Assembly (NCBI GenBank): GCA_035653615.1 | Contig: DASRBN010000038.1 | Location: forward strand, 1-64,000 | From: Ktedonobacteraceae bacterium | GTDB taxonomy: Bacteria; Chloroflexota; Ktedonobacteria; Ktedonobacterales; Ktedonobacteraceae | Direction: 5' to 3' | DNA length: 64,000 nucleotides | Shown here: in pieces, positions 1 to 64,000 of the stretch | How positions within the stretch are numbered: position 1 is the first letter of the stretch | How the letters are laid out: the number at the start of each line of letters is the position of its first letter | Made by a program: the position numbers and the translations under genes | Notes under the pieces: model-generated | The model's database searches: none | The model's input: the letters and a program-made list of their open reading frames with translations, nothing else | Told to the model about the DNA's origin: nothing

Positions 1-245
1 CTGGTGGATAGACCGCGCGTGTGAGCCGGGCAACCGGCGCAGCGGAGCGGCCCTAATGATCGTACGGCTTGTTTCCCTCAAGTGTGGTGATCTGTGATAT
101 CAGCATCGGAGGGAACCGTACTAGAAAAAGTAGCTTTCACAGGGAGTATGAGTCAAAACTTCATGCTTCGCGAGCCTCTGCTCATCTCTTGCCTGGTCTC
201 GGCAAAATTGAGGTAATTATTCTTCTGAAGGATTGTGAATGACAG
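1..245 (+). ncRNA. 3' part of an unidentified structured RNA (edge of window)
   Basis: No convincing reading frame lies here. The + strand folds well: GCCGG-GCAA-CCGGC at 25-38 is a stem closed by a GNRA tetraloop, and 62-67/116-121 (GTACGG/CCGTAC) stacks with 73-79/109-115 (TTCCCTC/GAGGGAA) into a 13-bp bulged helix. A textbook terminator follows at 246-273, so a + strand transcript from left of the window ends here. The first 60 bases recall the 3' third of RNase P RNA (TAGACCGC, a GAG-GNRA hairpin, ATGATCG), but the conserved ACAGAA element is missing, so the identity stays open. Confidence 0.35.
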
Positions 246-273
246 GCGCAACTCGTTGAGTTGCGCTTTTTTT
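246..273 (+). terminator. Rho-independent terminator
   Basis: A perfect 9-bp stem GCGCAACTC/GAGTTGCGC with a GTT loop is followed by seven T. The T-tract is on the + strand, so it ends the transcript entering from the left, not queG, which converges on it from the right. Confidence 0.85.
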
Positions 274-285
274 GTTCGAAATGTA

Positions 286-1527
286 TCAGGCGAGATCGAA
301 CTCATCCAGCGCACACCGAATCTCAGCCCGAACCTCCACATTTTCTTCCGTCACAAGCGCCTTTTCTAGCGCATCCTTCGCGAGCGGACCACCGAGCCGG
401 CCAAGCGCCCAGGCTGCATGACCGCGCACAAGTGGCTCAGAATCGTGCAGGGCGTTGATGAGCGCGGGAACTGCCCGTTGGTCGCCGCTGTTGCCGAGGG
501 CGACGCACACATTGCGCAGCAGGCCACGACGTTTAGCGCGTTTGATGGGGCTATGGCGGAATCGCTCGCGGAACTCCTCTTCGGTCAGAGAGAGCAAGGG
601 AATGAGTTCGGGGTTGCCGCCAATGCCGGGACGCGGCTGGAAAGCGGAACGGGGCTGGAAGTGGATGGGGCGCGAGTAGCGCGCGGATTGTATAGGGTTG
701 GGAGATACGGCAGTCGAATCGCGCAGGCCAAGGCGCTTTTCCGCGATTTTGTTGACGGGGCATACCTGCTGGCAGATATCGCAGCCGAAGATCAGGTTGC
801 CCATGAGCGGGCGCAGTTCGAGCGGAATGCTGCCGCGCAGTTCGATAGTGAGATAGGAGATGCAGCGCGTGTTGTCGAGGACGTAGGGAGCCGGTAGGGC
901 GCCGGTGGGACAGGCATGCAGGCAAATCTCGCAGTTGCCGCAGTTCGCTTTCACCGGAGGGTCATAGTTCTGACCTTTGTCACCGCCAAGCGGAAGGTTG
1001 GTGACAATTTCGGCGAGGAAGATCCAGGAACCCCAGCCTTTGGTCAGGATGTTAGTATTCTTGCCATACCAGCCCAGGCCTGCTCGCTGAGCGACGGCAC
1101 GGTCTACCATGCGACCGGTATCAACAAAAAGGCGGGTCTCTACATTGCCAATTTCGTCATGAGCGTATTCACGTAGCCAGGCGGCGAACTGTTGCAGTTT
1201 GGGCTTGATGATGTCGTGATAGTCGTCGCCCCAGGCATAGCGGGAGATGCGCCCGCGTGGAGTATCGCCTGGATCCTCGTCGGGTTGCTGGGTGAGATAG
1301 CACATGGCAAGGGCGATGATGGATTGGGCGCCCGGCAGAAGTGCATCAGGATGACAGGAAACATCGGCGCGTTCGGCAGTAAACCATGGAAGGCCATCCA
1401 TAAGCCCCTGGGCAATGCGCTCTTTGATGACGCGCTCAGTTTCGGGAAATTCCTCTGCACCGGTAACGCGGACGATATCAAAACCGAGCGCATATGCATA
1501 TTCTTTGATGGTAACAGTGTTTAACAT
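286..1527 (-). CDS. queG: Epoxyqueuosine reductase QueG
   Basis: Cobalamin-dependent iron-sulfur enzyme of the cytoplasm that reduces epoxyqueuosine in tRNA to queuosine, the last step of the pathway. The 413-residue protein carries the family's VDTG motif with the candidate catalytic Asp136, the AGLGWYGKN segment after it, and two 4Fe-4S clusters: CGNCEICLHACP (Cys196, 199, 202, 206) and CDICQQVCPVN (Cys249, 252, 256). Residues about 320-410 form HEAT-like repeats (LGNSGDQRAVPALINAL and the following helices), as in the longer QueG forms. The ATG at 1527 has only a weak AAGG upstream. The gene stands alone; no other queuosine gene is in the window. Confidence 0.95.
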   Translation of the reverse strand: MLNTVTIKEYAYALGFDIVRVTGAEEFPETERVIKERIAQGLMDGLPWFTAERADVSCHPDALLPGAQSIIALAMCYLTQQPDEDPGDTPRGRISRYAWGDDYHDIIKPKLQQFAAWLREYAHDEIGNVETRLFVDTGRMVDRAVAQRAGLGWYGKNTNILTKGWGSWIFLAEIVTNLPLGGDKGQNYDPPVKANCGNCEICLHACPTGALPAPYVLDNTRCISYLTIELRGSIPLELRPLMGNLIFGCDICQQVCPVNKIAEKRLGLRDSTAVSPNPIQSARYSRPIHFQPRSAFQPRPGIGGNPELIPLLSLTEEEFRERFRHSPIKRAKRRGLLRNVCVALGNSGDQRAVPALINALHDSEPLVRGHAAWALGRLGGPLAKDALEKALVTEENVEVRAEIRCALDEFDLA

Positions 1528-1577
1528 GGACCTTGATGAGGGCGACCTCCAGGATCGCCCTTACTAGGGTGACGATC

Positions 1578-2555
1578 TCAATTCGTTATATCACGTTTTT
1601 GCTGGAGCCACAATGAGAGACCGATGAAGACGAGCAGGTAGGCCAGGAGTACGAGCGTGGCGCGCAGGTCGCTGATGGAACTGCTGGTGGCAAGTGAGGA
1701 GTTGCCAAAAAATTTCAGGTACTGGTCCTGATTTTGCTGAAGGGCACCCGTGTTGGCGCCGATTAAGTAATCGGGGACTGCACGCAGGAAGTCACCTGTA
1801 GCCCCTCCGATTGCTTCTCCAAGCAGTTCGAGAATAGTACGCAGGATGGTTTCTCCTAGCAACAGCCACGTAAGCGCCCCGGCGATACCGGCGGCGGTTG
1901 AACGTCCCAGCGTCGCGAGGAAGAGCGCGAGCATGGAGTAGACGAAGAGGCTGAAGATGGTGATGAGTACGTAGAGCAGAGCATGGCCGAACCAGGCGCC
2001 GGTGAAATAGTCGAAGTTATAGGGTAGGCCGGTGAAGAGATTGAAAAAAAGTCCGAGCAGAATGCCCAGAACGATCATGACAATGGTGCCGATGGCGCAG
2101 CAGGCAAGGGCAGCTCCTACTTTAGCAAGCAGGAATTGCGAGCGTGTCGGACCGCGTGTGAGCATGAGTCGTATGGTGCCGACGCCATATTCACCGCCAA
2201 CCAGCGCACCAACCAGGATAACGATCAGCACCTGGCCGAGTATCAGAGTCGTCTGGGTGACGAGATAGAAAGCAAAAGGCGGAAGTAGTAGAGAAAAGTT
2301 AATAATCGCGCTTTTCTGAACGAGAAGCAGCGTGACGAACAGCACAACCAGGAATAGGAGAACGACCGCTACAATGCTGATGATGCCAAGCACCTTCGAC
2401 ATGGGGCGACGGCGAATTTTATAGAGTTCCATACCGATCAGGCGCAAGAGGGTGCTGAAGTAATCTCGCCGCCCGGTGATCACAGCGCGGTTTGTTTCGC
2501 CTGCATAGGCCGGATCGAATTCCGCTGCAAGTTGTGTTTGTGGCGTTGTGTTCAT
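1578..2555 (-). CDS. ABC-2 type transporter permease
   Basis: Membrane subunit of an ABC exporter; 325 residues. After a soluble N-terminus of about 45 residues come six hydrophobic segments (the first around IISIVAVVLLFLVVLFVTLL), in the ABC-2 arrangement, and the motif GGEYGVGTIRLMLTRGPTRSQ, typical of this family between TM2 and TM3. Its start overlaps the stop of the upstream ATPase gene by 4 bp (ATGA), so the two are translationally coupled and surely one transporter. Substrate unknown; such pairs in Gram-positive-like bacteria export antibiotics, lipids or peptides. Confidence 0.9.
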   Translation of the reverse strand: MNTTPQTQLAAEFDPAYAGETNRAVITGRRDYFSTLLRLIGMELYKIRRRPMSKVLGIISIVAVVLLFLVVLFVTLLLVQKSAIINFSLLLPPFAFYLVTQTTLILGQVLIVILVGALVGGEYGVGTIRLMLTRGPTRSQFLLAKVGAALACCAIGTIVMIVLGILLGLFFNLFTGLPYNFDYFTGAWFGHALLYVLITIFSLFVYSMLALFLATLGRSTAAGIAGALTWLLLGETILRTILELLGEAIGGATGDFLRAVPDYLIGANTGALQQNQDQYLKFFGNSSLATSSSISDLRATLVLLAYLLVFIGLSLWLQQKRDITN

Positions 2556-3724
2556 TGATTTCCTCGCGTTTGATTGTCGTTGGTTTGAGATGACGGGTTA
2601 CCGGCAGGGGGCCAGGAAAGGTTGCTGGGAGTCACGGAGGCCGGTACACTGGCGGTGGGCGCGATCAATCGCCCCCCACGGGCTGCTGCGCCTATATCAG
2701 AGCCATTGCTGGGAGAGCCAGAGGTGAGCTCGAGATAGACTTCTTCGAGGCTGCCTTCGAATGGATGCAGTTCGGCGGCGTAGAGATTGTTACGCGCGAG
2801 CATGGCGTTGATTTCCGCTGAGCGTACTCTGGGGGCATGAATGCGCAACATTGGTTCACCGCGACGGTTGGTTTCGATACGCACCTCAGTTAGCCAGTCT
2901 GCTCCCTGTTCCCGGGCGGATTGCAGGACGTTGAATGCGGACTGCAGGTCTTCCCCGGTGTTCATACACACCATAATCTGTTCGGTACCGAGTAGCAAAT
3001 CGCGGACGTTGCCCTGTTTGATGAGGTTGCCTTTTTGCAGGATTGCGACGCGGTTGCAGACCTGCTGCACTTCGTTGAGCAGGTGGCTCGATAGGAAGAT
3101 GGTTTTACCGAGGCCTGAGAGGCGATGGATCAACTGGCGAATCTCGAACATTCCGGCAGGGTCGAGTCCGTTGGTGGGTTCATCGAGCAGGACGAGCTGC
3201 GGGTCGGTGAGCAGGGCCGCGGCGATGCCAAGGCGCTGCTTCATACCGAGCGAGTATTTGCGATAAGCCATTTTTGCCGCGCTACGCAGTTCGACGAGGT
3301 CAAGCACTTCGTCGATACGCCTGTGATTCACTGGATGCGAGACCATACCGGACGCGGTAGCGATGACGCGCAGGTTATCGAGTCCTGACAGATAGGGATA
3401 GAAGACGGGGGTTTCGACGATGGCTCCAATATGCGGCAGAATAGAGGACATATGCGTGCTGGTATCCATGCCGAAGATGACTGCGCGCCCGGCTGTGGGC
3501 TGGATGAGGCCGAGCAGCATGCGAATAGTGGTGGTTTTGCCGGAGCCGTTGGGTCCAAGGAAACCGAACACGTCGCCGCGCACTACCTCTAAATGCAGGT
3601 CATTGACGGCGACAAGCTTGCCATAGACTTTAGTCAATCTGTTAGTGGTAATAACTATATTGGAGTCGCGATCAGCGATACTCGAAAGGTCCGAGACGGC
3701 TGCTCCTGGGTTTTCTTCCATCAA
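2552..3724 (-). CDS. ABC transporter ATP-binding protein (BcrA/NatA-like)
   Basis: ATPase subunit energising the permease encoded 4 bp downstream. The 390-residue protein has Walker A GPNGSGKTT, signature YSLGMKQRLGIA, Walker B LVLLDEPTNGLDP and the H-loop SSHLL. Beyond the usual 300 residues it has a low-complexity tail; the part reading AARGGRLIAPTASVP is encoded by a palindromic repeat (2651-2682) of the type scattered in this window, so the tail is probably an acquired extension. Start ATG at 3724; the region upstream (3725-3869) is shared with the divergent FHA promoter. Confidence 0.93.
   Translation of the reverse strand: MMEENPGAAVSDLSSIADRDSNIVITTNRLTKVYGKLVAVNDLHLEVVRGDVFGFLGPNGSGKTTTIRMLLGLIQPTAGRAVIFGMDTSTHMSSILPHIGAIVETPVFYPYLSGLDNLRVIATASGMVSHPVNHRRIDEVLDLVELRSAAKMAYRKYSLGMKQRLGIAAALLTDPQLVLLDEPTNGLDPAGMFEIRQLIHRLSGLGKTIFLSSHLLNEVQQVCNRVAILQKGNLIKQGNVRDLLLGTEQIMVCMNTGEDLQSAFNVLQSAREQGADWLTEVRIETNRRGEPMLRIHAPRVRSAEINAMLARNNLYAAELHPFEGSLEEVYLELTSGSPSNGSDIGAAARGGRLIAPTASVPASVTPSNLSWPPAGNPSSQTNDNQTRGNQ
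2651..2682. repeat. GCGATNAATCGC-type repeat inside the ABC ATPase gene
   Basis: Reads GGTGGGCGCGATCAATCGC followed by CCCCCCACGGG, with GCGATCAATCGC imperfectly self-complementary. Related copies lie at 16781-16843, 27787-27815 and 54312-54346. Here it encodes part of the C-terminal tail of the ATPase. Confidence 0.6.
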
Positions 3725-3869
3725 TAGCTGCCTTTCATAATTGATTGCTACAGAGCGTTCACAAGATGAAGATCAGTATTTAAAACGTTTGTGTTTCCAG
3801 GATTGTAATGCCAACCAATTATGACATGGTTTGCTAGCGATGGCAAGTTTAGATTACTTCATTTCACAC

Positions 3870-3898
3870 TCGACAGTACATGAGATGTATGCTAGAAT
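3870..3898 (+). promoter_or_regulatory. Promoter of the FHA gene cluster
   Basis: TCGACA (3870-3875), 17-bp spacer, TAGAAT (3893-3898). The first FHA gene begins 74 bp downstream, with AGGAGG about 8 nt before its ATG. Confidence 0.65.
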
Positions 3899-3971
3899 GC
3901 AGCATGGCTTACTGGCAATGTCATTATTTCATCTTTGTCGTTGGAGGAACGGAACTTAGGAGGAGTCTATC

Positions 3972-4958
3972 ATGGAAGCTGTACTGAATGGTCCTTCGGG
4001 GCGAATCAATCTGGGGCCTGGCGAGATTACGGTTGGCCGCCTGGCAGATAATAAACTGGTGGTGAATGATCCAAAGGCTTCATCACATCATGCTATTATT
4101 CGCCCGGCCGGTCAAGGCTATAGTATCACCGATCTGGGAAGCACGAATGGCACGTTCGTGAATGAACGCAAGCTCTCACCCAATTCCCCGACGACCTTGA
4201 ATCCAGGGGATAAAATCCGCATCGGCGATACGACCTACTCCTATGAAGTGGTTGGAGCCGCTCCCATCGCTCCGACCGTCTATGGAGGACCCGGAGGCCT
4301 GGGATACGACCCAACAGTTGCTGCTCCTTCCCCTTACGCAAATAACCCATCCTACCTGCCCACTGAGGCAGCGGCCTCCCCATACAGTCAGTACGAAGCA
4401 AGCCCACCGCCTGCCTACCAGCCGCCGCTGGATTACCAGGCGCCACCGGTACAGCAACCCTACGCGGCACCACCGCCTCCCGCTTATTCTCCATATGGAG
4501 CACCAGCCGCGCAACCTGCCTATGGCGCAGCCGTTGGAGCAGTTCCTGGCGCCGGCGCACCTCCCGCACGGCAGAGCCGGCGCACACTCTGGATCGTGCT
4601 GGGCGTGGTGGGTGTTGTAATAGTACTCGCAATCCTTTTGTTCGCGGTTGTGGCAGCAAATGCATCCACTCCCACGAAGACGCTGGATACATTCTGCAAC
4701 GCCATTAAAAATCGGGATTATCAAACTGCCTACAACCAGCTATCCAGTTTCCGCCAGACCCAGATCTCTGAGGCTGACTTTGCCAATTTCTTCTCTTCAG
4801 CCACTTCATGCTCCTACAGTACCCCTGCTGTGAATGGTAGTAGCGCAACAACGACCCTGACGTTTTTCACCAATTCAGGGTCAGTTAACGGGGCAACCAA
4901 TATGGTACAGGAGAATGGTACCTGGAAGATCGATGCCATTAATTTTCCAACGCAATAG
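3972..4958 (+). CDS. FHA-domain single-pass membrane protein 1
   Basis: The 328-residue protein has an FHA domain at residues 1-95 (VTVGR, SSHHAII, ITDLGSTNGTFVN, IRIGDTTYSYE), which in this family binds phosphothreonine peptides. A Pro/Ala/Tyr-rich linker (about 100-205) follows, then one transmembrane helix (LWIVLGVVGVVIVLAILLFA), then an outer domain of about 100 residues beginning TPTKTLDTFCNAIKNRDYQTAYNQLSS, similar to the NTF2-like DUF4878 fold. FHA is thus cytoplasmic and the small domain extracellular. First of three tandem paralogues with 13-19 bp gaps, one operon. No Ser/Thr kinase is encoded nearby, so the phosphoprotein partner is unknown. SD AGGAGG supports the start. Confidence 0.88.
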   Translation: MEAVLNGPSGRINLGPGEITVGRLADNKLVVNDPKASSHHAIIRPAGQGYSITDLGSTNGTFVNERKLSPNSPTTLNPGDKIRIGDTTYSYEVVGAAPIAPTVYGGPGGLGYDPTVAAPSPYANNPSYLPTEAAASPYSQYEASPPPAYQPPLDYQAPPVQQPYAAPPPPAYSPYGAPAAQPAYGAAVGAVPGAGAPPARQSRRTLWIVLGVVGVVIVLAILLFAVVAANASTPTKTLDTFCNAIKNRDYQTAYNQLSSFRQTQISEADFANFFSSATSCSYSTPAVNGSSATTTLTFFTNSGSVNGATNMVQENGTWKIDAINFPTQ

Positions 4959-4971
4959 AGGGAGCTAGAGT

Positions 4972-6240
4972 ATGCAAGCAGCACTCAACGGCCCTATGGG
5001 AAGAACAGTCCTGGAACCGGCGGTTCTCACTATCGGAAGTAGTCCCGATAACCAGCTGGTACTGCATGATGCCAATGTAGCAGAATACCAGGCGGAGATT
5101 CGCCCGGATGGTCAGGGCTATAGCATCACTGACCTGGGAAGCGGCAGCGGTACGTTTGTAAATGGGCAGCGCCTGGCATGGGATATGCCCCGCAAACTGA
5201 ATCCCGGCGATACGATTACCATCGGCGACACGACATTCACTTACGAGGCGGATAGTATACCCCCATGGCAAAGCAGTTCGGAGCAAATGCAAGAGGTTCC
5301 GCCAGCCGGAACTGCGCAACCAGAGGCCGAGGCGAATCAGCAACAAGAGATGCCCCAGCAGGATCACAGCATCTCTTCAGGTTTCTCTCCCGCCGTGCCT
5401 GCTGCTACAGAAAATACAGCGTATGGCGTAGCAATCCCAGAAGGAACGCCGCCGCCAGCTGGTGGACCGAGCTACTGGCCACCATTCCCGCAGCAAGGAT
5501 ATCCAGGCAGCAGCCCAGGTTATCCCTGGGCTATGCCAGCTCCCACTGTGGTGCCCGCGGCCCCGCCTGCACGTCGTCGCAGAACATGGCTATGGATTTC
5601 GCTCATCGTGCTTGTGCTGTTGATAGCAGGGGGAGCCGCACTTTTCTATTTCGCTCGCCCTACGCCTGAGAAGACGTTGGATGCATATTGCCAGGCCCTG
5701 CAAGCGCAAAATTATGCCGCGGCTTATAACCAGCTTGCGACTTCCTTACAAAATATGGAAACCGAGCCTCAGTACGCCGCCACCGCACAGGCCCTGGGCA
5801 AGACCACTTCCTGCATGCATAGTTCCGCCAATATCATTGCCAATACTGCAACCGCGACCTTGACGCTCGTTACATCGGGACATACCTATCATGGAACGGT
5901 CACGCTCTTACAGGACAGCAGCAACAATTGGAAGATCAGTATACTGCTTTCCTCACCTGAGATGACGATGACCACTTTTTGCAATGCCCTGGCAAGCGGT
6001 GATTACCAGACCGCCTATAGCACGCTCTCCAGCGATTTGAAAAGCCGAAACACGGAAGCGCAGTTTGAGACGGATTTCGCGGGTCTCACGTGTTCTTATA
6101 GTAAGATCATTGTCTCTGGAATCAACGCGGCAGCCGATACAACCTTTAAAAACGCGAGCGGGTCACCAGCCTCCGCGATCATCTTGCTCGTCGAGGATCA
6201 TAATAGCAACAATGATTGGAAAATCAATGGCATACAATAA
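4972..6240 (+). CDS. FHA-domain single-pass membrane protein 2, duplicated outer domain
   Basis: 422 residues with the same plan as its neighbours: FHA domain (ITDLGSGSGTFVNG), proline-rich linker, RRRTW then a TM helix (LWISLIVLVLLIAGGAALFY). The outer part holds two copies of the NTF2-like unit, starting TPEKTLDAYCQALQAQNYAAAYNQL and MTMTTFCNALASGDYQTAYSTL, where the other two paralogues have one. The FHA signature differs: the normally conserved phosphopeptide-binding Ser-X-X-His after the GR motif reads VAEYQAEI and the GR itself is GSSPDN, so phosphothreonine binding may be lost. RBS GGGAG before ATG 4972. Confidence 0.85.
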   Translation: MQAALNGPMGRTVLEPAVLTIGSSPDNQLVLHDANVAEYQAEIRPDGQGYSITDLGSGSGTFVNGQRLAWDMPRKLNPGDTITIGDTTFTYEADSIPPWQSSSEQMQEVPPAGTAQPEAEANQQQEMPQQDHSISSGFSPAVPAATENTAYGVAIPEGTPPPAGGPSYWPPFPQQGYPGSSPGYPWAMPAPTVVPAAPPARRRRTWLWISLIVLVLLIAGGAALFYFARPTPEKTLDAYCQALQAQNYAAAYNQLATSLQNMETEPQYAATAQALGKTTSCMHSSANIIANTATATLTLVTSGHTYHGTVTLLQDSSNNWKISILLSSPEMTMTTFCNALASGDYQTAYSTLSSDLKSRNTEAQFETDFAGLTCSYSKIIVSGINAAADTTFKNASGSPASAIILLVEDHNSNNDWKINGIQ

Positions 6241-6259
6241 TAAATAAAAGGAGCCGAAC

Positions 6260-7270
6260 GTGAGAGCTGCTCTTAACAGCCCATCAGGTCAATTTATGCT
6301 GGGGCAGGATAGTGTAACAATTGGTCGAGGCAGGGATAATTCGATTGCTTTAAATGATGCCCAGGCATCATCACGGCACGCCGAGATTCACCCGCAGGGT
6401 GAGGGCTACGTGATCACCGATCTCGGCAGCACCAATGGAACGTTCATCAATTCGCAGCGCCTGGCGCCGAATGTGCCTCATGAACTGAAGCCGAACGATT
6501 TTATTCGCATCGGCAGCACAGAATTCTCTTACCAGACGTATGGGGCAGACGGTAATCAGGAGTCTGAAGCAACGATTGCCAACCCGAATGCATGGAGCAA
6601 TCCGAGTTACGCACCCACGGCAGGGATACCGCCCGCTGCCCCAGCGCCGAATTATAATCCAAATGCCGGAGCATATCCACCGCCTGCAAACTATCCACCG
6701 CCCACTCCGGATTACCCGAACTACGGCACGCCACCGCAGCAGCCATATGCGCCACCGGTTCAACCCGGTCAATATAATGCCTATGGTCAATCCGGCACAA
6801 CCTCACCTGGACTGCCGGTACAGCCTGCCGCGCCTGCAAGAAAGAGCCGGTTGGGATTATGGATCGGGCTGATTGTTCTTCTGCTAATCATCATTGGCGC
6901 GGCGGCAGCAGCTTTCTGGTATGTGAATCGCTCCACGCCGACCAAAACATTACAGGCTTACTGCAATGCGCTTCAGACCAATGACGCGCAGGAAGCCTAT
7001 AACCAGCTCTCCTCTCAGTTTCAGGCGCGAGTAAGCTTACAGCAGTATAAGAACTCTTTTAACACCGGAGAGCAATTGCTGAATTCGCCAGTTCTGGGGG
7101 GAATCAAGAGCTGTACAGTGAGCAATGTGCAAGAAAATGGCTCCTCGGCGACCGGTACAATCGTGATTGCCGTCAATAACAGCAACAGGACATTTTCTTT
7201 CCCCACAAACCTTACCGATGAAAACGGGACCTGGAAGATCAACAACACGACGAGAACACCGACAACCTAG
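6260..7270 (+). CDS. FHA-domain single-pass membrane protein 3
   Basis: 336 residues. FHA domain with intact motifs (VTIGRGRDN, SSRHAEI, ITDLGSTNGTFIN), a linker rich in Pro, Tyr and Asn, one TM helix (LGLWIGLIVLLLIIIGAAAAA), and one outer NTF2-like unit (TPTKTLQAYCNALQTNDAQEAYNQLSS). Begins with GTG at 6260 behind AAAAGGAG. Third gene of the operon, followed by a strong hairpin at 7369-7403. FHA 1 and 3 retain the Ser/His/Asn binding residues, FHA 2 does not, so the three are probably not equivalent. Confidence 0.87.
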   Translation: MRAALNSPSGQFMLGQDSVTIGRGRDNSIALNDAQASSRHAEIHPQGEGYVITDLGSTNGTFINSQRLAPNVPHELKPNDFIRIGSTEFSYQTYGADGNQESEATIANPNAWSNPSYAPTAGIPPAAPAPNYNPNAGAYPPPANYPPPTPDYPNYGTPPQQPYAPPVQPGQYNAYGQSGTTSPGLPVQPAAPARKSRLGLWIGLIVLLLIIIGAAAAAFWYVNRSTPTKTLQAYCNALQTNDAQEAYNQLSSQFQARVSLQQYKNSFNTGEQLLNSPVLGGIKSCTVSNVQENGSSATGTIVIAVNNSNRTFSFPTNLTDENGTWKINNTTRTPTT

Positions 7271-7368
7271 TTTCGCCAGGCGTTGAAACTATGCCGGTGT
7301 TCCAATTTAAAATAGCCAGTGCATAAGCACAGCCATGAGGCATCCCGAATTTCCCGGACGCATAACAC

Positions 7369-7403
7369 GAACACGCAGCACACTTTGGCAGTGCTGCGTG
7401 TTC
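7369..7403. terminator. Hairpin terminator between convergent genes
   Basis: A perfect 13-bp stem (7369-7381 with 7391-7403; GAACACGCAGCAC) and a 9-nt loop, followed on + by TTTCT. It lies between the converging ends of the FHA operon and hutU and may serve both. Confidence 0.65.
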
Positions 7404-7437
7404 TTTCTGATATCTGATAGAGGTGCGACAGATACAG

Positions 7438-9138
7438 CTAGAAAATCATCGGCAAATTAAGCCCGTTTTCCTTCGCACACTCTATGGCTTCTTCGTATCC
7501 GGCGTCAGCATGTCGCATAACGCCGGATGCGGGGTCGTTGGTCAGCACCCGCTCCAGGCGTTTTGCAGCTGCTGGTGTGCCGTCGGCCACTATTACCTGC
7601 CCGGCGTGCTGTGAGAAGCCCATGCCGACTCCGCCACCGTGATGGAAACTGACCCAGGTCGCACCACTCGCGCAGTTGAGCAGAGCATTGAGTACCGGCC
7701 AATCGGAAACTGCATCGGAGCCGTCTTTCATCCCTTCGGTTTCACGGTTAGGGCTGGCGACCGAGCCGGAATCAAGATGGTCGCGGCCAATGACTATTGG
7801 TGCGCGGAGTTCGCCTCTGGCGACCATTTCATTGAACGCCAGCCCAAGCCTTGCGCGCTCGCCTAACCCCACCCAGCAGATGCGTGCAGGCAAGCCCTGG
7901 AAATGGATTTTCTGGCGTGCCATATCCAGCCAGCGGTGCAGATGCGGGTTATCCGGGATCAGTTCCTTTACTTTGGCATCAGTTTTGTAAATATCTTCCG
8001 GGTCACCGGAGAGGGCCACCCAACGGAACGGGCCGATGCCACGGCAGAATAACGGGCGGATATAAGCTGGTACAAAGCCGGGATAATCAAACGCATTTGT
8101 CACACCCGCCTCATACGCCACCTGACGGAGGTTGTTGCCGTAATCGACGACCGGAATTCCCTGATGGTAGAACTCCAGCATCGCGCGCACCTGCTTCGCA
8201 ATCGATTCCTTCGCCCGCTTGACATAGCCTTCAGGGTCACGCTGGCGAAGTTCCGCCGCTTCCGCAAGGCTCAAACCGGCAGGAATATATCCGTTCAGAA
8301 CATCATGCGCAGATGTTTGATCGGTGACCATATCCGGCTTAATTCCGCGGCGCACCAGTTCAGGATAGATGTCAGCCGCGTTGCCAAGCAGTCCGATAGA
8401 GAGCGGTTGTTTGAGATTGGTTGCTTCGCGAATCTGATCGAGCGCCTCGTCCAGCGTACTGGCGATTGTATCGCAGTAGCCAGTATGCAGACGGCGCTGG
8501 ATGTGTTGTTGGTCTACCTCAACGGCAAGCACGGAGGCGCCTGCCATGGTGGCAGCCAATGGCTGAGCGCCACCCATCCCTCCCAAACCCGCGGTCAGTA
8601 TCCATTTACCGGATAAGTCACCGCCGAAGTGCTGGCGGCCCATTTCCACGAAGGTTTCATACGTCCCCTGTATGATACCCTGGCTGCCGATGTAAATCCA
8701 CGAACCGGCAGTCATCTGGCCGTACATCATCAGGCCCTTGCGGTCGAGTTCGCGGAAAACCTCCCAGGTTGCCCAATGCGGCACCAGGTTGGAGTTGGCG
8801 ATGAGTACGCGCGGCGCGTCAGGATGGGTTTTGAACACGCCGACCGGCTTGCCCGATTGCACGAGCAGAGTTTCGTCTTCGTCCAGATTTTTGAGCGTCT
8901 CGACTATGCGGTCGAAACATTCCCAGTTGCGCGCTGCCTTGCCGATGCCGCCGTAAACAATAAGCTCGTCCGGTTTCTCGGCCACGTCGGGGTCGAGGTT
9001 GTTCATAATCATGCGTATCGGCGCTTCTGTGAGCCAGCTTTTGGCGGTGAGCGCCGTGCCACGTGGCGCACGCACAGTGCGCGGCCCACTTCCTGCCTGC
9101 GAATTGATGGTAGAAGAGGTATCACCGGTGTTGGGCAT
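7438..9138 (-). CDS. hutU: Urocanate hydratase
   Basis: Converts urocanate to imidazolonepropionate, the second step of histidine breakdown; cytoplasmic, with tightly bound NAD+. At 566 residues it is full length. Seen: [15 protein letters not shown] near the start, [15 protein letters not shown], the NAD-binding stretch [19 protein letters not shown], and the active-site region [18 protein letters not shown] with the catalytic Cys. ATG 9138 has AAAGGAG 8 bp upstream. The usual partners hutH, hutI and hutG are absent from the window, so the pathway must be completed elsewhere. Confidence 0.97.
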
Positions 9139-9277
9139 GGTTGATTAGCTCCTTTGCTATGCAAAACATAAAATAGTTCTTTTGCCTTGAGTATATCTTA
9201 CGGGAATGGGAGATGAGAAATGCAGCGACTAACCAAACTATTCGCAATTCACTAAACACATCCAGGGCGTGATACTA

Positions 9278-9283
9278 TATAAT
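9278..9283 (+). promoter_or_regulatory. Possible -10 box before the M20 peptidase gene
   Basis: TATAAT in the 238-bp gap between divergent hutU and the peptidase gene, 94 bp before the latter's ATG. No good -35 accompanies it. The rest of the gap is AT-rich with no gene. Confidence 0.35.
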
Positions 9284-9376
9284 ATCCCTACATTGATTTT
9301 CCGTTTTGATTCCTGTATCTCATTAACAACAAGATAGAAATCAAAGCGATAGCTAGATTTTTTAAAGCACTATTTT

Positions 9377-10555
9377 ATGGACTTACACTCCCTTGTATCA
9401 GGTGTGCGTGACTACACACAGAAACACCTGCCACAGTATATTGAAGAGTTGCGCGAACTCTGCGCTATCGACTCGGATAGTCACTATAAACCCGGCCTCG
9501 ATCTTATGGCTGTCAAATTGGGGGCACGCATGCGGAAACTCGGCATGCAGGTCAACATTGTCGAACGTGAAGCCTGCGGCAACGATTTGACCGGCAGTAT
9601 GCACGGCGAGGGGAGCGGCAATGTGCTACTGCTCGGCCATATCGATACGGTCTACCCCGTTGGAACAGCTGGCGAACGCCCGCTGCGCATCGAGGGCGAT
9701 ATCGCCCTTGGTCCCGGCGTCTGCGATATGAAAGGCTGCATCCTGGCGGCCATCTACGCAATCGAGGCACTGCTGGCGATGGGGACACGTCCTTTCGCCG
9801 AGTTGCGGTTTCTCTGCGTCTCCGATGAAGAAATCCTGTACCGGCATAGCATCGATTTGATTGAGGCAATGTGCCGCAACTGCCAGGGAGCGCTGGTATT
9901 GGAGGCGGCGCGCGCAAATGGGGATATCGTCAGTTCCCGCAAAGGCAACTCCGGCTATACGCTGGTCGCGCGCGGTCGATCCGCACACGCGGGCGTTGAA
10001 CCGGAGAAGGGATTGAACGCGATCACCGAAATCGCGCACCAGGTACTCCAATTTCAAAGCCTGAATGGTTGGCGCGAGGGCATCACTATCAACCCGGGTC
10101 TGATTTCGGGAGGAACAGCGCTCAATGTCGTCCCGGAACACGCGCAGGCACGCTTCGATCTGCGCTATTTACACAGCAATGATAGAAACGAAACCGAGCA
10201 GCGCTGGCAAGAAATGATGAAACAGAAACTCGTACCCGGTGTAGATTTGACATTGGAGGTTTCACCAGATGCTAAAGAACCGATGGTATCCACACCTGTG
10301 AGCTTGAAACTGGCAGGGGCCGCACAAGAGATCGCCGGCTTTCTCGGGTTTCCCCTGAATCATGTCAGTACAGGTGGTTCGTCAGATGGAAGCTATGTCT
10401 CACATTTCGGCGTGCCCGTTCTGGATGGCCTGGGGCCAATAGGTGGGCTTGATCATAGCCCCGGCGAATACCTTCTTTTAAGCAGCGTTGCGTCCCGTTC
10501 GGCTTTGTTAGGCGGCTTGCTTGCGATTATTGGTTCTCAGAATATGCATGAATAA
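9377..10555 (+). CDS. M20 family metallopeptidase (carboxypeptidase G2-like)
   Basis: Cytoplasmic di-zinc hydrolase of the M20/ArgE/DapE family, 392 residues. Ligands can be placed: LLLGHIDTVYP (His), GVCDMKGC (bridging Asp), CVSDEEIL (catalytic and metal Glu), LVLEAARANGDIV (metal Glu) and GGLDHSPGEY (last His). The middle section from about residue 190 is the dimerisation domain (GRSAHAGVEPEKGLNAI). The closest named relatives cleave C-terminal glutamate; the real substrate is not readable. ATG 9377 has no clear SD. It diverges from hutU, whose pathway yields glutamate derivatives, so a link to histidine use is possible but unproven. Confidence 0.88.
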   Translation: MDLHSLVSGVRDYTQKHLPQYIEELRELCAIDSDSHYKPGLDLMAVKLGARMRKLGMQVNIVEREACGNDLTGSMHGEGSGNVLLLGHIDTVYPVGTAGERPLRIEGDIALGPGVCDMKGCILAAIYAIEALLAMGTRPFAELRFLCVSDEEILYRHSIDLIEAMCRNCQGALVLEAARANGDIVSSRKGNSGYTLVARGRSAHAGVEPEKGLNAITEIAHQVLQFQSLNGWREGITINPGLISGGTALNVVPEHAQARFDLRYLHSNDRNETEQRWQEMMKQKLVPGVDLTLEVSPDAKEPMVSTPVSLKLAGAAQEIAGFLGFPLNHVSTGGSSDGSYVSHFGVPVLDGLGPIGGLDHSPGEYLLLSSVASRSALLGGLLAIIGSQNMHE

Positions 10556-10837
10556 ATTCTACGGACTTTGTAATGGTGCGATATGCGAAAATAGAGCAAA
10601 TTGCAACTACAGAGTTTGCAAAGCAGAAAAAAATATGTTATATACTAGATACTGAGTAGTGATCGCCGGCTGGGGGCTGGTACGATCTCCTGAGGCCTGC
10701 TCATCGAAATGTCGTCGTCAAGTGGATGTAGATCAATCACGTCGTCGGCACTTATTCATCTCGCTCACGCAGGCGACTTGGGAGTCGTGTGTAGCATTTC
10801 GCGTTGGGCAAGATGGTAAGAGAAAGAGGTGTCTTAC

Positions 10838-11728
10838 TTGAAACGAAGAGCAAGCATTCTTCCTCTGATTCCTTTCCTCACTATTGTTCTTCTCGTAGTG
10901 GGGCTACTGCAACCTTTAAGCGCGAGCGCGGCGTCTATCAGCAGGACGCATTTATCAGCAACGCGTCTGGGAACGCACCAGAACGCTCATCCAAATGCAG
11001 GCTATGGCAACCTGCGCTACCACGGTGGCCCGGTAATGGCGGGTACTGCTTATGCATATACCATCTTCTGGGAGCCGACAGGCTCGTATGTCAGTCCCAC
11101 GTATAACAGTCTCATTCTCAGATACTTCGGTGATGTAGGCGGTTCCGGGCTGTATCACAACAACACACAGTATACGCAAAGTGGCGGCGGTTATCCCAGC
11201 AATGCTGTTCTAGGCGGTTCCTGGGTGGATACAGCAGCTTATCCCAGCGGCACGCTTTCAGATGCGCAAATCCAGGGTGAAGTGACGCACGCGCAGAGCG
11301 TCAATCACTGGTCATCGAGCATCAATAACGTCTTCTTTGTCTTCACGGCCAGGGGAGAAAACATCTGTGATGGCAGTTCGTGCAGCTTCACAAGTTTCTG
11401 CGCCTATCATGGCTACTTCGGCAGCAACACGCTCTACGCCGCGATGCCCTATACGGGCACGAATCTTTCGGCTTGCGGCGTTTCCTACAGCCCCAATAAT
11501 GATTTTGATGCCGATAGCACCATCAATGTCACCTCTCACGAGCAGATGGAGGCGGCGACCGACCCACTTCTGAACGCCTGGTACGACCTGGCCGGATATG
11601 AAATCGGCGACAAGTGCGCCTGGATTTTTGGTCCCGGCAACGGGGACGTCAACTGGAATGGCCATCCTTACGAGGTGCAGAAGGAATGGGACAACCACGT
11701 GCGCGGTTGCGTCCTGTCTGGGCCATAA
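10838..11728 (+). CDS. Secreted EXORDIUM/phosphate-induced protein 1-like protein
   Basis: Start chosen at TTG 10838 (MKRRASIL) because AGAAAGAGGT lies 7 nt upstream; GTG 10829 overlaps that site. A clear signal peptide (LIPFLTIVLLVVGLLQPLSA) ends at ASA-AS. The mature protein opens with RYHGGPVM and continues with SGLYHNNTQY and LGGSWVDTAAYP, matching the plant EXORDIUM/PHI-1 family. Near the end SHEQMEAATDP, then GYEIGDKCAW, has the look of a metal site used in secreted peptidase-like relatives, but a full HExxH is absent. Role unknown; in plants the family is tied to growth under low carbon or brassinosteroid. A 272-bp leader precedes it. Confidence 0.72.
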   Translation: MKRRASILPLIPFLTIVLLVVGLLQPLSASAASISRTHLSATRLGTHQNAHPNAGYGNLRYHGGPVMAGTAYAYTIFWEPTGSYVSPTYNSLILRYFGDVGGSGLYHNNTQYTQSGGGYPSNAVLGGSWVDTAAYPSGTLSDAQIQGEVTHAQSVNHWSSSINNVFFVFTARGENICDGSSCSFTSFCAYHGYFGSNTLYAAMPYTGTNLSACGVSYSPNNDFDADSTINVTSHEQMEAATDPLLNAWYDLAGYEIGDKCAWIFGPGNGDVNWNGHPYEVQKEWDNHVRGCVLSGP

Positions 11729-11787
11729 TCTTATCTTGAAAGTCTACATGGGCGTATGAAATTGCGCCCAGAGACTCAATGATATGG

Positions 11788-11858
11788 AGAACACCGGATA
11801 GTATGCAGAAGGGTAGGAGGAGCCTCAAGTCTGCCCTGAGACAACTATCCGGTGTTCT
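11788..11858. terminator. Long-looped hairpin downstream of the EXORDIUM-like gene
   Basis: A perfect 15-bp stem (11788-11802 with 11844-11858, AGAACACCGGATAGT) encloses 41 nt that contain a smaller AGGG/CCCT pairing. It is followed by CCCTTTTAT on +. It probably ends the upstream transcript, though the T-run is weak. Confidence 0.5.
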
Positions 11859-11927
11859 TAATGCCCTTTTATCGAATATAATGGAAAGGATCAGTTTTCA
11901 AAAGGCAGAATGGGGAATCAATCTGCC

Positions 11928-11956
11928 TTGTCCCTCATTCCCGCCTGTGCTATAAT
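11928..11956 (+). promoter_or_regulatory. Promoter of the GltD-like flavoprotein gene
   Basis: TTGTCC (11928-11933), 17-bp spacer, perfect TATAAT (11951-11956). The flavoprotein gene starts about 245 nt downstream of the expected transcription start, leaving a long leader that includes a 46-codon frame. Confidence 0.75.
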
Positions 11957-11973
11957 CTGATAAGAAACCACAT

Positions 11974-12114
11974 ATGCGTGGTATGTTTATCTTGCGCAAC
12001 AAAAGAAATCATATACAGAACAAATTCCCGCCCTTCATCATCTTGCCTGAAAGCGAGACGCCGGTTGCGCTAGAGCGCGGACTCATCGAGCATGACGAAA
12101 TGACCAGGCGGTAA
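11974..12114 (+). CDS. Possible 46-residue small protein in the leader
   Basis: An ATG-TAA frame starts 17 bp after the TATAAT and ends 93 bp before the flavoprotein gene. The product is basic at its start (MRGMFILRNKRN) and then reads FPPFIILPESETPVALERG. No good ribosome binding site is visible (AAGAAACC only). It could be a real small protein, a regulatory leader, or chance; I do not recognise it. Confidence 0.3.
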   Translation: MRGMFILRNKRNHIQNKFPPFIILPESETPVALERGLIEHDEMTRR

Positions 12115-12207
12115 GAAACCAGGCAACATGAGCAAGTGCCGAGATCCACAGTCAGAAATACAGGTCTATGCATTTGACGAGCTGGATACTCAGGAAAGGA
12201 TTTTTCG

Positions 12208-14019
12208 ATGATTGATCCCGATAGTGAGTTGGAAGCACGATACCAGTCGATAGTGGCGACGCCCGATTGGTATCAGACGAATATTCCATGCCAGGTAGGC
12301 TGCCCGGCACACACAGATGTATCTACCTATATCGGCCTGATCTCGCAGGCACGCTTCGATGAGGCGTACCTGCTGAACCGAAAGTGCAATGTCGTGCCCG
12401 GCGTGCTTGGTCGCACGTGCGCGCGTCCCTGTGAGCCTGTGTGTCGTCGCAACAAGATCGACGGCAAGCCGATAGCCATTTGCTGGTTGAAGCGCGCCGC
12501 CGCCGATCACCGCGAATACCGGCATCATGCCGAGCGGCCGCCGATTACTAAAGAGAAGAAGGTGGCGATTGTCGGCGCGGGTTCAGCGGGATTGGCCTGC
12601 GCGCGCGACCTGCGGGAAATGGGCTACCCTGTCACGGTCTACGAGGCCGACCCCGTTGCAGGCGGCGTGATGGTGAACGGTATTCCGGTATGGCGTTTGC
12701 CGCGCTCGGTTACATATGAAGAGTGCAACGAATACATGGACGACCTGGGCGTAGAGATGCACTATAATACGCGTGTTGGGCGCGATGTCATGCTTACCGA
12801 CCTGCTGAAACAGTATGACGCGGTCTATCTGGCGGCGGGCTGCTACATTTCTAATCCTCTGACCGGCCCGGATAACAAGGTCATTCCAGGAGCGGACCTG
12901 AAAGGCGTGGAGGATGGCATCAAGTTGCTGGCCAAGACCAATTTCGGTGAGCCTGCCTTCATCGGCAAAAAGGTTATCGTGCTGGGCGGCGGCTTCACGG
13001 CTATGGACTGCTGCCGGACCTCGGTGCGCTTTGGCGCCGAAAAGGTCTACGTGTTGTATCGCCGTTCAAAAGAGGAAATGGGTTCCGACGAGTACGAGGT
13101 CGATGAGGCAGAGTTCGAGCATGTCGAGTTCCAATACCTCGTCACGCAGCTCGAAGTATTGAGCAACGATGGCATCCACGCCAGCGGCCTCAAATTGATT
13201 CGCAACAAGCTGGGCGATCCCGACGCCAGCGGGCGTCGCCGTCCGATACCCATTCCCGGCACCGAATTTGTGATCGAGGCCGATACGATTATCGCGGCAT
13301 TTGGCCAGTATAGCGATGCATCATGGATACAGGCCGATGAATTGAAGCTGGAGGTCAACAAACGCTCAGGCGTACCGCTGGTGGATCGGGAAACCTGGAT
13401 GACCAGTTACCCCGGCCTCTTCGCAGGTGGCGACTATACCGAAGGCTCGCGCAATCTGATCTCTGCCATCGGTGATGGGCGCGACGCGGCGATTGCCATC
13501 AATCGCTATCTCGGCGGCGAAGATAAGCCCGCTGAACCAGCTGAAGAGGTCGAACTGCCTGATTACCGGCGCGGCATGGTTGATGACTACGAGTCTATCC
13601 CGTTCCAGATGATGCCCTCTCTACCACTGAAGGAGCGCTACAGCAACACACGCGAGACTGAGACAGGCTACACGCCCGCGCAGGCGGTAGAGCAGGCCCG
13701 GCGCTGCTTGCAATGCCAGTTGAATATCATGATTGATCCATCAATCTGTATTCTCTGTTCTGGCTGCGTCGACATCTGCCCCTACGACTGCATCAGTATG
13801 GAGGGACTTTCGCGTGTGGTCAAAGGCGACCCGCTGCACCTGGGAACGGAAACCTGGCAAGGCGGCGCCGATATGATCATCGACGAGGAGAAGTGCATCC
13901 GCTGCGGGCTGTGTATCGTGCGCTGTCCGACCGATGCCATCTCTATGGTGCAATTCGAGGTGGCCAGCCCTAATGACCGCTGGACCGTTTCGAAGATACC
14001 GGTGCTGAATATCAAGTAA
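12208..14019 (+). CDS. GltD-like NAD(P)H flavoprotein with C-terminal ferredoxin domain
   Basis: 603 residues. The N-terminal cysteine region CQVGCPAHTDVSTYI..CARPCEPVCRR binds 4Fe-4S clusters as in glutamate synthase small subunits. Then come the FAD site VAIVGAGSAGLACARDL, the NAD(P)H site KVIVLGGGFTAMDC and the second FAD motif PGLFAGGDYTEGSRN. The C-terminus adds two ferredoxin clusters (CILCSGCVDICPYDC and CIRCGLCIVRCPTDA). This order resembles NfnB-type and dihydropyrimidine dehydrogenase-type electron-transfer subunits more than plain GltD. No large glutamate synthase subunit is adjacent, so the electron acceptor is unknown. ATG 12208 follows AGGAAAGGA. Confidence 0.85.
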   Translation: MIDPDSELEARYQSIVATPDWYQTNIPCQVGCPAHTDVSTYIGLISQARFDEAYLLNRKCNVVPGVLGRTCARPCEPVCRRNKIDGKPIAICWLKRAAADHREYRHHAERPPITKEKKVAIVGAGSAGLACARDLREMGYPVTVYEADPVAGGVMVNGIPVWRLPRSVTYEECNEYMDDLGVEMHYNTRVGRDVMLTDLLKQYDAVYLAAGCYISNPLTGPDNKVIPGADLKGVEDGIKLLAKTNFGEPAFIGKKVIVLGGGFTAMDCCRTSVRFGAEKVYVLYRRSKEEMGSDEYEVDEAEFEHVEFQYLVTQLEVLSNDGIHASGLKLIRNKLGDPDASGRRRPIPIPGTEFVIEADTIIAAFGQYSDASWIQADELKLEVNKRSGVPLVDRETWMTSYPGLFAGGDYTEGSRNLISAIGDGRDAAIAINRYLGGEDKPAEPAEEVELPDYRRGMVDDYESIPFQMMPSLPLKERYSNTRETETGYTPAQAVEQARRCLQCQLNIMIDPSICILCSGCVDICPYDCISMEGLSRVVKGDPLHLGTETWQGGADMIIDEEKCIRCGLCIVRCPTDAISMVQFEVASPNDRWTVSKIPVLNIK

Positions 14020-14038
14020 TAGACTAGCAGGCTAGCAG

Positions 14039-14086
14039 AAAAAGTGCGCTCAATCTGGATTACGGTCCAGAGGGCGCGCTTTTTTG
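14039..14086 (+). terminator. Rho-independent terminator after the flavoprotein gene
   Basis: Inner stem TCTGGA/TCCAGA and outer GCGC/GCGC pairing, flanked by AAAAAG on the left and CTTTTTT on the right; it lies 20 bp after the stop codon. Confidence 0.8.
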
Positions 14087-14164
14087 CAATATTCCACTCC
14101 TACTAACGCTTCTCCTTCTTTTCCTTCTTTTACACAGGAAAATCACAATCAGTAGAATAAAGGG

Positions 14165-14193
14165 TTGACTTTTATCAATATGTTCAGTTAAAC
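14165..14193 (+). promoter_or_regulatory. Promoter of the first sedolisin gene
   Basis: TTGACT (14165-14170), 17-bp spacer, TTAAAC (14188-14193), about 70 bp before the start codon. The -10 box is poor. Confidence 0.45.
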
Positions 14194-14263
14194 TTGCCTG
14201 TGGGGGACAAGAAACGCTTGCATCTCCTGTTGTCAACACGAAGAAAAGGAGCATAGCCAACAC

Positions 14264-15442
14264 ATGCGAAAAATTACCTGGTCAGTACTCGTCCTGGCCA
14301 CCCTGCTGAGCATCTTTGGTTCAGCGGCAATCGCTTTCGCGCAAAGCCCTTCGGGGTCGGATCCTCTCGCGCATCTTTTCGCGCATCCTGATTTTATTTT
14401 GAAAACCACGCATGGTACGCAGGCACCAAACATCTCAGGTTTTTCACCGCAGCAGCTGAGTAAAGCCTATGCTATCAGCCAGATCAGCAAGAAAGATAGC
14501 GGTAAGGGCGTTACCGTAGCCATCGATGACGCCTGTGGCAATCCTCACGCGCAGGCTGACCTCAATGCCTACGACAAGGCTTTTGGTTTGAAGAGTACCA
14601 CGATTAAAGTTGTCCAGCCCGAGGGAACGCCCTGTTCAGACCCAGGCGGCTGGGGCGTCGAGACGGACCTGGATATCCAGATGGTGCATGATTTCGCGCC
14701 GAAGGCCAAGATCGTACTAGAAGAGGCGCGCAGCGCTTCCTTCAGCGACCTGCTTAACGCGGCCAAAGACGCTTACACAAAACAAGGTGCGACCATCGTT
14801 TCCATGAGCTTTGGTGGTAACGAGTTTTCCGGCGAGACCGGGTCAAGCGCTGATGGCATCTTCTCGACCGGCAATTCAATGGGTGTAAGCTTCACCGCCT
14901 CTTCTGGCGACAGCGGGTGCGGCGCCCAGTATCCTGCCGCTTCGCCATTCGTCACCTCTGTTGGCGGCACCAGCCTGTTTATCAATCAGGATGGCAGCTA
15001 CAAGAGCGAGTCTGCATGGAATGGCAGCGGTGGTGGCACCAGTGCATTCGAAAGCCGCCCGTCCTACCAGAACGGTTTCAATAACAATTCGAAGCGTGGC
15101 ATTCCTGATGTCGCTATGGTTGCCGATCCGAATACCGGCGTTGCCATGTATGACAGCGATATCGGCGGATTCATTGTCGTCGGTGGCACCAGCGTTGCTG
15201 CTCCTTTGTGGGCCGGTGTGCTGGCAAGAGTCAACCAGAAGCGCGCGCATAGCATGCAGAATGCCGACAACGAACTGTACAATGTGGCCAGCAATTCTAG
15301 CAAGTACGCAACCGACTACCATGACATTACGACTGGTAGCTCCGGTGGCATTTGCAGCGCCAAGACCGGCTATGACTTTGTAACCGGATTAGGTACCGAA
15401 GTTGGGAACGCGCTCGTTCCTGATTTGATCGCGGCTCCGTAA
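14264..15442 (+). CDS. Secreted sedolisin-family (S53) serine-carboxyl peptidase 1
   Basis: Exported acid endopeptidase of 392 residues. Signal peptide: MRKITWSVLVLATLL to AIAFAQS. The catalytic set of S53 is present: Glu133 and Asp137 (GVETDLDIQ), oxyanion Asp216 (SSGDSG) and nucleophile Ser310 (GGTSVAAP). The end YHDITTGSSGG..GYDFVTGLG matches the family's calcium site. Unlike kumamolisin or sedolisin precursors it has no large pro-domain: the catalytic domain starts about 25 residues after the signal (PNISGFSPQQLSKAY). SD AAAAGGAG before ATG 14264. Its close paralogue follows. Confidence 0.9.
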   Translation: MRKITWSVLVLATLLSIFGSAAIAFAQSPSGSDPLAHLFAHPDFILKTTHGTQAPNISGFSPQQLSKAYAISQISKKDSGKGVTVAIDDACGNPHAQADLNAYDKAFGLKSTTIKVVQPEGTPCSDPGGWGVETDLDIQMVHDFAPKAKIVLEEARSASFSDLLNAAKDAYTKQGATIVSMSFGGNEFSGETGSSADGIFSTGNSMGVSFTASSGDSGCGAQYPAASPFVTSVGGTSLFINQDGSYKSESAWNGSGGGTSAFESRPSYQNGFNNNSKRGIPDVAMVADPNTGVAMYDSDIGGFIVVGGTSVAAPLWAGVLARVNQKRAHSMQNADNELYNVASNSSKYATDYHDITTGSSGGICSAKTGYDFVTGLGTEVGNALVPDLIAAP

Positions 15443-15491
15443 TCCCGCAGCACCAGCAAGTGATGCCATTGCTGAGGCAATGAACGTATAC

Positions 15492-15537
15492 AAAGATGGC
15501 CTACTAAGTGTTTTCAGAAACCGGGTGGGCCATCTTT
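15492..15537 (+). terminator. Hairpin between the two sedolisin genes
   Basis: Stem AAAGATGGCC/GGCCATCTTT (15492-15501 with 15528-15537), 26-nt loop, then CCC. It may partly end the first transcript; the second gene could be reached by read-through. Confidence 0.45.
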
Positions 15538-15570
15538 CCCATTGCATTTCACTACAAAGGAGTAGCAAGC

Positions 15571-16740
15571 ATGATACGCAAGATCAGCGCGTTAGCTTTC
15601 ATTTTGACCTTCCTGCTGGGCATCGTTGGTTCGGGGGCGACCGCTTTCGCACAAAGCACGTCAGAGGCGGATCAATTCGATAACGCTATCGCCTACCCAA
15701 CGATTATCCTGCAAAATGCTCACGGCACTCGAGCGCCCAATGTCAACGGTTTTACTCCGCAGCAGTTTCGCAAGGCTTATGGAATCGACCAGTTAAGCCA
15801 GCAGGGCGCGGGCATCACCATTGCCATTGTCGATGCCTGTGGCAATCCGCATGTCCAGTCCGACCTCGACCAGTATGATCAGGCATTCGGCCTGCCTTCT
15901 ACGACCGTCAAAGTGGTCTACCCGCAAGGCAAAAAGGTTTGCTCAGCGCCATCAAGCTGGGGATTGGAGACGGACCTGGATGTCGAAATGGCACACGCGG
16001 TGGCCCCTCAGGCCACAATTGTGCTGGAAGTCGCCGTCAATCCAACGTTCAAGCGCCTTGACCAGGCGGCTGGCGATGCTTATGCCAACCAGGGCGCGGC
16101 CGATGTCTCGATGAGCTTCGGTGGCAAAGAGCGCCCCGGTGAAAAAGGAGCTCATGGCGATGCCATTTTCGCTGCCGGTAATGCTAAGGGAGTTACCTTC
16201 ACCGCTTCGTCCGGCGACAGCGGTTGTGGAGTAAGTTACCCGGCCGCATCTCCTGATGTTGTAGCCGTGGGCGGCACCGTGCTCACGATTAAGCAGGATG
16301 GCACCTATGTTAGCGAGACAACATGGAGCGGCAGCGGCGGTGGCTTGAGCAAGTTCGAGCATGTTCCGTCCTACCAGAACGGCTTCAACAATAATTCCAA
16401 ACGCGGCGTGCCGGACGTTGCCATGGTCGCTACCGGTATGGCCATGTACGATTCCGATTTCGGCGGCTTTGTAGAAGTTGCCGGTACCAGCATCGGAGCG
16501 CCTATCTGGTCTGGAGTACTGGCCGATGCCAATAGCGGGCGCCAGCACACATTCATGAACGCTGACATCGAGCTGTACAGCGTGGCCAGCAACCCGCAAA
16601 AATATGCTAAGGACTACCATGACATTACGACGGGTAGTTCGGGCGGCATTTGCAATGCAGGCCCCGGTTATGACTTCCCGACCGGGCTGGGGTCGCCTGT
16701 TTCTAACAATCTCGTCCCTGATTTGATCGCGGCTCCGTAG
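15571..16740 (+). CDS. Secreted sedolisin-family (S53) serine-carboxyl peptidase 2
   Basis: Paralogue of the preceding gene. The open frame runs back to 15508, but AAGGAG at 15557 and the signal peptide MIRKISALAFILTFLLGI fix the start at ATG 15571, giving 389 residues. Same catalytic pattern (GLETDLDVE, SSGDSG, GTSIGAP) and calcium-site end (YHDITTGSSGG, GYDFPTGLGSP). The residues after the catalytic Ser read IGAP instead of VAAP. Also without a pro-domain. Two closely similar secreted acid proteases suggest scavenging of external protein at low pH. Confidence 0.9.
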   Translation: MIRKISALAFILTFLLGIVGSGATAFAQSTSEADQFDNAIAYPTIILQNAHGTRAPNVNGFTPQQFRKAYGIDQLSQQGAGITIAIVDACGNPHVQSDLDQYDQAFGLPSTTVKVVYPQGKKVCSAPSSWGLETDLDVEMAHAVAPQATIVLEVAVNPTFKRLDQAAGDAYANQGAADVSMSFGGKERPGEKGAHGDAIFAAGNAKGVTFTASSGDSGCGVSYPAASPDVVAVGGTVLTIKQDGTYVSETTWSGSGGGLSKFEHVPSYQNGFNNNSKRGVPDVAMVATGMAMYDSDFGGFVEVAGTSIGAPIWSGVLADANSGRQHTFMNADIELYSVASNPQKYAKDYHDITTGSSGGICNAGPGYDFPTGLGSPVSNNLVPDLIAAP

Positions 16741-16780
16741 GTCAGGAACAAAATATTGAGTCGACGGAATTCCCGCGCAG

Positions 16781-16843
16781 GCCGATCAATCGGCGGTGGG
16801 CGCGATGAATCGGCCCCTACGGCAGAGCCGTGGGGCCGATTCG
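16781..16843. repeat. Palindromic repeat between convergent genes
   Basis: GCCGATCAATCGGC leads into GGTGGGCGCGATGAATCGGC, and the hairpin GAATCGGCCCC..ACGGC-AGA-GCCGT..GGGGCCGATTC follows. Same family as 2651-2682 and 27787-27815. It lies between the sedolisin 2 and DUF1028 ends and may serve as a two-way terminator. Confidence 0.6.
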
Positions 16844-16881
16844 TTGGTATTCTTTACCGGGCAATTTGTCCAGGCCCATTT

Positions 16882-17739
16882 TTATGCCCGTAATTTTTCG
16901 CGCATGAACTCCAGCACCACACGGTCAATACGCGCATCCTCGAACCAGCGTTCCTCGAGATTTTCGCGCCCTACAAATTGGCGAAATGCATCGCGCGTAG
17001 CAGTAGTATAGGAGCCGTTGACACTGTCTTTATAGTCGCCACTGGTGGTGAGCAGTTCCTGCAATTCGCGGGCCAATGCATCGTCTATGGGCAGGATATC
17101 CTGGGGTGCAGGGGGAAACAAATACAGTTTATGCAATTGCAGAATGCGCTGCAGTTCCTCAATTGGCCGGGGATGATCATCAACCCGCAGGTCGATGAAA
17201 CGGTCATTGAAGCCACTATAGCCGCCTTTTTCACGCACGATCAGCAACGCTGCCGATTGCTGCCCCCGGCTATCGCCCCCGGCAGCCTGACCTGCCGCGA
17301 GCGCGGCCATCAAGCGATCACAGAGATGCCCGTCTGTTTGCTCAAATGTGCGAGCCATAGCCAATACCGTTTCTTCTCCTACGAGAATATTGCCCTGACA
17401 AGCATAATGCTCCCCGGTATGACCACCGGCCCACGGAAAACAATCGTCGCCGGTAAAGGTAGCGGGTTCGCCATGCACGGCAACGATGCCTACCTGGCGA
17501 TTGGCCCGTCCATCATCAGCAGCTGTAAGACGCGCAATGGTCTCTTGAGCGGATAAACCACGCGCCAGCAGCTCCAGGCCCGATGGTCCGTAGGTCGTAT
17601 TAGCCCAGGCCTGTGTAGCAATCGCGCCTACTCCCGCCCTGGCCCATGGCACAACCGCGCCAACAGCCAGAAATTTAGACTGAACGGCAATTCCTAGTTC
17701 ACCCGCGTTGGGGTCCCGCGCAACGATGGAAAAAGTCAT
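16882..17739 (-). CDS. DUF1028 family protein (Ntn-hydrolase fold)
   Basis: 285 residues starting MTFSIVARDPNAGELGIAVQ, the hallmark start of DUF1028. The family has an Ntn-hydrolase fold; its reaction is not established. Further conserved pieces: WARAGVGAIATQAWANTTYG, GNILVGEETVLAMA and AGGDSRGQQSAAL. The last 85 residues (IDLRVDDHPRPIEELQRIL onward) are the peptidoglycan-binding-like extension present in many members. No signal peptide. The gene stands alone between repeats. Confidence 0.88.
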   Translation of the reverse strand: MTFSIVARDPNAGELGIAVQSKFLAVGAVVPWARAGVGAIATQAWANTTYGPSGLELLARGLSAQETIARLTAADDGRANRQVGIVAVHGEPATFTGDDCFPWAGGHTGEHYACQGNILVGEETVLAMARTFEQTDGHLCDRLMAALAAGQAAGGDSRGQQSAALLIVREKGGYSGFNDRFIDLRVDDHPRPIEELQRILQLHKLYLFPPAPQDILPIDDALARELQELLTTSGDYKDSVNGSYTTATRDAFRQFVGRENLEERWFEDARIDRVVLEFMREKLRA

Positions 17740-17873
17740 AGATAGATACCTCCAGATAGAATGCAGCGCATCCCAGCATTGCTCTTTGGAGTATTATAGC
17801 ATGCGCACGCTATGAAGCTCACTATGGTGTTTGCTCCGGTTGACGCCTTTTCTCCTGCTTTGCTGCACCAAAT

Positions 17874-18010
17874 TGGTGATTACCCAGAAGTCCGTCGGCT
17901 CAGCTGCATGGAGGGCGCCAGGGATTCTTCGTTGCACTCAGAATGACATGGTGGGGCATGTCATTCTGAGTGCAACGAAGAATCCCTGGCGCGCTTATAG
18001 GTAATCACCA
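17874..18010. repeat. MITE-like element bounded by TGGTGATTACC inverted ends
   Basis: Terminal inverted repeats of 11 bp (17874-17884 and 18000-18010) enclose a perfect 36-bp palindrome arm pair (17915-17950 and 17957-17992) with core ATTCTTCGTTGCACTCAGAA. No coding capacity. A second full element is at 36087-36253 and a half element at 26990-27069. It fills most of the 590-bp gap upstream of the sigma factor gene. Confidence 0.75.
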
Positions 18011-18022
18011 GGCACCAAAAAC

Positions 18023-18051
18023 TTGACATTTCAGAGGATTTGCAGCAAAAT
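18023..18051 (+). promoter_or_regulatory. Possible promoter of the sigma-factor operon
   Basis: TTGACA (18023-18028), 17-bp spacer, CAAAAT (18046-18051), a poor -10. It sits just outside the repeat element. About 280 nt of leader follow, including an ACACTGCT/AGCAGTGT hairpin near 18255-18282. Confidence 0.35.
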
Positions 18052-18329
18052 TGAAAGAAGTCTTTCCTATGAGCTTTGTCCTGCTGAACATCCCTCATGG
18101 CGCGACTCCTTGAGAGATTTTTGTTCTAACAGACGTATAACTATAGTGAAGGCGAGAGCACCACCGATCAGATATGCTGCTTTTATCGTCGTTTTGACCT
18201 GGTAGGGATGCTGCACATCGACATAAAGTCAGGCAGGCCACCAGGGAAAGAGGCGACACTGCTAAAGAGGTGGAAGCAGTGTTTTGTTCAATACGTAAGC
18301 TGCATACTCAGATCCTTTAAGGAGCAAGT

Positions 18330-18995
18330 ATGGTGCGACCAAACTGGTCAGATGAAGAGTTGGCACGGTTGCTGCAAGAACGCAACACTGAAGCCCTTGA
18401 GACTCTCATTTCTCGTTACTCGCGCGAGGTGTTTTATTTTATTCGCCTGGTACTTGATGGTGTGGGCGTCACCCAGGATGCGGAAGAGTGCGTCAACGAC
18501 CTCTTTGTTGCCGTCTGGCAAGAAATCGAAACCTTCGATTCTGAACGTGGTACGCTACGTACCTGGTTGACGATGCGCGCAAAATATATTGCCCTGGACC
18601 GGCGCCGTCAATTATGTCGCCGCCAGACCCACAATATGCAATCGGCGGACGAAAATCGTCAATGGGCATCATCGGATGGAGGCGGGCGCAAAGGATATGG
18701 GTGGGGAGGATACGACAACGATACCCGCGTGACGCTTCCACCACATCCAGAATTTAGTATGGAACACCTGCTGGAGCAGAGTGAAAGGCGCGAAGAACTG
18801 CGCCTGGCCTTGGCGACGTTGCCAGAGCTTGACCGCTATCTTATTATCCAACGCTATTTTAAATTTGCCAGTACCGAGGAACTGGCAGCGAAAACTGGCC
18901 TCACACGCCACGCTGTCGATACCCGGCTCTGGCGCGCGCGGAAAAGCTTACGCGAAACGCTCAAGGAGCACGCATATGAGTATGAGCGAATTTGA
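18330..18995 (+). CDS. ECF-type RNA polymerase sigma factor
   Basis: 221 residues. Region 2 (LARLLQERNTEALETLISRY, VTQDAEECVNDLFVAVWQEI, GTLRTWLTMRAKYIALDRRR) and region 4 (LATLPELDRYLIIQRYF, STEELAAKTGLTRHAVDTRL) are both clear. The linker of about 45 residues is long and glycine-rich. SD AAGGAG at 18318. The downstream gene starts inside its last codons (ATG 18976), where an anti-sigma factor usually sits. Confidence 0.92.
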   Translation: MVRPNWSDEELARLLQERNTEALETLISRYSREVFYFIRLVLDGVGVTQDAEECVNDLFVAVWQEIETFDSERGTLRTWLTMRAKYIALDRRRQLCRRQTHNMQSADENRQWASSDGGGRKGYGWGGYDNDTRVTLPPHPEFSMEHLLEQSERREELRLALATLPELDRYLIIQRYFKFASTEELAAKTGLTRHAVDTRLWRARKSLRETLKEHAYEYERI

Positions 18996-20184
18996 CACAC
19001 AAATGAATAGGGAAGATGATGATCCCATCTCTTGCTTACTGCGCAAGGAAGCGATTCCGCCTGACTTCAGCGAGGAAGACCTGGCCTTCGCGCAGGAACT
19101 GAATACGCTTTTTTCTGCTGAGCAAGAAGAGCTGCCTCCTCTTTTCGTACAAACATTACTGCAAGCCGAAGACCCACGTTTTCGCCCCGCTGAACATGGC
19201 TTTGAAAAGAAAACAAGCGCGCGTGTCTTTCGTCGCCTTCATTTGCGACGGCGTCTTTTCACTGCGCCGCGCTCCGCAAAGGAAGTCATTAGCAGCAGCA
19301 TACATGGCATCGTCGTCAATCGTTCCTTACTGGCTTTTGCGTGCGTTCTGATGCTCGTGATGCTTTTCACGGTAGCGTTTACGGCGCCATCATTTACTTC
19401 GGGCATGGCCCTTTTACTGCAAGGATCACACAGCGGTGTCTACCAGGTAGAGCATTATCCGACCGGCGTACACAGGCATCATGGTACATATGATTTTGAT
19501 GCGCGCGAGTGGCCCCAGCAAATATCGCTATCACAGGCGATACAACGATTAAGTTTCCCGATGTACTGGCCGCAAATGATTCCACGTGACTACTCCTTGA
19601 CCGCCGTACTTCTGGAGGATACAGGGCAGCAATGGGCGAATGGTCCCATTTTGGATCTGGTTTATACGCTCAACGGCCAGAAACCGGATGCGAATAATCA
19701 GATTATCGTGCGCGAATTCCTGCCCAATGAGGATGTGCTCCAGCTGGTGCAGGAGGGTGCAGCTCACCCGGTAGAAATCGATCAATATGGCGAGGCGAAA
19801 GCAATTTATGTCGATGGGCAATGGGCATTACAAGATGGTCAATCGCTGCCTCAATGGGCCTATGGCGGGCGCAGCGAGCTGATTTACCAGCAGAATAACG
19901 TTGTCTTCTGGATCGTTGGCAACCAGCAAATGGGCGTGAATGAAAAGATGTTGCTGACGATTGCCCAGTCGTTACAGATTTTCCATATCGGCCACCAGAT
20001 GCATATGCTAAGCGATTCACGAGATGCGGCAGGCGTGACGGTGATTGACTGGGCGCCTGATCAGTTTCTGACGGATGTTGTAGTGGTCTTCCAGGGTGAA
20101 AACGGGAATAGCCCCTCGTACATACCGGTTAGCTCGTATCAATTGGTAAAAACGGCGCAAAAAATTGTGGCTACCGGTCACTAA
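18976..20184 (+). CDS. Single-pass membrane protein, putative anti-sigma factor
   Basis: Start set at ATG 18976 (MSMSEFDTQMN) with AAGGAG 7 nt upstream; this overlaps the sigma gene by 20 bp. The 402-residue product has an acidic cytoplasmic part of about 115 residues, one transmembrane helix (SLLAFACVLMLVMLFTVAFT) and a 260-residue outer part with no family I recognise. Position, coupling and topology are those of an anti-sigma factor, but no zinc-binding ZAS motif (HxxxCxxC) is present. It ends TAATG, overlapping the next start codon. Confidence 0.6.
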   Translation: MSMSEFDTQMNREDDDPISCLLRKEAIPPDFSEEDLAFAQELNTLFSAEQEELPPLFVQTLLQAEDPRFRPAEHGFEKKTSARVFRRLHLRRRLFTAPRSAKEVISSSIHGIVVNRSLLAFACVLMLVMLFTVAFTAPSFTSGMALLLQGSHSGVYQVEHYPTGVHRHHGTYDFDAREWPQQISLSQAIQRLSFPMYWPQMIPRDYSLTAVLLEDTGQQWANGPILDLVYTLNGQKPDANNQIIVREFLPNEDVLQLVQEGAAHPVEIDQYGEAKAIYVDGQWALQDGQSLPQWAYGGRSELIYQQNNVVFWIVGNQQMGVNEKMLLTIAQSLQIFHIGHQMHMLSDSRDAAGVTVIDWAPDQFLTDVVVVFQGENGNSPSYIPVSSYQLVKTAQKIVATGH

Positions 20185-21914
20185 TGGCGCGTACAGCAGT
20201 AGGGGCAGTGCTTGCCGCGCCCCCGGTGCGAATGCTGCCGGTGCGTCAAGTGTCATGGTGGGCGCGGCAAGCACTGCCCCTACTGCTGATATGGCTGGTT
20301 GTCGCGTGTAGCACAACTCCATCCATGCCTCCATCGCCTCCTCACGGCTCAACCAGTGGCACGATTATCTTCGCAGACAGAGGATTTCCTGATGCGGTTA
20401 ACCCTTTGTTTTCGGCCTCCGCGGTCGATCTTGAGGTGAGCGCGGCGCTCTGGTCTGCGCCCGTCTATTATGACAACCGGTTTCACATCCAACCCGACCA
20501 GTTGACTGAAGTGCCCCTGCCCGCGAATGGTGGTGTGAAGGATGATGGCAAGACTATCATTATGCACCTGCGTCACGATCTGCGCTGGTCGGATGGCCAG
20601 CCGATCCTGGCAAGCGATTTTCAATACTGGTGGCATCTCGACCAGGACCCAAATACTGGAGCGATCACCATGAGCGGGTACGACCAGATAGCCAGCATCG
20701 ATACGCCTGATAACTTCACCGTGATCCTGCATATGAAACACGCATACGGTCCCTACCTGTCGTATCTGCCATATGCCGCTCCCCAGCACGCCTGGGGCAA
20801 GCTAAAAGACATCGACCTGCAAAACATGACGAGCGTCTACCTGGCCCCCACTGTAACCGATGGCCCCTACATGCTTGCCCACTTCGAGAATGGAAAGAGC
20901 TATACGTTGAAACCAGACCCCTACTACACTTCGACGACATTCTCCGGCCCATTTGTTTCACAACTCATTTACCGCTCTTACAACGATCTTACCGCGCTCA
21001 CCGGCGCAGTCAAGCAGCAGCAGGTTGACATCAGCGAGGGATATATGGAAGATGATCTCTCAAGCCTTGTCCACCTTCCGGCAGGCGTGCAACTACGCGA
21101 AACACCCGCTGCCTCCTATGAGCACCTTGACTTCAACCTGGCTCGTCCTATTTTTCAAGATGTGCGGGTACGGCGCGCAATTCAAATGGCAATCAACAGG
21201 TGCGCCATCATTGAACAGGCGCTGCACATGCCAGATTGTTCGCGCCTTGCAGACCAGGTCGAGCCTCCTCCCTCGCTCGTCTATGATTCCAGCATTGCTT
21301 CGGCCCCTTTTGACCCCCACATGGCAAGGCAGCTACTCGCGCAGGCCGGCTGGCTTTCCGGTCAACATGGTTTACTGTACCGCCATGGCCAGCCGTTTGC
21401 GCTCCGTCTTGTTACAACCGCTTCCAATCCTCTGCGCGCCGCTGCTGCCCGGCGAATCCAACAGGATTTATTGGCAGCCGGCATTTCCATCCAGATTCTG
21501 TATTATCCCCTGAACACCTTCTTTGGCCTCTATAATCAAGGTGGTATCCTGGCAACCGGTGCCTATGACCTGGCCATGTTCGGCTATCAAAATAGCCCGG
21601 AACCCGATGATGAATATGCCGTTTTCGACTCCTCGCAAATACCAACCGCGGATCAACCAGGTCTGGGCAACTACGGCCGCGTCAAGGATCCTATCATCGA
21701 CCAGGCCCTACAACAGGGAAGAAATACAGTAGGCTTTGCCGGTCGCGTAAAGTTCTATCACCAATTCTTAGAGCGCCTTGCAGACCAGGTCTACATTATT
21801 CCTTTGTATACCGGCCTCAATATCATGACCATCAGCGCTACGGTGCGGAACGTCGTCCCCAATCCCAACGTCGTCGAGAACAACTGGAACATCAGTGAAT
21901 GGAGAAAAGGATGA
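20184..21914 (+). CDS. Solute-binding lipoprotein, family 5 (OppA/DppA type), orphan
   Basis: 576 residues with the family-5 layout: GTIIFADRGFPDAVNPLFSAS, YDNRFHIQPDQLTEVPLP, LRWSDGQPILASDFQYWW, and the DVRVRRAIQMAINRCAII motif of peptide or nickel binding proteins. The lipobox is LVVACST, so it is anchored outside the membrane. The ATG at 20184 overlaps the upstream stop (TAATG) and has no SD, which implies translational coupling. Codons 4-35 are made from a perfect 29-bp inverted repeat. No permease or ATPase gene follows, so it may sense a ligand for the sigma/anti-sigma pair rather than feed a transporter. Confidence 0.85.
   Translation: MARTAVGAVLAAPPVRMLPVRQVSWWARQALPLLLIWLVVACSTTPSMPPSPPHGSTSGTIIFADRGFPDAVNPLFSASAVDLEVSAALWSAPVYYDNRFHIQPDQLTEVPLPANGGVKDDGKTIIMHLRHDLRWSDGQPILASDFQYWWHLDQDPNTGAITMSGYDQIASIDTPDNFTVILHMKHAYGPYLSYLPYAAPQHAWGKLKDIDLQNMTSVYLAPTVTDGPYMLAHFENGKSYTLKPDPYYTSTTFSGPFVSQLIYRSYNDLTALTGAVKQQQVDISEGYMEDDLSSLVHLPAGVQLRETPAASYEHLDFNLARPIFQDVRVRRAIQMAINRCAIIEQALHMPDCSRLADQVEPPPSLVYDSSIASAPFDPHMARQLLAQAGWLSGQHGLLYRHGQPFALRLVTTASNPLRAAAARRIQQDLLAAGISIQILYYPLNTFFGLYNQGGILATGAYDLAMFGYQNSPEPDDEYAVFDSSQIPTADQPGLGNYGRVKDPIIDQALQQGRNTVGFAGRVKFYHQFLERLADQVYIIPLYTGLNIMTISATVRNVVPNPNVVENNWNISEWRKG
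20194..20288. repeat. 29-bp inverted repeat inside the lipoprotein signal region
   Basis: Arms 20194-20222 and 20260-20288 are perfectly complementary (CAGCAGTAGGGGC ... GCCCCTACTGCTG), with a 37-nt loop. The arm resembles 35987-36022. It encodes residues 4-35 of the binding protein. Confidence 0.85.
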
Positions 21915-22079
21915 TGGCAAACCTGGCCATATTTTCTGCTGCGCTGGACATCACTGTGAGAAACTGGTATCATAAACAATGACGAATGATCTTAAAGGAA
22001 ATTAGCTCACGTTGCAGCTCGACTCTGTTCCAGCAACGAAGCTGAGACGGTCGTTGCAAACCTCAAAGGAGAGGTCATA

Positions 22080-22307
22080 ATGAAGCATCATGTCTTGAAA
22101 CCGGGTTCCACTAAGCCGCATGGCTTACCACATCTACGCACCCTTCGCCAGCGCAAAGGGTTGAGTTTAGGCCAGCTTTCTGATATGACCGGTATTCGCC
22201 GCGATACAATCGCGCACCTGGAGACCGGTCGCGAGGACCCACAACCATATCAATTACGGTTGCTGGCGCGCGTGCTAGATGTCCCGCAACTTGAACTGGT
22301 CTCATAA
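22080..22307 (+). CDS. Small XRE-family helix-turn-helix protein
   Basis: 75 residues, almost all one Cro/C1-type HTH: LRTLRQRKGLSLGQLSDMTGIRRDTIAHLETGREDPQPYQL. Such short single-domain proteins bind DNA as dimers. AAAGGAGAGG lies 7 nt before ATG 22080. It precedes the tetR gene on the same strand, but tetR has its own strong promoter. Target unknown. Confidence 0.85.
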   Translation: MKHHVLKPGSTKPHGLPHLRTLRQRKGLSLGQLSDMTGIRRDTIAHLETGREDPQPYQLRLLARVLDVPQLELVS

Positions 22308-22372
22308 TTGCTGCTACATAGGCAGGTTTTGCCTTTCCCAAAAATTTGAGAGCATTTTGCGTTCTATCCCTC

Positions 22373-22401
22373 TTGACATTCCCCCTTTTCCTGGCTATAC
22401 T
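22373..22401 (+). promoter_or_regulatory. Promoter of the tetR-type regulator gene
   Basis: Perfect TTGACA (22373-22378), 17-bp spacer, TATACT (22396-22401). The operator at 22411-22432 covers the expected transcription start. Confidence 0.88.
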
Positions 22402-22410
22402 TTCATTAAA

Positions 22411-22432
22411 ATTAATCGGTCGGTCAATTAAT
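22411..22432. promoter_or_regulatory. Putative TetR operator 1 (autoregulation)
   Basis: A 22-bp near-palindrome, ATTAATCGG-TCGGTCA-ATTAAT, placed over the start site of tetR transcription. It matches the site at 23134-23155 at 19 of 22 positions. Half-site ATTAATTGACCG. Confidence 0.8.
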
Positions 22433-22459
22433 TATAGGGACTAGAAACGATATCACTAT

Positions 22460-23071
22460 ATGGCACGCACAACGAAAGTGGTGGAAGATCGCCGCGAACA
22501 AATCATCGATGCGGCTATGCATGTCTTTGCGGAAAAAGGCTTCGTCAGGGCTACAAACAAAGATATTGCGCGCGAGGCGGGGATTACCCCTGGCCTGATC
22601 TATCATTACTTTGAGAGCAAGGAAGCATTACTGCGGGCCATTATCGATGGGCGTTCGCCTTTGCGTATTATCAATGCTCTGCCCCCACAGGCGCTGGCTC
22701 TGCCGCCAGAAGTGTTCCTGCGTTTTATCGTGATGCAGGTGCTGGGCATTCTTGAAGACGAAAATTTCATTCAACTGATCCGGGTATTTCTCCCGGAAGT
22801 TGTGTATAACCCTGATACAGGATCGACGATAAACGAGGCGATACAACAGGCCCTGGGCTTTCTTGAAGGCTACTTTCGGAACAAAATAGAGGCAGGAGAA
22901 CTGCGCCCGATGGACGCGGCGCTGCTACCACAGCTATTTATCGGTAGCGTGATGGCTTTCGTACTGCGACGCAATATTCTCCATGACCCGCAGGTCTTGC
23001 ATTATACACACGAACAGATTGCTGATGCGATAGTTGAAACGATGCTCAAGGGCCTTTTACCAGGTCGATAG
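22460..23071 (+). CDS. TetR/AcrR family transcriptional regulator
   Basis: 203 residues. N-terminal HTH: REQIIDAAMHVFAEKGF..TNKDIAREAGITPGLIYHYFESKEALL, fully canonical. The ligand-binding domain (residues 60-203) is helical and not assignable to a ligand. Two copies of one operator, in its own promoter and before the next gene, say that it represses itself and the ABC exporter genes 100 bp downstream. The exporter substrate or the monooxygenase substrate further on is the likely inducer. Confidence 0.92.
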   Translation: MARTTKVVEDRREQIIDAAMHVFAEKGFVRATNKDIAREAGITPGLIYHYFESKEALLRAIIDGRSPLRIINALPPQALALPPEVFLRFIVMQVLGILEDENFIQLIRVFLPEVVYNPDTGSTINEAIQQALGFLEGYFRNKIEAGELRPMDAALLPQLFIGSVMAFVLRRNILHDPQVLHYTHEQIADAIVETMLKGLLPGR

Positions 23072-23133
23072 TCAGGAAATCTTTAGCAGCGTTGCCCTTC
23101 TGCGGAGCGATACTAAAAAATTTTTGATCTGTT

Positions 23134-23155
23134 ATTAATTGGCCGGTCAGTTAAT
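23134..23155. promoter_or_regulatory. Putative TetR operator 2 (ABC exporter)
   Basis: ATTAATTGG-CCGGTCA-GTTAAT, 22 bp, 20 bp before the ATPase start codon and partly against its SD (AAGGAGG). Same sequence pattern as 22411-22432. Confidence 0.8.
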
Positions 23156-23174
23156 ATCAAAAGGAGGAATCTCC

Positions 23175-23957
23175 ATGGCAGAAGCTACTTCCGATATTCA
23201 CGAGGGACAGCAACCGGATAAGGCTACCGGTTCTCTCGTCGTCGTTATCAGCGATCTTGTCAAGCAGTTTGGCAAACTGAGAGCTGTCGATAATCTCAGC
23301 ATGACCATCAATACCGGCGAGACATTCGGATTGATCGGTCCCAATGGCTCAGGCAAGACGACGCTGATCCGCATGATGGTCGGTTTGATGCGCCCCACAA
23401 GTGGCACGATACGCATTCTGGGCGAACGGATGCCGAGCGCAATAATCGCACCTCACATTGGCTACATGACGCAGTTGAGCGCCCTCTATCTTGACCTCAC
23501 AGCCCGGGAGAACATGCAGTTCTTCTGCAACATTTATGGTTTGCGTGGCAAGCAGCAGAAACAGCGCATCGACGAAATGCTGGAACGGGTTGACCTTGCC
23601 GACCGCGCCAATGATATCGTCGGCAACTTTAGTGGCGGTATGAAGCAGCGCCTCTCGCTTGCCACGGCGCTGGTGCATCATCCCAGCCTGGCCTTGCTCG
23701 ACGAGCCAACCGTCGGAGTCGATCCTGAACTGCGGCGTTCTTTCTGGGAATATTTCGCGCAAATGAACTGCGAGGGCATTACCATCATCGTCTCCACGCA
23801 CCATCTTGATGAAGCCGCACGCTGCACACGCCTGGGCCTGATGCGGGCGGGCATGTTGCTGGCACAGGACACGCCCCAGGAGCTACTACGCCAATCCGGC
23901 AAAGATAACATGGAAGATGCCTTCCTTTACTTCGCCACGCGACAGCAGGAAGGATGA
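23175..23957 (+). CDS. ABC exporter ATP-binding protein (DrrA-like)
   Basis: The frame opens at TTG 23139 inside the operator, but AAGGAGG before ATG 23175 (MAEATSDIHEG) marks the start; 260 residues. Walker A GPNGSGKTT, signature FSGGMKQRLSLA, Walker B LALLDEPTVGVDP, H-loop VSTHHLDEA. Partner of the permease 106 bp downstream. This ATPase/permease pair type exports drugs or hydrophobic metabolites. Controlled by the upstream TetR protein. Confidence 0.93.
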   Translation: MAEATSDIHEGQQPDKATGSLVVVISDLVKQFGKLRAVDNLSMTINTGETFGLIGPNGSGKTTLIRMMVGLMRPTSGTIRILGERMPSAIIAPHIGYMTQLSALYLDLTARENMQFFCNIYGLRGKQQKQRIDEMLERVDLADRANDIVGNFSGGMKQRLSLATALVHHPSLALLDEPTVGVDPELRRSFWEYFAQMNCEGITIIVSTHHLDEAARCTRLGLMRAGMLLAQDTPQELLRQSGKDNMEDAFLYFATRQQEG

Positions 23958-24063
23958 AAGAGAATGAAACATGTGCAAGGGATGTCAACACATATCGTCA
24001 TCTTGAATCAGCCGAACACCATACAAAACAAGCTCTTATGGCTATAGGAAACGGAGAAGTATT

Positions 24064-25230
24064 ATGAGTCTCGAACGCACTCTAGCACTGGCCACGCGCA
24101 TTATTCGCCAGATTCTGCGCGACAAACGCACGCTGGGGCTGATCTTCATCGTTCCTCTCTTGATCATGACGTTGCTCTACCTGGTACTCACAAATACGAG
24201 CAGCGTTCACACACTGGCGATTGTGCGCCCCACCGACCCGGGCAGCGATACCATCAACACGCTGATTACCGACCTGCTGCCCGGAAAGGATAAACTGAAC
24301 ACCATCTATATTCCTGCCAATCAGGTAACAACTACACTACAAAACGGGAATGCCGATGCCGCGATTCTATTTCCCCCGGATTTCGCGCGGCAGGTCCTGG
24401 CGGGCCAGAACCCGGTCGTGCAGATCGAACTCGAAGGCTCTGACCCGACCGTAGCAAGCGCCATGCGAGACCTCACCGAGTCATTTACGCACCAGCTTGG
24501 TCTCGCGCTCTCGAGCTTGAAGGCGCAGCAAAACCAGGGTGGGCAGGTACCGATTACCCCGGCAACGCTCGCGGGACCTATACCTTTCACCATCAGCGAG
24601 CCACACTACCTGCATGGAGGGCCGCAATATACGTTCAACGACTCCATCGCACCCGTCTTCATCGGCGTCTTCTCTTTTTTCTTCGTCTTCATCCTTACTT
24701 CGGTCGCTTTCCTGCGCGAACGCTCGCAGGGCACGATTGAACGAGTAATGGTCTCGCCGTTGACGCGCCCCGAACTGGTGCTGGGATACATCTGCGGCTT
24801 TACGCTTTTTGCGCTTGTGCAGTCGGTGCTGATCCTGATTTTCGTCGTCTTCGTGCTGCAGGTTCATTACAGCGGCAACCTCGCCTTAGTGTTCCTGGTC
24901 ACGGCGTTGCTCACCATTGGCAGCGTCAATCTCGGCATCTTCCTCTCGACCTTTGCGCAGAACGAATTTCAGATTGTGCAGTTTATCCCGCTGGTTTTTG
25001 GCGTGCAGGTCTTCCTTTCCGGCATCTTCTGGCCCATCGCTCAATTGCCGGGCGTGTTACGTCCCATTTCCTACATCCTGCCCCTGACCTATGCCAATGA
25101 TGCCTTACGCGGTGTCATGCTCAAGAGCGATGATATCGGGCAAATCGCGGGGCAACTGGCGGGCCTGTTGATATTCGCGCTGGTTATGGTTCTGTTAAGC
25201 TCGTTGACGATGCGCCGGCAGATCGCGTGA
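24064..25230 (+). CDS. ABC-2 exporter permease (YhgE/DrrB-like)
   Basis: 388 residues: an N-terminal TM helix (LGLIFIVPLLIMTLLYLVLT), a large extracytoplasmic loop of about 180 residues (TLAIVRPTDPGSDTINTLIT onward), then five TM helices, the last with LSGIFWPIAQLPGVLRPISYILPLTYANDALR, the ABC-2 family signature. GGAG precedes ATG 24064. It works with the ATPase just upstream; probably one operon under the TetR repressor. Confidence 0.92.
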   Translation: MSLERTLALATRIIRQILRDKRTLGLIFIVPLLIMTLLYLVLTNTSSVHTLAIVRPTDPGSDTINTLITDLLPGKDKLNTIYIPANQVTTTLQNGNADAAILFPPDFARQVLAGQNPVVQIELEGSDPTVASAMRDLTESFTHQLGLALSSLKAQQNQGGQVPITPATLAGPIPFTISEPHYLHGGPQYTFNDSIAPVFIGVFSFFFVFILTSVAFLRERSQGTIERVMVSPLTRPELVLGYICGFTLFALVQSVLILIFVVFVLQVHYSGNLALVFLVTALLTIGSVNLGIFLSTFAQNEFQIVQFIPLVFGVQVFLSGIFWPIAQLPGVLRPISYILPLTYANDALRGVMLKSDDIGQIAGQLAGLLIFALVMVLLSSLTMRRQIA

Positions 25231-25250
25231 CATAAGAACCGAGCCGGACG

Positions 25251-25336
25251 TGTCATTCTGAGCGCAGCGAAGAATCCGAAGCACGCACCTGATCAATTTA
25301 GCTCATGTGAGATTCTTCGCTGCGCTCAGAATGACA
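25251..25336. repeat. Palindromic repeat pair (ATTCTTCGCT family)
   Basis: Perfect 26-bp inverted arms 25251-25276 and 25311-25336 (GATTCTTCGCTGCGCTCAGA..), 34-nt loop. It lies 20 bp after the permease stop and may end or protect that transcript. Confidence 0.8.
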
Positions 25337-25391
25337 TGCGAGCCATGGCATGACACCAGGTCGTTATTCAAGATTTAGGAGGTACTAAAAA

Positions 25392-26633
25392 ATGCAGAAC
25401 GAAGTCGTTGCGGAAACAACACAGGCCAAACAAGTTGAGCAAACAACCTGTTGTATCGTAGGTGGTGGCCCTGCCGGAGCGGTGCTGGCGCTCCTTCTCG
25501 CGCGTAAAGGCGTTCCCGTCGTGCTGCTGGAGGAGCATATGGATTTTGACCGGGACTTTCGTGGAGATACCATTCATCCATCGACTCTGCAAATATTGGA
25601 TGAAATAGGTCTCGCGGATCGCTTACTCCAGCTGCGTCACACCAAAGCATCCAGTATACCCGTACAGACCGCTAAGGGGAACTTGACGCTTGCCGATTTC
25701 CATCGCCTGAAAACGCGATTTCCCTACATCGCATTGATTCCACAGGCAGACTTCCTCTCATTCATTACGAGCGAAGCCGGCCGCTACCCGAACTTCCGGC
25801 TGGTTATGGGGGCCAGAGCGGAGAAGCTGATAGAGGAGGATGGCTACATTCACGGTGTTCATTACCGCGGCAAGGATGGCTGGCACGAGCTGCGCGCGGT
25901 ACTTACTGTCGGAGCAGATGGTCGTTTTTCTCGTGTGCGCCGCCTGGCAGGTTTTGAGCCGATCCAGACTTCAGCGCCGATGGATGTACTCTGGTTTCGT
26001 TTGCCACGCAAAGCAGGCGATCCAGAGAAATCTGGCGGACGGCTTAGTGGGGGTCATATCCTGATCATGCTTGACCGGAACGAATACTGGCAGATGGGCT
26101 ATGTCATTCCCAAGGGTGGATACCAGGAAATCCGCGCCGCGGGCCTCGAGCATTTGCGCCAGGTGATAGGAGAGATGCTGCCGGAATTCGCCGGCCGCGT
26201 GGATACCATTCAGGAGTGGAAACAGGTATCCGTGCTCTCGGTGGAATCGAGTCGCCTGCGCAGATGGTATCGCCCGGGCCTGCTGCTCATCGGAGATGCC
26301 GCCCACGTGATGTCGCCGGTCGGTGGAGTGGGCATTAATTACGCCATTCAAGATGCCGTAGTCACGGCCAACATACTCGGCAATGACCTCTTGCAAGGCA
26401 AAGCGCCAACCGGCGACCTGGCACGCGTACAGCGGGAGCGCGAATTGCCAACACGCATTATCCAGGGCTTGCAAAACCTGATACAAAAGCAGGTGCTGAC
26501 CAGGGTTCTGACGACGGATAAGCCGCCGGCGATATCACCATTCTTCTCGCTGCTGTTACGCGTGCCGCTTGTACGCGATTTACCGGCAAGATTTATCGCC
26601 TTTGGGCCGCGCAGCGTACATGTTCAGGAATAG
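25392..26633 (+). CDS. FAD-dependent monooxygenase (PHBH/UbiH-type)
   Basis: 413 residues of the FAD_binding_3 family: dinucleotide motif CCIVGGGPAGAVLALLLARKG, DG motif LTVGADGRFSRVRR, GD motif LIGDAAHVMSPVGGVGINYA. These flavoproteins hydroxylate aromatic or polyketide-like rings with NAD(P)H and O2. Preceded by TTTAGGAGG and ATG 25392. It follows the TetR-controlled exporter on the same strand, 160 bp beyond a palindromic repeat, so a shared role such as modification plus export of a toxic aromatic is plausible but inferred. Confidence 0.9.
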   Translation: MQNEVVAETTQAKQVEQTTCCIVGGGPAGAVLALLLARKGVPVVLLEEHMDFDRDFRGDTIHPSTLQILDEIGLADRLLQLRHTKASSIPVQTAKGNLTLADFHRLKTRFPYIALIPQADFLSFITSEAGRYPNFRLVMGARAEKLIEEDGYIHGVHYRGKDGWHELRAVLTVGADGRFSRVRRLAGFEPIQTSAPMDVLWFRLPRKAGDPEKSGGRLSGGHILIMLDRNEYWQMGYVIPKGGYQEIRAAGLEHLRQVIGEMLPEFAGRVDTIQEWKQVSVLSVESSRLRRWYRPGLLLIGDAAHVMSPVGGVGINYAIQDAVVTANILGNDLLQGKAPTGDLARVQRERELPTRIIQGLQNLIQKQVLTRVLTTDKPPAISPFFSLLLRVPLVRDLPARFIAFGPRSVHVQE

Positions 26634-26677
26634 GCAGCCGGGATATTTTTTTATCCAGCTTTTCGCAATGCGCGACT

Positions 26678-26958
26678 CTATGTTGCCAGCAATGCGAGGC
26701 AAAGCAGGCTGGCCAGAAAGACAAGGATGGTCGGACGCGCACCGGCAACTTGCAAAAGCAAACCGGCCAGAAAGTAGCCGAGAGGCGGCGTTGAGAGAGC
26801 AAGCAGGCGATACGCGCTATTGACGCGGCCCTGGAGTTCATCGGGAATGAGCGCCGCCCGGTAACTGAATGGTGGCGCCTGTTCTCTGCCGGGTAAGCGC
26901 TGCGCCAGGCTTACGCGACTAAGAATGGAGTATGCTGCTGCATAGACGCAATTTTACA
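26678..26958 (-). pseudogene. Remnant of an MFS transporter gene (C-terminal end)
   Basis: On the minus strand one frame reads QAPPFSYRAALIPDELQGRV then NSAYRLL, the typical loop of MFS drug-efflux homologues. The match then shifts frame by one base near 26793 and continues PPLGYFLAGLLLQVAGARPT then ILVFLASLLCLALLAT and a stop at 26678. Upstream an in-frame TAA cuts it off, so only about the last 90 residues survive, in two frames. A truncated, frameshifted fossil next to a partial repeat element. Confidence 0.75.
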
Positions 26959-26989
26959 AAAGTTTCTGGATGGGATCAAGAGGAGGCTC

Positions 26990-27069
26990 CTGGTGATTAC
27001 CCATGAGTGCGGTGGCTCAACTGAACGAAAGGGAACCAGAGATGCTTCGCTGCGCGCAGCGAAGCATCT
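26990..27069. repeat. Half copy of the GGTGATT-bounded element
   Basis: Begins CTGGTGATTACCCATGAGTG and ends in the perfect 30-bp palindrome AGATGCTTCGCTGCG and its complement (27040-27069). The right terminal repeat seen in the copies at 17874-18010 and 36087-36253 is missing. Confidence 0.6.
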
Positions 27070-27099
27070 AACCATGCTGTCGCGCCCTGTTAAAGTCAA

Positions 27100-27555
27100 C
27101 TAAGCGCGAACCGTGCTGACCTGCTTCTCAAAATTCTTGAAGAATTGGCCGAGCGCCATCTTCATTGCCCCGTTGATGACCATATCGGGGGTAGCGGCGA
27201 TCTTTCCTTCCATATCCGCGTGCCCACTATAGTTGAGCAGCGTTCCCTCGGCATCATCCGTGAGATCAATGGCGCAGGTGGCGCGGATGGTGCCAACTGA
27301 GCTGCTGGGTTCCGCTATGAAGACGACGCGCGACGGCGCAATTACTTCCCCTGTCTGCAAGAAGATGTTATACGGCCCTTTCAAGCCAGGAATATTTGGC
27401 GATACGACCAGCTTTAACTGGCGGCCCGTTGGGAAATCTACAAACTCGGCACTTTCGCAACCAGGCACGCAATTTTTGAGAACTTCAGGATTCAATAGAG
27501 CTTGAAATACTTGTGGGCGAGGTGCTTTCACCTTCTGATTACCCGAAACATCCAT
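27100..27555 (-). CDS. CoxG-type SRPBCC protein
   Basis: 151 residues: MDVSGNQKVKAPRPQVFQAL, NPEVLKNCVPGCESAE and LLNYSGHADMEGKIAATPDM are signatures of carbon monoxide dehydrogenase subunit G, a START-like fold that binds hydrophobic molecules and anchors or matures molybdenum CO dehydrogenase. No coxMSL genes lie nearby, so a CO role cannot be claimed. A second member is at 44092-44796. A promoter (TTGAGC, 18 bp, TATAAT) lies at 27669-27698 on the minus strand. Confidence 0.85.
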   Translation of the reverse strand: MDVSGNQKVKAPRPQVFQALLNPEVLKNCVPGCESAEFVDFPTGRQLKLVVSPNIPGLKGPYNIFLQTGEVIAPSRVVFIAEPSSSVGTIRATCAIDLTDDAEGTLLNYSGHADMEGKIAATPDMVINGAMKMALGQFFKNFEKQVSTVRA

Positions 27556-27668
27556 ATGAACGTTTACCCCTCTTTATACTTAGAATTTTTTCTCTCACGG
27601 CTTCCGGCAATGAGATACTTTTATGTATGCCAGAAAGCGATGCGAGAGAATACGCTTTACAAGGCAGT

Positions 27669-27698
27669 ATTATAGCCTGATGCATTTGGATTGCTCAA
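27669..27698 (-). promoter_or_regulatory. Promoter of the coxG-like gene
   Basis: Minus strand TTGAGC (27698-27693), 18-bp spacer, TATAAT (27674-27669), 114 bp before the start codon. Confidence 0.6.
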
Positions 27699-27786
27699 TA
27701 GAACGGGTCAGAAGTACTAGGATATATGAGGGGCGTACTTCAGGGCGCGATAATGCAGTTAAACAGAATAGTTCGGTAATGGACGG

Positions 27787-27815
27787 AGGGCCGATCAATC
27801 GGCCCCTACACGCCC
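27787..27815. repeat. GGGCCGATCAATCGGCCC repeat at the end of the Yip1 gene
   Basis: An 18-bp perfect palindrome (27788-27805) followed by CTACACGCCC. The stop codon of the Yip1-type gene (27806-27808) is the CTA of this repeat. Confidence 0.65.
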
Positions 27816-28585
27816 AGGGAAACAAGGATAAAAGTCCAGAGAATCAAGGCTCCCACAGCTAAGGGGATGAGGAGCAGAGCGGTGATGACCGCGGCTGCTG
27901 TGGCTTTTCCACCCGTCAGGCGATGGACGGCAACGTTCGCAAAGCTTTGTAGCACGATGCTGTAGACGAAGCATACGATAGCCAGGAAAGCCGACAGGAA
28001 GTTGCCAAAAATAGGCAGAATCCCAACGACACTGACGGCGAGGCCAAACGGCACAAGAAAAAGCAGGGTGGTATAACACTGTTGCAAGAACGTTCCGCGC
28101 CCACCATAGGCCCTGGCGAGCAGGTAGAGGATAGCCATCAGTAAGAAAAACAGAACGGGTATCAGGATAAAAAGCCCCAGCGTCGAGCCAAGCGTAAGCG
28201 CCCGGATTACGGATGGACTGCTCAGGCCTGTGGGGCTTGCCGGGTTGGGAGTAGCAGGCAGTGAAAAGAGCGAGACAAGGAAGGCAAGCACTGCGGCAAT
28301 GATCGCATAGCCGAGCAATTGAATCCAGACCATGCTCCAACTGGCCTGCGCCATCTCTACCAGAAATGTTTCCGCGTATGGTTTAGTCACTACACGCTTA
28401 TATTGTTCCGGCAACTGGCGAATTGCTTCGGCGAGAGGGAGAGGCGCGGCAGCCGGTGGAATAAAGCCGAAGTCTGGCCAATATGTCGGGTCGGCATCGC
28501 GTGTATCATGCTTTTTCGCCCCATTGGAAGCAGCCCCGGGGCCTCGCCCATTATTGTTCGATTTGCGACCAGGTATCCATGCCAT
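27806..28585 (-). CDS. Yip1-domain membrane protein
   Basis: About 260 residues. A Pro/Ala-rich cytoplasmic N-terminus of about 85 residues (PDFGFIPPAAAPLPLAEAIR) is followed by five hydrophobic segments in Yip1 style (MVWIQLLGYAIIAAVLAFLV, LGLFILIPVLFFLLMAILYL, and so on). Function in bacteria unknown. The frame allows GTG 28594; ATG 28585 is preferred because AGG sits at proper distance. It follows the MgtE-like gene by about 30 bp, so the two form an operon. The stop codon lies inside a palindromic repeat. Confidence 0.78.
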   Translation of the reverse strand: MAWIPGRKSNNNGRGPGAASNGAKKHDTRDADPTYWPDFGFIPPAAAPLPLAEAIRQLPEQYKRVVTKPYAETFLVEMAQASWSMVWIQLLGYAIIAAVLAFLVSLFSLPATPNPASPTGLSSPSVIRALTLGSTLGLFILIPVLFFLLMAILYLLARAYGGRGTFLQQCYTTLLFLVPFGLAVSVVGILPIFGNFLSAFLAIVCFVYSIVLQSFANVAVHRLTGGKATAAAVITALLLIPLAVGALILWTFILVSLGV

Positions 28586-28614
28586 AGGTATCACCTATCC
28601 CACAGTGGACATCA

Positions 28615-29928
28615 TCAATACATTCTGGTTGGTTTGCGACGCCGCTCGTTGGGTAGCAGCACATCCAGCGCGTCATCGACGGTGACAACGCCTTCGAGAA
28701 TGCCCTCGTCGCTCACGACAGGAACGGCCAGCAGGTTATATTTCGCCATGATCTCGGCGACGGTTCGCGGATCGGTATCCGGGCGGACGGTAATCGTATC
28801 CGTCTCCATCACTTCCTTTAGAGATAGCGTGGGATCGGAGATCAGCAGATCCCAGAGAGAAACGACGCCCAGTAAAGAACTTTCATCCGATGTCTCATCG
28901 GCAACACAATACACATAAGCGGCCCGTACATCCTGCTCGCTCATATAAGCGCGGACGGTATCGATTGCCTCGGCGACGGTCTTACCGGTATTGAGGGCAA
29001 TAAAATTAGTGGTCATGAGACCGCCCGCCGAATCTTCTTCATATTCCAATAATTCCTGGACATCCTCGGATTCCTCGGGAGTCATCAGACGTAAGAGTTC
29101 CTGGGCGCGTTCTTCGGGAAGGGTCGCCAGCAAATCGGCGGCCTCGTCCGGCTCCATGGCTTGCAGGATATCAGCGGCCCGCTCCGGGCGAATGTTCTCC
29201 AGAATATGACTTTGCCGTTCGGTATCGATCTCTTCGAGCGCATCGGCGGCCGTCTCGTCGTCCAGACCTTCAATCAAACGCGCGCCCTGACCGGGAGTCA
29301 GTTGATGGACGATATCGGCGATATCGGCAGGGTGCAATTCCGCAAGCTGCCCGCTCACGGGGCGCAACGGCCCGGTTAAGCCTTCAGGCGTAGTACCTGC
29401 CGGAGGTTCCCCTTTGTCCTGCTCTTCATTCATATCCTCTTCAGGAGGGGGCGTACCAATGAGTTCGATACGATTCCACGGAATCAATTTGGCGGGGGAA
29501 CGCCTGCTATTGGCGCCGAGCAGCCAGGAGGGCGCGAGCCTGCGCACCAACCCGAGGGAGCTATTATCGATGCCGAGAATGTGCCAGTTATCGTCGAAGC
29601 AGATATCGTTTACGCGCACGGCCTTCTTGCGCGCAAGATCGATGACCTGCTTATCAAGCACATCCTGTGCCAGGCTGATCAGCGGCGAAAATGTAGCAAT
29701 GGACTGAGCAGAAAGCTGTTCTAGAGGGACACGCAGGCGCAGAACGTTGCCCTGCCATGCGACGGATTCAGCAGGCACGTACCAGCGCTGATCCTCCTGC
29801 CCCTCGACCAGCAAGATTGTGCGGGGCGCAGGCTCTTCCTGCGCTATGAATATATCAGCGATTTTCCCTACTCGCGCACCCTCCGAATCCTCGATGGGCG
29901 CGCCGAGCAGTTGACTAAGGTACTGCAT
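28615..29928 (-). CDS. PRC-barrel / MgtE-N / CBS domain protein without transporter domain
   Basis: 437 residues. Residues 1-80 look like a PRC-barrel (LLGAPIEDSEGARVGKIADI), repeated weakly at about 95-150. From about 200 comes the MgtE N domain, a superhelix (ELHPADIADIVHQLTPGQGA, LEEIDTERQSHILENIRPER), then two CBS domains (GGLMTTNFIALNTGKTV; METDTITVRPDTDPRTVAEI). In MgtE these sense cytoplasmic Mg2+ and gate the channel, but the five-helix channel domain is absent here. A soluble Mg2+ or nucleotide sensor is likely. First gene of a pair with Yip1. Confidence 0.85.
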   Translation of the reverse strand: MQYLSQLLGAPIEDSEGARVGKIADIFIAQEEPAPRTILLVEGQEDQRWYVPAESVAWQGNVLRLRVPLEQLSAQSIATFSPLISLAQDVLDKQVIDLARKKAVRVNDICFDDNWHILGIDNSSLGLVRRLAPSWLLGANSRRSPAKLIPWNRIELIGTPPPEEDMNEEQDKGEPPAGTTPEGLTGPLRPVSGQLAELHPADIADIVHQLTPGQGARLIEGLDDETAADALEEIDTERQSHILENIRPERAADILQAMEPDEAADLLATLPEERAQELLRLMTPEESEDVQELLEYEEDSAGGLMTTNFIALNTGKTVAEAIDTVRAYMSEQDVRAAYVYCVADETSDESSLLGVVSLWDLLISDPTLSLKEVMETDTITVRPDTDPRTVAEIMAKYNLLAVPVVSDEGILEGVVTVDDALDVLLPNERRRKPTRMY

Positions 29929-29943
29929 AGTTTCTATTATATA

Positions 29944-31701
29944 CTATATTTCGACGCGGGAGTCTGGTTGGTGAGGAGCTTGAAACGTGTTGCGCGCACC
30001 CCGCTCCGTATAGGGCACTCCGACCGTTTCCCGCTCGAATGCCTGATCAGAGAGATTCTTCGCTTCGCTCAGAATGGCATGCTCCTCTTGTTTTTCGTTC
30101 TCCAGGCGCACACAGGCGCCGATGAAATCGCGGAAGAGCGGGTGCGGGCGCGTGGGACGACTCTTAAATTCAGGGTGGAACTGCGACGCGACAAACCAGG
30201 GATGATCCGCCAGTTCAACGACCTCAACCAGGCTATTATCGGCAGAACGACCGCTCACTATAACGCCATTGGATTCCATACGCTTGCGGAATTCATTATT
30301 AAATTCATAACGATGGCGATGGCGTTCAAACACGATAGGCTCACCATAAGCGGCATAGGCTCTGGTGCCGGGAGTCAGACAGCAGACCCAGTTACCAAGG
30401 CGCATTGTGCCACCCTTGTCGGCCACCTGGCGCTGCGTCACCATCAGGTCAATGACAGGATTAGGCGTCTGGGGATCGAATTCCGTACTGTTAGCGCCTG
30501 CCAGACCCAGGACATTGCGCGCATACTCAATCATCGCCACCTGCAAGCCCAGGCACAGGCCCAGGTACGGCTTGTTATTACGGCGCGCAAAGTTAGCTGC
30601 CTTTACCTTTCCCTCGATGCCGCGATGACCGAAGCCGCCGGGAATCACGATACCGGCCACATCTTCCAGCAATTCGGTATATCCCTCGCCCATGCTCTCC
30701 AGGGCCTCGGAATTGATCCATTGAATATCTATATCAACATCGTGATACCAACCGGCATGCCGCAGCGCCTCGGCAACCGAGAGGTAGGCATCGTGCAGTT
30801 CAACATACTTACCGACGAGACCAATCTTGATGCTGCGGCGCGGGCGTTTGATCTTTTCTACCAGTTCGCGCCATTCCTGCATTTGAGCGGGATGTTCAGG
30901 CAGACCAAGCTCCTGCACCAGGTATTCTCCCAATCCCGCCTCTTCCAGGATCAAGGGAACCTCATAAATCGTCTCGGTTGTGAGCAGGGGAACGACCGCC
31001 CGCTCTTCGATATTGCAGAACAGCGCGATTTTCTCGCGCAATTCATCGCTGAGGGGATAATCTGAGCGACAGAGGATCACATCGGGTTGAATACCAACAC
31101 GTAGCAACTCTTTGACGCTGTGCTGGGTCGGCTTAGTTTTTAGCTCTTTGGTCGCCATCAGGTAGGGCAGCAGCGTGACATGCATATACAGGACATCACG
31201 GCGCCCGACATCCTTGCGCATCTGGCGAATAGCCTCTAGGAAGGGCTCGCCTTCGATATCGCCGACGGTACCACCGACTTCGACAATGACTACGTCGGCA
31301 TCGGAACGACGGGCCACATTGTGGATGCGTTCCTTAATCTCGTTGGTGATATGCGGGATGACCTGGATGGTGCCGCCGAGATATTCTCCACGACGCTCTT
31401 TAGCGATAACAGAGGCATAGACCTGGCCGGTGGTTACATTATTGGCCTGTAAGGCAGGCTCATCGGTAAAACGCTCATAGTGGCCAAGGTCCAGGTCGGT
31501 TTCGGCGCCATCATCGGTGACAAAGACTTCCCCATGCTGGTAGGGCGACATGGTGCCAGGATCAACATTAATATAAGGGTCGAGTTTCATCAGGGAGACG
31601 GAGACACCACGGTTCTTGAGCAAGCGGCCTAGCGAGGCGACCGTTATACCCTTACCCACCGATGATGCCACACCGCCCGTTACAAAGATAAATTTTGACA
31701 T
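29944..31701 (-). CDS. pyrG: CTP synthase with repeat-encoded C-terminal extension
   Basis: Makes CTP from UTP, ATP and glutamine. The frame runs to 31794, but AAGGAGG before ATG 31701 ([18 protein letters not shown]) is the true start, giving 585 residues. The synthetase domain ([29 protein letters not shown]) and class I amidotransferase domain ([13 protein letters not shown], nucleophile in [19 protein letters not shown]) are complete. CTP synthases usually end near residue 545; here about 40 more residues follow, including [13 protein letters not shown], which is the translation of a palindromic repeat at 30051-30081. The tail is thus an acquired extension. Confidence 0.96.
30051..30081. 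repeat. ATTCTTCGCT repeat inside pyrG
   Basis: AGAGATTCTTCGCTTCGCTC then AGAATGGCATG, a single arm of the family, in frame within the 3' end of pyrG. Confidence 0.8.
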
Positions 31702-31828
31702 GCGATCCTCCTTACCCGTAGTCACGAGCCCGAGCGATGCTGCCGATATGGCCGGTGGATGGCTCCAAGGGTTCCATCTCGCATCCACATCCACCTCTCG
31801 CTCCTACGGGCTTGTAGGTAGAGTTGCC

Positions 31829-32479
31829 CTACATTGATGAGACTTTTAAGCGCGCTTCTAAAATGACGATTTGCATTTCAGCAGGCACGGTATTACGCGT
31901 TATCACTAATTTCGGCTGTGTCGTCACAGTTTCAACGCCCATCTCACGACAGAACTTGTCGAGAGGGTCGGGACTTTCTCCTGAGCCGGGGCGATAGTGC
32001 ATAGGAATAACGATCCGCGGTTCTACCTGGCTGATCACCTCCGCAGCCTGAGCTGCATTGAGGGTATGCTGCCCGCTAATCGGAATCAATAGCACATCGG
32101 CATCGGCGACCTCTTCCAGCTGTTCCTCTTGCAGGATATGGCCCAGGTCGCCTAAATGACAAATTACTATTTCATCCATATGAATGACATAAATGGTATT
32201 GCGCCCCAACTCCTGCCCGCGTTTATTATCGTGATAGGAGGGGACGCCGGTAATCAAGACATCACTGATCTCATATTCGCCTGGGCCGCGCACAACATAT
32301 GGTTCCCCCGCAACACCCTGAACATAATTATGCCCGGGATGGTTATGACTGATGGTGACGATGGGGGCATTGACCTTACCCAGCGAGTAACCCGGCTGAG
32401 GAGAAAAGGGATCGGTGATCAACGTAACATTTTTGCCACGCAACTGAAAACAGGAGTGGCCAAACCAGGAAATTTCCAT
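31829..32479 (-). CDS. MBL-fold metal-dependent hydrolase (UPF0173/UlaG-like)
   Basis: 216 residues of the metallo-beta-lactamase fold: MEISWFGHSCFQLRGKNVTL, ITDPFSP, VTISHNHPGHNYV, GEYEISDVLITGVPSYHD, HLGDLGH, IPMHYRPG. The metal motif normally reads HxHxDH; here it is HNHPGH, with Gly for the Asp that binds the second metal, so the site may hold one metal or act differently. No other clue to substrate. It is transcribed with pyrG downstream (128 bp gap), perhaps together. Confidence 0.85.
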   Translation of the reverse strand: MEISWFGHSCFQLRGKNVTLITDPFSPQPGYSLGKVNAPIVTISHNHPGHNYVQGVAGEPYVVRGPGEYEISDVLITGVPSYHDNKRGQELGRNTIYVIHMDEIVICHLGDLGHILQEEQLEEVADADVLLIPISGQHTLNAAQAAEVISQVEPRIVIPMHYRPGSGESPDPLDKFCREMGVETVTTQPKLVITRNTVPAEMQIVILEARLKVSSM

Positions 32480-32642
32480 ACAGGTTAAGATTCGCTTTTC
32501 TCAATAAGTTCGGGCGGGGACTACTGTCCTCGCCCGAATTCTATTGTACCACAAGGATAGATGTTCTACAAGGGGATAGCCAATATTGGGATATGGTTCA
32601 CTTTCTGTCTAAAGCACAACCTTGGGAGTTCTTTTTTGCAGT

Positions 32643-32930
32643 TCAGGCATCAACAATTGTCCATTCTATGCGCTTCCCTAGACTGGCCGCATAGCGCTGT
32701 AACGTCGATAGTCGTGGATCAACGACCCCGGCCTCTAATCGTGCAATGGCCGGTTGCGAGGTTTTGATGCGTTTTGCCAGGGCGCTTTGTGAAATTCGAG
32801 AGCGACTCCGGACATTAGCCAGCGCATTCAATAAAGCTCGCCTCTGGCGTGCTTCTTCCATTAATGCGGGGAATTCAGGATTTCGCTTAGTTGATTCGTC
32901 GATCATTTCGTCAAGGAAATCTTTTTCCAT
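32643..32930 (-). CDS. higA: HigA-type antitoxin (XRE family)
   Basis: 95 residues from ATG 32930 (MEKDFLDEM), which has AAGGAGAAG upstream; the frame could extend to 32951. The HTH is SRISQSALAKRIKTSQPAIARLEAG. The long N-terminal helix and the position downstream of a RelE/HigB-like toxin fit the HigA antitoxin: it would bind the toxin and the shared promoter. Unlike normal higBA pairs, where the genes nearly touch, 200 bp holding CRISPR-like repeats separate them here. With its toxin frameshifted, HigA may be an orphan. Confidence 0.8.
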   Translation of the reverse strand: MEKDFLDEMIDESTKRNPEFPALMEEARQRRALLNALANVRSRSRISQSALAKRIKTSQPAIARLEAGVVDPRLSTLQRYAASLGKRIEWTIVDA

Positions 32931-32949
32931 GCATCTTCTCCTTCTTTTC

Positions 32950-33128
32950 ATAAGAATCTCGAACGGGCTTGCCAGATCATTCAGCTACAAGCCAACATAA
33001 GCCCGAGCCTATCGCATGGAGTTTCAATCCCCAACGGGCTTCCCAGACATTTTAGCTTGTTTTTAATAAGTGGAGAAGCTTCATTGTTGAGGTGTTTCAA
33101 TCCCCAACGGGCCTCCCAGACATTTTAG
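32950..33128 (-). CRISPR. CRISPR-like mini-array: three repeats, two spacers
   Basis: Two 35-bp repeats, 33021-33055 and 33094-33128, differ at one base; each begins GTTTCAATCCCCAACGGG on +. A third, degenerate copy lies at 32950-32984. Spacers are 38 nt (33056-33093) and 36 nt (32985-33020) and are unrelated. Read on the minus strand each repeat ends GGGGATTGAAAC, the classic 3' end giving the ATTGAAAC crRNA tag, and the degenerate copy is then the last, as expected for the leader-distal end. No cas gene is in the window. It lies between the higB stop (33130) and higA. Confidence 0.7.
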
Positions 33129-33129
33129 T

Positions 33130-33515
33130 CTAATGCTCCTGGCTAGCTCGTTTTGCTTCCCCGCGCCTTCGCCAATCTGCTAATCTTTGTTCTGCTAATT
33201 TAATATGGTTCCTGGGTGTTTGCTGCGTTTTTTTCTGAAATCCTTCCAAAGAAAGGAGTATGTGTTGATAGCGCCCTTCACAAGCAAAAAGGATACGATA
33301 AGCTTTCGTGTTGTAGGTAGCACGTACTTCATAGATATCCTTATGCAAATGGCGGGCTACTGCTTTACCGTACTTGCGTACATGCTCCATTTCTTCAAGG
33401 ATGGCAGCACGATCTTCATCGGTAGGGCCAGTAAGAAATCTTTTATGGGTCTGGCTCCATTTTCAGTTTGATAGTCGCGCCACTGTCTTTTATGTTCGGA
33501 ATGCTCACTATTCAT
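33130..33515 (-). pseudogene. higB: HigB/RelE-type toxin gene with a frameshift
   Basis: From ATG 33515 (MNSEHSEHKRQWRDYQTENG) one frame encodes ARPIKDFLLALP, then the homology moves to another frame as DEDRAAILEEMEHVRKYG and runs through DIYEVRATYNTKAYRILFAC to a stop at 33130. Restoring one G near 33425 (CCGGAT for CCGAT) joins the two into a normal toxin of about 128 residues. The toxins are ribosome-dependent mRNA endonucleases. As written the gene is broken; a sequencing error is the alternative. Confidence 0.8.
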
Positions 33516-33532
33516 TACATTCCTCTGTTTGA

Positions 33533-33561
33533 AGTATATCAAATATGATATGATTTTTCAA
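33533..33561 (-). promoter_or_regulatory. higBA promoter with palindromic operator
   Basis: Minus strand TTGAAA (33561-33556), 17-bp spacer, TATACT (33538-33533). The inverted repeat ATATCA-AATA-TGATAT (33536-33551) fills the spacer, the likely HigA site. Confidence 0.7.
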
Positions 33562-33574
33562 GCTGGTTGATAAA

Positions 33575-33627
33575 TATAAAAAGAGGTAAGCCAGCAAGTG
33601 TTGTATGCTGGCTTACCTCTTTTTATA
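33575..33627. terminator. Perfect 22-bp bidirectional terminator
   Basis: Arms 33575-33596 and 33606-33627 are fully complementary (TATAAAAAGAGGTAAGCCAG..), loop of 9 nt, with T-runs on both strands. It ends the glycosyltransferase transcript on the minus strand. Confidence 0.9.
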
Positions 33628-33632
33628 TCCTG

Positions 33633-35045
33633 CTAGATTTCATTATTGGCCGTGAAAGCGGCCAATATCGCTTCATCGACAAGCGGACCGGTAACTGTCA
33701 TACCACCGTTGGGGGCCTTAGAGGCAAATGTCAGCGAGCTGTGAGCTACCGTCACCCTCACCTCTCTGCCTCGCGCACCGACGCGCACAGTACTGCTCTC
33801 TACTATTTTTTTGATGCGCTGGGCGACAATTTCCGCTCCATGCTGGTCGGCGCGAATAACGGCCGTCATGATACCGGGACCATTGATCGAGAGCCGGTCC
33901 TCTTTGCGAATCCTGGTGCGCAGGAGCGGCAGGAACTTGCGCGCGGCTTCGGTCGCCTCGCGATCCTCACGCTCGCGATGCACATCGGTATGTTTCGCGC
34001 CCTCGAGGATGAAGCGGAAGACGATCACGCTCTGGGCGTTGCAGATGCGGCGTACCTTGCGCTCACCGGCCTCCAGGTCTTTTGTAGACTCGACGGCCTG
34101 CCAGATATGGTGTTCGCGTTTGCGCCAGTAATCGTAATTACCCTGCATGCGCGCAATGCCTTCCAGAGCGATGGCGCCCAGCGTCCACATCGCCTGCTTT
34201 GGACTACTCATAGTAAAATCGCGACAGGCAATGAGCTGGCGAGCAATGGGCGTGACTTTCATTGTCGAGGCTTCGTAGTTTTGCTGCTTGAGCACTTTTA
34301 GATGGCCCGCGTAAATGCGGCGGCGCTGTTTGAGGAAATCGCGCACCGTGACGGGACCCTTGTTGTAGACGACGCTATTAGGTTTATACAGGAGCTTAAA
34401 GCCAAGCTGGGAGATCAGGGCTTGAATGGAGATTTCATCGACGGCGCTATCGACCGGGATGCCCGAGATAACATTGCGGAAGGCAATTACCTCGCCAAGT
34501 TTGGGATGAATGCGAGCAACTCGATCATGCAGGCGCCACAGGAGATGCACGGTATGCCCCATAAAGGTTGATGGATCGTTGACCGGCACGGGACGCCCGC
34601 CGACCATACCGACGGATGGGTCTTTAAAGGGGGCACAGAGATTTTCTAAGGATGAAGTTTCAGGAATGATATCGGCGCCAATCAGGATGACCACGGGACT
34701 GGTTGCCTGTTTGAGAAAGAGGTTGATAGCAGAGGCTTTGCCTTCGCGCTTCTCCTGCACGCACAAGCGCACGCGCGGCTCTTGCAGAGCAATTTCAGAG
34801 ACGATGGGCACGGTACGATCGGTACATCCGCTGGCAACGACGATGATTTCTTCAAGCTGGAAAGAAGGGCCTGTCTGTTCAAGCACTGCCTTTATCGTGC
34901 GAGCGATATTAGCCTCTTCATTATATGCCATTATGCCGACGCTGCATCCAATACTCTCATTTGTTTCTGATTCCGGCTGGGGGAAACAAGCCGGTATTTG
35001 CTCTAATTGAACTTCATTCACGACATTAGTTGCCATCAACGGCAT
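33633..35045 (-). CDS. Family 2 glycosyltransferase fused to a degenerate GGDEF domain
   Basis: 470 residues. Residues 30-270 are a GT2 catalytic domain: GIMAYNEEANIARTIKAVLE, EIIVVASGCTDRT, EKREGKASAINLFL, the metal motif as GADI, and a late QRRRIYAG in place of the usual QxxRW. Residues about 345-470 follow the GGDEF fold (LPLLRTRIRKEDRLSING, AVIRADQHGAEIVAQRIKKI, VRVTVAHSSLTF), but the active motif reads NGPGIM, so no cyclic di-GMP synthesis is expected. No TM helices are obvious. RBS AAAGGAG; a strong leader hairpin lies at 35081-35140. Confidence 0.8.
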   Translation of the reverse strand: MPLMATNVVNEVQLEQIPACFPQPESETNESIGCSVGIMAYNEEANIARTIKAVLEQTGPSFQLEEIIVVASGCTDRTVPIVSEIALQEPRVRLCVQEKREGKASAINLFLKQATSPVVILIGADIIPETSSLENLCAPFKDPSVGMVGGRPVPVNDPSTFMGHTVHLLWRLHDRVARIHPKLGEVIAFRNVISGIPVDSAVDEISIQALISQLGFKLLYKPNSVVYNKGPVTVRDFLKQRRRIYAGHLKVLKQQNYEASTMKVTPIARQLIACRDFTMSSPKQAMWTLGAIALEGIARMQGNYDYWRKREHHIWQAVESTKDLEAGERKVRRICNAQSVIVFRFILEGAKHTDVHREREDREATEAARKFLPLLRTRIRKEDRLSINGPGIMTAVIRADQHGAEIVAQRIKKIVESSTVRVGARGREVRVTVAHSSLTFASKAPNGGMTVTGPLVDEAILAAFTANNEI

Positions 35046-35080
35046 CTCCTTTTGCGAGATTGATATCGGGGATATTTTCT

Positions 35081-35140
35081 GTAGATACAGCTAGAGAGGC
35101 AAGTTCTCCTGATAGCTTGAGAACTTGCCCTCGTATCTAC
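35081..35140 (-). promoter_or_regulatory. Structured leader of the glycosyltransferase mRNA
   Basis: Two stacked perfect helices, GTAGATAC/GTATCTAC (35081-35088 with 35133-35140) and GGCAAGTTCTC/GAGAACTTGCC (35098-35108 with 35119-35129), 36 bp before the start codon. There is no T-run, so it is not a simple terminator. Confidence 0.55.
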
Positions 35141-35344
35141 TTATTCTTATTTAGAACTCGATACTCATTTCCAGTGACCTCCCCTTGGCTCAGGAGAGAG
35201 CATACCATTGAGATGCTGGTGTTCCAATAGAAATCGGGTTAAGATATGGTTGTGAATATTCAAATGTAGTTATGAATTTCTGTTTTCCCAGGACACACGA
35301 TGTGCGGTAGTCCTGGTTTCAAGCCTGCCTGCTTATGACCGGTC

Positions 35345-35374
35345 TTGACCCGATCTTGCTTCAGGGTTTATACT
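35345..35374 (+). promoter_or_regulatory. Promoter of the YdjM/HNH-like gene
   Basis: TTGACC (35345-35350), 18-bp spacer, TATACT (35369-35374), about 97 bp before the ATG. Between 35141 and 35344 I see no gene; a CCAGGAC/GTCCTGG pairing lies near 35288-35323. Confidence 0.65.
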
Positions 35375-35471
35375 TTTCCCGCCAGAGACGCATGAGTCTA
35401 TTTCTCTCATAAGCAATGAACGTTTGTGAAAACAGGATTTCCTTGTTTGCTCGAAAGGTACTACTAGAGGA

Positions 35472-36050
35472 ATGCAGATACAGGAACATGTGAAATTATC
35501 GACCGCGGCGGCCGTTATTGCGCTACCCGTGCTGAAAAAAGATGTCTGGATACCGCTGGCCGCGAGCGTCCTTATCGATGTGGATCATTATCTATGGCAC
35601 GCCGTGACACATCGCACATTGAGCTTGCGCGCCGCGATACGCTATTTCGGGCAGGCCGATCCACCCCAGCGGCCAGAAGCAAGGCTGCTCCACCACCCGA
35701 TTGTACTGGGAGCATTGCTATTTCTAGGCGTGCGCATGCGCTCGCGCCTGTTCTTACTGATCCTGTCGGGCCTGCTGTTTCACGTCAGCCTGGATGTGAT
35801 CCATACCTCCCAGATGCGCGGGTTGAAACGCTCGCTCAGCGAGCAGGCCGGTTTTACCTGCCCGGTATGTGGGAAATACGACGAGGCGCTGCAGTTACAC
35901 ACGCTGCATTTCGCGCGCAATATATTCGACCGCTACAATTCCCGGCACTTTGTGGTATTATGCGCGACCTGCCATGAGAAGGCACATGCCAGTAGGGGCG
36001 TGGGCTTGCCCCGCCCACATGACGCCGAACAACTCACAAAGATAGGATAA
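35472..36050 (+). CDS. YdjM-like membrane protein with C-terminal HNH/zinc-ribbon-like domain
   Basis: 192 residues. The N-terminal 115 resemble the YdjM family of membrane metal-dependent hydrolases: STAAAVIALPVLKKDVWIPL, the Asp/His-rich LIDVDHYLWHAV, and RLLHHPIVLGALLFLG with FHVSLDVIH. The remainder is a zinc site, FTCPVCGKYDEALQLHTLHF then HFVVLCATCHEKAH, which has the CxxC, central LHxLH and CxxCH spacing of HNH nucleases. The last residues (ASRGVGLPRPHD) are encoded by a palindromic repeat. No partner gene is adjacent. Function unknown. Confidence 0.65.
   Translation: MQIQEHVKLSTAAAVIALPVLKKDVWIPLAASVLIDVDHYLWHAVTHRTLSLRAAIRYFGQADPPQRPEARLLHHPIVLGALLFLGVRMRSRLFLLILSGLLFHVSLDVIHTSQMRGLKRSLSEQAGFTCPVCGKYDEALQLHTLHFARNIFDRYNSRHFVVLCATCHEKAHASRGVGLPRPHDAEQLTKIG
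35987..36022. repeat. AGTAGGGGCGTGGGCTTGCC repeat at a gene end
   Basis: Contains the self-complementary core TGGGCTTGCCCCGCCCA and shares AGTAGGGGC and CTTGCC with the arms at 20194-20288. It encodes the C-terminus of the YdjM/HNH-like protein. Confidence 0.6.
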
Positions 36051-36086
36051 GCATCACGATTCGACAATAAGAACATCCGTAAAAAG

Positions 36087-36253
36087 CTGGTGATTTCGCA
36101 GAAGTCCGCAAGCTCAGACAAGGTGGCTCGGCTGAATGAAAGGCGGGCAGAGATTCTTCGCTTCACTCAGAATGACATGATGAAGGACCGTCCTTCATCA
36201 TGTCATTCTGAGTGAAGCGAAGAATCTCTGCCCCACTTCTGGAGAATCACCTG
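36087..36253. repeat. MITE-like element bounded by GGTGATT inverted ends (second copy)
   Basis: Ends CTGGTGATT and AATCACCTG; inside is a perfect 43-bp arm pair (36145-36187 and 36191-36233) with a 3-nt loop and core GATTCTTCGCTTCACTCAGA. Same build as 17874-18010, including CAGAAGTCCG near the left end. Non-coding. Confidence 0.8.
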
Positions 36254-36264
36254 ATAAAAAGGTC

Positions 36265-36293
36265 TCGACGCCTGGCACATGATATGATATAAT
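36265..36293 (+). promoter_or_regulatory. secG promoter
   Basis: TCGACG (36265-36270), 17-bp spacer, TATAAT (36288-36293), 75 bp before the secG start. Confidence 0.65.
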
Positions 36294-36367
36294 CTCGCTC
36301 GATAATGATGTATCATGCAATGAACAGCATATCCCTATTGGGCTGAGATACGAAAGCGAGGAAACAT

Positions 36368-36598
36368 TTGTCTAACTGGCTTCCTGCACTGCAAACAGTG
36401 CAAATTATTCTGGCCATAGCCGTCATCATTTTTATCCTGCTGCAGGCGCGAGGCGCCAGTTTGGGCAGCGCCTTCGGCGGCACAAGCGGAGCGGTCTTTA
36501 AGACGCGCCGCGGCGTAGAGCGCCTGATCTTCAATATCACCATCGTCTTCATCATCCTCTTTGGCGCCGTTTCTATCATCAGTATGGCGCTGAAATAG
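36368..36598 (+). CDS. secG: Protein translocase subunit SecG
   Basis: 76 residues with two TM helices (LQTVQIILAIAVIIFILLQ; IFNITIVFIILFGAVSIISM) and between them the SecG signature LQARGASLGSAFGGTSGAVF. It aids SecYEG-mediated export at the membrane. Starts with TTG at 36368 after GAGGAAA. Transcribed alone from the TATAAT promoter upstream. Confidence 0.93.
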   Translation: MSNWLPALQTVQIILAIAVIIFILLQARGASLGSAFGGTSGAVFKTRRGVERLIFNITIVFIILFGAVSIISMALK

Positions 36599-36811
36599 GA
36601 ACTCTCCTGTCTGGCTAGCCGCTTGCAGCTGTTGAGTAGAGCTTGTTGAAGATGAGAGAACCGGGGGAAACGACGAGATAGTTACTCTCAATCGTTCATT
36701 ATCTAAGATAGAGTGACAATTTGAAGGCGTACCGGCTATGTACCCGTGCATACATAGGTAAGGAATACGCCTTTATCTTTCTTTCCACTGCTCCCCTGGA
36801 GGACCCGAAAA

Positions 36812-38017
36812 ATGTGGCAAAAACTCTCAGCGCGTGCCAGGTACCTGCTTCTCAGCGCGGTGCTCCTCTTTACAATCTCGCTTGCGCTCGCAGCTTGCAG
36901 CGGTGGCAGCAATGGAGCTAACGCAACTCCTACCGCGCAAGGAACAACTCTCGCGGGTGGAAACGCTACTCCCAGCGCAACACCATACATTGGCCTGGGA
37001 ACACGACCGTGTCCCGACGCGGTAAAAGCTCCATCCCATTGGGACCCGATTATTCCCACCCAGAGCAATATCTCTAAAGTAGAGACGGTGAGTTGTGGCA
37101 ACCTCATCGGCAATGCCACCTTGCAGGCGCTGGTGACGGTGCGCAACTCCGGCAGTGGGGGCATCCTGGATGTCTATGTGTATAACAACATTACCAGCCC
37201 CAATCCCACGCAACTCTTCAAATTACTGTCTCTGGCGGAGGGTGACGCGAAGATCAGCGTATATAACACCATCCTGACCGGTGAGGTGGATGCGAATTCC
37301 AGCATCAATAAGGGCAAATCCGACGCCCAATTGACCCAGGACCTGTTTCGTGAGTTCAAATGGTCCGATGGCGCCGGCACTTTTGTACCAATATCCTTCC
37401 CCGGCATCTTTCCCGATATGACGCGTTTCCAGGCCGAGCGAGATCAGGCATTAGTAAACCGGGGACAGGATGCATGGAAACTCGATCCCGCCATGGTCAC
37501 CGATCACATGGTCTCTAACCCGAACCTGCTGAACTGGCCTGCCAACTCCCCAACCACGATTGTAAGCGGTGGCGGCAGCCATGATACGGAGGCGGCCGTG
37601 TCGGTGAAAAATCCGGATACAGGAGGTGGTACGATCAAAGTCACCCTCCAGCGTTTAGAAGGAAATACGAACGGCGGCATCTGGGAAGTCGTAGCGGTTG
37701 AATCCAATGGCATGGCTATTACTGCCCCACAGAGCCGCGATCTCCTCAGCAGTCCCGTCACCGTCAAGGGGACCGGCAATGCATTCGAGGGGAAGATTGG
37801 CCAGGTAGCAGTTCTCGATCACCTGTACACCAACATTGGTCAGGCCAGCGCCACAGGAGCGGCAGGCAACGGTAGCACCACATTTTCCGTCAACGTGAGC
37901 TTTACCACTACGTTTAAGGCCGGCGACGAAGACGGCCTCGTCGTTCTCTACGCTACAAATAACGCGGGTGACCCAAATGCGGCGGCGGCCGTGATGGTGA
38001 AAGAATTACTGAGCTAG
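36812..38017 (+). CDS. Secreted lipoprotein of unknown function
   Basis: 401 residues. Signal peptide with lipobox: YLLLSAVLLFTISLALAACS. A Ser/Thr/Ala linker follows, then a globular part with NTF2-like or beta-rich repeats: GNATLQALVTVRNSGSGGIL and, near the end, VSFTTTFKAGDEDGLVVLYA. No catalytic motif found. ATG 36812 with GGAGGA upstream (CCTGGAGGACCC). Probably an envelope protein specific to this group. Converges on the methyltransferase gene. Confidence 0.75.
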   Translation: MWQKLSARARYLLLSAVLLFTISLALAACSGGSNGANATPTAQGTTLAGGNATPSATPYIGLGTRPCPDAVKAPSHWDPIIPTQSNISKVETVSCGNLIGNATLQALVTVRNSGSGGILDVYVYNNITSPNPTQLFKLLSLAEGDAKISVYNTILTGEVDANSSINKGKSDAQLTQDLFREFKWSDGAGTFVPISFPGIFPDMTRFQAERDQALVNRGQDAWKLDPAMVTDHMVSNPNLLNWPANSPTTIVSGGGSHDTEAAVSVKNPDTGGGTIKVTLQRLEGNTNGGIWEVVAVESNGMAITAPQSRDLLSSPVTVKGTGNAFEGKIGQVAVLDHLYTNIGQASATGAAGNGSTTFSVNVSFTTTFKAGDEDGLVVLYATNNAGDPNAAAAVMVKELLS

Positions 38018-38023
38018 ACCAGG

Positions 38024-39067
38024 TCAGGACAGGGACAAGCTACTATCCCTACCGGCTTTCACAGCAACGACAATATCGCGCCTCTTGATGACACGATCAA
38101 CTGTATGCGCCAGTTGCGTATAGGGCGGTTCATTGCGTACATGCATGTGCGTCTCTCGTTCCACAAGCTCGATCATCGCGGCGCGTTCGATGCGCGTGGC
38201 ATTCCAGGCCAGGGCCAATGTGCCACCTGCTAGAAGCAAGCTCTCCCAGGCAGGCAACGCCTTGCCGAGCAAACTGGAAATCTCCCCAAAATGCTGGATG
38301 CCATACGGCAAATCGGCAACGACGGCGTGCATGCGCGGCCCACCCGGAACCTCCTGCATGTGCAATTGCGCCTGGGCAGTCTCGCCATGCGCCAGGACAA
38401 GTGCGCGCGTCGCACCCTTGCGTCCGACCTCGAACTGGTAGCGTCTCCCTGCCCTGCGCCCGCGTTCATCAATCTCCTTGAACGGAATGCCCTCGCTTTT
38501 GAGATACTGGCGGATAAAGACGGCGGTCGTCTCGATGTCCTGCCGTTCATGGTCAATGCCAAAGGCATCGTAGCCGTTCGCCAGCGCCAGGAAGAGTGTC
38601 GTACCCCCACCCGCCAGGGGATCGAGTATTCTCAAGCGCCCCGTGAATTGCCCGGCATAGGCGCCCGCGAAAATAGCCACATTGAGCATTACCCGTGTGA
38701 AGATTTCGTTAGTCTTGCCTTTATAGCGGCGCACCTCGGCCATCTCTAAGGGCACGAAAGGGACGAACTGGGGGCTTAACGGGCGCAAAAACGGTCCCGG
38801 GGTTTCGCCAATCTGCTCGAAATACTCGTAGACCTCGCTTGTGGCTCCTAATCGAGAGAGAATAGGCAGCATATCAGATAGGGGAAAGGACGGGTCCTGT
38901 TCGTCGAATGTGGCTAACAGATATTCCTGGCCCGCTAATGTAGCCGGTTCGATCTGTGTGATGGCAGGGCCAACGGAACTGGCAAGCAGTTCGGGTGCGG
39001 CCAGCGCCTGGGTCATATTCGCGTACTGCGTGCTGCGTTGTGGTGTGATTTTGAGCGCCAGTTTCAT
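38024..39067 (-). CDS. Trm11/UPF0020-like RNA or DNA methyltransferase
   Basis: 347 residues. S-adenosylmethionine motif I reads ILDPLAGGGTTLFLALANGY, followed by AFGIDHE, and the amino-methyltransferase motif IV is VVADLPYG (usual D/N-P-P-Y). Residues 1-110 are an unrecognised N-terminal domain in place of THUMP. The fold fits guanosine-N2 or adenine-N6 methylation of RNA; the substrate is not readable. The last dozen residues (AGRDSSLSLS) are encoded by a repeat related to 55210-55276. Stands alone. Confidence 0.78.
   Translation of the reverse strand: MKLALKITPQRSTQYANMTQALAAPELLASSVGPAITQIEPATLAGQEYLLATFDEQDPSFPLSDMLPILSRLGATSEVYEYFEQIGETPGPFLRPLSPQFVPFVPLEMAEVRRYKGKTNEIFTRVMLNVAIFAGAYAGQFTGRLRILDPLAGGGTTLFLALANGYDAFGIDHERQDIETTAVFIRQYLKSEGIPFKEIDERGRRAGRRYQFEVGRKGATRALVLAHGETAQAQLHMQEVPGGPRMHAVVADLPYGIQHFGEISSLLGKALPAWESLLLAGGTLALAWNATRIERAAMIELVERETHMHVRNEPPYTQLAHTVDRVIKRRDIVVAVKAGRDSSLSLS
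38025..38054. repeat. Repeat AGGACAGGGACAAGC..CCCTAC at the methyltransferase 3' end
   Basis: Reverse complement GTAGGGATAGTAGCTTGTCC then CTGTCCT; the same string recurs with few changes at 55249-55275. It supplies the stop region of the methyltransferase gene. Confidence 0.55.
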
Positions 39068-39172
39068 AGTGGGAGTATAGCATAGTCTTGCGAGGTCGTG
39101 TAGATCTCTACTCTTTTTGGGTTTTCATCCTCTTTCCCTCAATTGACGGAGCGCCAATTAATAGCAGAGAGA

Positions 39173-39202
39173 TTGACAGATAAGCAAATATTGGATTATT
39201 AT
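39173..39202 (+). promoter_or_regulatory. Promoter before a small membrane protein gene
   Basis: Perfect TTGACA (39173-39178), 18-bp spacer, TATTAT (39197-39202). Confidence 0.6.
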
Positions 39203-39266
39203 ATGGATGAGCGGGAAATTATCTCAAGATAACCTGGAAAATTAATTATATAGTGAAGTTAATATT

Positions 39267-39563
39267 TTGAAACGAGCGCATAGAATGGACGAAGGACCTA
39301 TGACTAACTACAGGTCAAACCCTCATCCGAATATATCTCTCATAGCTCGAATCACTATCTTGTTAGGAGTTTTGAGCATAATATCTGTCTTGTTCGCTCT
39401 TTCGGCAGCTTTTCTGATTATGAGGGCAGGTATCTATACCTATCTCCCACCTGGTCGTGAGTACCTTCGTCCCGATTCCATGGTCACGTTTTGGACTCGC
39501 CAGTCACCGGGTAAGGATAGCCATCAATTAATTCATAGCGATGTTCAGGGTCACGCTCAATAA
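39267..39563 (+). CDS. Small single-TM protein, possibly truncated
   Basis: Up to 98 residues from TTG 39267; ATG 39300 (MTNYRSNPHPN) is an alternative. One TM helix (ITILLGVLSIISVLFALSAA). The last 27 or so residues are antisense to a Uma2 remnant (39484-39620), so the original C-terminus was probably lost when that sequence arrived. A good promoter precedes it, so it may still be expressed. No family recognised. Confidence 0.4.
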   Translation: MKRAHRMDEGPMTNYRSNPHPNISLIARITILLGVLSIISVLFALSAAFLIMRAGIYTYLPPGREYLRPDSMVTFWTRQSPGKDSHQLIHSDVQGHAQ

Positions 39564-39620
39564 AAGCCAGGAATTCCTCAAGGCTCATCCCCTCTGTGGT
39601 TGATTGTGCTGAATTGCCAT
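39484..39620 (-). pseudogene. Remnant of a Uma2-family (DUF820) nuclease gene
   Basis: On the minus strand ATG 39620 opens MAIQHNQP, then after a one-base shift the frame reads TTEGMSLEEFLAFIERDPEH and RYELIDGYPYPVTG, the standard Uma2 N-terminus, and stops at 39484. Only about 45 of the usual 190 residues remain. Uma2 is a restriction-endonuclease-like fold widespread in mobile DNA of Chloroflexota and Cyanobacteria. Confidence 0.75.
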
Positions 39621-39765
39621 TGATTTTTCTCCAGTTCGAGCAAATAGCTGCCTTTTAATAGGTTGGCCTCATTATATTATAGGAACCACCCCATCCATCT
39701 TGTGCTACCATAGCAGAAGAGCTACAAGCTTGCATCACTAGCATCATGAAATAGGAGTAGATACT

Positions 39766-40242
39766 ATGGCATTAAGCGATCTGGCGAGTATCGCCATTAT
39801 TATTCAAGGGGTTCTTTTCATCGTCTCCATTGTGCTGGTATGGTACCAGCTGCGGGAGAACACCAAACTGGTGCGAGCCGCTAATACCCAGAAGCTCGTC
39901 GAGTTATCCACACCTTTCTATTTCCAGCTGGCCCAGGACCGTGGGTTGATAGAGCTCTGGAGCCAGGCAATGCAGCGATTCGACGAGTTAGATGACATTG
40001 ATAAGCAGCGCTACTTCAATTTATTGACGTGGTGGTTAATGCTGCACGAAAACATTTACCATCAATGGAGGAGCAGGTTGATAGACGAGGATACATTCAG
40101 CTCCTGGACGCGCGATCTGGAGTATTTTGCGAGAAGACAGCGGCTTGGGAACCATTGGAGCCGCCTCAACAGCTATTTTGAGGCATCATTCTCCGAACAC
40201 GTGACGGCGATCATTGCCAGTCAGGCGAAAGAGATGCAATAG
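39766..40242 (+). CDS. Membrane-anchored helical protein of unknown function
   Basis: 158 residues. An N-terminal TM helix (LASIAIIIQGVLFIVSIVLV) is followed by WYQLRENTKLVRAANTQKLV and an all-helical cytoplasmic domain rich in Trp and aromatic residues (LTWWLMLHENIYHQWRSRLI). The pattern resembles small unnamed proteins of the DUF6082 type found across bacteria. Preceded by AATAGGAG and ATG 39766. The nnr gene follows 94 bp later on the same strand. Confidence 0.7.
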   Translation: MALSDLASIAIIIQGVLFIVSIVLVWYQLRENTKLVRAANTQKLVELSTPFYFQLAQDRGLIELWSQAMQRFDELDDIDKQRYFNLLTWWLMLHENIYHQWRSRLIDEDTFSSWTRDLEYFARRQRLGNHWSRLNSYFEASFSEHVTAIIASQAKEMQ

Positions 40243-40336
40243 GCCCGAACCCTTCCCTGATATCCGCTTACGCATTACAATGATGTATAGCGAAACAACA
40301 AAGCAAACACCGATCTATAGAGCCAGGAGAAAAGTT

Positions 40337-41896
40337 ATGTACATCGTGACTGTTGATGAAATGCGCGAGCTTGAACAGCGAGCCGATAGAGAGTATGGCC
40401 TGACTTCCGCTATCCTGATGGAGAACGCCGGCAAAAGTGCGGCGGAAATTCTATTGCAGCACATGCGCCACCATCCTTCGGTCAAAGGGCTTGAATTTTT
40501 GATTCTGGTTGGCCCCGGCAATAATGGCGGCGATGGGCTGGTGATGGCACGCCACCTGGAAAAGTGGGGCGGGCTGATCAGCACCTATCGCTGGAAAGAG
40601 CAAAAACTAACTATTCACGGTGAGGATGTTCCCGAGCAAGATACGCCCGCGAGGCTGGAGGAGATCATCCAACGCGCCAGCTATATGTTGGATGCGCTGC
40701 TGGGAACGGGACGCTCGCGCCCACTTCCCGATAGCATGCGAGAACTGCTGGGCCGCGTTGGCAAGGAGCGAGAGAAGCGAGATTCGCTGCGTGTGATAGC
40801 AGTCGATCTGCCAACGGGCATGAACGCGGACACAGGCGAGGTTGATCCCGGAGCCATTCACGCCGATATGACGATTACGCTGGCCTGCCCGAAGCAAGGC
40901 TTTTTCTTTTTTCCTGGTCGAGATTATCTTGGTGAGATGTACGTGGGCGATATCGGCCTGCCTGCTGAAATGGAGCTTCACCTGCGAACAGAGATGCTGA
41001 CGGCGTCCCTGGTAAAGGGTCTGCTGCCTGAGCGACCATTGCAGAGCAACAAAGGCACGTTCGGCAAGGTAATGCTACTGTGTGGGTCGCCACCGTATCC
41101 AGGCTCGGCATTTCTAGGAGGAAGCGCGGCAGGACGTGTCGGCGCGGGCCTGGTAACGCTGGCGGTGACTGAACCGATGCTGCCCATCTATGCCGGCGCG
41201 TTCCACGAGGCCACGTTTGTCTTGCTGCCGGAAGAGAGCGAGGGCAGTCTTGCACGCGTCAATGCGCTGGTGAATCATCTGCACGGCTATCGCTCGCTGC
41301 TGATGGGTCCTGGCCTGGGGCAATCGCCATATATTCGCGAGGTGATTTTGCAGGTATTGGAGGAGTTGCGCACCATGCCCGATGAAAAGCGTCCCCAGCT
41401 GGTTATTGACGCGGATGGTCTGAATAATCTTTCCGCTCTGGAACGCTGGTGGACATTGCTACCTGCAGGAACGGTGATTACGCCGCATCCTGGCGAAATG
41501 GGGCGTCTCTGTGGAGGAATAAAAGTATCGGGTGGCAGCATCGAGCGCCTGGAACTGGCACGCAGCAAAGCAAAAGAGTGGCAGGTGACGCTTGTGCTGA
41601 AAGGGGCCTGCACGATTATCGCCGAGCCGGATGGACGCACGCGCATCAACTGGCTGGCGAATCCCGCGCTGGCGACTGCCGGCACGGGCGATGTGCTGGC
41701 CGGCATGATCGCGGGTTTTCTCGCTCAGGATATGACACCTTTTGACGCTGCCGGCGCCTCTGTCTACCTGCATACGGTCGCCGCCGATCTTGTCAGCACC
41801 GAAATCGGGCATGCCGGACTGCTGGCCTCTGACCTTTTGCCGAAGATACCACGCGCGATGGTGAAATGTAATGTCGCGTCAGGGCGAGGTGATTAG
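40337..41896 (+). CDS. nnr: Bifunctional NAD(P)HX epimerase / dehydratase
   Basis: Repairs hydrated NADH and NADPH. The frame extends to 40214, but AGGAG before ATG 40337 (MYIVTVDEMRELEQRADREY) and family alignment set the start; 519 residues. The epimerase half (1-220) has ILVGPGNNGGDGLVMARHL and AVDLPTGMNADTGEVD. The dehydratase half (230-519) has GTFGKVMLLCGSPPYPGSAF, LVIDADGLNNL, VITPHPGEMGRL and the ATP/ADP site NPALATAGTGDVLAGMIAGF. Its last 4 bp overlap the convergent antiporter gene. Confidence 0.95.
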   Translation: MYIVTVDEMRELEQRADREYGLTSAILMENAGKSAAEILLQHMRHHPSVKGLEFLILVGPGNNGGDGLVMARHLEKWGGLISTYRWKEQKLTIHGEDVPEQDTPARLEEIIQRASYMLDALLGTGRSRPLPDSMRELLGRVGKEREKRDSLRVIAVDLPTGMNADTGEVDPGAIHADMTITLACPKQGFFFFPGRDYLGEMYVGDIGLPAEMELHLRTEMLTASLVKGLLPERPLQSNKGTFGKVMLLCGSPPYPGSAFLGGSAAGRVGAGLVTLAVTEPMLPIYAGAFHEATFVLLPEESEGSLARVNALVNHLHGYRSLLMGPGLGQSPYIREVILQVLEELRTMPDEKRPQLVIDADGLNNLSALERWWTLLPAGTVITPHPGEMGRLCGGIKVSGGSIERLELARSKAKEWQVTLVLKGACTIIAEPDGRTRINWLANPALATAGTGDVLAGMIAGFLAQDMTPFDAAGASVYLHTVAADLVSTEIGHAGLLASDLLPKIPRAMVKCNVASGRGD

Positions 41897-43023
41897 CCGG
41901 GCACGAAGAAAAAGACCACGCAGGCCATGATATAGATCGCCACCAGTTGCACTCCCGCCAGCCACGATGACTCACCATCGAGGCTGACAAGCGCAAAGAG
42001 GATGGTTGCCAATCCGAGAACCACCAGTTCCAGGGGCTGGAAGACCAGGCTGAGCGAGGGTGTAAATAGGAGGCTGACCAGCACCAGCAGCGGCGCGACG
42101 AAGGTGGCAACCTGGATCGATGAGCCAGCCGCGATTGCCATGCTCAGGTCGATGTGATCGCGCAAGGCGATGTAGACGGCGCTGGAGTGTTCGGCGGCAT
42201 TGCCTATAATGGGGATTATTACCACGCCAATAAAGACCTGCGACAGGCCAAGCTGCACGGTCACAGGTCGAATCGCGCCGACCAGCAATTCGCTATTGAT
42301 GGCAGTGCCAACAGTCGCGACGAACAGGATGAGGGCCGTTAACCAGAGTTTAGGAGGTTTTTGCGTTCCGCGCTCTTCAGGGGCGAGTCCGCCTGTAACC
42401 GCCTCAACCTCTTCATTTTCAGTGGATTCTGCCTGTGGAGCATTTCGGTGGCGTTTGGGGCTGCGCCGCTCAGAACGAATATGGAAGACATGTGTCGCCA
42501 GGTACATTGCATAAACGAGCAGCAGGATGATAGAAATAGCGACGCTGATGGCCTCTATATTCGTAGAGATTTTTAATGCCAGCGAACCGGTGGTTGGTAT
42601 GAGCAAACCGGCCACCGCGAGTACCATCATCGCCGAATACTGGCCCGCGTCACGCGCATTGAAGTATTGTTTGCCCCAGCGCCATCCCCCCAGCGCCAGC
42701 GAACTGCCCAGCACCAGCAGCGCATTGCTAATGATAGACCCTGTGATCGAGGCTTTGACGACGGAGATCAGGCCTTGCTGCAACGCAAAGATGCCGATGA
42801 TGATTTCGGGAGCATTGCCGAAGGTAGCATTAAGCAACCCACCGGCGATAGGGCCGACGTAGTATTCAAGATTCTCTGTAGCCTGCCCGATCAACGCGGC
42901 CAGCGGTATCAGGCCAATAGCAGAGCAAATAAAAACGGCCATCTCTTGCTGTTGCCCCCAGATCAACGCGACGATGGGAGCGGCGACGGCCATGATTAAG
43001 AAACTATAAAGCCAGCGCTGCAT
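41893..43023 (-). CDS. Calcium/proton antiporter (CaCA family, CAX type)
   Basis: 376 residues with 11 hydrophobic segments in two halves, each holding the family's alpha repeat: GGLLNATFGNAPEIIIGIFA and IPIIGNAAEHSSAVYIALRD. The acidic residues in GNAPE and GNAAEH bind Ca2+. A short acidic loop between halves (QAESTENEEVEAVTGG) matches CAX exchangers. It expels cytoplasmic Ca2+ in exchange for protons. Its end overlaps nnr by 4 bp (TTAG). Confidence 0.93.
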   Translation of the reverse strand: MQRWLYSFLIMAVAAPIVALIWGQQQEMAVFICSAIGLIPLAALIGQATENLEYYVGPIAGGLLNATFGNAPEIIIGIFALQQGLISVVKASITGSIISNALLVLGSSLALGGWRWGKQYFNARDAGQYSAMMVLAVAGLLIPTTGSLALKISTNIEAISVAISIILLLVYAMYLATHVFHIRSERRSPKRHRNAPQAESTENEEVEAVTGGLAPEERGTQKPPKLWLTALILFVATVGTAINSELLVGAIRPVTVQLGLSQVFIGVVIIPIIGNAAEHSSAVYIALRDHIDLSMAIAAGSSIQVATFVAPLLVLVSLLFTPSLSLVFQPLELVVLGLATILFALVSLDGESSWLAGVQLVAIYIMACVVFFFVPG

Positions 43024-43060
43024 AGGATTCCCGTACTTGTGAATACTCAGTTCGCCTTGC

Positions 43061-43178
43061 GCGGAGATTCTTCGCTTCGCTCAGAATGACATGTTCGTGA
43101 GCGGAAAGATTCTTCGCTTCGCTCAGAATGACATGTTCGTGAGCGGGGAGACTCTTCGCTTCGCTCAGAATGACATGT
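43061..43178. repeat. Three tandem direct copies of the ATTCTTCGCT repeat
   Basis: Units of 40, 42 and 36 bp start at 43061, 43101 and 43143; each carries TTCTTCGCTTCGCTCAGAAT then GACATG, and the first two end GTTCGTGA. All are in the same direction, unlike the inverted pairs elsewhere. They lie between the antiporter start and the rplI end. Confidence 0.85.
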
Positions 43179-43267
43179 CACTCCTACAAGGCGAAATGAG
43201 AGGGCGGACCTGGTGCCGGGATGCGAGGTGCCGCCCAGTCTTGCTTTTTATTGGTGTATCAGGTGTA

Positions 43268-43756
43268 TTACTCGACGGCGGCGCTTTGCGTTTCAGGAGC
43301 GCCGGCCTGAGCCTCATCGATCACATTAACAGTAATCTTTGGCTCCAGTTTCTGAGCGACCTTGACAGGCACCATGAACGTGCCGACGGAACGAATCGGA
43401 CTCGCTAGTTCGATCATACGCCGGTCGATGATGATGCCTTCGCTCTGGCGCAGACCTTCCGCGATATCCTGGCTGGTGATCGACCCATAGAGGCGTCCTT
43501 CTCGACCGACGCGAGCCTTAAACGTCAATGTCACCTGGCCCAGGCGCTCTGCTCGCTGTTGATTCTCTTCAGCCTGTTTCTCCAGCCTGCGCTTCTCGGC
43601 AGCAATGCGTTGATCGCGATTGGCAATCAAGGTAGGAGTCGCGGGAGCCGCGACGTGACGGGGCAGCAGATAATTGCGGGCATAGCCATTCGCCACTTCT
43701 TTTAAATCGCCGGCCTTTCCCAGGCCTTCAACATCTTGTAATAGAATTACTTTCAT
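43268..43756 (-). CDS. rplI: 50S ribosomal protein L9
   Basis: 162 residues: MKVILLQDVEGLGKAGDLKE then VANGYARNYLLPRHVA, the N-terminal RNA-binding domain; the long connecting helix; and the C-terminal domain (LYGSITSQDIAEGL, VPVKVAQKLEPKITVNV). Binds 23S rRNA near the L1 stalk. It has about 12 extra C-terminal residues (EAQAGAPETQSAAVE) beyond the usual length. Here it is alone, away from the usual rpsF-ssb-rpsR neighbours. Confidence 0.97.
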   Translation of the reverse strand: MKVILLQDVEGLGKAGDLKEVANGYARNYLLPRHVAAPATPTLIANRDQRIAAEKRRLEKQAEENQQRAERLGQVTLTFKARVGREGRLYGSITSQDIAEGLRQSEGIIIDRRMIELASPIRSVGTFMVPVKVAQKLEPKITVNVIDEAQAGAPETQSAAVE

Positions 43757-44091
43757 TGCACATGCTCCTCACAGAGGAAGTTATACCTGGCACCCGCGCG
43801 GGTGCCACTACATCTCCCACTCAAAATTCGACCAGTGGATAGCAGAAATGCGACGGCACCCTCGTGGTGTGCCGGATAACCCACTCAAAGTCTCTATAAT
43901 ACGAGGCTTAGTATACATGTTGCTTGACGCGAACGCAAGTTTTGGACACAGGAGAAGTTCTCTATGCTACGGGGTAATGTGTCGAGCATCTTTTGACCTT
44001 TCGCTACATCTACCCATTGCAGCATATATCATCCTCACCTATAATGGAGGAAAGCGGTATTCTCGAAAATTACTTTTATGAAGGTGTTCTT

Positions 44092-44796
44092 ATGGAGATC
44101 GAAGGAACTTATACGCTTCAGGCATCGCCGCAAGAGGTATGGCATAGTTTGATGGATAGACGTACCATGGAACAATGCATCCCTGGAATAGAGCGACTCG
44201 AGGCGCTAGGTAATCATACGTATGCCTTTTGTATACAGGTAAAGCATAACCCTTTAAAAGGTCAGTACACGGGGCGTGTGCGCATCATTGAGCAGGATTA
44301 TCCGGCATCGTACCGTTTTACGATTGAAGGCGACGGGCAGCAGAACAGGGTTGATGGGGAATGGACGGTGCAACTGAGCGATCTGAATGAAAATACTGTC
44401 GTGGCTTATAAAGGCTCACTTCATTTTGATTCGATGAGCATGCTGGTGCCGGTGCCAATGGCTAAAGGCATTATCAAGGTTCTTATTCAACAATTTTTCT
44501 CCGCCCTGACCGAGCACATACGCACGACAAGCCGCTTCACCGGCGACGTTCCGGTGCATATAGGCGAGATGGCGGCAGTAGAAGACACGAGCGAGGAAGA
44601 TACACTTGCGCTAGCCGGCACCAGGTGGTCTACCCTGCTGCGCAACCTGGTTCACCAACTGGGATTGGGCAATGGCGACCCGCTATTAGAGGAGCAATGG
44701 GCGAGGCGCTTGAAACGCATGAGTATGATTACGGCGCTGTTGCTACTCGTATGGGTGGGTACGCGCCTGCCAGGCAGGTTATTCACCCAGCATTGA
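44092..44796 (+). CDS. CoxG-type SRPBCC protein with C-terminal membrane anchor
   Basis: The frame opens at 43993; ATG 44092 (MEIEGTYTLQASPQEVWHSL) fits the family and has GAAGGTG upstream, giving 234 residues. CoxG features: MDRRTMEQCIPGIERLEALG, QVKHNPLKGQYTGRVRI, and TGDVPV after the fold. Residues 155-200 are a linker and the end is a TM helix (MSMITALLLLVWVGTRLPG). The anchored form resembles CoxG proteins that recruit CO dehydrogenase to the membrane, but no such enzyme is encoded here. Overlaps the convergent RNase D-like gene by 18 bp. Confidence 0.8.
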   Translation: MEIEGTYTLQASPQEVWHSLMDRRTMEQCIPGIERLEALGNHTYAFCIQVKHNPLKGQYTGRVRIIEQDYPASYRFTIEGDGQQNRVDGEWTVQLSDLNENTVVAYKGSLHFDSMSMLVPVPMAKGIIKVLIQQFFSALTEHIRTTSRFTGDVPVHIGEMAAVEDTSEEDTLALAGTRWSTLLRNLVHQLGLGNGDPLLEEQWARRLKRMSMITALLLLVWVGTRLPGRLFTQH

Positions 44797-45984
44797 GCGC
44801 AGGCGGGCTTTCCAATCATTGTCATCAGATGCTGCTTCTTTGCCGTTTTCGTCGTTTGCGTCGATGGTCCAGCTGCGCGAGCCATCGGCATTCCTCACGA
44901 GTGTCGTCTTGCGCGCGCGGGGTTCTCTAGGAGACATGCTTCGGAGGGCGGTTTGCGCCGCTCTGCGCACTTCTTGCACAGGGTCCTGTAACAATGGGGT
45001 AATCAACGCTCTACTCTGTTCGGCGCCCAGGCGGCCGAGTGTACGTATGGCAGCAGCGCGCTCCTCGGCAGTCGGCGCAGTAAGCAAAGGCTCTATGTCA
45101 GGAACGAGGTCCACAAGCAATAAATCGGCAATCAAGCGCAGTAAGCGGCTGCGGCGCATAGGGTGAGTCAACGTGGCTAACGCCTTCCTCACATCGGCGT
45201 ATACCTGTTCGATGTCACGGATAGTGCCTTTTTCTATTGCTTCGGCCACTGCCACATCGACTGGAACGGGCGATGATCCGCGCAGGAACGGTTCAATCCA
45301 GGTTGCAACAGGCTTGAGCAGGTTCGCATTATCGTACAGTTGTAAGACGGCAGGGAAATATTCGCCCAGCCAGGAGTAGAGAGCAAGGGTCATCTCGGCA
45401 TCGCGCGCGGCATAGGCGATCATAGCCGATGGCAACGGGCGGCGCGTCCAATCGGTGCGCTGCAAGCTCTTATCCAGGCGCACATGAAAGGCCCGCTGCA
45501 ACATGGCCGCCAGTGACGACTCGTGCTGCCCAAAGATGGAACGACTCGCGGCTTCCAGGTCAATGTAATGGGCGATATTGAGCCCACGCTCGGCCATCAC
45601 GCGTAAATCCGCGCCCGCACCATGCAGCAGGATGATGGTATTGGGATCATCAAGGACAGCATTCAAGGGCGAAAGATCGTTCAGGCGCAATGCGTCTACG
45701 ACGAAACATTTGCCATCAATGGCCAGTTGTAGAAGCGCCAGGCGCTGTGTGGTGGTAAAGGCATCATTCTGCGTGCGCAAACGCACCTGCGTAAATTCGG
45801 CATCGACGGCAACAACAGGTGATTGCTTCAGCGTGTTGACGGCGGCAAGCAATTGCTCAGGTCGATCAACCCAGATGCGCTCTCCCCGTGCCGCCAGCTG
45901 GCCAACGGGGGGCGATATACCCAGATAGCCCGGTTGTACAGTATTCGATTCGGCCGGTTCCTCCGGCGGTGTTGCATCGTTCAA
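44779..45984 (-). CDS. RNase D-like 3'-5' exonuclease with HEAT-repeat tail
   Basis: Start set at TTG 45984 (LNDATPPEEP), which has GAGGGG six bases upstream; an ATG at 46032 is less well placed. About 401 residues. The DEDDy exonuclease residues are present: VVAVDAEFTQVR (Asp, Glu), HGAGADLRVM (Asp) and YAARDAEMTLALY (Tyr, Asp). Instead of the HRDC domains of RNase D, the C-terminal 130 residues form HEAT-like repeats (PLLTAPTAEERAAAIRTLGR; LLQDPVQEVRRAAQTALRSM). RNA substrate not known. Confidence 0.85.
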   Translation of the reverse strand: MNDATPPEEPAESNTVQPGYLGISPPVGQLAARGERIWVDRPEQLLAAVNTLKQSPVVAVDAEFTQVRLRTQNDAFTTTQRLALLQLAIDGKCFVVDALRLNDLSPLNAVLDDPNTIILLHGAGADLRVMAERGLNIAHYIDLEAASRSIFGQHESSLAAMLQRAFHVRLDKSLQRTDWTRRPLPSAMIAYAARDAEMTLALYSWLGEYFPAVLQLYDNANLLKPVATWIEPFLRGSSPVPVDVAVAEAIEKGTIRDIEQVYADVRKALATLTHPMRRSRLLRLIADLLLVDLVPDIEPLLTAPTAEERAAAIRTLGRLGAEQSRALITPLLQDPVQEVRRAAQTALRSMSPREPRARKTTLVRNADGSRSWTIDANDENGKEAASDDNDWKARLRSMLGE

Positions 45985-46074
45985 TGTTGCCCCTCTACAT
46001 TGAAACAGGTTCGATTTATTGCAGCTAATCATAGCAGATTTTGGGGCAAACGTATACAGGCTGAGCCAGATTTT

Positions 46075-46956
46075 TCAGGCTTTATTTCTCACAATCATTG
46101 TTCCAGCCCCCTGATCCGTGAACAATTCGCGCAATAAGGAGTGTGGGTCTCTACCATCTACGATATGCACGCGCGAGACGGTAGAAAGGGCATCCAGGCA
46201 GGCAGCAACCTTGGGAATCATGCCGCCATGAATAGTACCATCGGCTATCAGTCTCTGCGCTTCTGCCTGGCTGAGTTCTGAAATCAACGAGCCATCTTTG
46301 CGGCAGATACCGCTGACATTGCTGAGGAAGATCAGCTTTTCGGCATGCATGGCGCGCGCGATATGCGAAGCCACGAGGTCGGCATTAATATTCAGGCAAG
46401 GCGCGCCTGGTCCCTGCCCAAGAGGCGCAACGACAGGGATATATCCCTGCTCAATAAGGAGTTGCAAAAGGCTCGGATCGACCTCTTCAATCGCGCCAAC
46501 AAAGCCCAGTTGTTCATCGGCGACACGCGCGCGTATGGTGTTGCCATCGGTTCCACTCAGGCCGATGGCTAGCCCTCCCATTTCGATCAGAGACGCCACC
46601 AGGCCCTGATTGACCTGGCCCAATAGAACCATACGCACGATATCCAATGTCCCGGCATCTGTGACGCGCAGTCCATTTTCGAAACGCGCAGGCACATTGA
46701 GCTTTTCGAGCCATTCATTGATATAGGGCCCTCCGCCATGCACAAGCACAGGACAGGACCCCAACGAGCGCAGCAAAACAATATCCTGCAACACATGTTT
46801 CTGATGGGTCAGGGTACTGCCACCCAGCTTGATGACGAGCGTTTTGCCTTTCAAGAAGTTGATATAGGGCAGCGCTTCGCGCAATACGTGCGCGATCAGT
46901 TGATACTCATTGCTGATGTTGTTTTCAGATACCATTTTTGAAAAAGTTGATGTCAT
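46075..46956 (-). CDS. argB: Acetylglutamate kinase
   Basis: Second enzyme of arginine biosynthesis, phosphorylating N-acetylglutamate. 293 residues: LVIKLGGSTL (ATP site), LVHGGGPYINEWL (substrate), GLRVTDAGTLDIVRMVLLGQ, VASHIARAMHAEKLIFLSNV and GGMIPKVAACLDAL are all family hallmarks. It begins 10 bp after argC with GGGGCGAA as the binding site, so argCB is an operon; argJ and argD are not in the window. Confidence 0.96.
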   Translation of the reverse strand: MTSTFSKMVSENNISNEYQLIAHVLREALPYINFLKGKTLVIKLGGSTLTHQKHVLQDIVLLRSLGSCPVLVHGGGPYINEWLEKLNVPARFENGLRVTDAGTLDIVRMVLLGQVNQGLVASLIEMGGLAIGLSGTDGNTIRARVADEQLGFVGAIEEVDPSLLQLLIEQGYIPVVAPLGQGPGAPCLNINADLVASHIARAMHAEKLIFLSNVSGICRKDGSLISELSQAEAQRLIADGTIHGGMIPKVAACLDALSTVSRVHIVDGRDPHSLLRELFTDQGAGTMIVRNKA

Positions 46957-46966
46957 TATTTCGCCC

Positions 46967-48034
46967 CTAAGGATAGACAGACAGCGCCGGCAGGCCCGTT
47001 GTCTCCGGCAATCCTGCGAGAATATTTGCGTTCTGTATCGCCTGGCCCGCGGCTCCTTTGATGAGGTTATCCAGGCAAGAGATCACCAGGAGACGCCCGG
47101 TGCGGTTATCCACCAGCGGATAAATCAGGCAGGCGTTGCTGCCGTAGGTCCACTTCGTATGCGGCGGCTGGTCTACTACATGCACAAATGGCTCGCCCGC
47201 GTAGTACTCGGTGTACAGCGCGCGAACCTGCTCCGTTGTCGGAAGTCGGCCCATCTCATCTTGCTTCAAGTCGGCATAGCAGGTCGCCAGGATACCACGC
47301 GTCATGGGTATCAGGTGCGGTATAAAGGTGAGGCGCAGCCCGCCTGCTAAGGATGCTGCTTCAAGCTCCTGCGTGATCTCGGCGAGATGGCGGTGCCCTG
47401 TTAGACTATACGCGCTTACGTCCTCATTGGCTTCAGCATAATGCGTGCCGAGCGTAAGGCCACGACCCGCGCCGCTGATACCGGATTTGGCATCGATGAT
47501 GAGGCCGGGTGCGACGATACGCGCTGATACGGCGGGCAACAGCCCCAGGATAGCGGCGGTAGCATAACATCCCGGATTTGCTACGAGCGAGGCGCTGGCT
47601 ATTTGCACGCGATAGCGTTCGCACAGGCCGTAGACCGCACGCTCCAATAAGGCGGGCGCCGGATGTGTATGCTTATACCACTCTTCATAGGTGGCGACAT
47701 CGCGCAGGCGGAAATCGGCGGAGAGGTCTACTACCTTTATACCACGCTCCAGCAGGGGCAGGATTGATTCGGCGGCGGCGGCATGGGGCAGGCATACAAA
47801 AGCCAGGTCGGTCTGCTCAGGCTCTTCAGTAATAATGAGGCTGGCAGCCCTGGCAAAGCCAGATGATGCGGCTATGACAAGCTGGGGAAACACTTCGCCC
47901 AGCCGTTTCCCGGCAGCGCTGCGCCCGGTCACCGAGGTCAGCTCAAATTGTGGATGCTGAGCCAGCAAGCGCAGCAATTCCAGGCCTGTGTAGCTGGTGA
48001 CGTTGATGATTGAAACTGAGATCATGGCGTTCAT
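46967..48034 (-). CDS. argC: N-acetyl-gamma-glutamyl-phosphate reductase
   Basis: NADPH-dependent reduction of N-acetylglutamyl phosphate, after ArgB. The open frame starts at 48100 inside a hairpin; ATG 48034 (MNAMISVSIINVTSYTGLEL) or 48025 fits the family, giving about 355 residues. Motifs: LLRLLAQHPQFELTSVTGRS, LAFVCLPHAAAAE, VVDLSADFRL, the active-site Cys in LVANPGCYATAAILGL, and IDAKSGISGAGRG. The glycine motif, normally GASGYTG, reads NVTSYTG. A strong promoter and a leader hairpin lie upstream. Confidence 0.94.
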   Translation of the reverse strand: MNAMISVSIINVTSYTGLELLRLLAQHPQFELTSVTGRSAAGKRLGEVFPQLVIAASSGFARAASLIITEEPEQTDLAFVCLPHAAAAESILPLLERGIKVVDLSADFRLRDVATYEEWYKHTHPAPALLERAVYGLCERYRVQIASASLVANPGCYATAAILGLLPAVSARIVAPGLIIDAKSGISGAGRGLTLGTHYAEANEDVSAYSLTGHRHLAEITQELEAASLAGGLRLTFIPHLIPMTRGILATCYADLKQDEMGRLPTTEQVRALYTEYYAGEPFVHVVDQPPHTKWTYGSNACLIYPLVDNRTGRLLVISCLDNLIKGAAGQAIQNANILAGLPETTGLPALSVYP

Positions 48035-48091
48035 TGACCTATGAATGGGTTGCATTCCGGTATCCGGTAGAAGCATATTCATAATAAAAGA

Positions 48092-48124
48092 GGCTCTCAT
48101 CCTATGAAACGAAGGACGAGAGCC
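48092..48124 (-). promoter_or_regulatory. Terminator-like hairpin in the argC leader (putative attenuator)
   Basis: On the minus strand GGCTCTC-G-TCCT pairs with AGGA-T-GAGAGCC and is followed by TCTTTTATT. It lies 20-50 nt after the expected transcription start and before the argC start codon. Confidence 0.6.
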
Positions 48125-48148
48125 GCATTGCTACATCGTTGTTCTCTC

Positions 48149-48177
48149 AAGATAACAGAATGCAAGCGAATTGTCAA
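48149..48177 (-). promoter_or_regulatory. argCB promoter
   Basis: Minus strand TTGACA (48177-48172), 17-bp spacer, TATCTT (48154-48149). Expected start near 48142. Confidence 0.8.
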
Positions 48178-48278
48178 ACGCACGTTGCTATGCTAAACTG
48201 AGGCAACGAGAAATATGATATGGTCTGTACGGACATATATAATGAATTTTTACCAGCAAAATCGGTAAGTACCCTGGC

Positions 48279-48352
48279 CATGTCATTCTGAGTGAAGCGA
48301 AGAATCTCTAGCACGATGGACACGGATTCTTCGCTTCACTCAGAATGACATG
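48279..48352. repeat. Palindromic repeat pair (ATTCTTCGCT family)
   Basis: Perfect 28-bp arms 48279-48306 and 48325-48352. Outside them GCAAAATCGGTAA and TAACCGGTTTTGC form an imperfect outer inverted repeat (about 48256-48382), so the whole looks like a small element. It lies between argC and the dehydrogenase gene. Confidence 0.8.
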
Positions 48353-48430
48353 CCCTGAGCCACTCGGATAACCGGTTTTGCTCGTGAAAGTTTATCATCA
48401 GGAAGCAAAGAAAAAGGTCAGGTTACTATC

Positions 48431-49885
48431 ATGGAGAAAAAGACACCGATTACAGTCGCATACGGGGATGGCATTGGGCCAGAAATCATGGACGCCACCC
48501 TGCACATTATCCAGGCTGCCGGAGCGCGCATCGAGATCGAGCCTGTCGAGGTGGGCGAGAAGGTCTACCTGCGCGGCATCGCTGCCGGTATCGAGCCTTC
48601 GGCGTGGGAATCGCTGCGCCGCACGCGAGTTTTTTTGAAGGCTCCCATTACGACGCCGCAGGGTGGAGGTTATAAGAGCCTCAACGTGACGACGCGCACG
48701 ATGTTCGGCCTGTATGCCAATGTGCGCCCCTGCGTTTCGTATTATCCATTTGTCGACACGAAGCACCCGACGATGGACGTGGTGATTATCCGCGAAAACG
48801 AGGAAGACCTGTACACGGGCATCGAGTACCGGCAAACACACGAGATGGTGGAGAGCCTGAAGCTGATCAGCCGACCGGGCAGCGAGAAGATTATTCGCTA
48901 CGCCTTTGAGTACGCGCGCAGTCATAACCGTAAGAAGGTGACCTGCTTCATGAAGGACAACATCATGAAGCTGACGGATGGCCTCTTTCACAAGGTTTTC
49001 AATGAAATTTCGCAAGAGTATCCCGATATCGCCAACGAGACCTGGATTGTTGATATCGGCTCGGCCAAGCTTGCCGATACGCCGGAGGCTTTCGATGTGA
49101 TTGTGCTGCCTAACCTGTATGGTGATATTCTCTCGGATATCGCGGCGCAGGTTGCAGGCTCGGTCGGGCTGGCAGGTTCGGCGAATATCGGCGATAGCTG
49201 CGCGATGTTCGAGGCTATTCATGGGTCTGCTCCGCGCCGCGCCGGACAGAATATCGCCAATCCATCAGGTTTGCTGCTGGCGGCGGTGATGATGCTCGTA
49301 CACATCAACCAGCCGGACGTGGCGGCACTGGTACATAACGCCTGGCTGCGCACCATCGAGGATGGCATTCATACCTATGACATCTATGTAGAGGGCGTGA
49401 GCAAGGAAAAGGTGGGTACGCGACAATTTGCCGAAGCGGTGATCGCGCGCCTTGGTCAGAAGCCGCAGATACTGAAAGAGGTACAGTATACTACTTCTCC
49501 CCAGCATGAAGAGTATAAGCCGGTGGCGATGAACCAGCCAGAGGAGACAAAGGAACTGGTTGGCGTGGACGTGTTCCTTGATTGGCATAAGGGAAGCGCG
49601 AACGAGCTGGGCGAGACATTCCGGCAGGTGAGCGGTGATGGCCTGGAGCTGGTGGTAATCACCAATCGCGGGGCAAAGGTCTGGCCAGAGGGATTGCCGG
49701 AGACGTTCTGCACCGACCACTGGCGCTGCCGCTTCATGGCCCCGGAACATGGGACGCCAATCGATCACGACCAGGTGATCGAGTTGCTGCGCCGCGTCAA
49801 CAATGCCGGTTTCGATTTTATCAAGATCGAGAACCTGTACAACTTTAACGGCAAGCCGAGCTATTCGGTGGTCGCGGGGGAATAA
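48431..49885 (+). CDS. icd: Isocitrate dehydrogenase, long (Thermus) type
   Basis: 484 residues. Beta-decarboxylating dehydrogenase: TVAYGDGIGPEIMDATLHI, APITTPQGGGYKSLNVTTR (substrate loop), VVIIRENEEDLYTGIEYR, the metal-binding DIVLPNLYGDILSD-type stretch (FDVIVLPNLYGDILSDIAAQ) and EAIHGSAPRRAGQNIANPSG. After the usual 340-residue core it has a 140-residue C-terminal extension (VGVDVFLDWHKGSANELGET), as in Thermus thermophilus isocitrate dehydrogenase. NADP use is likely but not proven. The carbonic anhydrase gene starts one base after its stop. Confidence 0.88.
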   Translation: MEKKTPITVAYGDGIGPEIMDATLHIIQAAGARIEIEPVEVGEKVYLRGIAAGIEPSAWESLRRTRVFLKAPITTPQGGGYKSLNVTTRTMFGLYANVRPCVSYYPFVDTKHPTMDVVIIRENEEDLYTGIEYRQTHEMVESLKLISRPGSEKIIRYAFEYARSHNRKKVTCFMKDNIMKLTDGLFHKVFNEISQEYPDIANETWIVDIGSAKLADTPEAFDVIVLPNLYGDILSDIAAQVAGSVGLAGSANIGDSCAMFEAIHGSAPRRAGQNIANPSGLLLAAVMMLVHINQPDVAALVHNAWLRTIEDGIHTYDIYVEGVSKEKVGTRQFAEAVIARLGQKPQILKEVQYTTSPQHEEYKPVAMNQPEETKELVGVDVFLDWHKGSANELGETFRQVSGDGLELVVITNRGAKVWPEGLPETFCTDHWRCRFMAPEHGTPIDHDQVIELLRRVNNAGFDFIKIENLYNFNGKPSYSVVAGE

Positions 49886-49886
49886 G

Positions 49887-50450
49887 ATGGTAATTGATGA
49901 AATCCTGGCGCATAACGAGCAGTTCCTGCGCCAGCCACCGCTGCCCATTATCGGACACGCGCCCCGCAAACATATGGCCGTTGTAACCTGTATGGATTGC
50001 CGGTTGGTGAACATGTTTGAGCAGGCGCTTGGACTGCAACGCGGCGACGTACTCGAACTGCGTACCGCTGGAGCGACCATCTCCGAACCTGAGCGCGAGG
50101 GAGGAGCGAGTGACTTGATTCGCTCGCTTGCTGGCGGCATCTATTTGCTGGGGGTGCGCGAAGTGGCCGTAATCGGTCATACAAACTGCGGCCTGGCGAA
50201 TGCGAACTCTGATGCTGTGATAGCGTCGATGCAGGCATTGGGTGTCGATCCGCAACGATTGATCGAGCAGGAGAGCCTGGGGAACGTCCAGGGCCTGGTG
50301 CGCTGGCTCGGCGCATTTTCCGACGTGCATGTGAATGTTGGCGAAGTGGTCAAGGTTATTCGCAACAGCCCTTACCTGCCCAGGATTCCGGTGCATGGCC
50401 TGGTAATCAATATCGAAACCGGCAAATTAGAAATGGTCGATAGAGGGTAA
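49887..50450 (+). CDS. Beta-class carbonic anhydrase
   Basis: 187 residues from ATG 49887 (MVIDEILAHNEQFL), one base after the icd stop; GGGGGAATAAG provides the binding site. Zinc ligands and dyad: VVTCMDCRLVNM (Cys and the Asp-Arg pair) and IGHTNCGLAN (His, Cys). It interconverts CO2 and bicarbonate in the cytoplasm. Being coupled to isocitrate dehydrogenase, which releases CO2, it may recapture or balance that CO2; this is inference from the operon. Confidence 0.93.
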   Translation: MVIDEILAHNEQFLRQPPLPIIGHAPRKHMAVVTCMDCRLVNMFEQALGLQRGDVLELRTAGATISEPEREGGASDLIRSLAGGIYLLGVREVAVIGHTNCGLANANSDAVIASMQALGVDPQRLIEQESLGNVQGLVRWLGAFSDVHVNVGEVVKVIRNSPYLPRIPVHGLVINIETGKLEMVDRG

Positions 50451-50457
50451 ATAAGGT

Positions 50458-50531
50458 AAACAAGAAGAGTTCAGCGCCGGCTGGCTTCCGCGCGGAAGCC
50501 AGCCGGCGCTGAACTCTTCTTGTTTTTTTTT
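50458..50531. terminator. Very strong terminator between convergent genes
   Basis: A perfect 32-bp stem (50458-50489 with 50494-50525, core CAGCGCCGGCTGGCTTCC) with a GCGC loop runs into a T-tract on +. It ends the icd/carbonic anhydrase transcript. Confidence 0.92.
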
Positions 50532-50532
50532 A

Positions 50533-51942
50533 TTACATCGTTGTCCAGCCAACAATCGACAACTGCGTGCCGTCCGAGATGGACGCGAATGTAGTTGGCG
50601 TTCCACCGTTCAGCGCACCGAACAGCAGCGATTGCGTTTTACCGTTAGCGCTGCTATGTTGCAGGGCGTACAGGTTTCCATCGCGAGAAACATTTGACCA
50701 GGGATACTGCGAGAACATGTTGAAATTGCTCGGCCCCCCGGAAACTCCCGCGCCATCGCTGGTCAGGCGTGCCAGACCACTGCCGTCGGTATTGACTTTC
50801 CACAACCCGTTATTGCTGGTATCGGCGTTTCCGGTAAAAGAGGCGTTTTCAACCAGGAACAAGAGCGTGGTCTTGCTGATGGCCCGCACGGCGGTAATAG
50901 CCATGTTCGCGTTGGTGAAAAAGGTATGCGGTGAGCCACCGCTGGCCGCGCGCACGTTAATCATGCTGGGGCCGCGCTGGTCGCCGATACCGGGGCCATT
51001 TGGATTCGGGTCGGTCGTGCATTCGGCGGTATACAATTGCGTCCCATCATAGCTGCTGTCGGAGTTCCAGCAGAACGTATTGGTAGGAGTGACGACTACC
51101 GGCAGATTTTGCGGGTTCTGATTGGCCCCTTTGCTGGTATCGAGCAGGTAGAGAGCGCCCGAAGGAGCATCTACCTGAGGCCCCAGCAGGTACACCCTTG
51201 TCGTATCCAGCCAGGTCAGGATCGGATAATCAACGCCTGTTCCGCTCATAAAGATGTCCGCCTGCACGCTACCGTTCTGTGCATTCAGCACATAAACACC
51301 GCTGCCACTGCTGGTATAGCTATCAAAAACGATGAGCTTCTGATCGGAAGACCACTGCGCATCATGCAAGGCGCTACCGGTATTGGCGCCGTTGGAGGGT
51401 GGCGCGGCACAATACAACGTTTGTAACCCCTGACCATCCATGCGCACCAGTTGCAACTTCGCCTGACCGGATGCAATGGCGACAAAGAGAATCCATTGTC
51501 CATCCGTCGAAACCTGGGCCTCGCTGATTTCTGTCCTGGGAAGGTTGAGAATCTCAGTTTTACTACCGGTCGTGACATCATAGCGCTTCAACGTGGCAAG
51601 TGTAGGCGCATCCGCCGGCCCCTGATTGACAATATAGACGATATTCTGGTCGCTGCCCAGCGCCAATGGCGCAAGCACGGCCGCTCGTCCGCCGCCCGAA
51701 GCGGGACAACTGGTCTGTGTTGCCGGCACCGGAGCCGTGGTAGAAACCGTTCCGGGATTTCCATTCCCATTTCCCTTTGGGGTGGGAGTAGAAGTCTTTC
51801 CTGCCGGTGTTGGGTTTACAGTCGGTGTCGTGCCACCTCCGGGTGTCGAACCTGTGCCCGGTGATCCACAGGCCACGACCAGCAACGCGATACAGCACAA
51901 GAAGAGAGCAATGAGCATTGGATGAGAACGCATACGATACAT
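50533..51942 (-). CDS. Lipoprotein with TolB-like beta-propeller
   Basis: 469 residues. Signal peptide with lipobox (LIALFLCCIALLVVACGS), a Thr/Pro/Gly-rich linker of about 70 residues, then WD40/TolB-like blades: VSTDGQWILFVAIASGQAKL, DAQWSSDQKLIVFDSYTSSG, TNGLWKVNTDGSGLARLTSD and SRDGNLYALQHSSANGKTQS. Such propellers outside the membrane bind partners or cell-wall components; no enzyme motif is seen. GAAAGGA precedes ATG 51942. The TnpB element lies just upstream, so its promoter may be altered. Confidence 0.8.
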   Translation of the reverse strand: MYRMRSHPMLIALFLCCIALLVVACGSPGTGSTPGGGTTPTVNPTPAGKTSTPTPKGNGNGNPGTVSTTAPVPATQTSCPASGGGRAAVLAPLALGSDQNIVYIVNQGPADAPTLATLKRYDVTTGSKTEILNLPRTEISEAQVSTDGQWILFVAIASGQAKLQLVRMDGQGLQTLYCAAPPSNGANTGSALHDAQWSSDQKLIVFDSYTSSGSGVYVLNAQNGSVQADIFMSGTGVDYPILTWLDTTRVYLLGPQVDAPSGALYLLDTSKGANQNPQNLPVVVTPTNTFCWNSDSSYDGTQLYTAECTTDPNPNGPGIGDQRGPSMINVRAASGGSPHTFFTNANMAITAVRAISKTTLLFLVENASFTGNADTSNNGLWKVNTDGSGLARLTSDGAGVSGGPSNFNMFSQYPWSNVSRDGNLYALQHSSANGKTQSLLFGALNGGTPTTFASISDGTQLSIVGWTTM

Positions 51943-52063
51943 AATTTTTTCCTTTCAAATCAGACATTCTTTAGAATATAGTTGCTTTCTGATCATCATA
52001 AAGGCGCAGGAGACCCCTGGCTTCAGCTATGGGAAGGAATGCGCCCTCTCCTTTCCAGAATGT

Positions 52064-52093
52064 TTGACAAAAACCTGGTCTATATGACATACT
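52064..52093 (+). promoter_or_regulatory. tnpB promoter, apparently leaderless
   Basis: TTGACA (52064-52069), 18-bp spacer, CATACT (52088-52093). Transcription should begin at or next to the ATG at 52100, and no SD is present. Confidence 0.6.
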
Positions 52094-52099
52094 TTTCGC

Positions 52100-53353
52100 A
52101 TGAATAGAACGATAATCGTACAACTCAATCCGACGCCAGAGCAGGCGCAAAGTCTGAAGGCAACGCTTGAACACTATAGCGCCTGTTTTAATGCTGTTGC
52201 TCAGGAAGGTTTTTCGACTGCCTGTAGCAATGGCGTGGAGTTGCACAAACGCACGTACTATCCGCTGCGTGCCCAGTTTCCTGATCTTCCCGCTCAATTG
52301 GTCTGTTCGGCCCGTCTCAAGGCAACGGAAGCGATCAAGTCTGCCCTCACGTGGAAGATCAAGAAGGAAAAGGCCTATGCCAGCAAGGTTGAGAAGGCCA
52401 GGAAAGAAGGCAAGCCCATTCCTGTCTTCAAGCCTGTCCGCTGTCCCCACAGCGAACTGGTCTGTATCCGCTATGATCAGCGTTCGTACCGGGTCAAGTG
52501 GCAAACGCTCAGCTGTAGTCTTGCCACAGTCAACGGGCGCGTAGAAATGCCTTTCAAGGTGCCACCTCACCTCATGCAGTACGTTGGCTACAACGTGTGT
52601 AGTGCTGACCTGTGCTTGCGCCAAGGACGCTTCACGCTTCACATCGTTGTTTCCTTTCCTGAACCCGTTGTTCCTCCTTCTCAGGACGTGATTGGAGTTG
52701 ATCTGGGTCTCAATCGCCCGGCAGTCACTTCCAACCGACAATTCCTGGGAAAGAAGCGATGGAAAGAGCAGGAACATTGTCTCTTCCGCCTCCAGAGAAA
52801 ACTGCAAGCCAAAGGCACTCGTTCGGCGAAGAAGCACCTCAAGAAGCTGAACAAGAAACGGTTTCGGCAACGCAGAGACCACGATCATGTCCTCAGTAAA
52901 CGGATTGTGTCCACTTCCCCTGCAGGCGCTACCATCGTTCTTGAGAATCTGACCAACATCCGAGAGACCTCCAGGATGGGAAGAGGTAAAAAGAACAAGA
53001 ACGTGAGCAACAAACGACGCTTGCATAGCTGGTCGTTTGCGCAATTGTACTCGTTTGTGCAGTACAAAGCACAGGCACGGGGTATTGCCGTCGTCAAGAT
53101 TGACCCGCGGCACACCTCGCAGACCTGTTCGCGCTGTAGCTATCAGCATCGCTCCAATCGTCGCTCGCAATCCGTCTTTCACTGCCGCTCCTGTGGCTAT
53201 CAACTCAATGCAGACCTCAACGCTGCTTACAACATTCGAGAGAAGTACCTTACTTTTCTTGCTCAGGATGGTAGACCCGCCCTGAGTGGGCCGACCTGTC
53301 AGGCGGCCTCTCGTGTCGGCTCTTCGGGGCCAGATGCAAGCCCCCGCCTGTAG
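52100..53353 (+). CDS. tnpB: RNA-guided nuclease TnpB
   Basis: 417 residues. N-terminal helical and wedge part (IIVQLNPTPEQAQSLKATLE), then a RuvC nuclease with all three acidic residues: VIGVDLGLNRPAV (Asp), TIVLENLTNI (Glu) and LNADLNAAYNI (Asp), and the zinc finger CSRCSYQHRS..FHCRSCGY. TnpB cuts DNA next to a target-adjacent motif using an RNA from the element's right end. The protein appears intact. Its stop codon falls in the right-end hairpin loop, so the last residues are also omega-RNA sequence. Confidence 0.93.
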   Translation: MNRTIIVQLNPTPEQAQSLKATLEHYSACFNAVAQEGFSTACSNGVELHKRTYYPLRAQFPDLPAQLVCSARLKATEAIKSALTWKIKKEKAYASKVEKARKEGKPIPVFKPVRCPHSELVCIRYDQRSYRVKWQTLSCSLATVNGRVEMPFKVPPHLMQYVGYNVCSADLCLRQGRFTLHIVVSFPEPVVPPSQDVIGVDLGLNRPAVTSNRQFLGKKRWKEQEHCLFRLQRKLQAKGTRSAKKHLKKLNKKRFRQRRDHDHVLSKRIVSTSPAGATIVLENLTNIRETSRMGRGKKNKNVSNKRRLHSWSFAQLYSFVQYKAQARGIAVVKIDPRHTSQTCSRCSYQHRSNRRSQSVFHCRSCGYQLNADLNAAYNIREKYLTFLAQDGRPALSGPTCQAASRVGSSGPDASPRL

Positions 53354-53367
53354 GCGTGGGGTTCACC
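53220..53367 (+). ncRNA. Predicted omega-RNA (TnpB guide scaffold)
   Basis: By analogy with other TnpB elements the scaffold covers the 3' end of tnpB and the right-end hairpin. Helices seen: GGCCGACCTG..region with CGTGTCGGC, and CCCCGCC/GGCGTGGGG. Limits are approximate; the guide would be the roughly 16-20 nt after 53367. Confidence 0.45.
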
Positions 53368-53551
53368 TGACTTATACGCTATAAAGGCTAGAATTTATGG
53401 GTTCTCCCTCTAATGAGGGGCTTCATAGCAGTCTAGCATGCGGCTTGTGGGAAAACTGTGAGGTGGATCACAAAGCACGTGATACAATATGATGTACTAT
53501 ATTTGACTGTATGCTCGAAAGCCGGTGATCCGCTAGAAATACAGACTCCCT

Positions 53552-54316
53552 ATGAAGAAGTTTATCCGCGGGTGGTTCTTCCGCTGCTTTTCAATATCCG
53601 TACTGCTGCTCTGCCTGGCACTTTCAGCTTGCGCCGCGGGGGGCAGTCCGAACGTTACCAGCATGACGCATCCGGCCTCACCATCCCTTACCGCGACTAC
53701 ACGGTCGGCTCAAAGCCAGACCTTTCAACGGCCCATCACGTATGTCGCGTTGGGGGCTTCCGACGCGGTTGGCGTTGGCAGCAACGTGCCAGGATCGCAG
53801 GGATACGTGCCATTGATAGCGGCGCATTTGCCAAAGGGCTCGCGTCTGATAAACCTGGGTGTGAGTGGCATCCGGCTGCACGATGCGCTGACGGAAGAAT
53901 TACCGCTGGCAATTTCGACATCACCCGACCTGGTAACAATCTGGCTGGTAGCCAATGATTTCGTCGACGGTATTGCTTATAACGACTATATGCAAGACCT
54001 CAATACGCTGCTGCACCAGTTGCATACGAGGACGCACGCGCGTATCATAATGGCGAATTTGCCTGACCTGACGCGTCTGCCCGCTTTCGCAAACGAGACG
54101 ACCGCACAGAAAGCACAGATGCTCCAGGCCATTCAACACTGGAATGCTGGTATTGCTCAGGCGGCGGCAAGCTATGGGGTGACGTTGGTGGACCTGTTTC
54201 GCCAGGGGAGCAGGCTAACGGCACATCCCGAATATATCAGCTCGGATGGATTTCATCCCAGCGCCGCCGGGTATGTGCAGTTAGCCAACCTCTTCTGGCA
54301 AGCGATTGATGGGTAG
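53552..54316 (+). CDS. SGNH/GDSL hydrolase lipoprotein
   Basis: 254 residues with a lipoprotein signal (SVLLLCLALSACAAG). The SGNH blocks are all present: block I YVALGASDAVGVGSN (nucleophile Ser), block II NLGVSGIRL (Gly), block III WLVANDFVDG (Asn), block V SSDGFHPSAAGY (Asp, His). An outer-surface esterase or deacetylase for lipid or sugar esters. The stop codon (54314-54316) is the first part of a palindromic repeat. It follows the TnpB element by 180 bp. Confidence 0.88.
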   Translation: MKKFIRGWFFRCFSISVLLLCLALSACAAGGSPNVTSMTHPASPSLTATTRSAQSQTFQRPITYVALGASDAVGVGSNVPGSQGYVPLIAAHLPKGSRLINLGVSGIRLHDALTEELPLAISTSPDLVTIWLVANDFVDGIAYNDYMQDLNTLLHQLHTRTHARIIMANLPDLTRLPAFANETTAQKAQMLQAIQHWNAGIAQAAASYGVTLVDLFRQGSRLTAHPEYISSDGFHPSAAGYVQLANLFWQAIDG

Positions 54317-54346
54317 GGGCCAGATTGATCGCGCCCTATCCCCTGG
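54312..54346. repeat. GTAGGGGC..GATTGATCGCGCCC repeat at gene ends
   Basis: Starts GGGTAGGGGCCAGATTGATC then GCGCCCTATCCCC. It contains the stop codon of the SGNH gene and reaches to within 3 bp of the phoU stop. Confidence 0.6.
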
Positions 54347-54348
54347 CC

Positions 54349-55098
54349 TCAGGTTTCTGAACGCTGAATACTCGTTTCTCCCTTGAGGATGAAGACGATG
54401 CGCTCGCAGATATTGGTGCAATGATCGCCAACGCGCTCTAGCTTATGCGCAATCCAGAGCAGGTAGGTGGCGCGCTGCAAGATGCGGGAGTCGTTCTGCA
54501 AGGCTGGAATGGCGCGAGCGCCTTCCATCAAGGTCATCAGATCGTGGCGCACGAGATGATAGCGCACATCTACAACATCATCTTCCTCCCAGATATGACG
54601 CGCGGCATCGACATCGCGGTTGGCAAATGCGGTCATGGTGCCTTGCAAGACCCGCCGTGCTTCCCGTCCTAATTCAATCATATTGTGTAAGATCGAGGCT
54701 TCTGTGACCTGATCCTCCTTGCCATCGCCGCTAATCACTACCTGGGATGCGGGCGTGCCTCGCAGCGGCGTCATGCGCAGGATGATCTGCGCAATCCCGG
54801 CGGCGCCATCGCCGGCTCGCTCAAGATCGCCAGCAATAGAGAGCGCTGAGGTGAGGAAACGCAAATCGCGGCCCCCTAAAGGCTGTTGCAGCGTCAATAA
54901 GCGAATGGTATGCTCTTCGATGGCCATACGTAGACTATCGATAATGGCATCGGCTTCAATCACCATACCGGCCTGAACCTGGTCACCGGTCTCCAAAGCC
55001 TTGAGAGCCTTTTCAAAAGCATTATCTACGTCATTGCCCAACTGTATGATCTGATCGTTCAGTTCCTGTAATTCTCTATCCAGTACCGTTCTTGGCAT
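54349..55098 (-). CDS. phoU: Phosphate regulator PhoU
   Basis: 249 residues, two three-helix bundles with the repeated metal-binding motifs ALSIAGDLERAGDGAAGIAQ and LWIAHKLERVGDHCTNICER. PhoU links the Pst transporter to the PhoR kinase and damps phosphate uptake. No pst or pho genes accompany it here. It has a normal length and start (ATG 55098 after AGGAGG, read as GGAGGAGC on the minus strand). Confidence 0.95.
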   Translation of the reverse strand: MPRTVLDRELQELNDQIIQLGNDVDNAFEKALKALETGDQVQAGMVIEADAIIDSLRMAIEEHTIRLLTLQQPLGGRDLRFLTSALSIAGDLERAGDGAAGIAQIILRMTPLRGTPASQVVISGDGKEDQVTEASILHNMIELGREARRVLQGTMTAFANRDVDAARHIWEEDDVVDVRYHLVRHDLMTLMEGARAIPALQNDSRILQRATYLLWIAHKLERVGDHCTNICERIVFILKGETSIQRSET

Positions 55099-55209
55099 GC
55101 AGAAGCTCCTCCTTATACTCTATTACTTTCGCTATTTTTACCTTCCATATCGATCATAGGAAGGGGTCGATTGACGTGCAGCTCCTCAGGACGACCACAA
55201 AGGTTTACT

Positions 55210-55276
55210 TGTAGGGTCAGGGCCTGGTGCCTGTCCTGCTACCGGACTAGGACAGGGATAAGCCGTCGTCCCTACA
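55210..55276. repeat. Imperfect inverted repeat TGTAGGG..CCCTACA
   Basis: TGTAGGGTCAGGG faces CCCTACA, with CTGTCCT and AGGACAG inside. The right part matches the repeat at 38025-38054. It lies in the 343-bp gap between phoU and the deacetylase gene, which otherwise holds only AT-rich promoter-like sequence. Confidence 0.55.
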
Positions 55277-55441
55277 GAAGAATATACCACATTTCTTGCA
55301 GAAAAGATAGAGTGATATTGGAAATAGTTGTTCTATTCTAAAAGGATAAGTGCAACAAATCCGCGCTCATTGACAGGAAATCCGTCCAGGTGTTAGAGTA
55401 ACACTGTAGTCTGCCGTTGAACGGCAAAATTATATGAAAGC

Positions 55442-56302
55442 ATGGAAACAATGTCAACGAAACGATTATTAGGTCTCTTCGCCCACCCCGATGACGAGGG
55501 GACGATGAGCGGAGCTTTTTTACTATACGGTGCGTCCGGTGTAGAGACAGGGCTGGTATGCGCGACACGGGGTGAGGTTGGTGAGATTGCCGACCCCAGC
55601 CTGGCAACACCTGAGAATCTGGGACAGGTGCGCGAGGGAGAGATGCGAGCAGCGGCCCAGGTACTGGGTCTGAACCACCTCTGGTTCCTTGGTTACCGTG
55701 ATTCGGGCATGGCGGGAACGCCTGAGAACCAGGACCCACGCGCATTCGTCCAGGCTAATCGCGCGGAGGTAGTGGCCAGGCTGGTTGAGATCATCCGCCA
55801 ATTTCGACCGCATGTGATGGTAACATTCGATGAAACCGGAGGCTATGGGCATCCTGACCACATCGCGATCTATCGTTATACGACGAGCGCCTTCTACGCG
55901 GCATCCGACGCGGTGCAATATCCTGAGCTTGGACCTGCGCATGCCGTCTCCAAGCTGTATTACACAGCGTTTCCACGCAGCGCTATAAAGGCTATCGGCG
56001 AATGGATGAGGTCGCAGCCACAGGCGCAAGAGATGCAGAGTTCTTTCGCAGGACTCGATCCTGAGAAGCTGGGATTACCCGACGAACAGATCAGTGTGTG
56101 GCTGGATGTCGGGAAGTGGCAGGAGGCGAAAGACCGTTCCTGGTCGATGCATCGCACCCAGGCAAACTCTGGCGCGTTTATGGCGCAGATACCGGAGGAT
56201 CTGCTGCGCAAATGGCGCGGCTACGAGTGCTACCAGCTGGCGGCATCACGTGTCGGGCTAGATGTGCCGGGAGAGAATGATTTGTTCGCGCGGGTACAAT
56301 AA
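55442..56302 (+). CDS. PIG-L/LmbE family deacetylase
   Basis: 286 residues (ATG 55442, or 55451 for MSTKRLLG). Zinc motif I FAHPDDEGTMSGAF (His, Asp, Asp), motif II GYRDSGM and the late HPDHIAIYR His. The family removes N-acetyl groups from GlcNAc-type conjugates, as in mycothiol or bacillithiol synthesis (MshB, Mca, BshB). The length and the GYRDSGMAGTPENQDPRAF stretch are most like the MshB/Mca branch; substrate open. It converges on murJ. Confidence 0.88.
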   Translation: METMSTKRLLGLFAHPDDEGTMSGAFLLYGASGVETGLVCATRGEVGEIADPSLATPENLGQVREGEMRAAAQVLGLNHLWFLGYRDSGMAGTPENQDPRAFVQANRAEVVARLVEIIRQFRPHVMVTFDETGGYGHPDHIAIYRYTTSAFYAASDAVQYPELGPAHAVSKLYYTAFPRSAIKAIGEWMRSQPQAQEMQSSFAGLDPEKLGLPDEQISVWLDVGKWQEAKDRSWSMHRTQANSGAFMAQIPEDLLRKWRGYECYQLAASRVGLDVPGENDLFARVQ

Positions 56303-56317
56303 TAGCCGTGTATTGTA

Positions 56318-58045
56318 TTACTTTCTTCCCAGCTTTGCCTTCACAGCACCCACTACAAGATTGACCTCTTCCACCCTCAATAGCAGCACGCTGCCGGTGT
56401 AGACAAGGCTCGCCAGTCCGCCTGCTATGATGACTGTGAGCAATGCGCCTGAGAGCCGGTCGAGCGAAAAGAGCGCGATGTGTCCAAGCAAGAGCTGCAT
56501 TGCCCAGGCTATCGCGCCCATTGCGGCGGCGGCGAGTAGTATCTTGAGAACAGTCGGCAGCATCTTGCGTATGTGTAGGGAACCCATGATTATTCTTAAG
56601 AGGATCAGAAGAATAATGGGATGAAGTGAGTTCTGTACGGTGTTGGCGAGGGCAAGCGCGGGCATGCCGACGGTACTCCAGAGGGGCAGGGCGACGGCAA
56701 GGTAGCCCAGGATGCTGACGACCCCGATTGTTACCGGAATGATGGTGTTTTTACGCGCATAGAAAGCGGCTATCAAGAGTTGATCCAGGGCCACAAAAGG
56801 GAGCTGGTAGGCGTAGTTTTGCAGGGCAATAGCGGTGCGAGCAGCGTCCTCGGCAGTGTAGTTGCGGTGGCGGAAAAGCAGGTCGACGATCGGTTGACGC
56901 AGCACAATCAGGCCGACGGCGGCAGGAACCATGAGCAACAGCCCAACGCGGAATCCTAACAGGAGTGTCTCTTTGAAACGCTCGTTGTTGCCCTCGCGCG
57001 CGTGCGCCGAAAGCGTGGGCAGGACGGCAAATGAGAGGGCCGCGGCGACTAATCCGACCGGGAATTGTATGAGCGTGGTTGCCAGGCGCATGGCGGTGTA
57101 GTTGGCAGCGCCGCAGGTTCCCGGGTGGATAGGGAAATTCGCGATGATGCCGCAGGGAGTGCGCGACGCCAGGTTTTGATCCAGGTAGATCAGGCCCATA
57201 CTGACTAAAAAGCTGAACGCGACCGGGATGTAGAGTTTGACGATACGGCGCAGGGCAGGCTGTTTCAGGTCGAGTACGAACATGTAGGGCAGGCGCTGGT
57301 TGCGTATGCCGGGCAGGAGCAAGGCAATTTCCCCCGCCGCGCCAACCAGGACTCCGATAGCGAGGCCCAGGTAACCATAGTAATGCGCTCCAAGCAGACT
57401 ACCGGCGAGAGCGCCAAGGATGATACCGACATGATAAGAAGCGGTGGCAAAAGCGGGCCAGCCAAATTCTTTCAGGGCATATAATGCCGCCAATAGCACG
57501 GCAAACGGCCCCAGAGCCAGCAGCGAGAAGAAGATGATCTGCGCGAACTGCAAGGTGAGTTGCTGTTGAGCGAGCGGATATCCGGGCACCAGAATAGTAT
57601 CGACGAACCAGGGCGAAATAAAGACGAAAGCGACTCCGGCACAAAACATAACCAGCAGGACAAGGTTGACGATAGTAAAGACGAGGCGCCGCAGTTCATT
57701 GCGCTTTTCGGGCGCAGCGTAATCATTGAAGGTGGGGATCAGGGCGCCGGAGACGGAGCCATTCACCAGGAAGTCATTGAAGGTCTGGGCCGGTAACAAC
57801 GCGGAGTTGAAAGGGCCGGCTACCCCGGTACCAAATGAGGCGACAACGATCTGGCGCACCATACCCATAATGCTGCTGCCCAGGTTGCCAAGCATTACCA
57901 GCGAGGCCGATTTCGCGATTTCACGCCGCTCGCTTGGCGCGGCTTTTTCCGGTGGACCCTCTATAATCGGAACGCTCTGTTCAGATATTCCTGTTGAGTT
58001 TAATGGGATAGCTTCAGGTTGTTCATTCACAGATTCTTTGGCCAT
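56318..58045 (-). CDS. murJ: Lipid II flippase MurJ
   Basis: Flips the peptidoglycan precursor lipid II across the membrane. The frame opens at 58138 with PVILSAAKNPYE, a palindromic-repeat translation; the real start is ATG 58045 (MAKESVNEQPEAIPLN) with GGAG upstream, giving 575 residues. An acidic N-terminus of about 50 residues precedes 14 TM helices. MOP-family marks: ASLVMLGNLGSSIMGMVRQI, SALLPAQTFNDFLVNGSVSG and LIPTFNDY. The next gene (heptose nucleotidyltransferase) is on the same strand, separated by a palindrome. Confidence 0.92.
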   Translation of the reverse strand: MAKESVNEQPEAIPLNSTGISEQSVPIIEGPPEKAAPSERREIAKSASLVMLGNLGSSIMGMVRQIVVASFGTGVAGPFNSALLPAQTFNDFLVNGSVSGALIPTFNDYAAPEKRNELRRLVFTIVNLVLLVMFCAGVAFVFISPWFVDTILVPGYPLAQQQLTLQFAQIIFFSLLALGPFAVLLAALYALKEFGWPAFATASYHVGIILGALAGSLLGAHYYGYLGLAIGVLVGAAGEIALLLPGIRNQRLPYMFVLDLKQPALRRIVKLYIPVAFSFLVSMGLIYLDQNLASRTPCGIIANFPIHPGTCGAANYTAMRLATTLIQFPVGLVAAALSFAVLPTLSAHAREGNNERFKETLLLGFRVGLLLMVPAAVGLIVLRQPIVDLLFRHRNYTAEDAARTAIALQNYAYQLPFVALDQLLIAAFYARKNTIIPVTIGVVSILGYLAVALPLWSTVGMPALALANTVQNSLHPIILLILLRIIMGSLHIRKMLPTVLKILLAAAAMGAIAWAMQLLLGHIALFSLDRLSGALLTVIIAGGLASLVYTGSVLLLRVEEVNLVVGAVKAKLGRK

Positions 58046-58094
58046 TATGTATTGTTCTCCACTACGGTAGAAATTTTTTATTATGCATTCGTAG

Positions 58095-58170
58095 GGATTC
58101 TTCGCTGCGCTCAGAATGACAGGCCTGCGGCATGCCATAGGCCTGTCATTCTGAGCGCAGCGAAGAATCC
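58095..58170. repeat. Palindromic repeat pair overlapping the hldE2 3' end
   Basis: Perfect 32-bp arms 58095-58126 and 58139-58170 (GGATTCTTCGCTGCGCTCAG..). The right arm encodes the last residues of the nucleotidyltransferase; the left lies before murJ. Confidence 0.85.
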
Positions 58171-58703
58171 TTATAACGATTGGACGAGGGAAGTTGCTTG
58201 ATGGTTGCGATTAATTTTGTCGTGGAATGATCTGGTAGATAGGCGATCAAACGCACAACTCCCCCGTATTGCTGCACCACTTTTGCCTCAGGCAAACGGC
58301 CGGTATCCGGCACGCCGCTCTGTTCCATGCCATAATCGCCGCCCTTGACGTAGATCGCGGGTCGCAATAGTGCGAGCAATTCGCTGGCCGTCGGTTCGCT
58401 AAAGATCGTCACATAGTCTATACACGTTAAAGCTGCCAGTATTTCGGCACGTTCCTCTTCTGGTACCAGGGGTCTACCCGGTCCCTTGAGCACGCGGGTG
58501 CTGGCATCACTGTTCAGTCCCACAATGAGAAAATCCCCCAGGTCGCGCGCCTCTTCAAGATAGCGCACGTGCCCCAGGTGCAGGAGATCGAAGCAGCCGT
58601 TCGTGAAGACGCCTCGTTCGCCCACTTCCTGCCTGCGCCGCACTTCAGCAGCAATTTCCGGCCGGGCGAGTATTTTTTGACGGGCAATATGTGCCTGGTT
58701 CAC
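58146..58703 (-). CDS. rfaE2: D-glycero-beta-D-manno-heptose 1-phosphate adenylyltransferase
   Basis: 185 residues of the nucleotidyltransferase superfamily: FTNGCFDLLHLGHVRYLEEA with the HxGH motif, IVGLNSDASTRVLKGPGRPL and IYVKGGDYGMEQ. It activates heptose 1-phosphate with ATP (or CTP), as the C-terminal half of HldE does. The kinase half is encoded at 62925-63941. The last residues, YKDSSLRSE, and the stop codon come from the palindrome at 58139-58170, so the native end has been replaced. Heptose here would serve a surface glycan, not lipopolysaccharide, if the host is a monoderm. Confidence 0.9.
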   Translation of the reverse strand: MNQAHIARQKILARPEIAAEVRRRQEVGERGVFTNGCFDLLHLGHVRYLEEARDLGDFLIVGLNSDASTRVLKGPGRPLVPEEERAEILAALTCIDYVTIFSEPTASELLALLRPAIYVKGGDYGMEQSGVPDTGRLPEAKVVQQYGGVVRLIAYLPDHSTTKLIATIKQLPSSNRYKDSSLRSE

Positions 58704-58784
58704 ACAAGAAATCCTTTCGCCTTTTCAGGCCTGACTTTTCGGCTAGTATAGCATATCTATGCTACTTTGTTGTATTTGAAACCG

Positions 58785-58909
58785 GAGATTCTCCGCTTCA
58801 CTCAGAATGACTTGCCCTTGTGCTGTAGTTCAAACAAGAGATTCTTCGCTTCGCTCAGAATGACACGCTTGCGTGCAAGCGTGTCATTCTGAGCGAAGCG
58901 AAGAATCTC
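58785..58909. repeat. Cluster of ATTCTTCGCT repeats
   Basis: One single arm (58785-58814) and one perfect 35-bp inverted pair (58838-58872 with 58875-58909) with a 2-nt loop. The cluster is flanked by a diverged 25-bp direct repeat (58761-58785 and 58937-58961, CTTTGTTG..ATTT). It fills the gap upstream of the PAS operon promoter. Confidence 0.8.
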
Positions 58910-59028
58910 TCGCGCACTCCTGGGTGCTCACCAGATGCCACTTTGTTGCATTTAAAATCGGGTGCTGGTGACATCCACACTAGCAGCTTGCTACATGTCA
59001 GATGAATATATGACTATTCTCCCCGCTA

Positions 59029-59058
59029 TTGCGTTTTGCTGAGAATTTTTGTTATACT
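59029..59058 (+). promoter_or_regulatory. Promoter of the PAS/kinase operon
   Basis: TTGCGT (59029-59034), 18-bp spacer, TATACT (59053-59058). About 120 nt of leader follow. Confidence 0.6.
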
Positions 59059-59184
59059 TGCAATAAATGTGAGTCGGCAGATTTTACATAGTGTAGAGCT
59101 TTGGTCAGGCCTCTTATGCATTGCACGCGGCATACGAAAAGATGCGCAGGCCGCCAGTTAAGTTATGTAACGGAGGTATTTCTT

Positions 59185-60486
59185 ATGAGTGATAGCGCTG
59201 TACAGACTACTACGACATCACCGCACATATCTATGCACGGCACCCGCTCGCATGGTGCTCTGGATGCCGATATCATCATCAAAAACGCGCCTGACCCCGT
59301 TTTCGTTTCTGACCTGGAAGGAAAGATTCTCTCGGCCAACGATGCCGTCTACGAGTTGTTGGGCTTCCGCACCGACGAAGTGCTGGAACAATCCCTCTCG
59401 CGCTTCATCAGTCCCGAAGAAACCAGAGAGTTTACCGCCGCCTTACGCGAGGTCATCGAGCGCGGCGCAACGCGCAATGCGCGCCTCAATCCACGCAGCG
59501 CTTCCGGCGAGGTCATCCCTACCAGCTTGAACGCTTCCGCCTTGCGCGATGCTGACGGGCGGGTGATCGGCGCCATCGGTATCCTGCGTGACATGCGCGA
59601 ACTGGACAAGGCACGCGCCTATGCAGACAGCCTGATCAAGAACGCGCCTGACCCCGTTTTCGTTTCTGACCTGGAAGGAAAGATTCTCTCGGCCAACGAT
59701 GCCGTCTACGAGTTGTTGGGCTTCCGCACCGACGAAGTGCTGGAACAATCCCTCTCGCGCTTCATCAGTCCCGAGGAAACCAGAGAGTTTACCGCCGCCT
59801 TACGCGAGGTCATCGAGCGCGGCGTTATCCGTAATACACGCCTGAACCCGCGCAGCGCTTCCGGCGAGGTCATCCCTACCAGCTTGAACGCTTCCGCCTT
59901 GCGAGACACCTATGGAAATGTGATTGGCGCCATCGGTATCCTGCGTGATATGCGCGAACTGGATAAGGCGCTGGCATATTCGGACAGCCTGATCAAGAAC
60001 GCGCCAGACCCGGTCTTCGTCTCCGACTTGGAAGGAAAAATCTTACAGGCCAACGACGCGGTTTACGAACTATTAGGCTTCCGTCCCGACGAAGTGTTGG
60101 AACAATCCCTCTCGCGCTTCATCAGCCCTGAAGAAACGCGTGAATTCCTGGCCGCTCTACGCGAGGTCATCGAACGAGGCGTGACGCGTAATGCGCGTCT
60201 CAATCCACGCAGCGCTTCCGGCGAAATCATTCCCACCACGCTTAACGCTTCCGCTTTGCGCGATACGGATGGTAAAGTGATCGGCGCTATCGGTATCCTG
60301 CGTGATATGCGCGCTTATGAAAAGGTGGTGCGCGACCTGCAGGAATCGAAGGCTGAACTGCAGGAAAAAATTCTCGACCTGGAGAAATTCGAAGAGGTGG
60401 TCGTGGGACGCGAGTTGAAAATGATCGCGCTTGAAAAAGAGATCGAGAACTTGAGACGCGAACTGGACAAGGTCCTGCGAGGATGA
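59185..60486 (+). CDS. Triple tandem PAS-domain protein
   Basis: Start at ATG 59185 (MSDSAVQTT) behind ACGGAGG; the frame runs further back. 433 residues: three PAS domains of 119 residues each, starting near residues 33, 152 and 271 (NAPDPVFVSDLEGKIL; YELLGFR; LSRFISPEETREF; IGILRDMRE), then a C-terminal coiled coil (LQESKAELQEKILDLEKFEE). There is no kinase, cyclase or DNA-binding domain. The DNA repeats exactly every 357 bp; units 1 and 2 are nearly identical over 170 bp, unit 3 less so. First gene of a sensory operon; it probably lends its sensing to the kinase encoded next. Confidence 0.9.
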   Translation: MSDSAVQTTTTSPHISMHGTRSHGALDADIIIKNAPDPVFVSDLEGKILSANDAVYELLGFRTDEVLEQSLSRFISPEETREFTAALREVIERGATRNARLNPRSASGEVIPTSLNASALRDADGRVIGAIGILRDMRELDKARAYADSLIKNAPDPVFVSDLEGKILSANDAVYELLGFRTDEVLEQSLSRFISPEETREFTAALREVIERGVIRNTRLNPRSASGEVIPTSLNASALRDTYGNVIGAIGILRDMRELDKALAYSDSLIKNAPDPVFVSDLEGKILQANDAVYELLGFRPDEVLEQSLSRFISPEETREFLAALREVIERGVTRNARLNPRSASGEIIPTTLNASALRDTDGKVIGAIGILRDMRAYEKVVRDLQESKAELQEKILDLEKFEEVVVGRELKMIALEKEIENLRRELDKVLRG

Positions 60487-61643
60487 TGTATATGACTATT
60501 GCTCAGGAGCGCCTACCAGGCACCATTTCATACGCAGAGATGGGCCTGGAGGATCTCCAACGCGAATATGCACGCCTGGTAGAGCAGAAGAATGCCCTGG
60601 AATTACGCGTGCGCAAAAGCGAGGAGCGACGGCGCGCCCTCATGCATATCTTGAGCGATTTGAATACCCTCAACCGGAAACTTGCCGACCAGCGCAAAGC
60701 CATGATTCATATTCTGGCCGACTACGAGCAGGATCGCAGCCGGCTGGCCCGCCAAACGGAGCGTTTAGATAATTCACGCCGTGCCCTCATGCACATCTTG
60801 CAGGACTCGTACCAGTCGAATCTGCGCCTGGAAAATAGCCGCAAAGCCATGATTCACATCATGAGCGATCTCAAGGAAACGACGGAGGAGGTGCAGCGGC
60901 GCGAACAGGAATTGCGCGAAAAGCAGGAACAGCTGGTGCAGGCAGGAAAGCTGGCAACACTCGGAGAACTGACCACCGGCGTCGCCCACGAGCTGAATAA
61001 CCCGCTGAACAACATTGGCCTGTTCATAGGCAACGCCATCGATCTGATTGAGCTTGGCATGGCGGATACAAATCCTGAACAAATCCTGCAAGAATTGCAC
61101 AGCGCAATGCAGCAAGTGCGCAAGGCCACAGAAATCATTTCGCACCTGCGTACTTTTGGACGCGCCGCTTCGTTTAGCCATGAGCCGGTAGACATTACGC
61201 AGGTCATCCAGCGCTCGATCTCGCTTATGCAGGAACAACTGCGGCTGCGGCAGATCGAAGTAGAGATGGATTTTCCCAAAGATGGGATCGTCGTGATCGG
61301 CAACGCCATCCAGCTGGAGCAAGTCTTCATCAACCTGCTCACCAATGCGCGTGACGCCATGGTCGATGTCCCATACAAGGCCATCATCATCACCTGCAGA
61401 GCGCAAACAGATAGTGTGGAAATTCGTTTTCGCGATACCGGGCCGGGTATACCGCCAGGACTGGAACAGCGCATCTTCGATCCGTTCTTCACGACAAAGG
61501 AAGTTGGAACAGGTACCGGCCTGGGGCTTTCCATCACCTATGGCATCATTAAGGAACACCAGGGCACGATCATCGTCCAGAACCACGAGGAGGGTGGCGC
61601 CCTTTTCTCAATACAACTGCCGTTAAATCTGGATAAATCGTGA
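60483..61643 (+). CDS. Sensor histidine kinase with repeated histidine coiled coil
   Basis: 386 residues. Residues 45-140 hold four related helical units, each with the pattern R-R/K-A-L/M-M/I-H-I-L/M-x-D (RRALMHILSDL, RKAMIHILADY, RRALMHILQDS, RKAMIHIMSDL). Then the DHp domain with the phospho-acceptor VAHELNNPLNNIG and the HATPase (N box INLLTNARDAMVD, G1 DTGPGIPPG, G2 GTGLGLSI). No TM helix, so it is cytoplasmic. The class resembles NtrB/ZraS-type kinases. Its start overlaps the PAS gene stop by 4 bp. Confidence 0.92.
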   Translation: MMYMTIAQERLPGTISYAEMGLEDLQREYARLVEQKNALELRVRKSEERRRALMHILSDLNTLNRKLADQRKAMIHILADYEQDRSRLARQTERLDNSRRALMHILQDSYQSNLRLENSRKAMIHIMSDLKETTEEVQRREQELREKQEQLVQAGKLATLGELTTGVAHELNNPLNNIGLFIGNAIDLIELGMADTNPEQILQELHSAMQQVRKATEIISHLRTFGRAASFSHEPVDITQVIQRSISLMQEQLRLRQIEVEMDFPKDGIVVIGNAIQLEQVFINLLTNARDAMVDVPYKAIIITCRAQTDSVEIRFRDTGPGIPPGLEQRIFDPFFTTKEVGTGTGLGLSITYGIIKEHQGTIIVQNHEEGGALFSIQLPLNLDKS

Positions 61644-61653
61644 GGTATCGGGT

Positions 61654-62868
61654 ATGACAGACAGACCACACATACTTATCGTAGATGATGATCCAGCACT
61701 ACTGCAGGCGCTACCTCAAACGCTATACCTGCGCATCCCAGGCGTACTGGTGGATACCAGCGATTCAGCTTTAGAGGCGATTCGGCAGATACAAGAACAC
61801 GACTATGACGCCATAATAAGCGACATCAAGATGCCCGGCATGGATGGACTGGCGTTACTGACAAAGATCAAGGAACTGCAGCCTGAGACACCCACTTTAC
61901 TGATTACCGGCCATGGCGAACACGAGCTTGCGATTCAGGCCCTGCGAGGTGGAGCTTACGACTACATTCAGAAACCTATTGACCGCGAATACTGTACCAA
62001 CGCCTTACGCCGCGCTATTGAAATGCGCCAGCTACGACGCCAGGTTAAAGAACAGCAACTGGCCCTGGAAATGTATGCCATGTCTCTCGAGCAAAAGGTG
62101 CAGGAGCGCACTGCCGAACTCATGCGAGCTAACGCGGCAAAGGATGAATTTCTCAATGTTGTCTCGCATGAACTCAAAACTCCTCTAGCGAGCATGAAAG
62201 GCATGATCCAGCTCTTGCACCGTCAATTTGTGCGCGAGGGTTCGGATAACCTGCGCAGTGTGGAGCTAATAGAGCGCTCTATCCATCGCATGGAAATGCT
62301 GGTGAAGGATTTACTGGATATTTCTCTCATTGAGACGGACAAGCTTGTCCTGCGCACCCAGCGCAGCGATATATCCGCGCTCTGCCAGGATACACTGGAT
62401 GAATTTATGGCAGGAACTCATCCAACGCCACTTCTCACACTGCAAGCTCCTGAAGAACCCATCAAAGTCGAGCTAGACGCTGATCGCATCGGCCAGGTGA
62501 TCCTCAATTTGCTATCAAATGCGTACAAATATTCACCCCCAGGCTCTCCAATTGCTGTGATAGTTGAACAAAACGGAGATGTGTGCAGGATCTCTGTGCA
62601 TGATAAGGGACTAGGAATACCGCCCGAGCAGCAAGCGCATATTTTTGACCGCTTTTATCGCGTCCCCGGCAATGAAGTACAAACAGGCTCGAATGTTGGA
62701 TTAGGATTAGGCCTTTACATTTCAAACAAGATTGTGGAACAGCATGGCGGGCGCATCGACGTACAAAGTACTCCCGAAGAAGGCAGCACTTTTTCCATCG
62801 TACTGCCCCTATCCATGTATACCGGGGATAGCAAGAACGGCTATCAGACGAGTTCCAGCAGCGTATAA
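61654..62868 (+). CDS. Receiver domain / histidine kinase hybrid
   Basis: 404 residues. REC domain at 1-120 with the acidic pair VDDDPALLQ, phospho-acceptor Asp in AIISDIKMPGMDG, Thr in LLITGHG and Lys in YIQKPI. A helix (LEQKVQERTAELMRANAAKD) leads to a HisKA domain (VVSHELKTPLASMKG) and HATPase (NLLSNAYKYSPPG, DKGLGIPPE, GLGLGLYISNKI). The protein can take phosphate from the upstream kinase and pass it on. No output regulator is encoded in the window, so the end of the relay is unknown. Ten bp after the preceding gene. Confidence 0.93.
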   Translation: MTDRPHILIVDDDPALLQALPQTLYLRIPGVLVDTSDSALEAIRQIQEHDYDAIISDIKMPGMDGLALLTKIKELQPETPTLLITGHGEHELAIQALRGGAYDYIQKPIDREYCTNALRRAIEMRQLRRQVKEQQLALEMYAMSLEQKVQERTAELMRANAAKDEFLNVVSHELKTPLASMKGMIQLLHRQFVREGSDNLRSVELIERSIHRMEMLVKDLLDISLIETDKLVLRTQRSDISALCQDTLDEFMAGTHPTPLLTLQAPEEPIKVELDADRIGQVILNLLSNAYKYSPPGSPIAVIVEQNGDVCRISVHDKGLGIPPEQQAHIFDRFYRVPGNEVQTGSNVGLGLGLYISNKIVEQHGGRIDVQSTPEEGSTFSIVLPLSMYTGDSKNGYQTSSSSV

Positions 62869-62924
62869 GTAACCAGGACCATACAAGAATCCAGGGCGAC
62901 CACCAGGGTACGCCCTGGTAGCTC

Positions 62925-63941
62925 TCACATAATCGCCTTCATCAATTCTTCCGGCGTATTGCTGGCGCATCCCAGGCGACGCACGACCAGCGCGGCGGCG
63001 GCGTTGGAAAGGTAGGCAGCTTCGGCAAAGCTGGCGCCGGCAGTCAGGGCAAGCGTAAAGGTTGCGGCCACGGTATCGCCCGCCCCGTTGGTATCGACGA
63101 TTTCGCTGCCGTGATCCAGGTGATGCACAGGCAGATGTAGGGGAGGCCGGTCTACCATAAAGAGGCTCATACCCTCTGCTCCACGAGTGACCAGAACGCT
63201 CCGGGCATTGCTACCCTCTAGCAGTCGCTGCCCGGCTGCATTCAACTCAGCTTCGGAATTAATCGTCGTGCCCAGCGTGAGTTCGGCTTCGGGTTGATTG
63301 GGCGTGAGAGCGGTGGCGCCCTGGAAACGGAAGAGAGAACCATGCGAGTCAACCACCACCACTTTATTCAGTTCTCGCGCCAGGGGAATACAGCACTCAA
63401 TGATCTGCGGGCTGATGACGCCGTTTTCATAATCGGAAAGCATCACGGCATCCATCTGCGGCAATACTTGACGGATGTAGTCAATAATCGCGCTCCGGTG
63501 CGGTTCGCCCACTTCTGACGTATCGACGCGGTCGATACGCACGATATGCTGCTGCACAATCTGCGGACTACCGGCTATAATACGCGTCTTGGTTGAAGTC
63601 GGGCGCTGTGTATCGGTCAGCAGGCATTCCTGGTGCATGCCCAGTTCCTGAATGGCCCGGCGCAACCGCTGACCGGGCAAATCATCTCCAACAACACCGG
63701 CCAGGAAGACCTCTGCGCCAAGAGTGCAGGCATTCACAGCCACATTTGTTGCTCCCCCAGGCACAGTGCGTTCCTCGTTGAGTTCCAGTATCAGAACCGG
63801 GGCCTCACGAGCTATGCGTGTGGGCCTGCCGATCAGATATTCATCGGCGACCATATCTCCTATCACCAGCACACGCTTGCCCGCGAAATCCTCAACCAGC
63901 GAACGCAATCGCTTTCTGGCTATATGAAATTCAGCATCCAT
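62925..63941 (-). CDS. rfaE1: D-glycero-beta-D-manno-heptose-7-phosphate kinase
   Basis: 338 residues of the PfkB/ribokinase family: VLVIGDMVADEYLIGRPTRI, REAPVLILELNEERTVPGGA (sugar site), LSDYENGVI and the PfkB signature VDTNGAGDTVAATFTLAL with the catalytic Asp. The REAPVLIL/PGGAxNVA pattern is specific to the kinase domain of HldE. It phosphorylates heptose 7-phosphate at C1, feeding the enzyme at 58146-58703. The two halves are separated by the oppositely oriented PAS/kinase operon. Nothing further is seen to the window end. Confidence 0.92.
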   Translation of the reverse strand: MDAEFHIARKRLRSLVEDFAGKRVLVIGDMVADEYLIGRPTRIAREAPVLILELNEERTVPGGATNVAVNACTLGAEVFLAGVVGDDLPGQRLRRAIQELGMHQECLLTDTQRPTSTKTRIIAGSPQIVQQHIVRIDRVDTSEVGEPHRSAIIDYIRQVLPQMDAVMLSDYENGVISPQIIECCIPLARELNKVVVVDSHGSLFRFQGATALTPNQPEAELTLGTTINSEAELNAAGQRLLEGSNARSVLVTRGAEGMSLFMVDRPPLHLPVHHLDHGSEIVDTNGAGDTVAATFTLALTAGASFAEAAYLSNAAAALVVRRLGCASNTPEELMKAIM

Positions 63942-64000
63942 GCTTCCTACGACCTTTCAGTAAAATCAACGCGATGAAACGCGGTATTGCCAGCATACGC

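Follow-up and report, generated by a model that had tools for sequence, protein, structure and literature searches.

A predicted binding-protein gene of a Ktedonobacteraceae bacterium opens with a long perfect palindrome. What is this palindrome, and how can a protein be made through it? We addressed these questions in a stretch of 64,000 nucleotides (hereafter, the window), to which coordinates refer. The gene and its neighbors are arranged as follows:

18330–18995, + strand: sigma-70 family factor with regions 2 and 4.
18781–20184, + strand: upstream ORF in its longest form, called a putative anti-sigma factor from its position alone, with a stop that overlaps ATG 20184.
20184–21914, + strand: gene for a family-5 extracellular solute-binding lipoprotein of 576 aa, with the lipobox Cys codon at 20307–20309.

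The lipoprotein belongs to SBP_bac_5 (Pfam PF00496, 1.2e-55), and no Pfam or NCBIfam family was found in the upstream ORF. ATG 20184 and the upstream TAA have one base in common (TAATG), confirming the junction noted in the first-pass annotation. The palindrome begins a few codons further on and is composed of the following parts:

20194–20222, + strand: left arm of the perfect inverted repeat, codons 4–13 if the start is 20184.
20194–20198, + strand: CAGCA, complementary to TGCTG 20284–20288; a copy-specific extension outside GTAG...CTAC.
20199–20222, + strand: REP-like unit with GTAG at its outer (5') end.
20223–20259, + strand: 37-nt spacer with alternative in-frame starts GTG 20226, ATG 20232, GTG 20241 and GTG 20250.
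20260–20288, + strand: right arm, encoding ARQALPLLL (part of the signal peptide).
20260–20283, − strand: second REP-like unit, inverted and identical to the first.

The earlier description of a perfect 29-bp inverted repeat at residues 4–35 of the binding protein held when it was measured: arms 20194–20222 and 20260–20288 are complementary at 29 of 29 nt (100%), lie in frame, and are separated by 37 nt. From base composition, about 3e-11 such repeats would be expected per 64 kb. The RNA of 20194–20288 had a folding energy of −76.1 kcal/mol (z −10.5 versus 200 shuffles); upon removal of the right arm, the stability of the RNA around the start did not exceed that of shuffles. We rejected a terminator reading of the repeat, which was not reported by a scan for stems of at least 5 pairs with loops of 3–8 and has no T-run 3' of it. 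A promoter scan gave no hits. A 141-bp query with the whole element against the bacterium's own genome matched the window alone, on both strands. Other palindromes do occur in the window. Further long inverted repeats were seen at 33574–33628 and 50447–50536 (23 bp perfect and 45 bp at 89%), and a second dispersed family, TGTCATTCTGAGYGMAGCGAAGAATC and its variants, forms inverted pairs at six places:

17912–17995, 25251–25336, 36140–36238, 48276–48355, 58092–58173 and 58785–58910: inverted pairs of the TGTCATTCTGAGYGMAGCGAAGAATC family.

We interpret the repeat as probably two GTAG-tagged repetitive extragenic palindromes (REPs) joined as an inverted, head-head dimer, inserted at the gene junction and now translated. 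The first-pass annotation had not recognized this membership in a dispersed repeat family. GTAG opens both units at their outer ends, at 20199 on the + strand and 20283 on the − strand, and the units are inverted around a spacer whose 37 nt fall inside the 20–100 bp range of GTAG REP dimers. The focal repeat fits the definition of a head-head homodimer in PMC3733652, which places GTAG outside and gives a spacer of 20–100 bp. We then searched the own genome (6.59 Mb in 44 contigs, 95% complete). Inverted pairs of the form GTAGGGRC...GYCCCTAC were present at 42 places, versus 2 in a reversed control, and single GTAGGGGCRNNGCTTG sites, like the focal half-arm, numbered 229 versus 100 in the control. 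A covariance model of the unit gave at least 151 matches at E<=10, a lower bound with 150 of 5243 candidates scored. The units have a common plan of GTAG, stem, CTTGY-like loop and stem. In a chosen set of 16 units, outside which the focal unit lies, 94.5% of cells were paired, and both sides had changed in 23 cells, compared with 8.8 in shuffles and a maximum of 6 when the partner was slid. Alignment A4 left out the 24-nt units, the focal one included, because of misalignment.

Several results count against the REP-dimer reading, including the failure to find a RAYT in the own genome (below) and the rarity of the focal subtype there. The focal arm was absent among the covariance-model matches listed, and, taken alone with DNA parameters, it reached only −4.8 kcal/mol (z −0.66) in a hairpin unlike that of the family. 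The focal arm is thus a weak case of the family hairpin plan. Its exact subtype, GTAGGGGCNNNGCTTGCn(1-3)CGCCC, had three matches in the own genome, two of which are the focal dimer itself, and 53 in the related genome G013, versus none in a reversed control.

Leaving out one of the 42 inverted-pair places (C18:77784), we analyzed 41 dimers. In a crude scan, 12 of the 40 dimers other than the focal one overlapped a coding-like ORF, many just at the ORF end. The GTAG REP dimers of this genome are therefore mostly extragenic, and the focal dimer is an exception. Copy-specific outer palindromes of 5–18 bp enclosed REP-type or related palindromes in 7 of the 41 copies, against a mean of 0.26 when shuffled; these include L078, L085, L097 and L069 as well as window 20194–20288, and L097 resembles a terminator hairpin with an element in its loop. 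We considered such complementarity outside GTAG...CTAC as a new feature and dropped this claim, since REP dimers lying inside palindromes are already described in PMC3733652.

How such a dimer might have moved was approached through RAYT (TnpAREP) genes. None was found in the own genome, 95% complete, where the sole Y1 transposase is an IS200/IS605 TnpA. An ordinary IS200/IS605 origin of the element was rejected because this single Y1 gene adjoins TnpB and was scored as IS200; the presence of one REP-like copy nearby proves nothing on origin. In G013, a RAYT-like protein (L150) has GTAGGGGCGAGGCTTGCCCTCGCCC or GTAGGGGCGACCCTTGCGGTCGCCC on both flanks; its best NCBIfam model is REP_Tyr_transpos NF047646, at 64.2 bits, below the cut-off of 80. 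A similar protein in G057 (L148), another genome of the phylum, scored 61.7 bits to NF047646 (cut-off 80), with several such repeats on one side, the flank that was examined. G057 itself contained 166 inverted pairs; of the pairs listed, most belong to the GTAGGGGCGAAGCATCGCCC type. PMC3733652 gives RAYT mobilization of REPs as a hypothesis and the association as frequent, so a RAYT in the same genome is not a strict criterion.

CT or CA stood immediately 5' of GTAG at 45 of 62 ends (CT 37, CA 8) of 31 REP-type dimers, compared with about 8 of 62 expected from a background of 12.6%, the copies being related and hence not independent. For this count and the frame count below, 10 of the 41 dimers had been removed by eye as not REP-type (L076, L091, L094 and L096–L102). 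Both ends of the focal dimer carry CA. Cleavage by TnpAREP is reported at CT and, for one enzyme, at CA as well (PMC8266576). Because RAYT-like genes are flanked by such repeats in relatives and because of the CT/CA ends, the focal element looks like the product of a TnpAREP-like enzyme now absent from, or undetected in, the draft genome.

We then compared the junction with orthologous loci. The order sigma factor, putative anti-sigma gene, binding protein was found in 8 of the 12 loci examined with flanks (L104, L105 and L107–L112), and the sigma factor was 84–86% identical in seven Ktedonobacterales orthologous loci and 50% in L112. Spacing between the upstream stop and the binding-protein start ranged from a 4-nt overlap (L105) to hundreds of bases. 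In alignments and junction sequences of the orthologues, no REP dimer was found. In three Ktedonobacter loci (L108, L109 and L110), the same gene junction is filled by tandem GC-rich repeats of another kind. The best-scoring orthologue, in G013, is 60% identical; no closer relative was found, so an empty site cannot be read. True conservation in an alignment of nine sequences begins at the lipobox Cys, C42; the one invariant position before it, a Met, was imposed by the choice of starts. The first-pass annotation had named conserved residues upstream of LLLIWLVVACS in orthologues as evidence that would speak against it, and the alignment held none but this imposed Met.

The leader of the predicted lipoprotein appears complete, with an n-region, a hydrophobic core and a lipobox Cys all present. 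The lipobox reads VVA-C, and its Cys, residue 42, is invariant in 9 of 9 aligned sequences. The hydrophobic stretch ALPLLLIWLVVA has 12 residues with a mean hydropathy of 2.75, similar to 13 residues and 2.82 in L105 and 16 residues and 2.56 in L108; the figure for L107 was discounted, as an Asn interrupts the stretch. ATG, GTG and TTG are all absent between the right arm, which ends at 20288, and the Cys codon at 20307, and only the six residues IWLVVA separate the arm from the Cys. For a usable signal peptide, a common start codon must therefore be located at or before GTG 20250, which brings the right arm into the coding sequence. Export of the protein as a lipoprotein would thus require that this arm encode a portion of the signal peptide. 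Accordingly, part of the repeat is very probably translated within the lipoprotein export signal. The proposal that the signal-peptide region is built from the repeat was thus borne out, the right arm supplying ARQALPLLL before IWLVVA-Cys. Its further suggestions, that the hairpin affects translation or that the repeat displaced an older start, stay conjectural.

The start codon used decides whether the left arm is translated as well. In the likeliest reading, the inserted REP dimer is translated from ATG 20184: ribosomes terminating the upstream gene at TAA would reinitiate at this overlapping ATG and pass through the entire dimer, melting the stem as they elongate. With a stem starting 10 nt further on, free 30S should load poorly at this ATG. 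A long unconserved n-region would then come from the left arm and spacer, and the right arm would contribute the final positive charge and roughly half of the hydrophobic core. The whole leader would finally be cut away by signal peptidase II, which would explain why the repeat is tolerated. Counting against this explanation, neither 85 bp nor 95 bp is a multiple of three, so that an older reading frame beginning at ATG 20184 would have been put out of register by a clean insertion. In the own genome, a REP dimer is on average open in 3.5 of its 6 frames, and the focal dimer in 3, so in-frame passage requires no special selection.

The same REP dimer could instead carry the start in its spacer, at ATG 20232 or at GTG 20226, 20241 or 20250, with the left arm as leader, the start in the 37-nt loop and the right arm alone coding. 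This arrangement would make MLPVRQVSWWARQALPLLLIWLVVAC a signal peptide of ordinary length, and according to PMC3733652 many N-terminal REPs lie outside the real gene, with translation beginning downstream. The TAATG overlap favors ATG 20184 and signal-peptide length favors ATG 20232. Several points count against a spacer start: a start in the loop would sit on a very stable hairpin; among the eight orthologous loci that have the upstream gene, one (L105) likewise shows a coupled start overlapping the stop; and no Shine-Dalgarno-like sequence was seen by eye before the spacer starts, nor is there one before ATG 20184. We regard a spacer start as less likely than a start at ATG 20184.

A regulatory role for the repeat is possible. 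Counted from the A of the ATG, which is the last base of TAA, the repeat starts at 10 nt and its GTAG at 15 nt; an effect on the upstream gene is thus possible. It is unlikely, in our estimate, that the REP dimer has been co-opted twice, its right arm serving as a working half of the lipoprotein signal peptide and its hairpin tying lipoprotein synthesis to translation of the upstream putative anti-sigma gene. Slightly less likely still is a selected control device, compatible with either start, in which the hairpin would stall ribosomes after the upstream stop, lower the putative anti-sigma protein and make the lipoprotein depend on coupled translation. The fold is very stable, and in E. coli translation is reportedly lowered by REPs that lie no more than 15 nt from a stop (Liang et al. 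2015, cited in PMC12306157), consistent with such a device; however, the arrangement was seen in one genome alone, with the REP dimer absent from orthologous junctions.

Damage by the insertion, leaving a decaying lipoprotein gene, would fit its place at the gene start and a leader that is unusually long (41 residues) if read from ATG 20184, but we consider it very improbable, since the 576-aa ORF with its Pfam match is intact and the mature part aligns end to end with orthologues at 48–59% identity. A fold-back artefact of sequencing or assembly, conceivable in a draft of 44 contigs, can be dismissed almost entirely, as it would duplicate local sequence, whereas the arms open with GTAG and match a family found elsewhere in the own and other genomes.

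The reading as a translated REP dimer is accompanied by two other in-frame cases in the own genome. In a FemAB-family gene (L063:836-2008), a REP dimer codes for 23 residues (148–170); four of six orthologues are without most of these residues and two of six have unrelated residues there, a comparison that is not perfectly clean. A third dimer passes in frame through the C-terminal tail of an AMP-binding/carrier protein (L088).

PMC3733652 already describes GTAG REPs in Chloroflexi, together with head-head dimers, intragenic dimers coding for 20–30 residues, N-terminal cases and dimers lying inside small palindromes. With the GTAG superfamily dimers of that paper (REPINs), the focal repeat shares the outer GTAG, the inverted homodimer, the spacer range and dispersed copies; it differs in its 24-nt units with a weak hairpin of their own, in a subtype rare in its genome, and in that no RAYT was found there. 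PMC3733652 explains N-terminal REPs largely by wrongly called starts; by contrast, the focal right arm must be coding if the gene works. Rickettsia palindromic elements are likewise inserted in frame in protein genes (PMC3733652), in another phylum, and are likened here by description alone. Those E. coli REPs that follow stop codons also form stable hairpins at most 15 nt from the stop, whereas the focal hairpin doubles as the start of the next coding sequence. The Coxiella QMITE elements (PMC5896051) are short mobile elements overlapping ORFs, one with a GTAG REP, and differ as MITEs of 150–400 bp with direct repeats. IS605 stem-loops at Borrelia lipoprotein genes (PMC2775950) lie at 3' ends, a different case. 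Thus, relative to what PMC3733652 describes, the kind of element is known, including its intragenic and N-terminal dimers, and the twist is an arm within a lipoprotein signal peptide. Among the literature matches listed, we found no earlier example in which a REP arm forms a lipoprotein signal peptide, nor, judging by titles, any paper whose main subject is GTAG REPs in Ktedonobacterales.

Signal peptides are among the protein parts freest to vary, and may therefore be where such insertions survive. With no ATG, GTG or TTG beyond its second arm, the small mobile palindrome of the present locus has to be coding for the gene to work, which makes it a clean case. These findings also place GTAG REPs and a linked RAYT-like gene in the Ktedonobacterales.

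Follow-up and report, generated by a model that had tools for sequence, protein, structure and literature searches.

A probable orphan type I-D mini-CRISPR remnant at the higB-higA junction of a Ktedonobacteraceae bacterium

Between the toxin gene higB and the antitoxin gene higA of a Ktedonobacteraceae bacterium there is a short CRISPR array, made of three repeats and two spacers and lacking a leader. How did it come to lie inside a toxin-antitoxin operon? We regard it as an orphan remnant of type I-D that was inserted at this junction in the present lineage, and put the probability of this reading at about 0.75. The DNA under study, called the window below, is a stretch of 64,000 nucleotides on contig C38 of the host genome (G000; 6,586,252 bases or 6.59 Mb, in 44 contigs).

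Results

Layout of the mini-array

The repeats are named R2 (leader-proximal by orientation), R1 (middle) and the degenerate copy (trailer end). Read along the minus strand, their order with the spacers is R2-S2-R1-S1-degenerate copy, which is also the direction of higB and higA. Counted as 37 nt, the length of the repeat in the other arrays of the genome, R2 occupies 33094-33130 and R1 33021-33057. Their 35-nt cores (33094-33128 and 33021-33055) are identical at 34 of 35 positions. The terminal repeat at 32950-32986 is in register with them, and its core (32950-32984) agrees with R1 at 24 of 35 positions, the other 11 being mismatches. With a 35-nt repeat, spacer S2 (33056-33093) is 38 nt long and S1 (32985-33020) is 36 nt; with the 37-nt repeat of the genome these lengths become 36 and 34 nt. 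An earlier note on this DNA had described two 35-bp repeats with a single mismatch, a third degenerate copy at the leader-distal end, and spacers of 36 and 38 nt, all of which is borne out here.

Is the regularity more than accidental? The start-to-start distances of the three copies are 71 and 73, against 72-78 in the arrays elsewhere in the genome, and the repeats are separated by unrelated spacers, as expected of a CRISPR. Apart from the array, no 35-mer of the window comes closer to R1 than 15 mismatches, compared with 11 in the degenerate copy. The 18-nt tag half of the repeat occurs twice in 64 kb while 0.08 occurrences are expected (up to three mismatches), which excludes a chance repeat. 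The only Rfam match, to CRISPR-DR60, falls on R1 and is sub-threshold. Folding shows that the 3' hairpin is kept together with the tag in both R1 and R2, and that both features are lost in the degenerate copy; the 5' mini-hairpin GAC/GUC of R2 is still foldable. Judged from sequence and folding, R2 and R1 could thus be processed into crRNA, whereas the last copy is unlikely to be.

The repeat belongs to the type I-D family of the same genome

A search of the host genome with the 18-nt tag half (up to two mismatches) returned 245 matches. Reading of these matches revealed large arrays on C4 (64 repeats), C9 (about 72) and C24 (22), an array of 39 repeats at one end of C44 and of 10 at the other, and array fragments on C28 and C11. 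The repeat of these arrays is 37 nt long, for example GTTTCAATCCCCAACGGGCATCCCAAGCCATTTAGCC on C4, and the period quoted above was pooled over C4, C9, C24 and C44. R1 and R2 differ from the repeats of these four main arrays at 5-6 of 37 positions, and the 19-nt tag half of R2 is identical to that of the C4, C9 and C44 arrays. The C24 array adjoins a type I-D operon (cas6d, cas5d, cas7d, cas10d, cas3d, cas4 and cas1). On C44 there is a second, partial I-D locus, with cas1 and cas4 of the same type and a cas6d homologue. Since the tag half is shared with these arrays and the genome has a I-D cas operon, the feature in the window counts as a true CRISPR, of type I-D by family, whose repeat is of the kind that a cas operon of this genome serves. 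The earlier note had called it CRISPR-like and proposed to look for the same repeat beside cas genes; the description can now be upgraded, and the C24 array supplies the match, at the level of the family (5-6 of 37 mismatches).

Several other elements were noticed around these arrays. Several contigs of the genome stop within an array where one and the same element ends (CACTACAGTTGCACTTGCAAAATCCCGGG; partner ...GAAGTGCAACTGTAGTG), namely at C4:1-150, the ends of C9 and C28, one end of C44, and C11 (L026, L028, L074, L075, L093), so a multi-copy mobile element seems to be present in several arrays. In the second I-D locus, the cas1-cas4 pair has as its neighbour a gene for a group II intron reverse transcriptase/maturase (L031:5331-6842, on C44). 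There are also dispersed single elements like ATTTCAATCCCCATCGGGAAGCCGGGAAAAGGTCC, with a CRISPR-tag-like start on the minus strand, on C38 (L082), C1 (L085) and C44 (L031); they lie outside arrays and had no Rfam match above threshold.

No leader, no neighbouring cas genes and a private repeat variant

A leader, TGCTACCCCC-TAGTATAGCATA, is conserved at the four arrays of the genome whose leader end was read (C4, C9, C24 and C44), its first two bases differing at C44 and C24. It was not found beside R2. Local alignments of the C4 and C9 leaders near the mini-array are weak, with 7 and 54 of 200 shuffles, respectively, scoring as well, and neither alignment sits at the repeat junction of the mini-array. 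Because a leader is needed for growth, the mini-array is classed as orphan and leaderless, not as active. The 35-nt repeat variant has no other copy in the host genome (up to three mismatches), and it is absent from 60 relatives and from viral contigs. Searches with eight proteins of the I-D locus gave no match on C38 positions 1-180000. This confirms over that range the earlier remark that no cas genes are near; together with the missing leader, the private repeat variant and the degenerate trailer-end copy, it supports the suggestion of an orphan array or relic. The many scattered single copies that the note had named as a sign to the contrary are not seen for this repeat variant in the genome.

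The mini-array is therefore like the genome's own type I-D arrays (C24, beside its cas genes; C44, C4 and C9) in its tag half (identical at C4, C9 and C44), its 37-nt register, its period and the similar lengths of its spacers. It is unlike them in having three repeats of a private variant and no leader, whereas those arrays, as far as they were read, count 22 to about 72 repeats, with a leader at the array end that was read.

Do similar strays occur elsewhere? The 19-nt tag half (up to one mismatch) is present in 4 of 47 genomes of the order, and two of the other three positive genomes, G005 and G028, both from the same family as the host, have isolated copies. In G005:C849 (L004:1255-1370) there are two copies, 72 apart and one of them degenerate, with no leader seen; at G028:C2:2423755 (L127) there is a single type I-D-like repeat. 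Neither has a recognised toxin-antitoxin gene alongside in the DNA read. These cases indicate that isolated I-D repeats recur in the group independently of toxin-antitoxin loci. They resemble the mini-array in consisting of few repeats outside large arrays, in family as judged by the tag half, in having no neighbouring cas gene noticed in the DNA read and, for G005, in the degenerate copy. They differ from it in lying outside recognised toxin-antitoxin operons and in their 5' repeat halves.

The higBA operon around the array

The gene upstream of the array on the minus strand is higB (33130-33516), a toxin of the Gp49/HigB family in the RelE superfamily (Gp49, 1.1e-13). Downstream of the array is higA (32643-32930), an antitoxin with a Cro/C1-type HTH domain (HTH_3, 2.2e-9), likely starting at 32930 with an AAGGAG site just upstream. 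The order of a Gp49/HigB gene followed by an HTH antitoxin gene is that of toxin-first type II HigBA operons, unlike which the present operon is interrupted by the CRISPR insert and has a frameshifted toxin gene. The first ~30 codons of higB are in a different frame from the rest, the Pfam Gp49 match in 33130-33390 begins only at profile position 27, and alignment with the relative G003 shows a one-base difference around 33441-33465, where the 1-nt frameshift lies. The gene families named in the earlier note thus stand, but higB is not a single open frame. The dN/dS values are 0.15 and 0.18 for the higB segments on either side of the frameshift and 0.07 for higA. With the gene conserved on both sides, the break either arose recently or is an assembly error.

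Ahead of higB lies a promoter-like site (33533-33561, minus strand; TTGAAA-17-TATACT, 10 of 12 positions, a consensus match only), from which higB, the array and higA would all be transcribed. It is the one sequence feature seen that fits the earlier note's conjecture that any crRNA would be made under HigA control. Between higB and a glycosyltransferase gene, at 33586-33632, a strong palindrome flanked by runs of A and T is likely a two-way terminator; it was noticed on reading the sequence and is not among the sites listed by the pattern scan.

The junction in relatives

The closest relative with the operon is G003, whose HigA is 83% identical over 95 residues. There higB and higA adjoin with no array between them. 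Compared with G003, the window has an extra stretch from near the higB stop to just before the ribosome-binding site of higA, about 181-187 nt long; three 37-nt repeats and two spacers make 181 nt. Against the G003 junction, the window thus looks like a clean insertion of this length. Insertion in the lineage of the window is the simplest reading of the comparison, with one good relative behind it; as the intact junction is seen in one near relative only, a loss of the array in the G003 lineage stands as the less likely alternative. The earlier note had held that spacers conserved at the same place in related genomes would speak against its view, and in the one relative compared, G003, the array is absent. 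In G019 most of higB is gone, and elsewhere in the phylum the HigBA junctions that were inspected are short, with no CRISPR repeat. Neither G003 nor G019 has a copy of the 19-nt tag half (up to one mismatch). A side observation is that higB and higA of G003 form one continuous frame of 228 aa (L036:1498-2184), a possible toxin-antitoxin fusion or lost stop codon.

Spacer targets and pairing of the guides

S1 and S2 have no other copy in the host genome (up to three mismatches). Searches for their protospacers gave no seed match in viral contigs (an exact match being sought for S2) and phage matches at chance level, and a control array of the same genome, with about 64 spacers, likewise gave nothing convincing, so the lack of protospacers speaks neither for nor against a target. 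The comparison of the spacers with phage and host sequence, proposed in the earlier note, returned nothing above chance.

Could the guides act on the operon itself? A CreA guide has to pair with its target at spacer positions 1-5 and 7-11, with a PAM alongside (PMC8501985). With a seed of this type, neither guide matches anywhere in the window outside the array itself. In the higBA promoter region at most 6-7 of 10 positions match, and shuffled guides do as well. Against higB, higA and the promoter, the only match is one of 7 nt at the higA start codon, and it does not extend.

Discussion

The preferred scenario is that a leaderless piece of array, with its degenerate trailer-end repeat, arrived at the higB-higA junction. 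Being co-directional with higBA, the array would be included in the higBA transcript. The 3' half of the active repeats survives in R1 and R2, as does the ATTGAAAC tag, so one or two crRNAs might in principle be cut out for the I-D effector by Cas6d encoded on other contigs. The mini-array should gain no new spacers without a leader, and would most likely be decaying as a passive relic with no part in toxin control. Four points speak against the orphan-remnant reading. The intact junction is known from one near relative only; a donor array with this repeat variant was found neither in the host genome nor in the 60 relatives; the near-identity of R1 and R2 need not persist in a long-dead relic; and a precise leaderless insertion of whole repeat units has no obvious mechanism.

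Might the array still be at work? The tag and 3' hairpin of the active repeats are kept in R1 and R2, the genome has a I-D operon, and the array is co-directional with the promoter-like site, so that the I-D effector might load both spacers in trans and give immunity against unknown phages or plasmids. This is unlikely, though worth keeping in mind, in view of the missing leader, the private repeat variant and the degenerate terminal repeat. Growth in place, in which an ectopic repeat at the junction gained two spacers through off-target integration by Cas1-Cas2, would agree with an insert of whole repeat-spacer units without leader or extra flanking DNA, and with the position of the degenerate copy at the old end. 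However, the native junction of G003 has no repeat-like sequence to duplicate, and, as all three copies derive from I-D repeats, one of them or more must have come in already formed; we give this scenario very little credit. An assembly artefact may come to mind because the genome is in 44 pieces, and those with other arrays end at repeated elements. Yet both flanks align with G003 as one operon, and none of the other arrays read has this repeat variant, so the mini-array is not a mis-join to one of them. With chance excluded by the tag-half count (2 against 0.08 expected), an artefact or accidental repeat is scarcely credible.

Two further proposals would give the array a role in toxin control. 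In one, a crRNA-like RNA of the CreA or CrePA kind directs the I-D effector to the promoter of higBA, so that the toxin is repressed. The setting is suggestive, with ectopic, leaderless and partly degenerate repeats by a toxin gene and a type I effector in the genome, and CrePA is a case where protein toxins can be controlled in such a way (PMC12737573). But the pairing that CreA requires is absent from the window outside the array and reaches no more than 6-7 of 10 at the promoter, higB carries a frameshift, and the operon already has HigA as a protein antitoxin; we consider the proposal highly improbable. What the earlier note said of CRISPR identity and of an orphan or relic is thus upheld, and its alternative of a CRISPR-derived antitoxin-like RNA is not. 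In the other proposal, the higB-higA mRNA would be a substrate of Cas6d, whose cuts in R2 and R1 would part the toxin message from the antitoxin message and make the balance of the two proteins dependent on the CRISPR machinery. It is a long shot. If true, a protein toxin-antitoxin operon would be wired to CRISPR through RNA processing and not through guide targeting.

The comparison with known systems follows the same line. CreTA, the type VIII toxin-antitoxin system in which a CreA guide controls the RNA toxin CreT, shares with the mini-array its ectopic repeats, the missing leader and a type I effector in the genome. In the mini-array, unlike CreTA, there is no seed complementarity to the toxin promoter, the toxin is a protein and not an RNA, and R1 and R2 are nearly identical instead of divergent. 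CrePA, a published protein toxin under a crRNA-like RNA (CreP with a KilA-N domain, and a CreA guide; PMC12737573), also places a protein toxin beside crRNA-like repeats. Here, by contrast, the toxin, HigB, has a protein antitoxin of its own, and the window yielded no target site; the likeness to CrePA is one of position only.

What does the mini-array mean for the evolution of such systems? The same paper (PMC12737573) raises the question whether other toxin-antitoxin types are coupled to CRISPR. The higBA mini-array is a candidate for such coupling, to which the sequence evidence gives no support. With the empty site in a relative for comparison, it is a clear case in which a leaderless I-D mini-array has entered a new operon. 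Stray mini-arrays are plausible raw material for regulatory RNAs of the CreA type, and a stray inside a toxin-antitoxin operon shows how the path to such an RNA could start.
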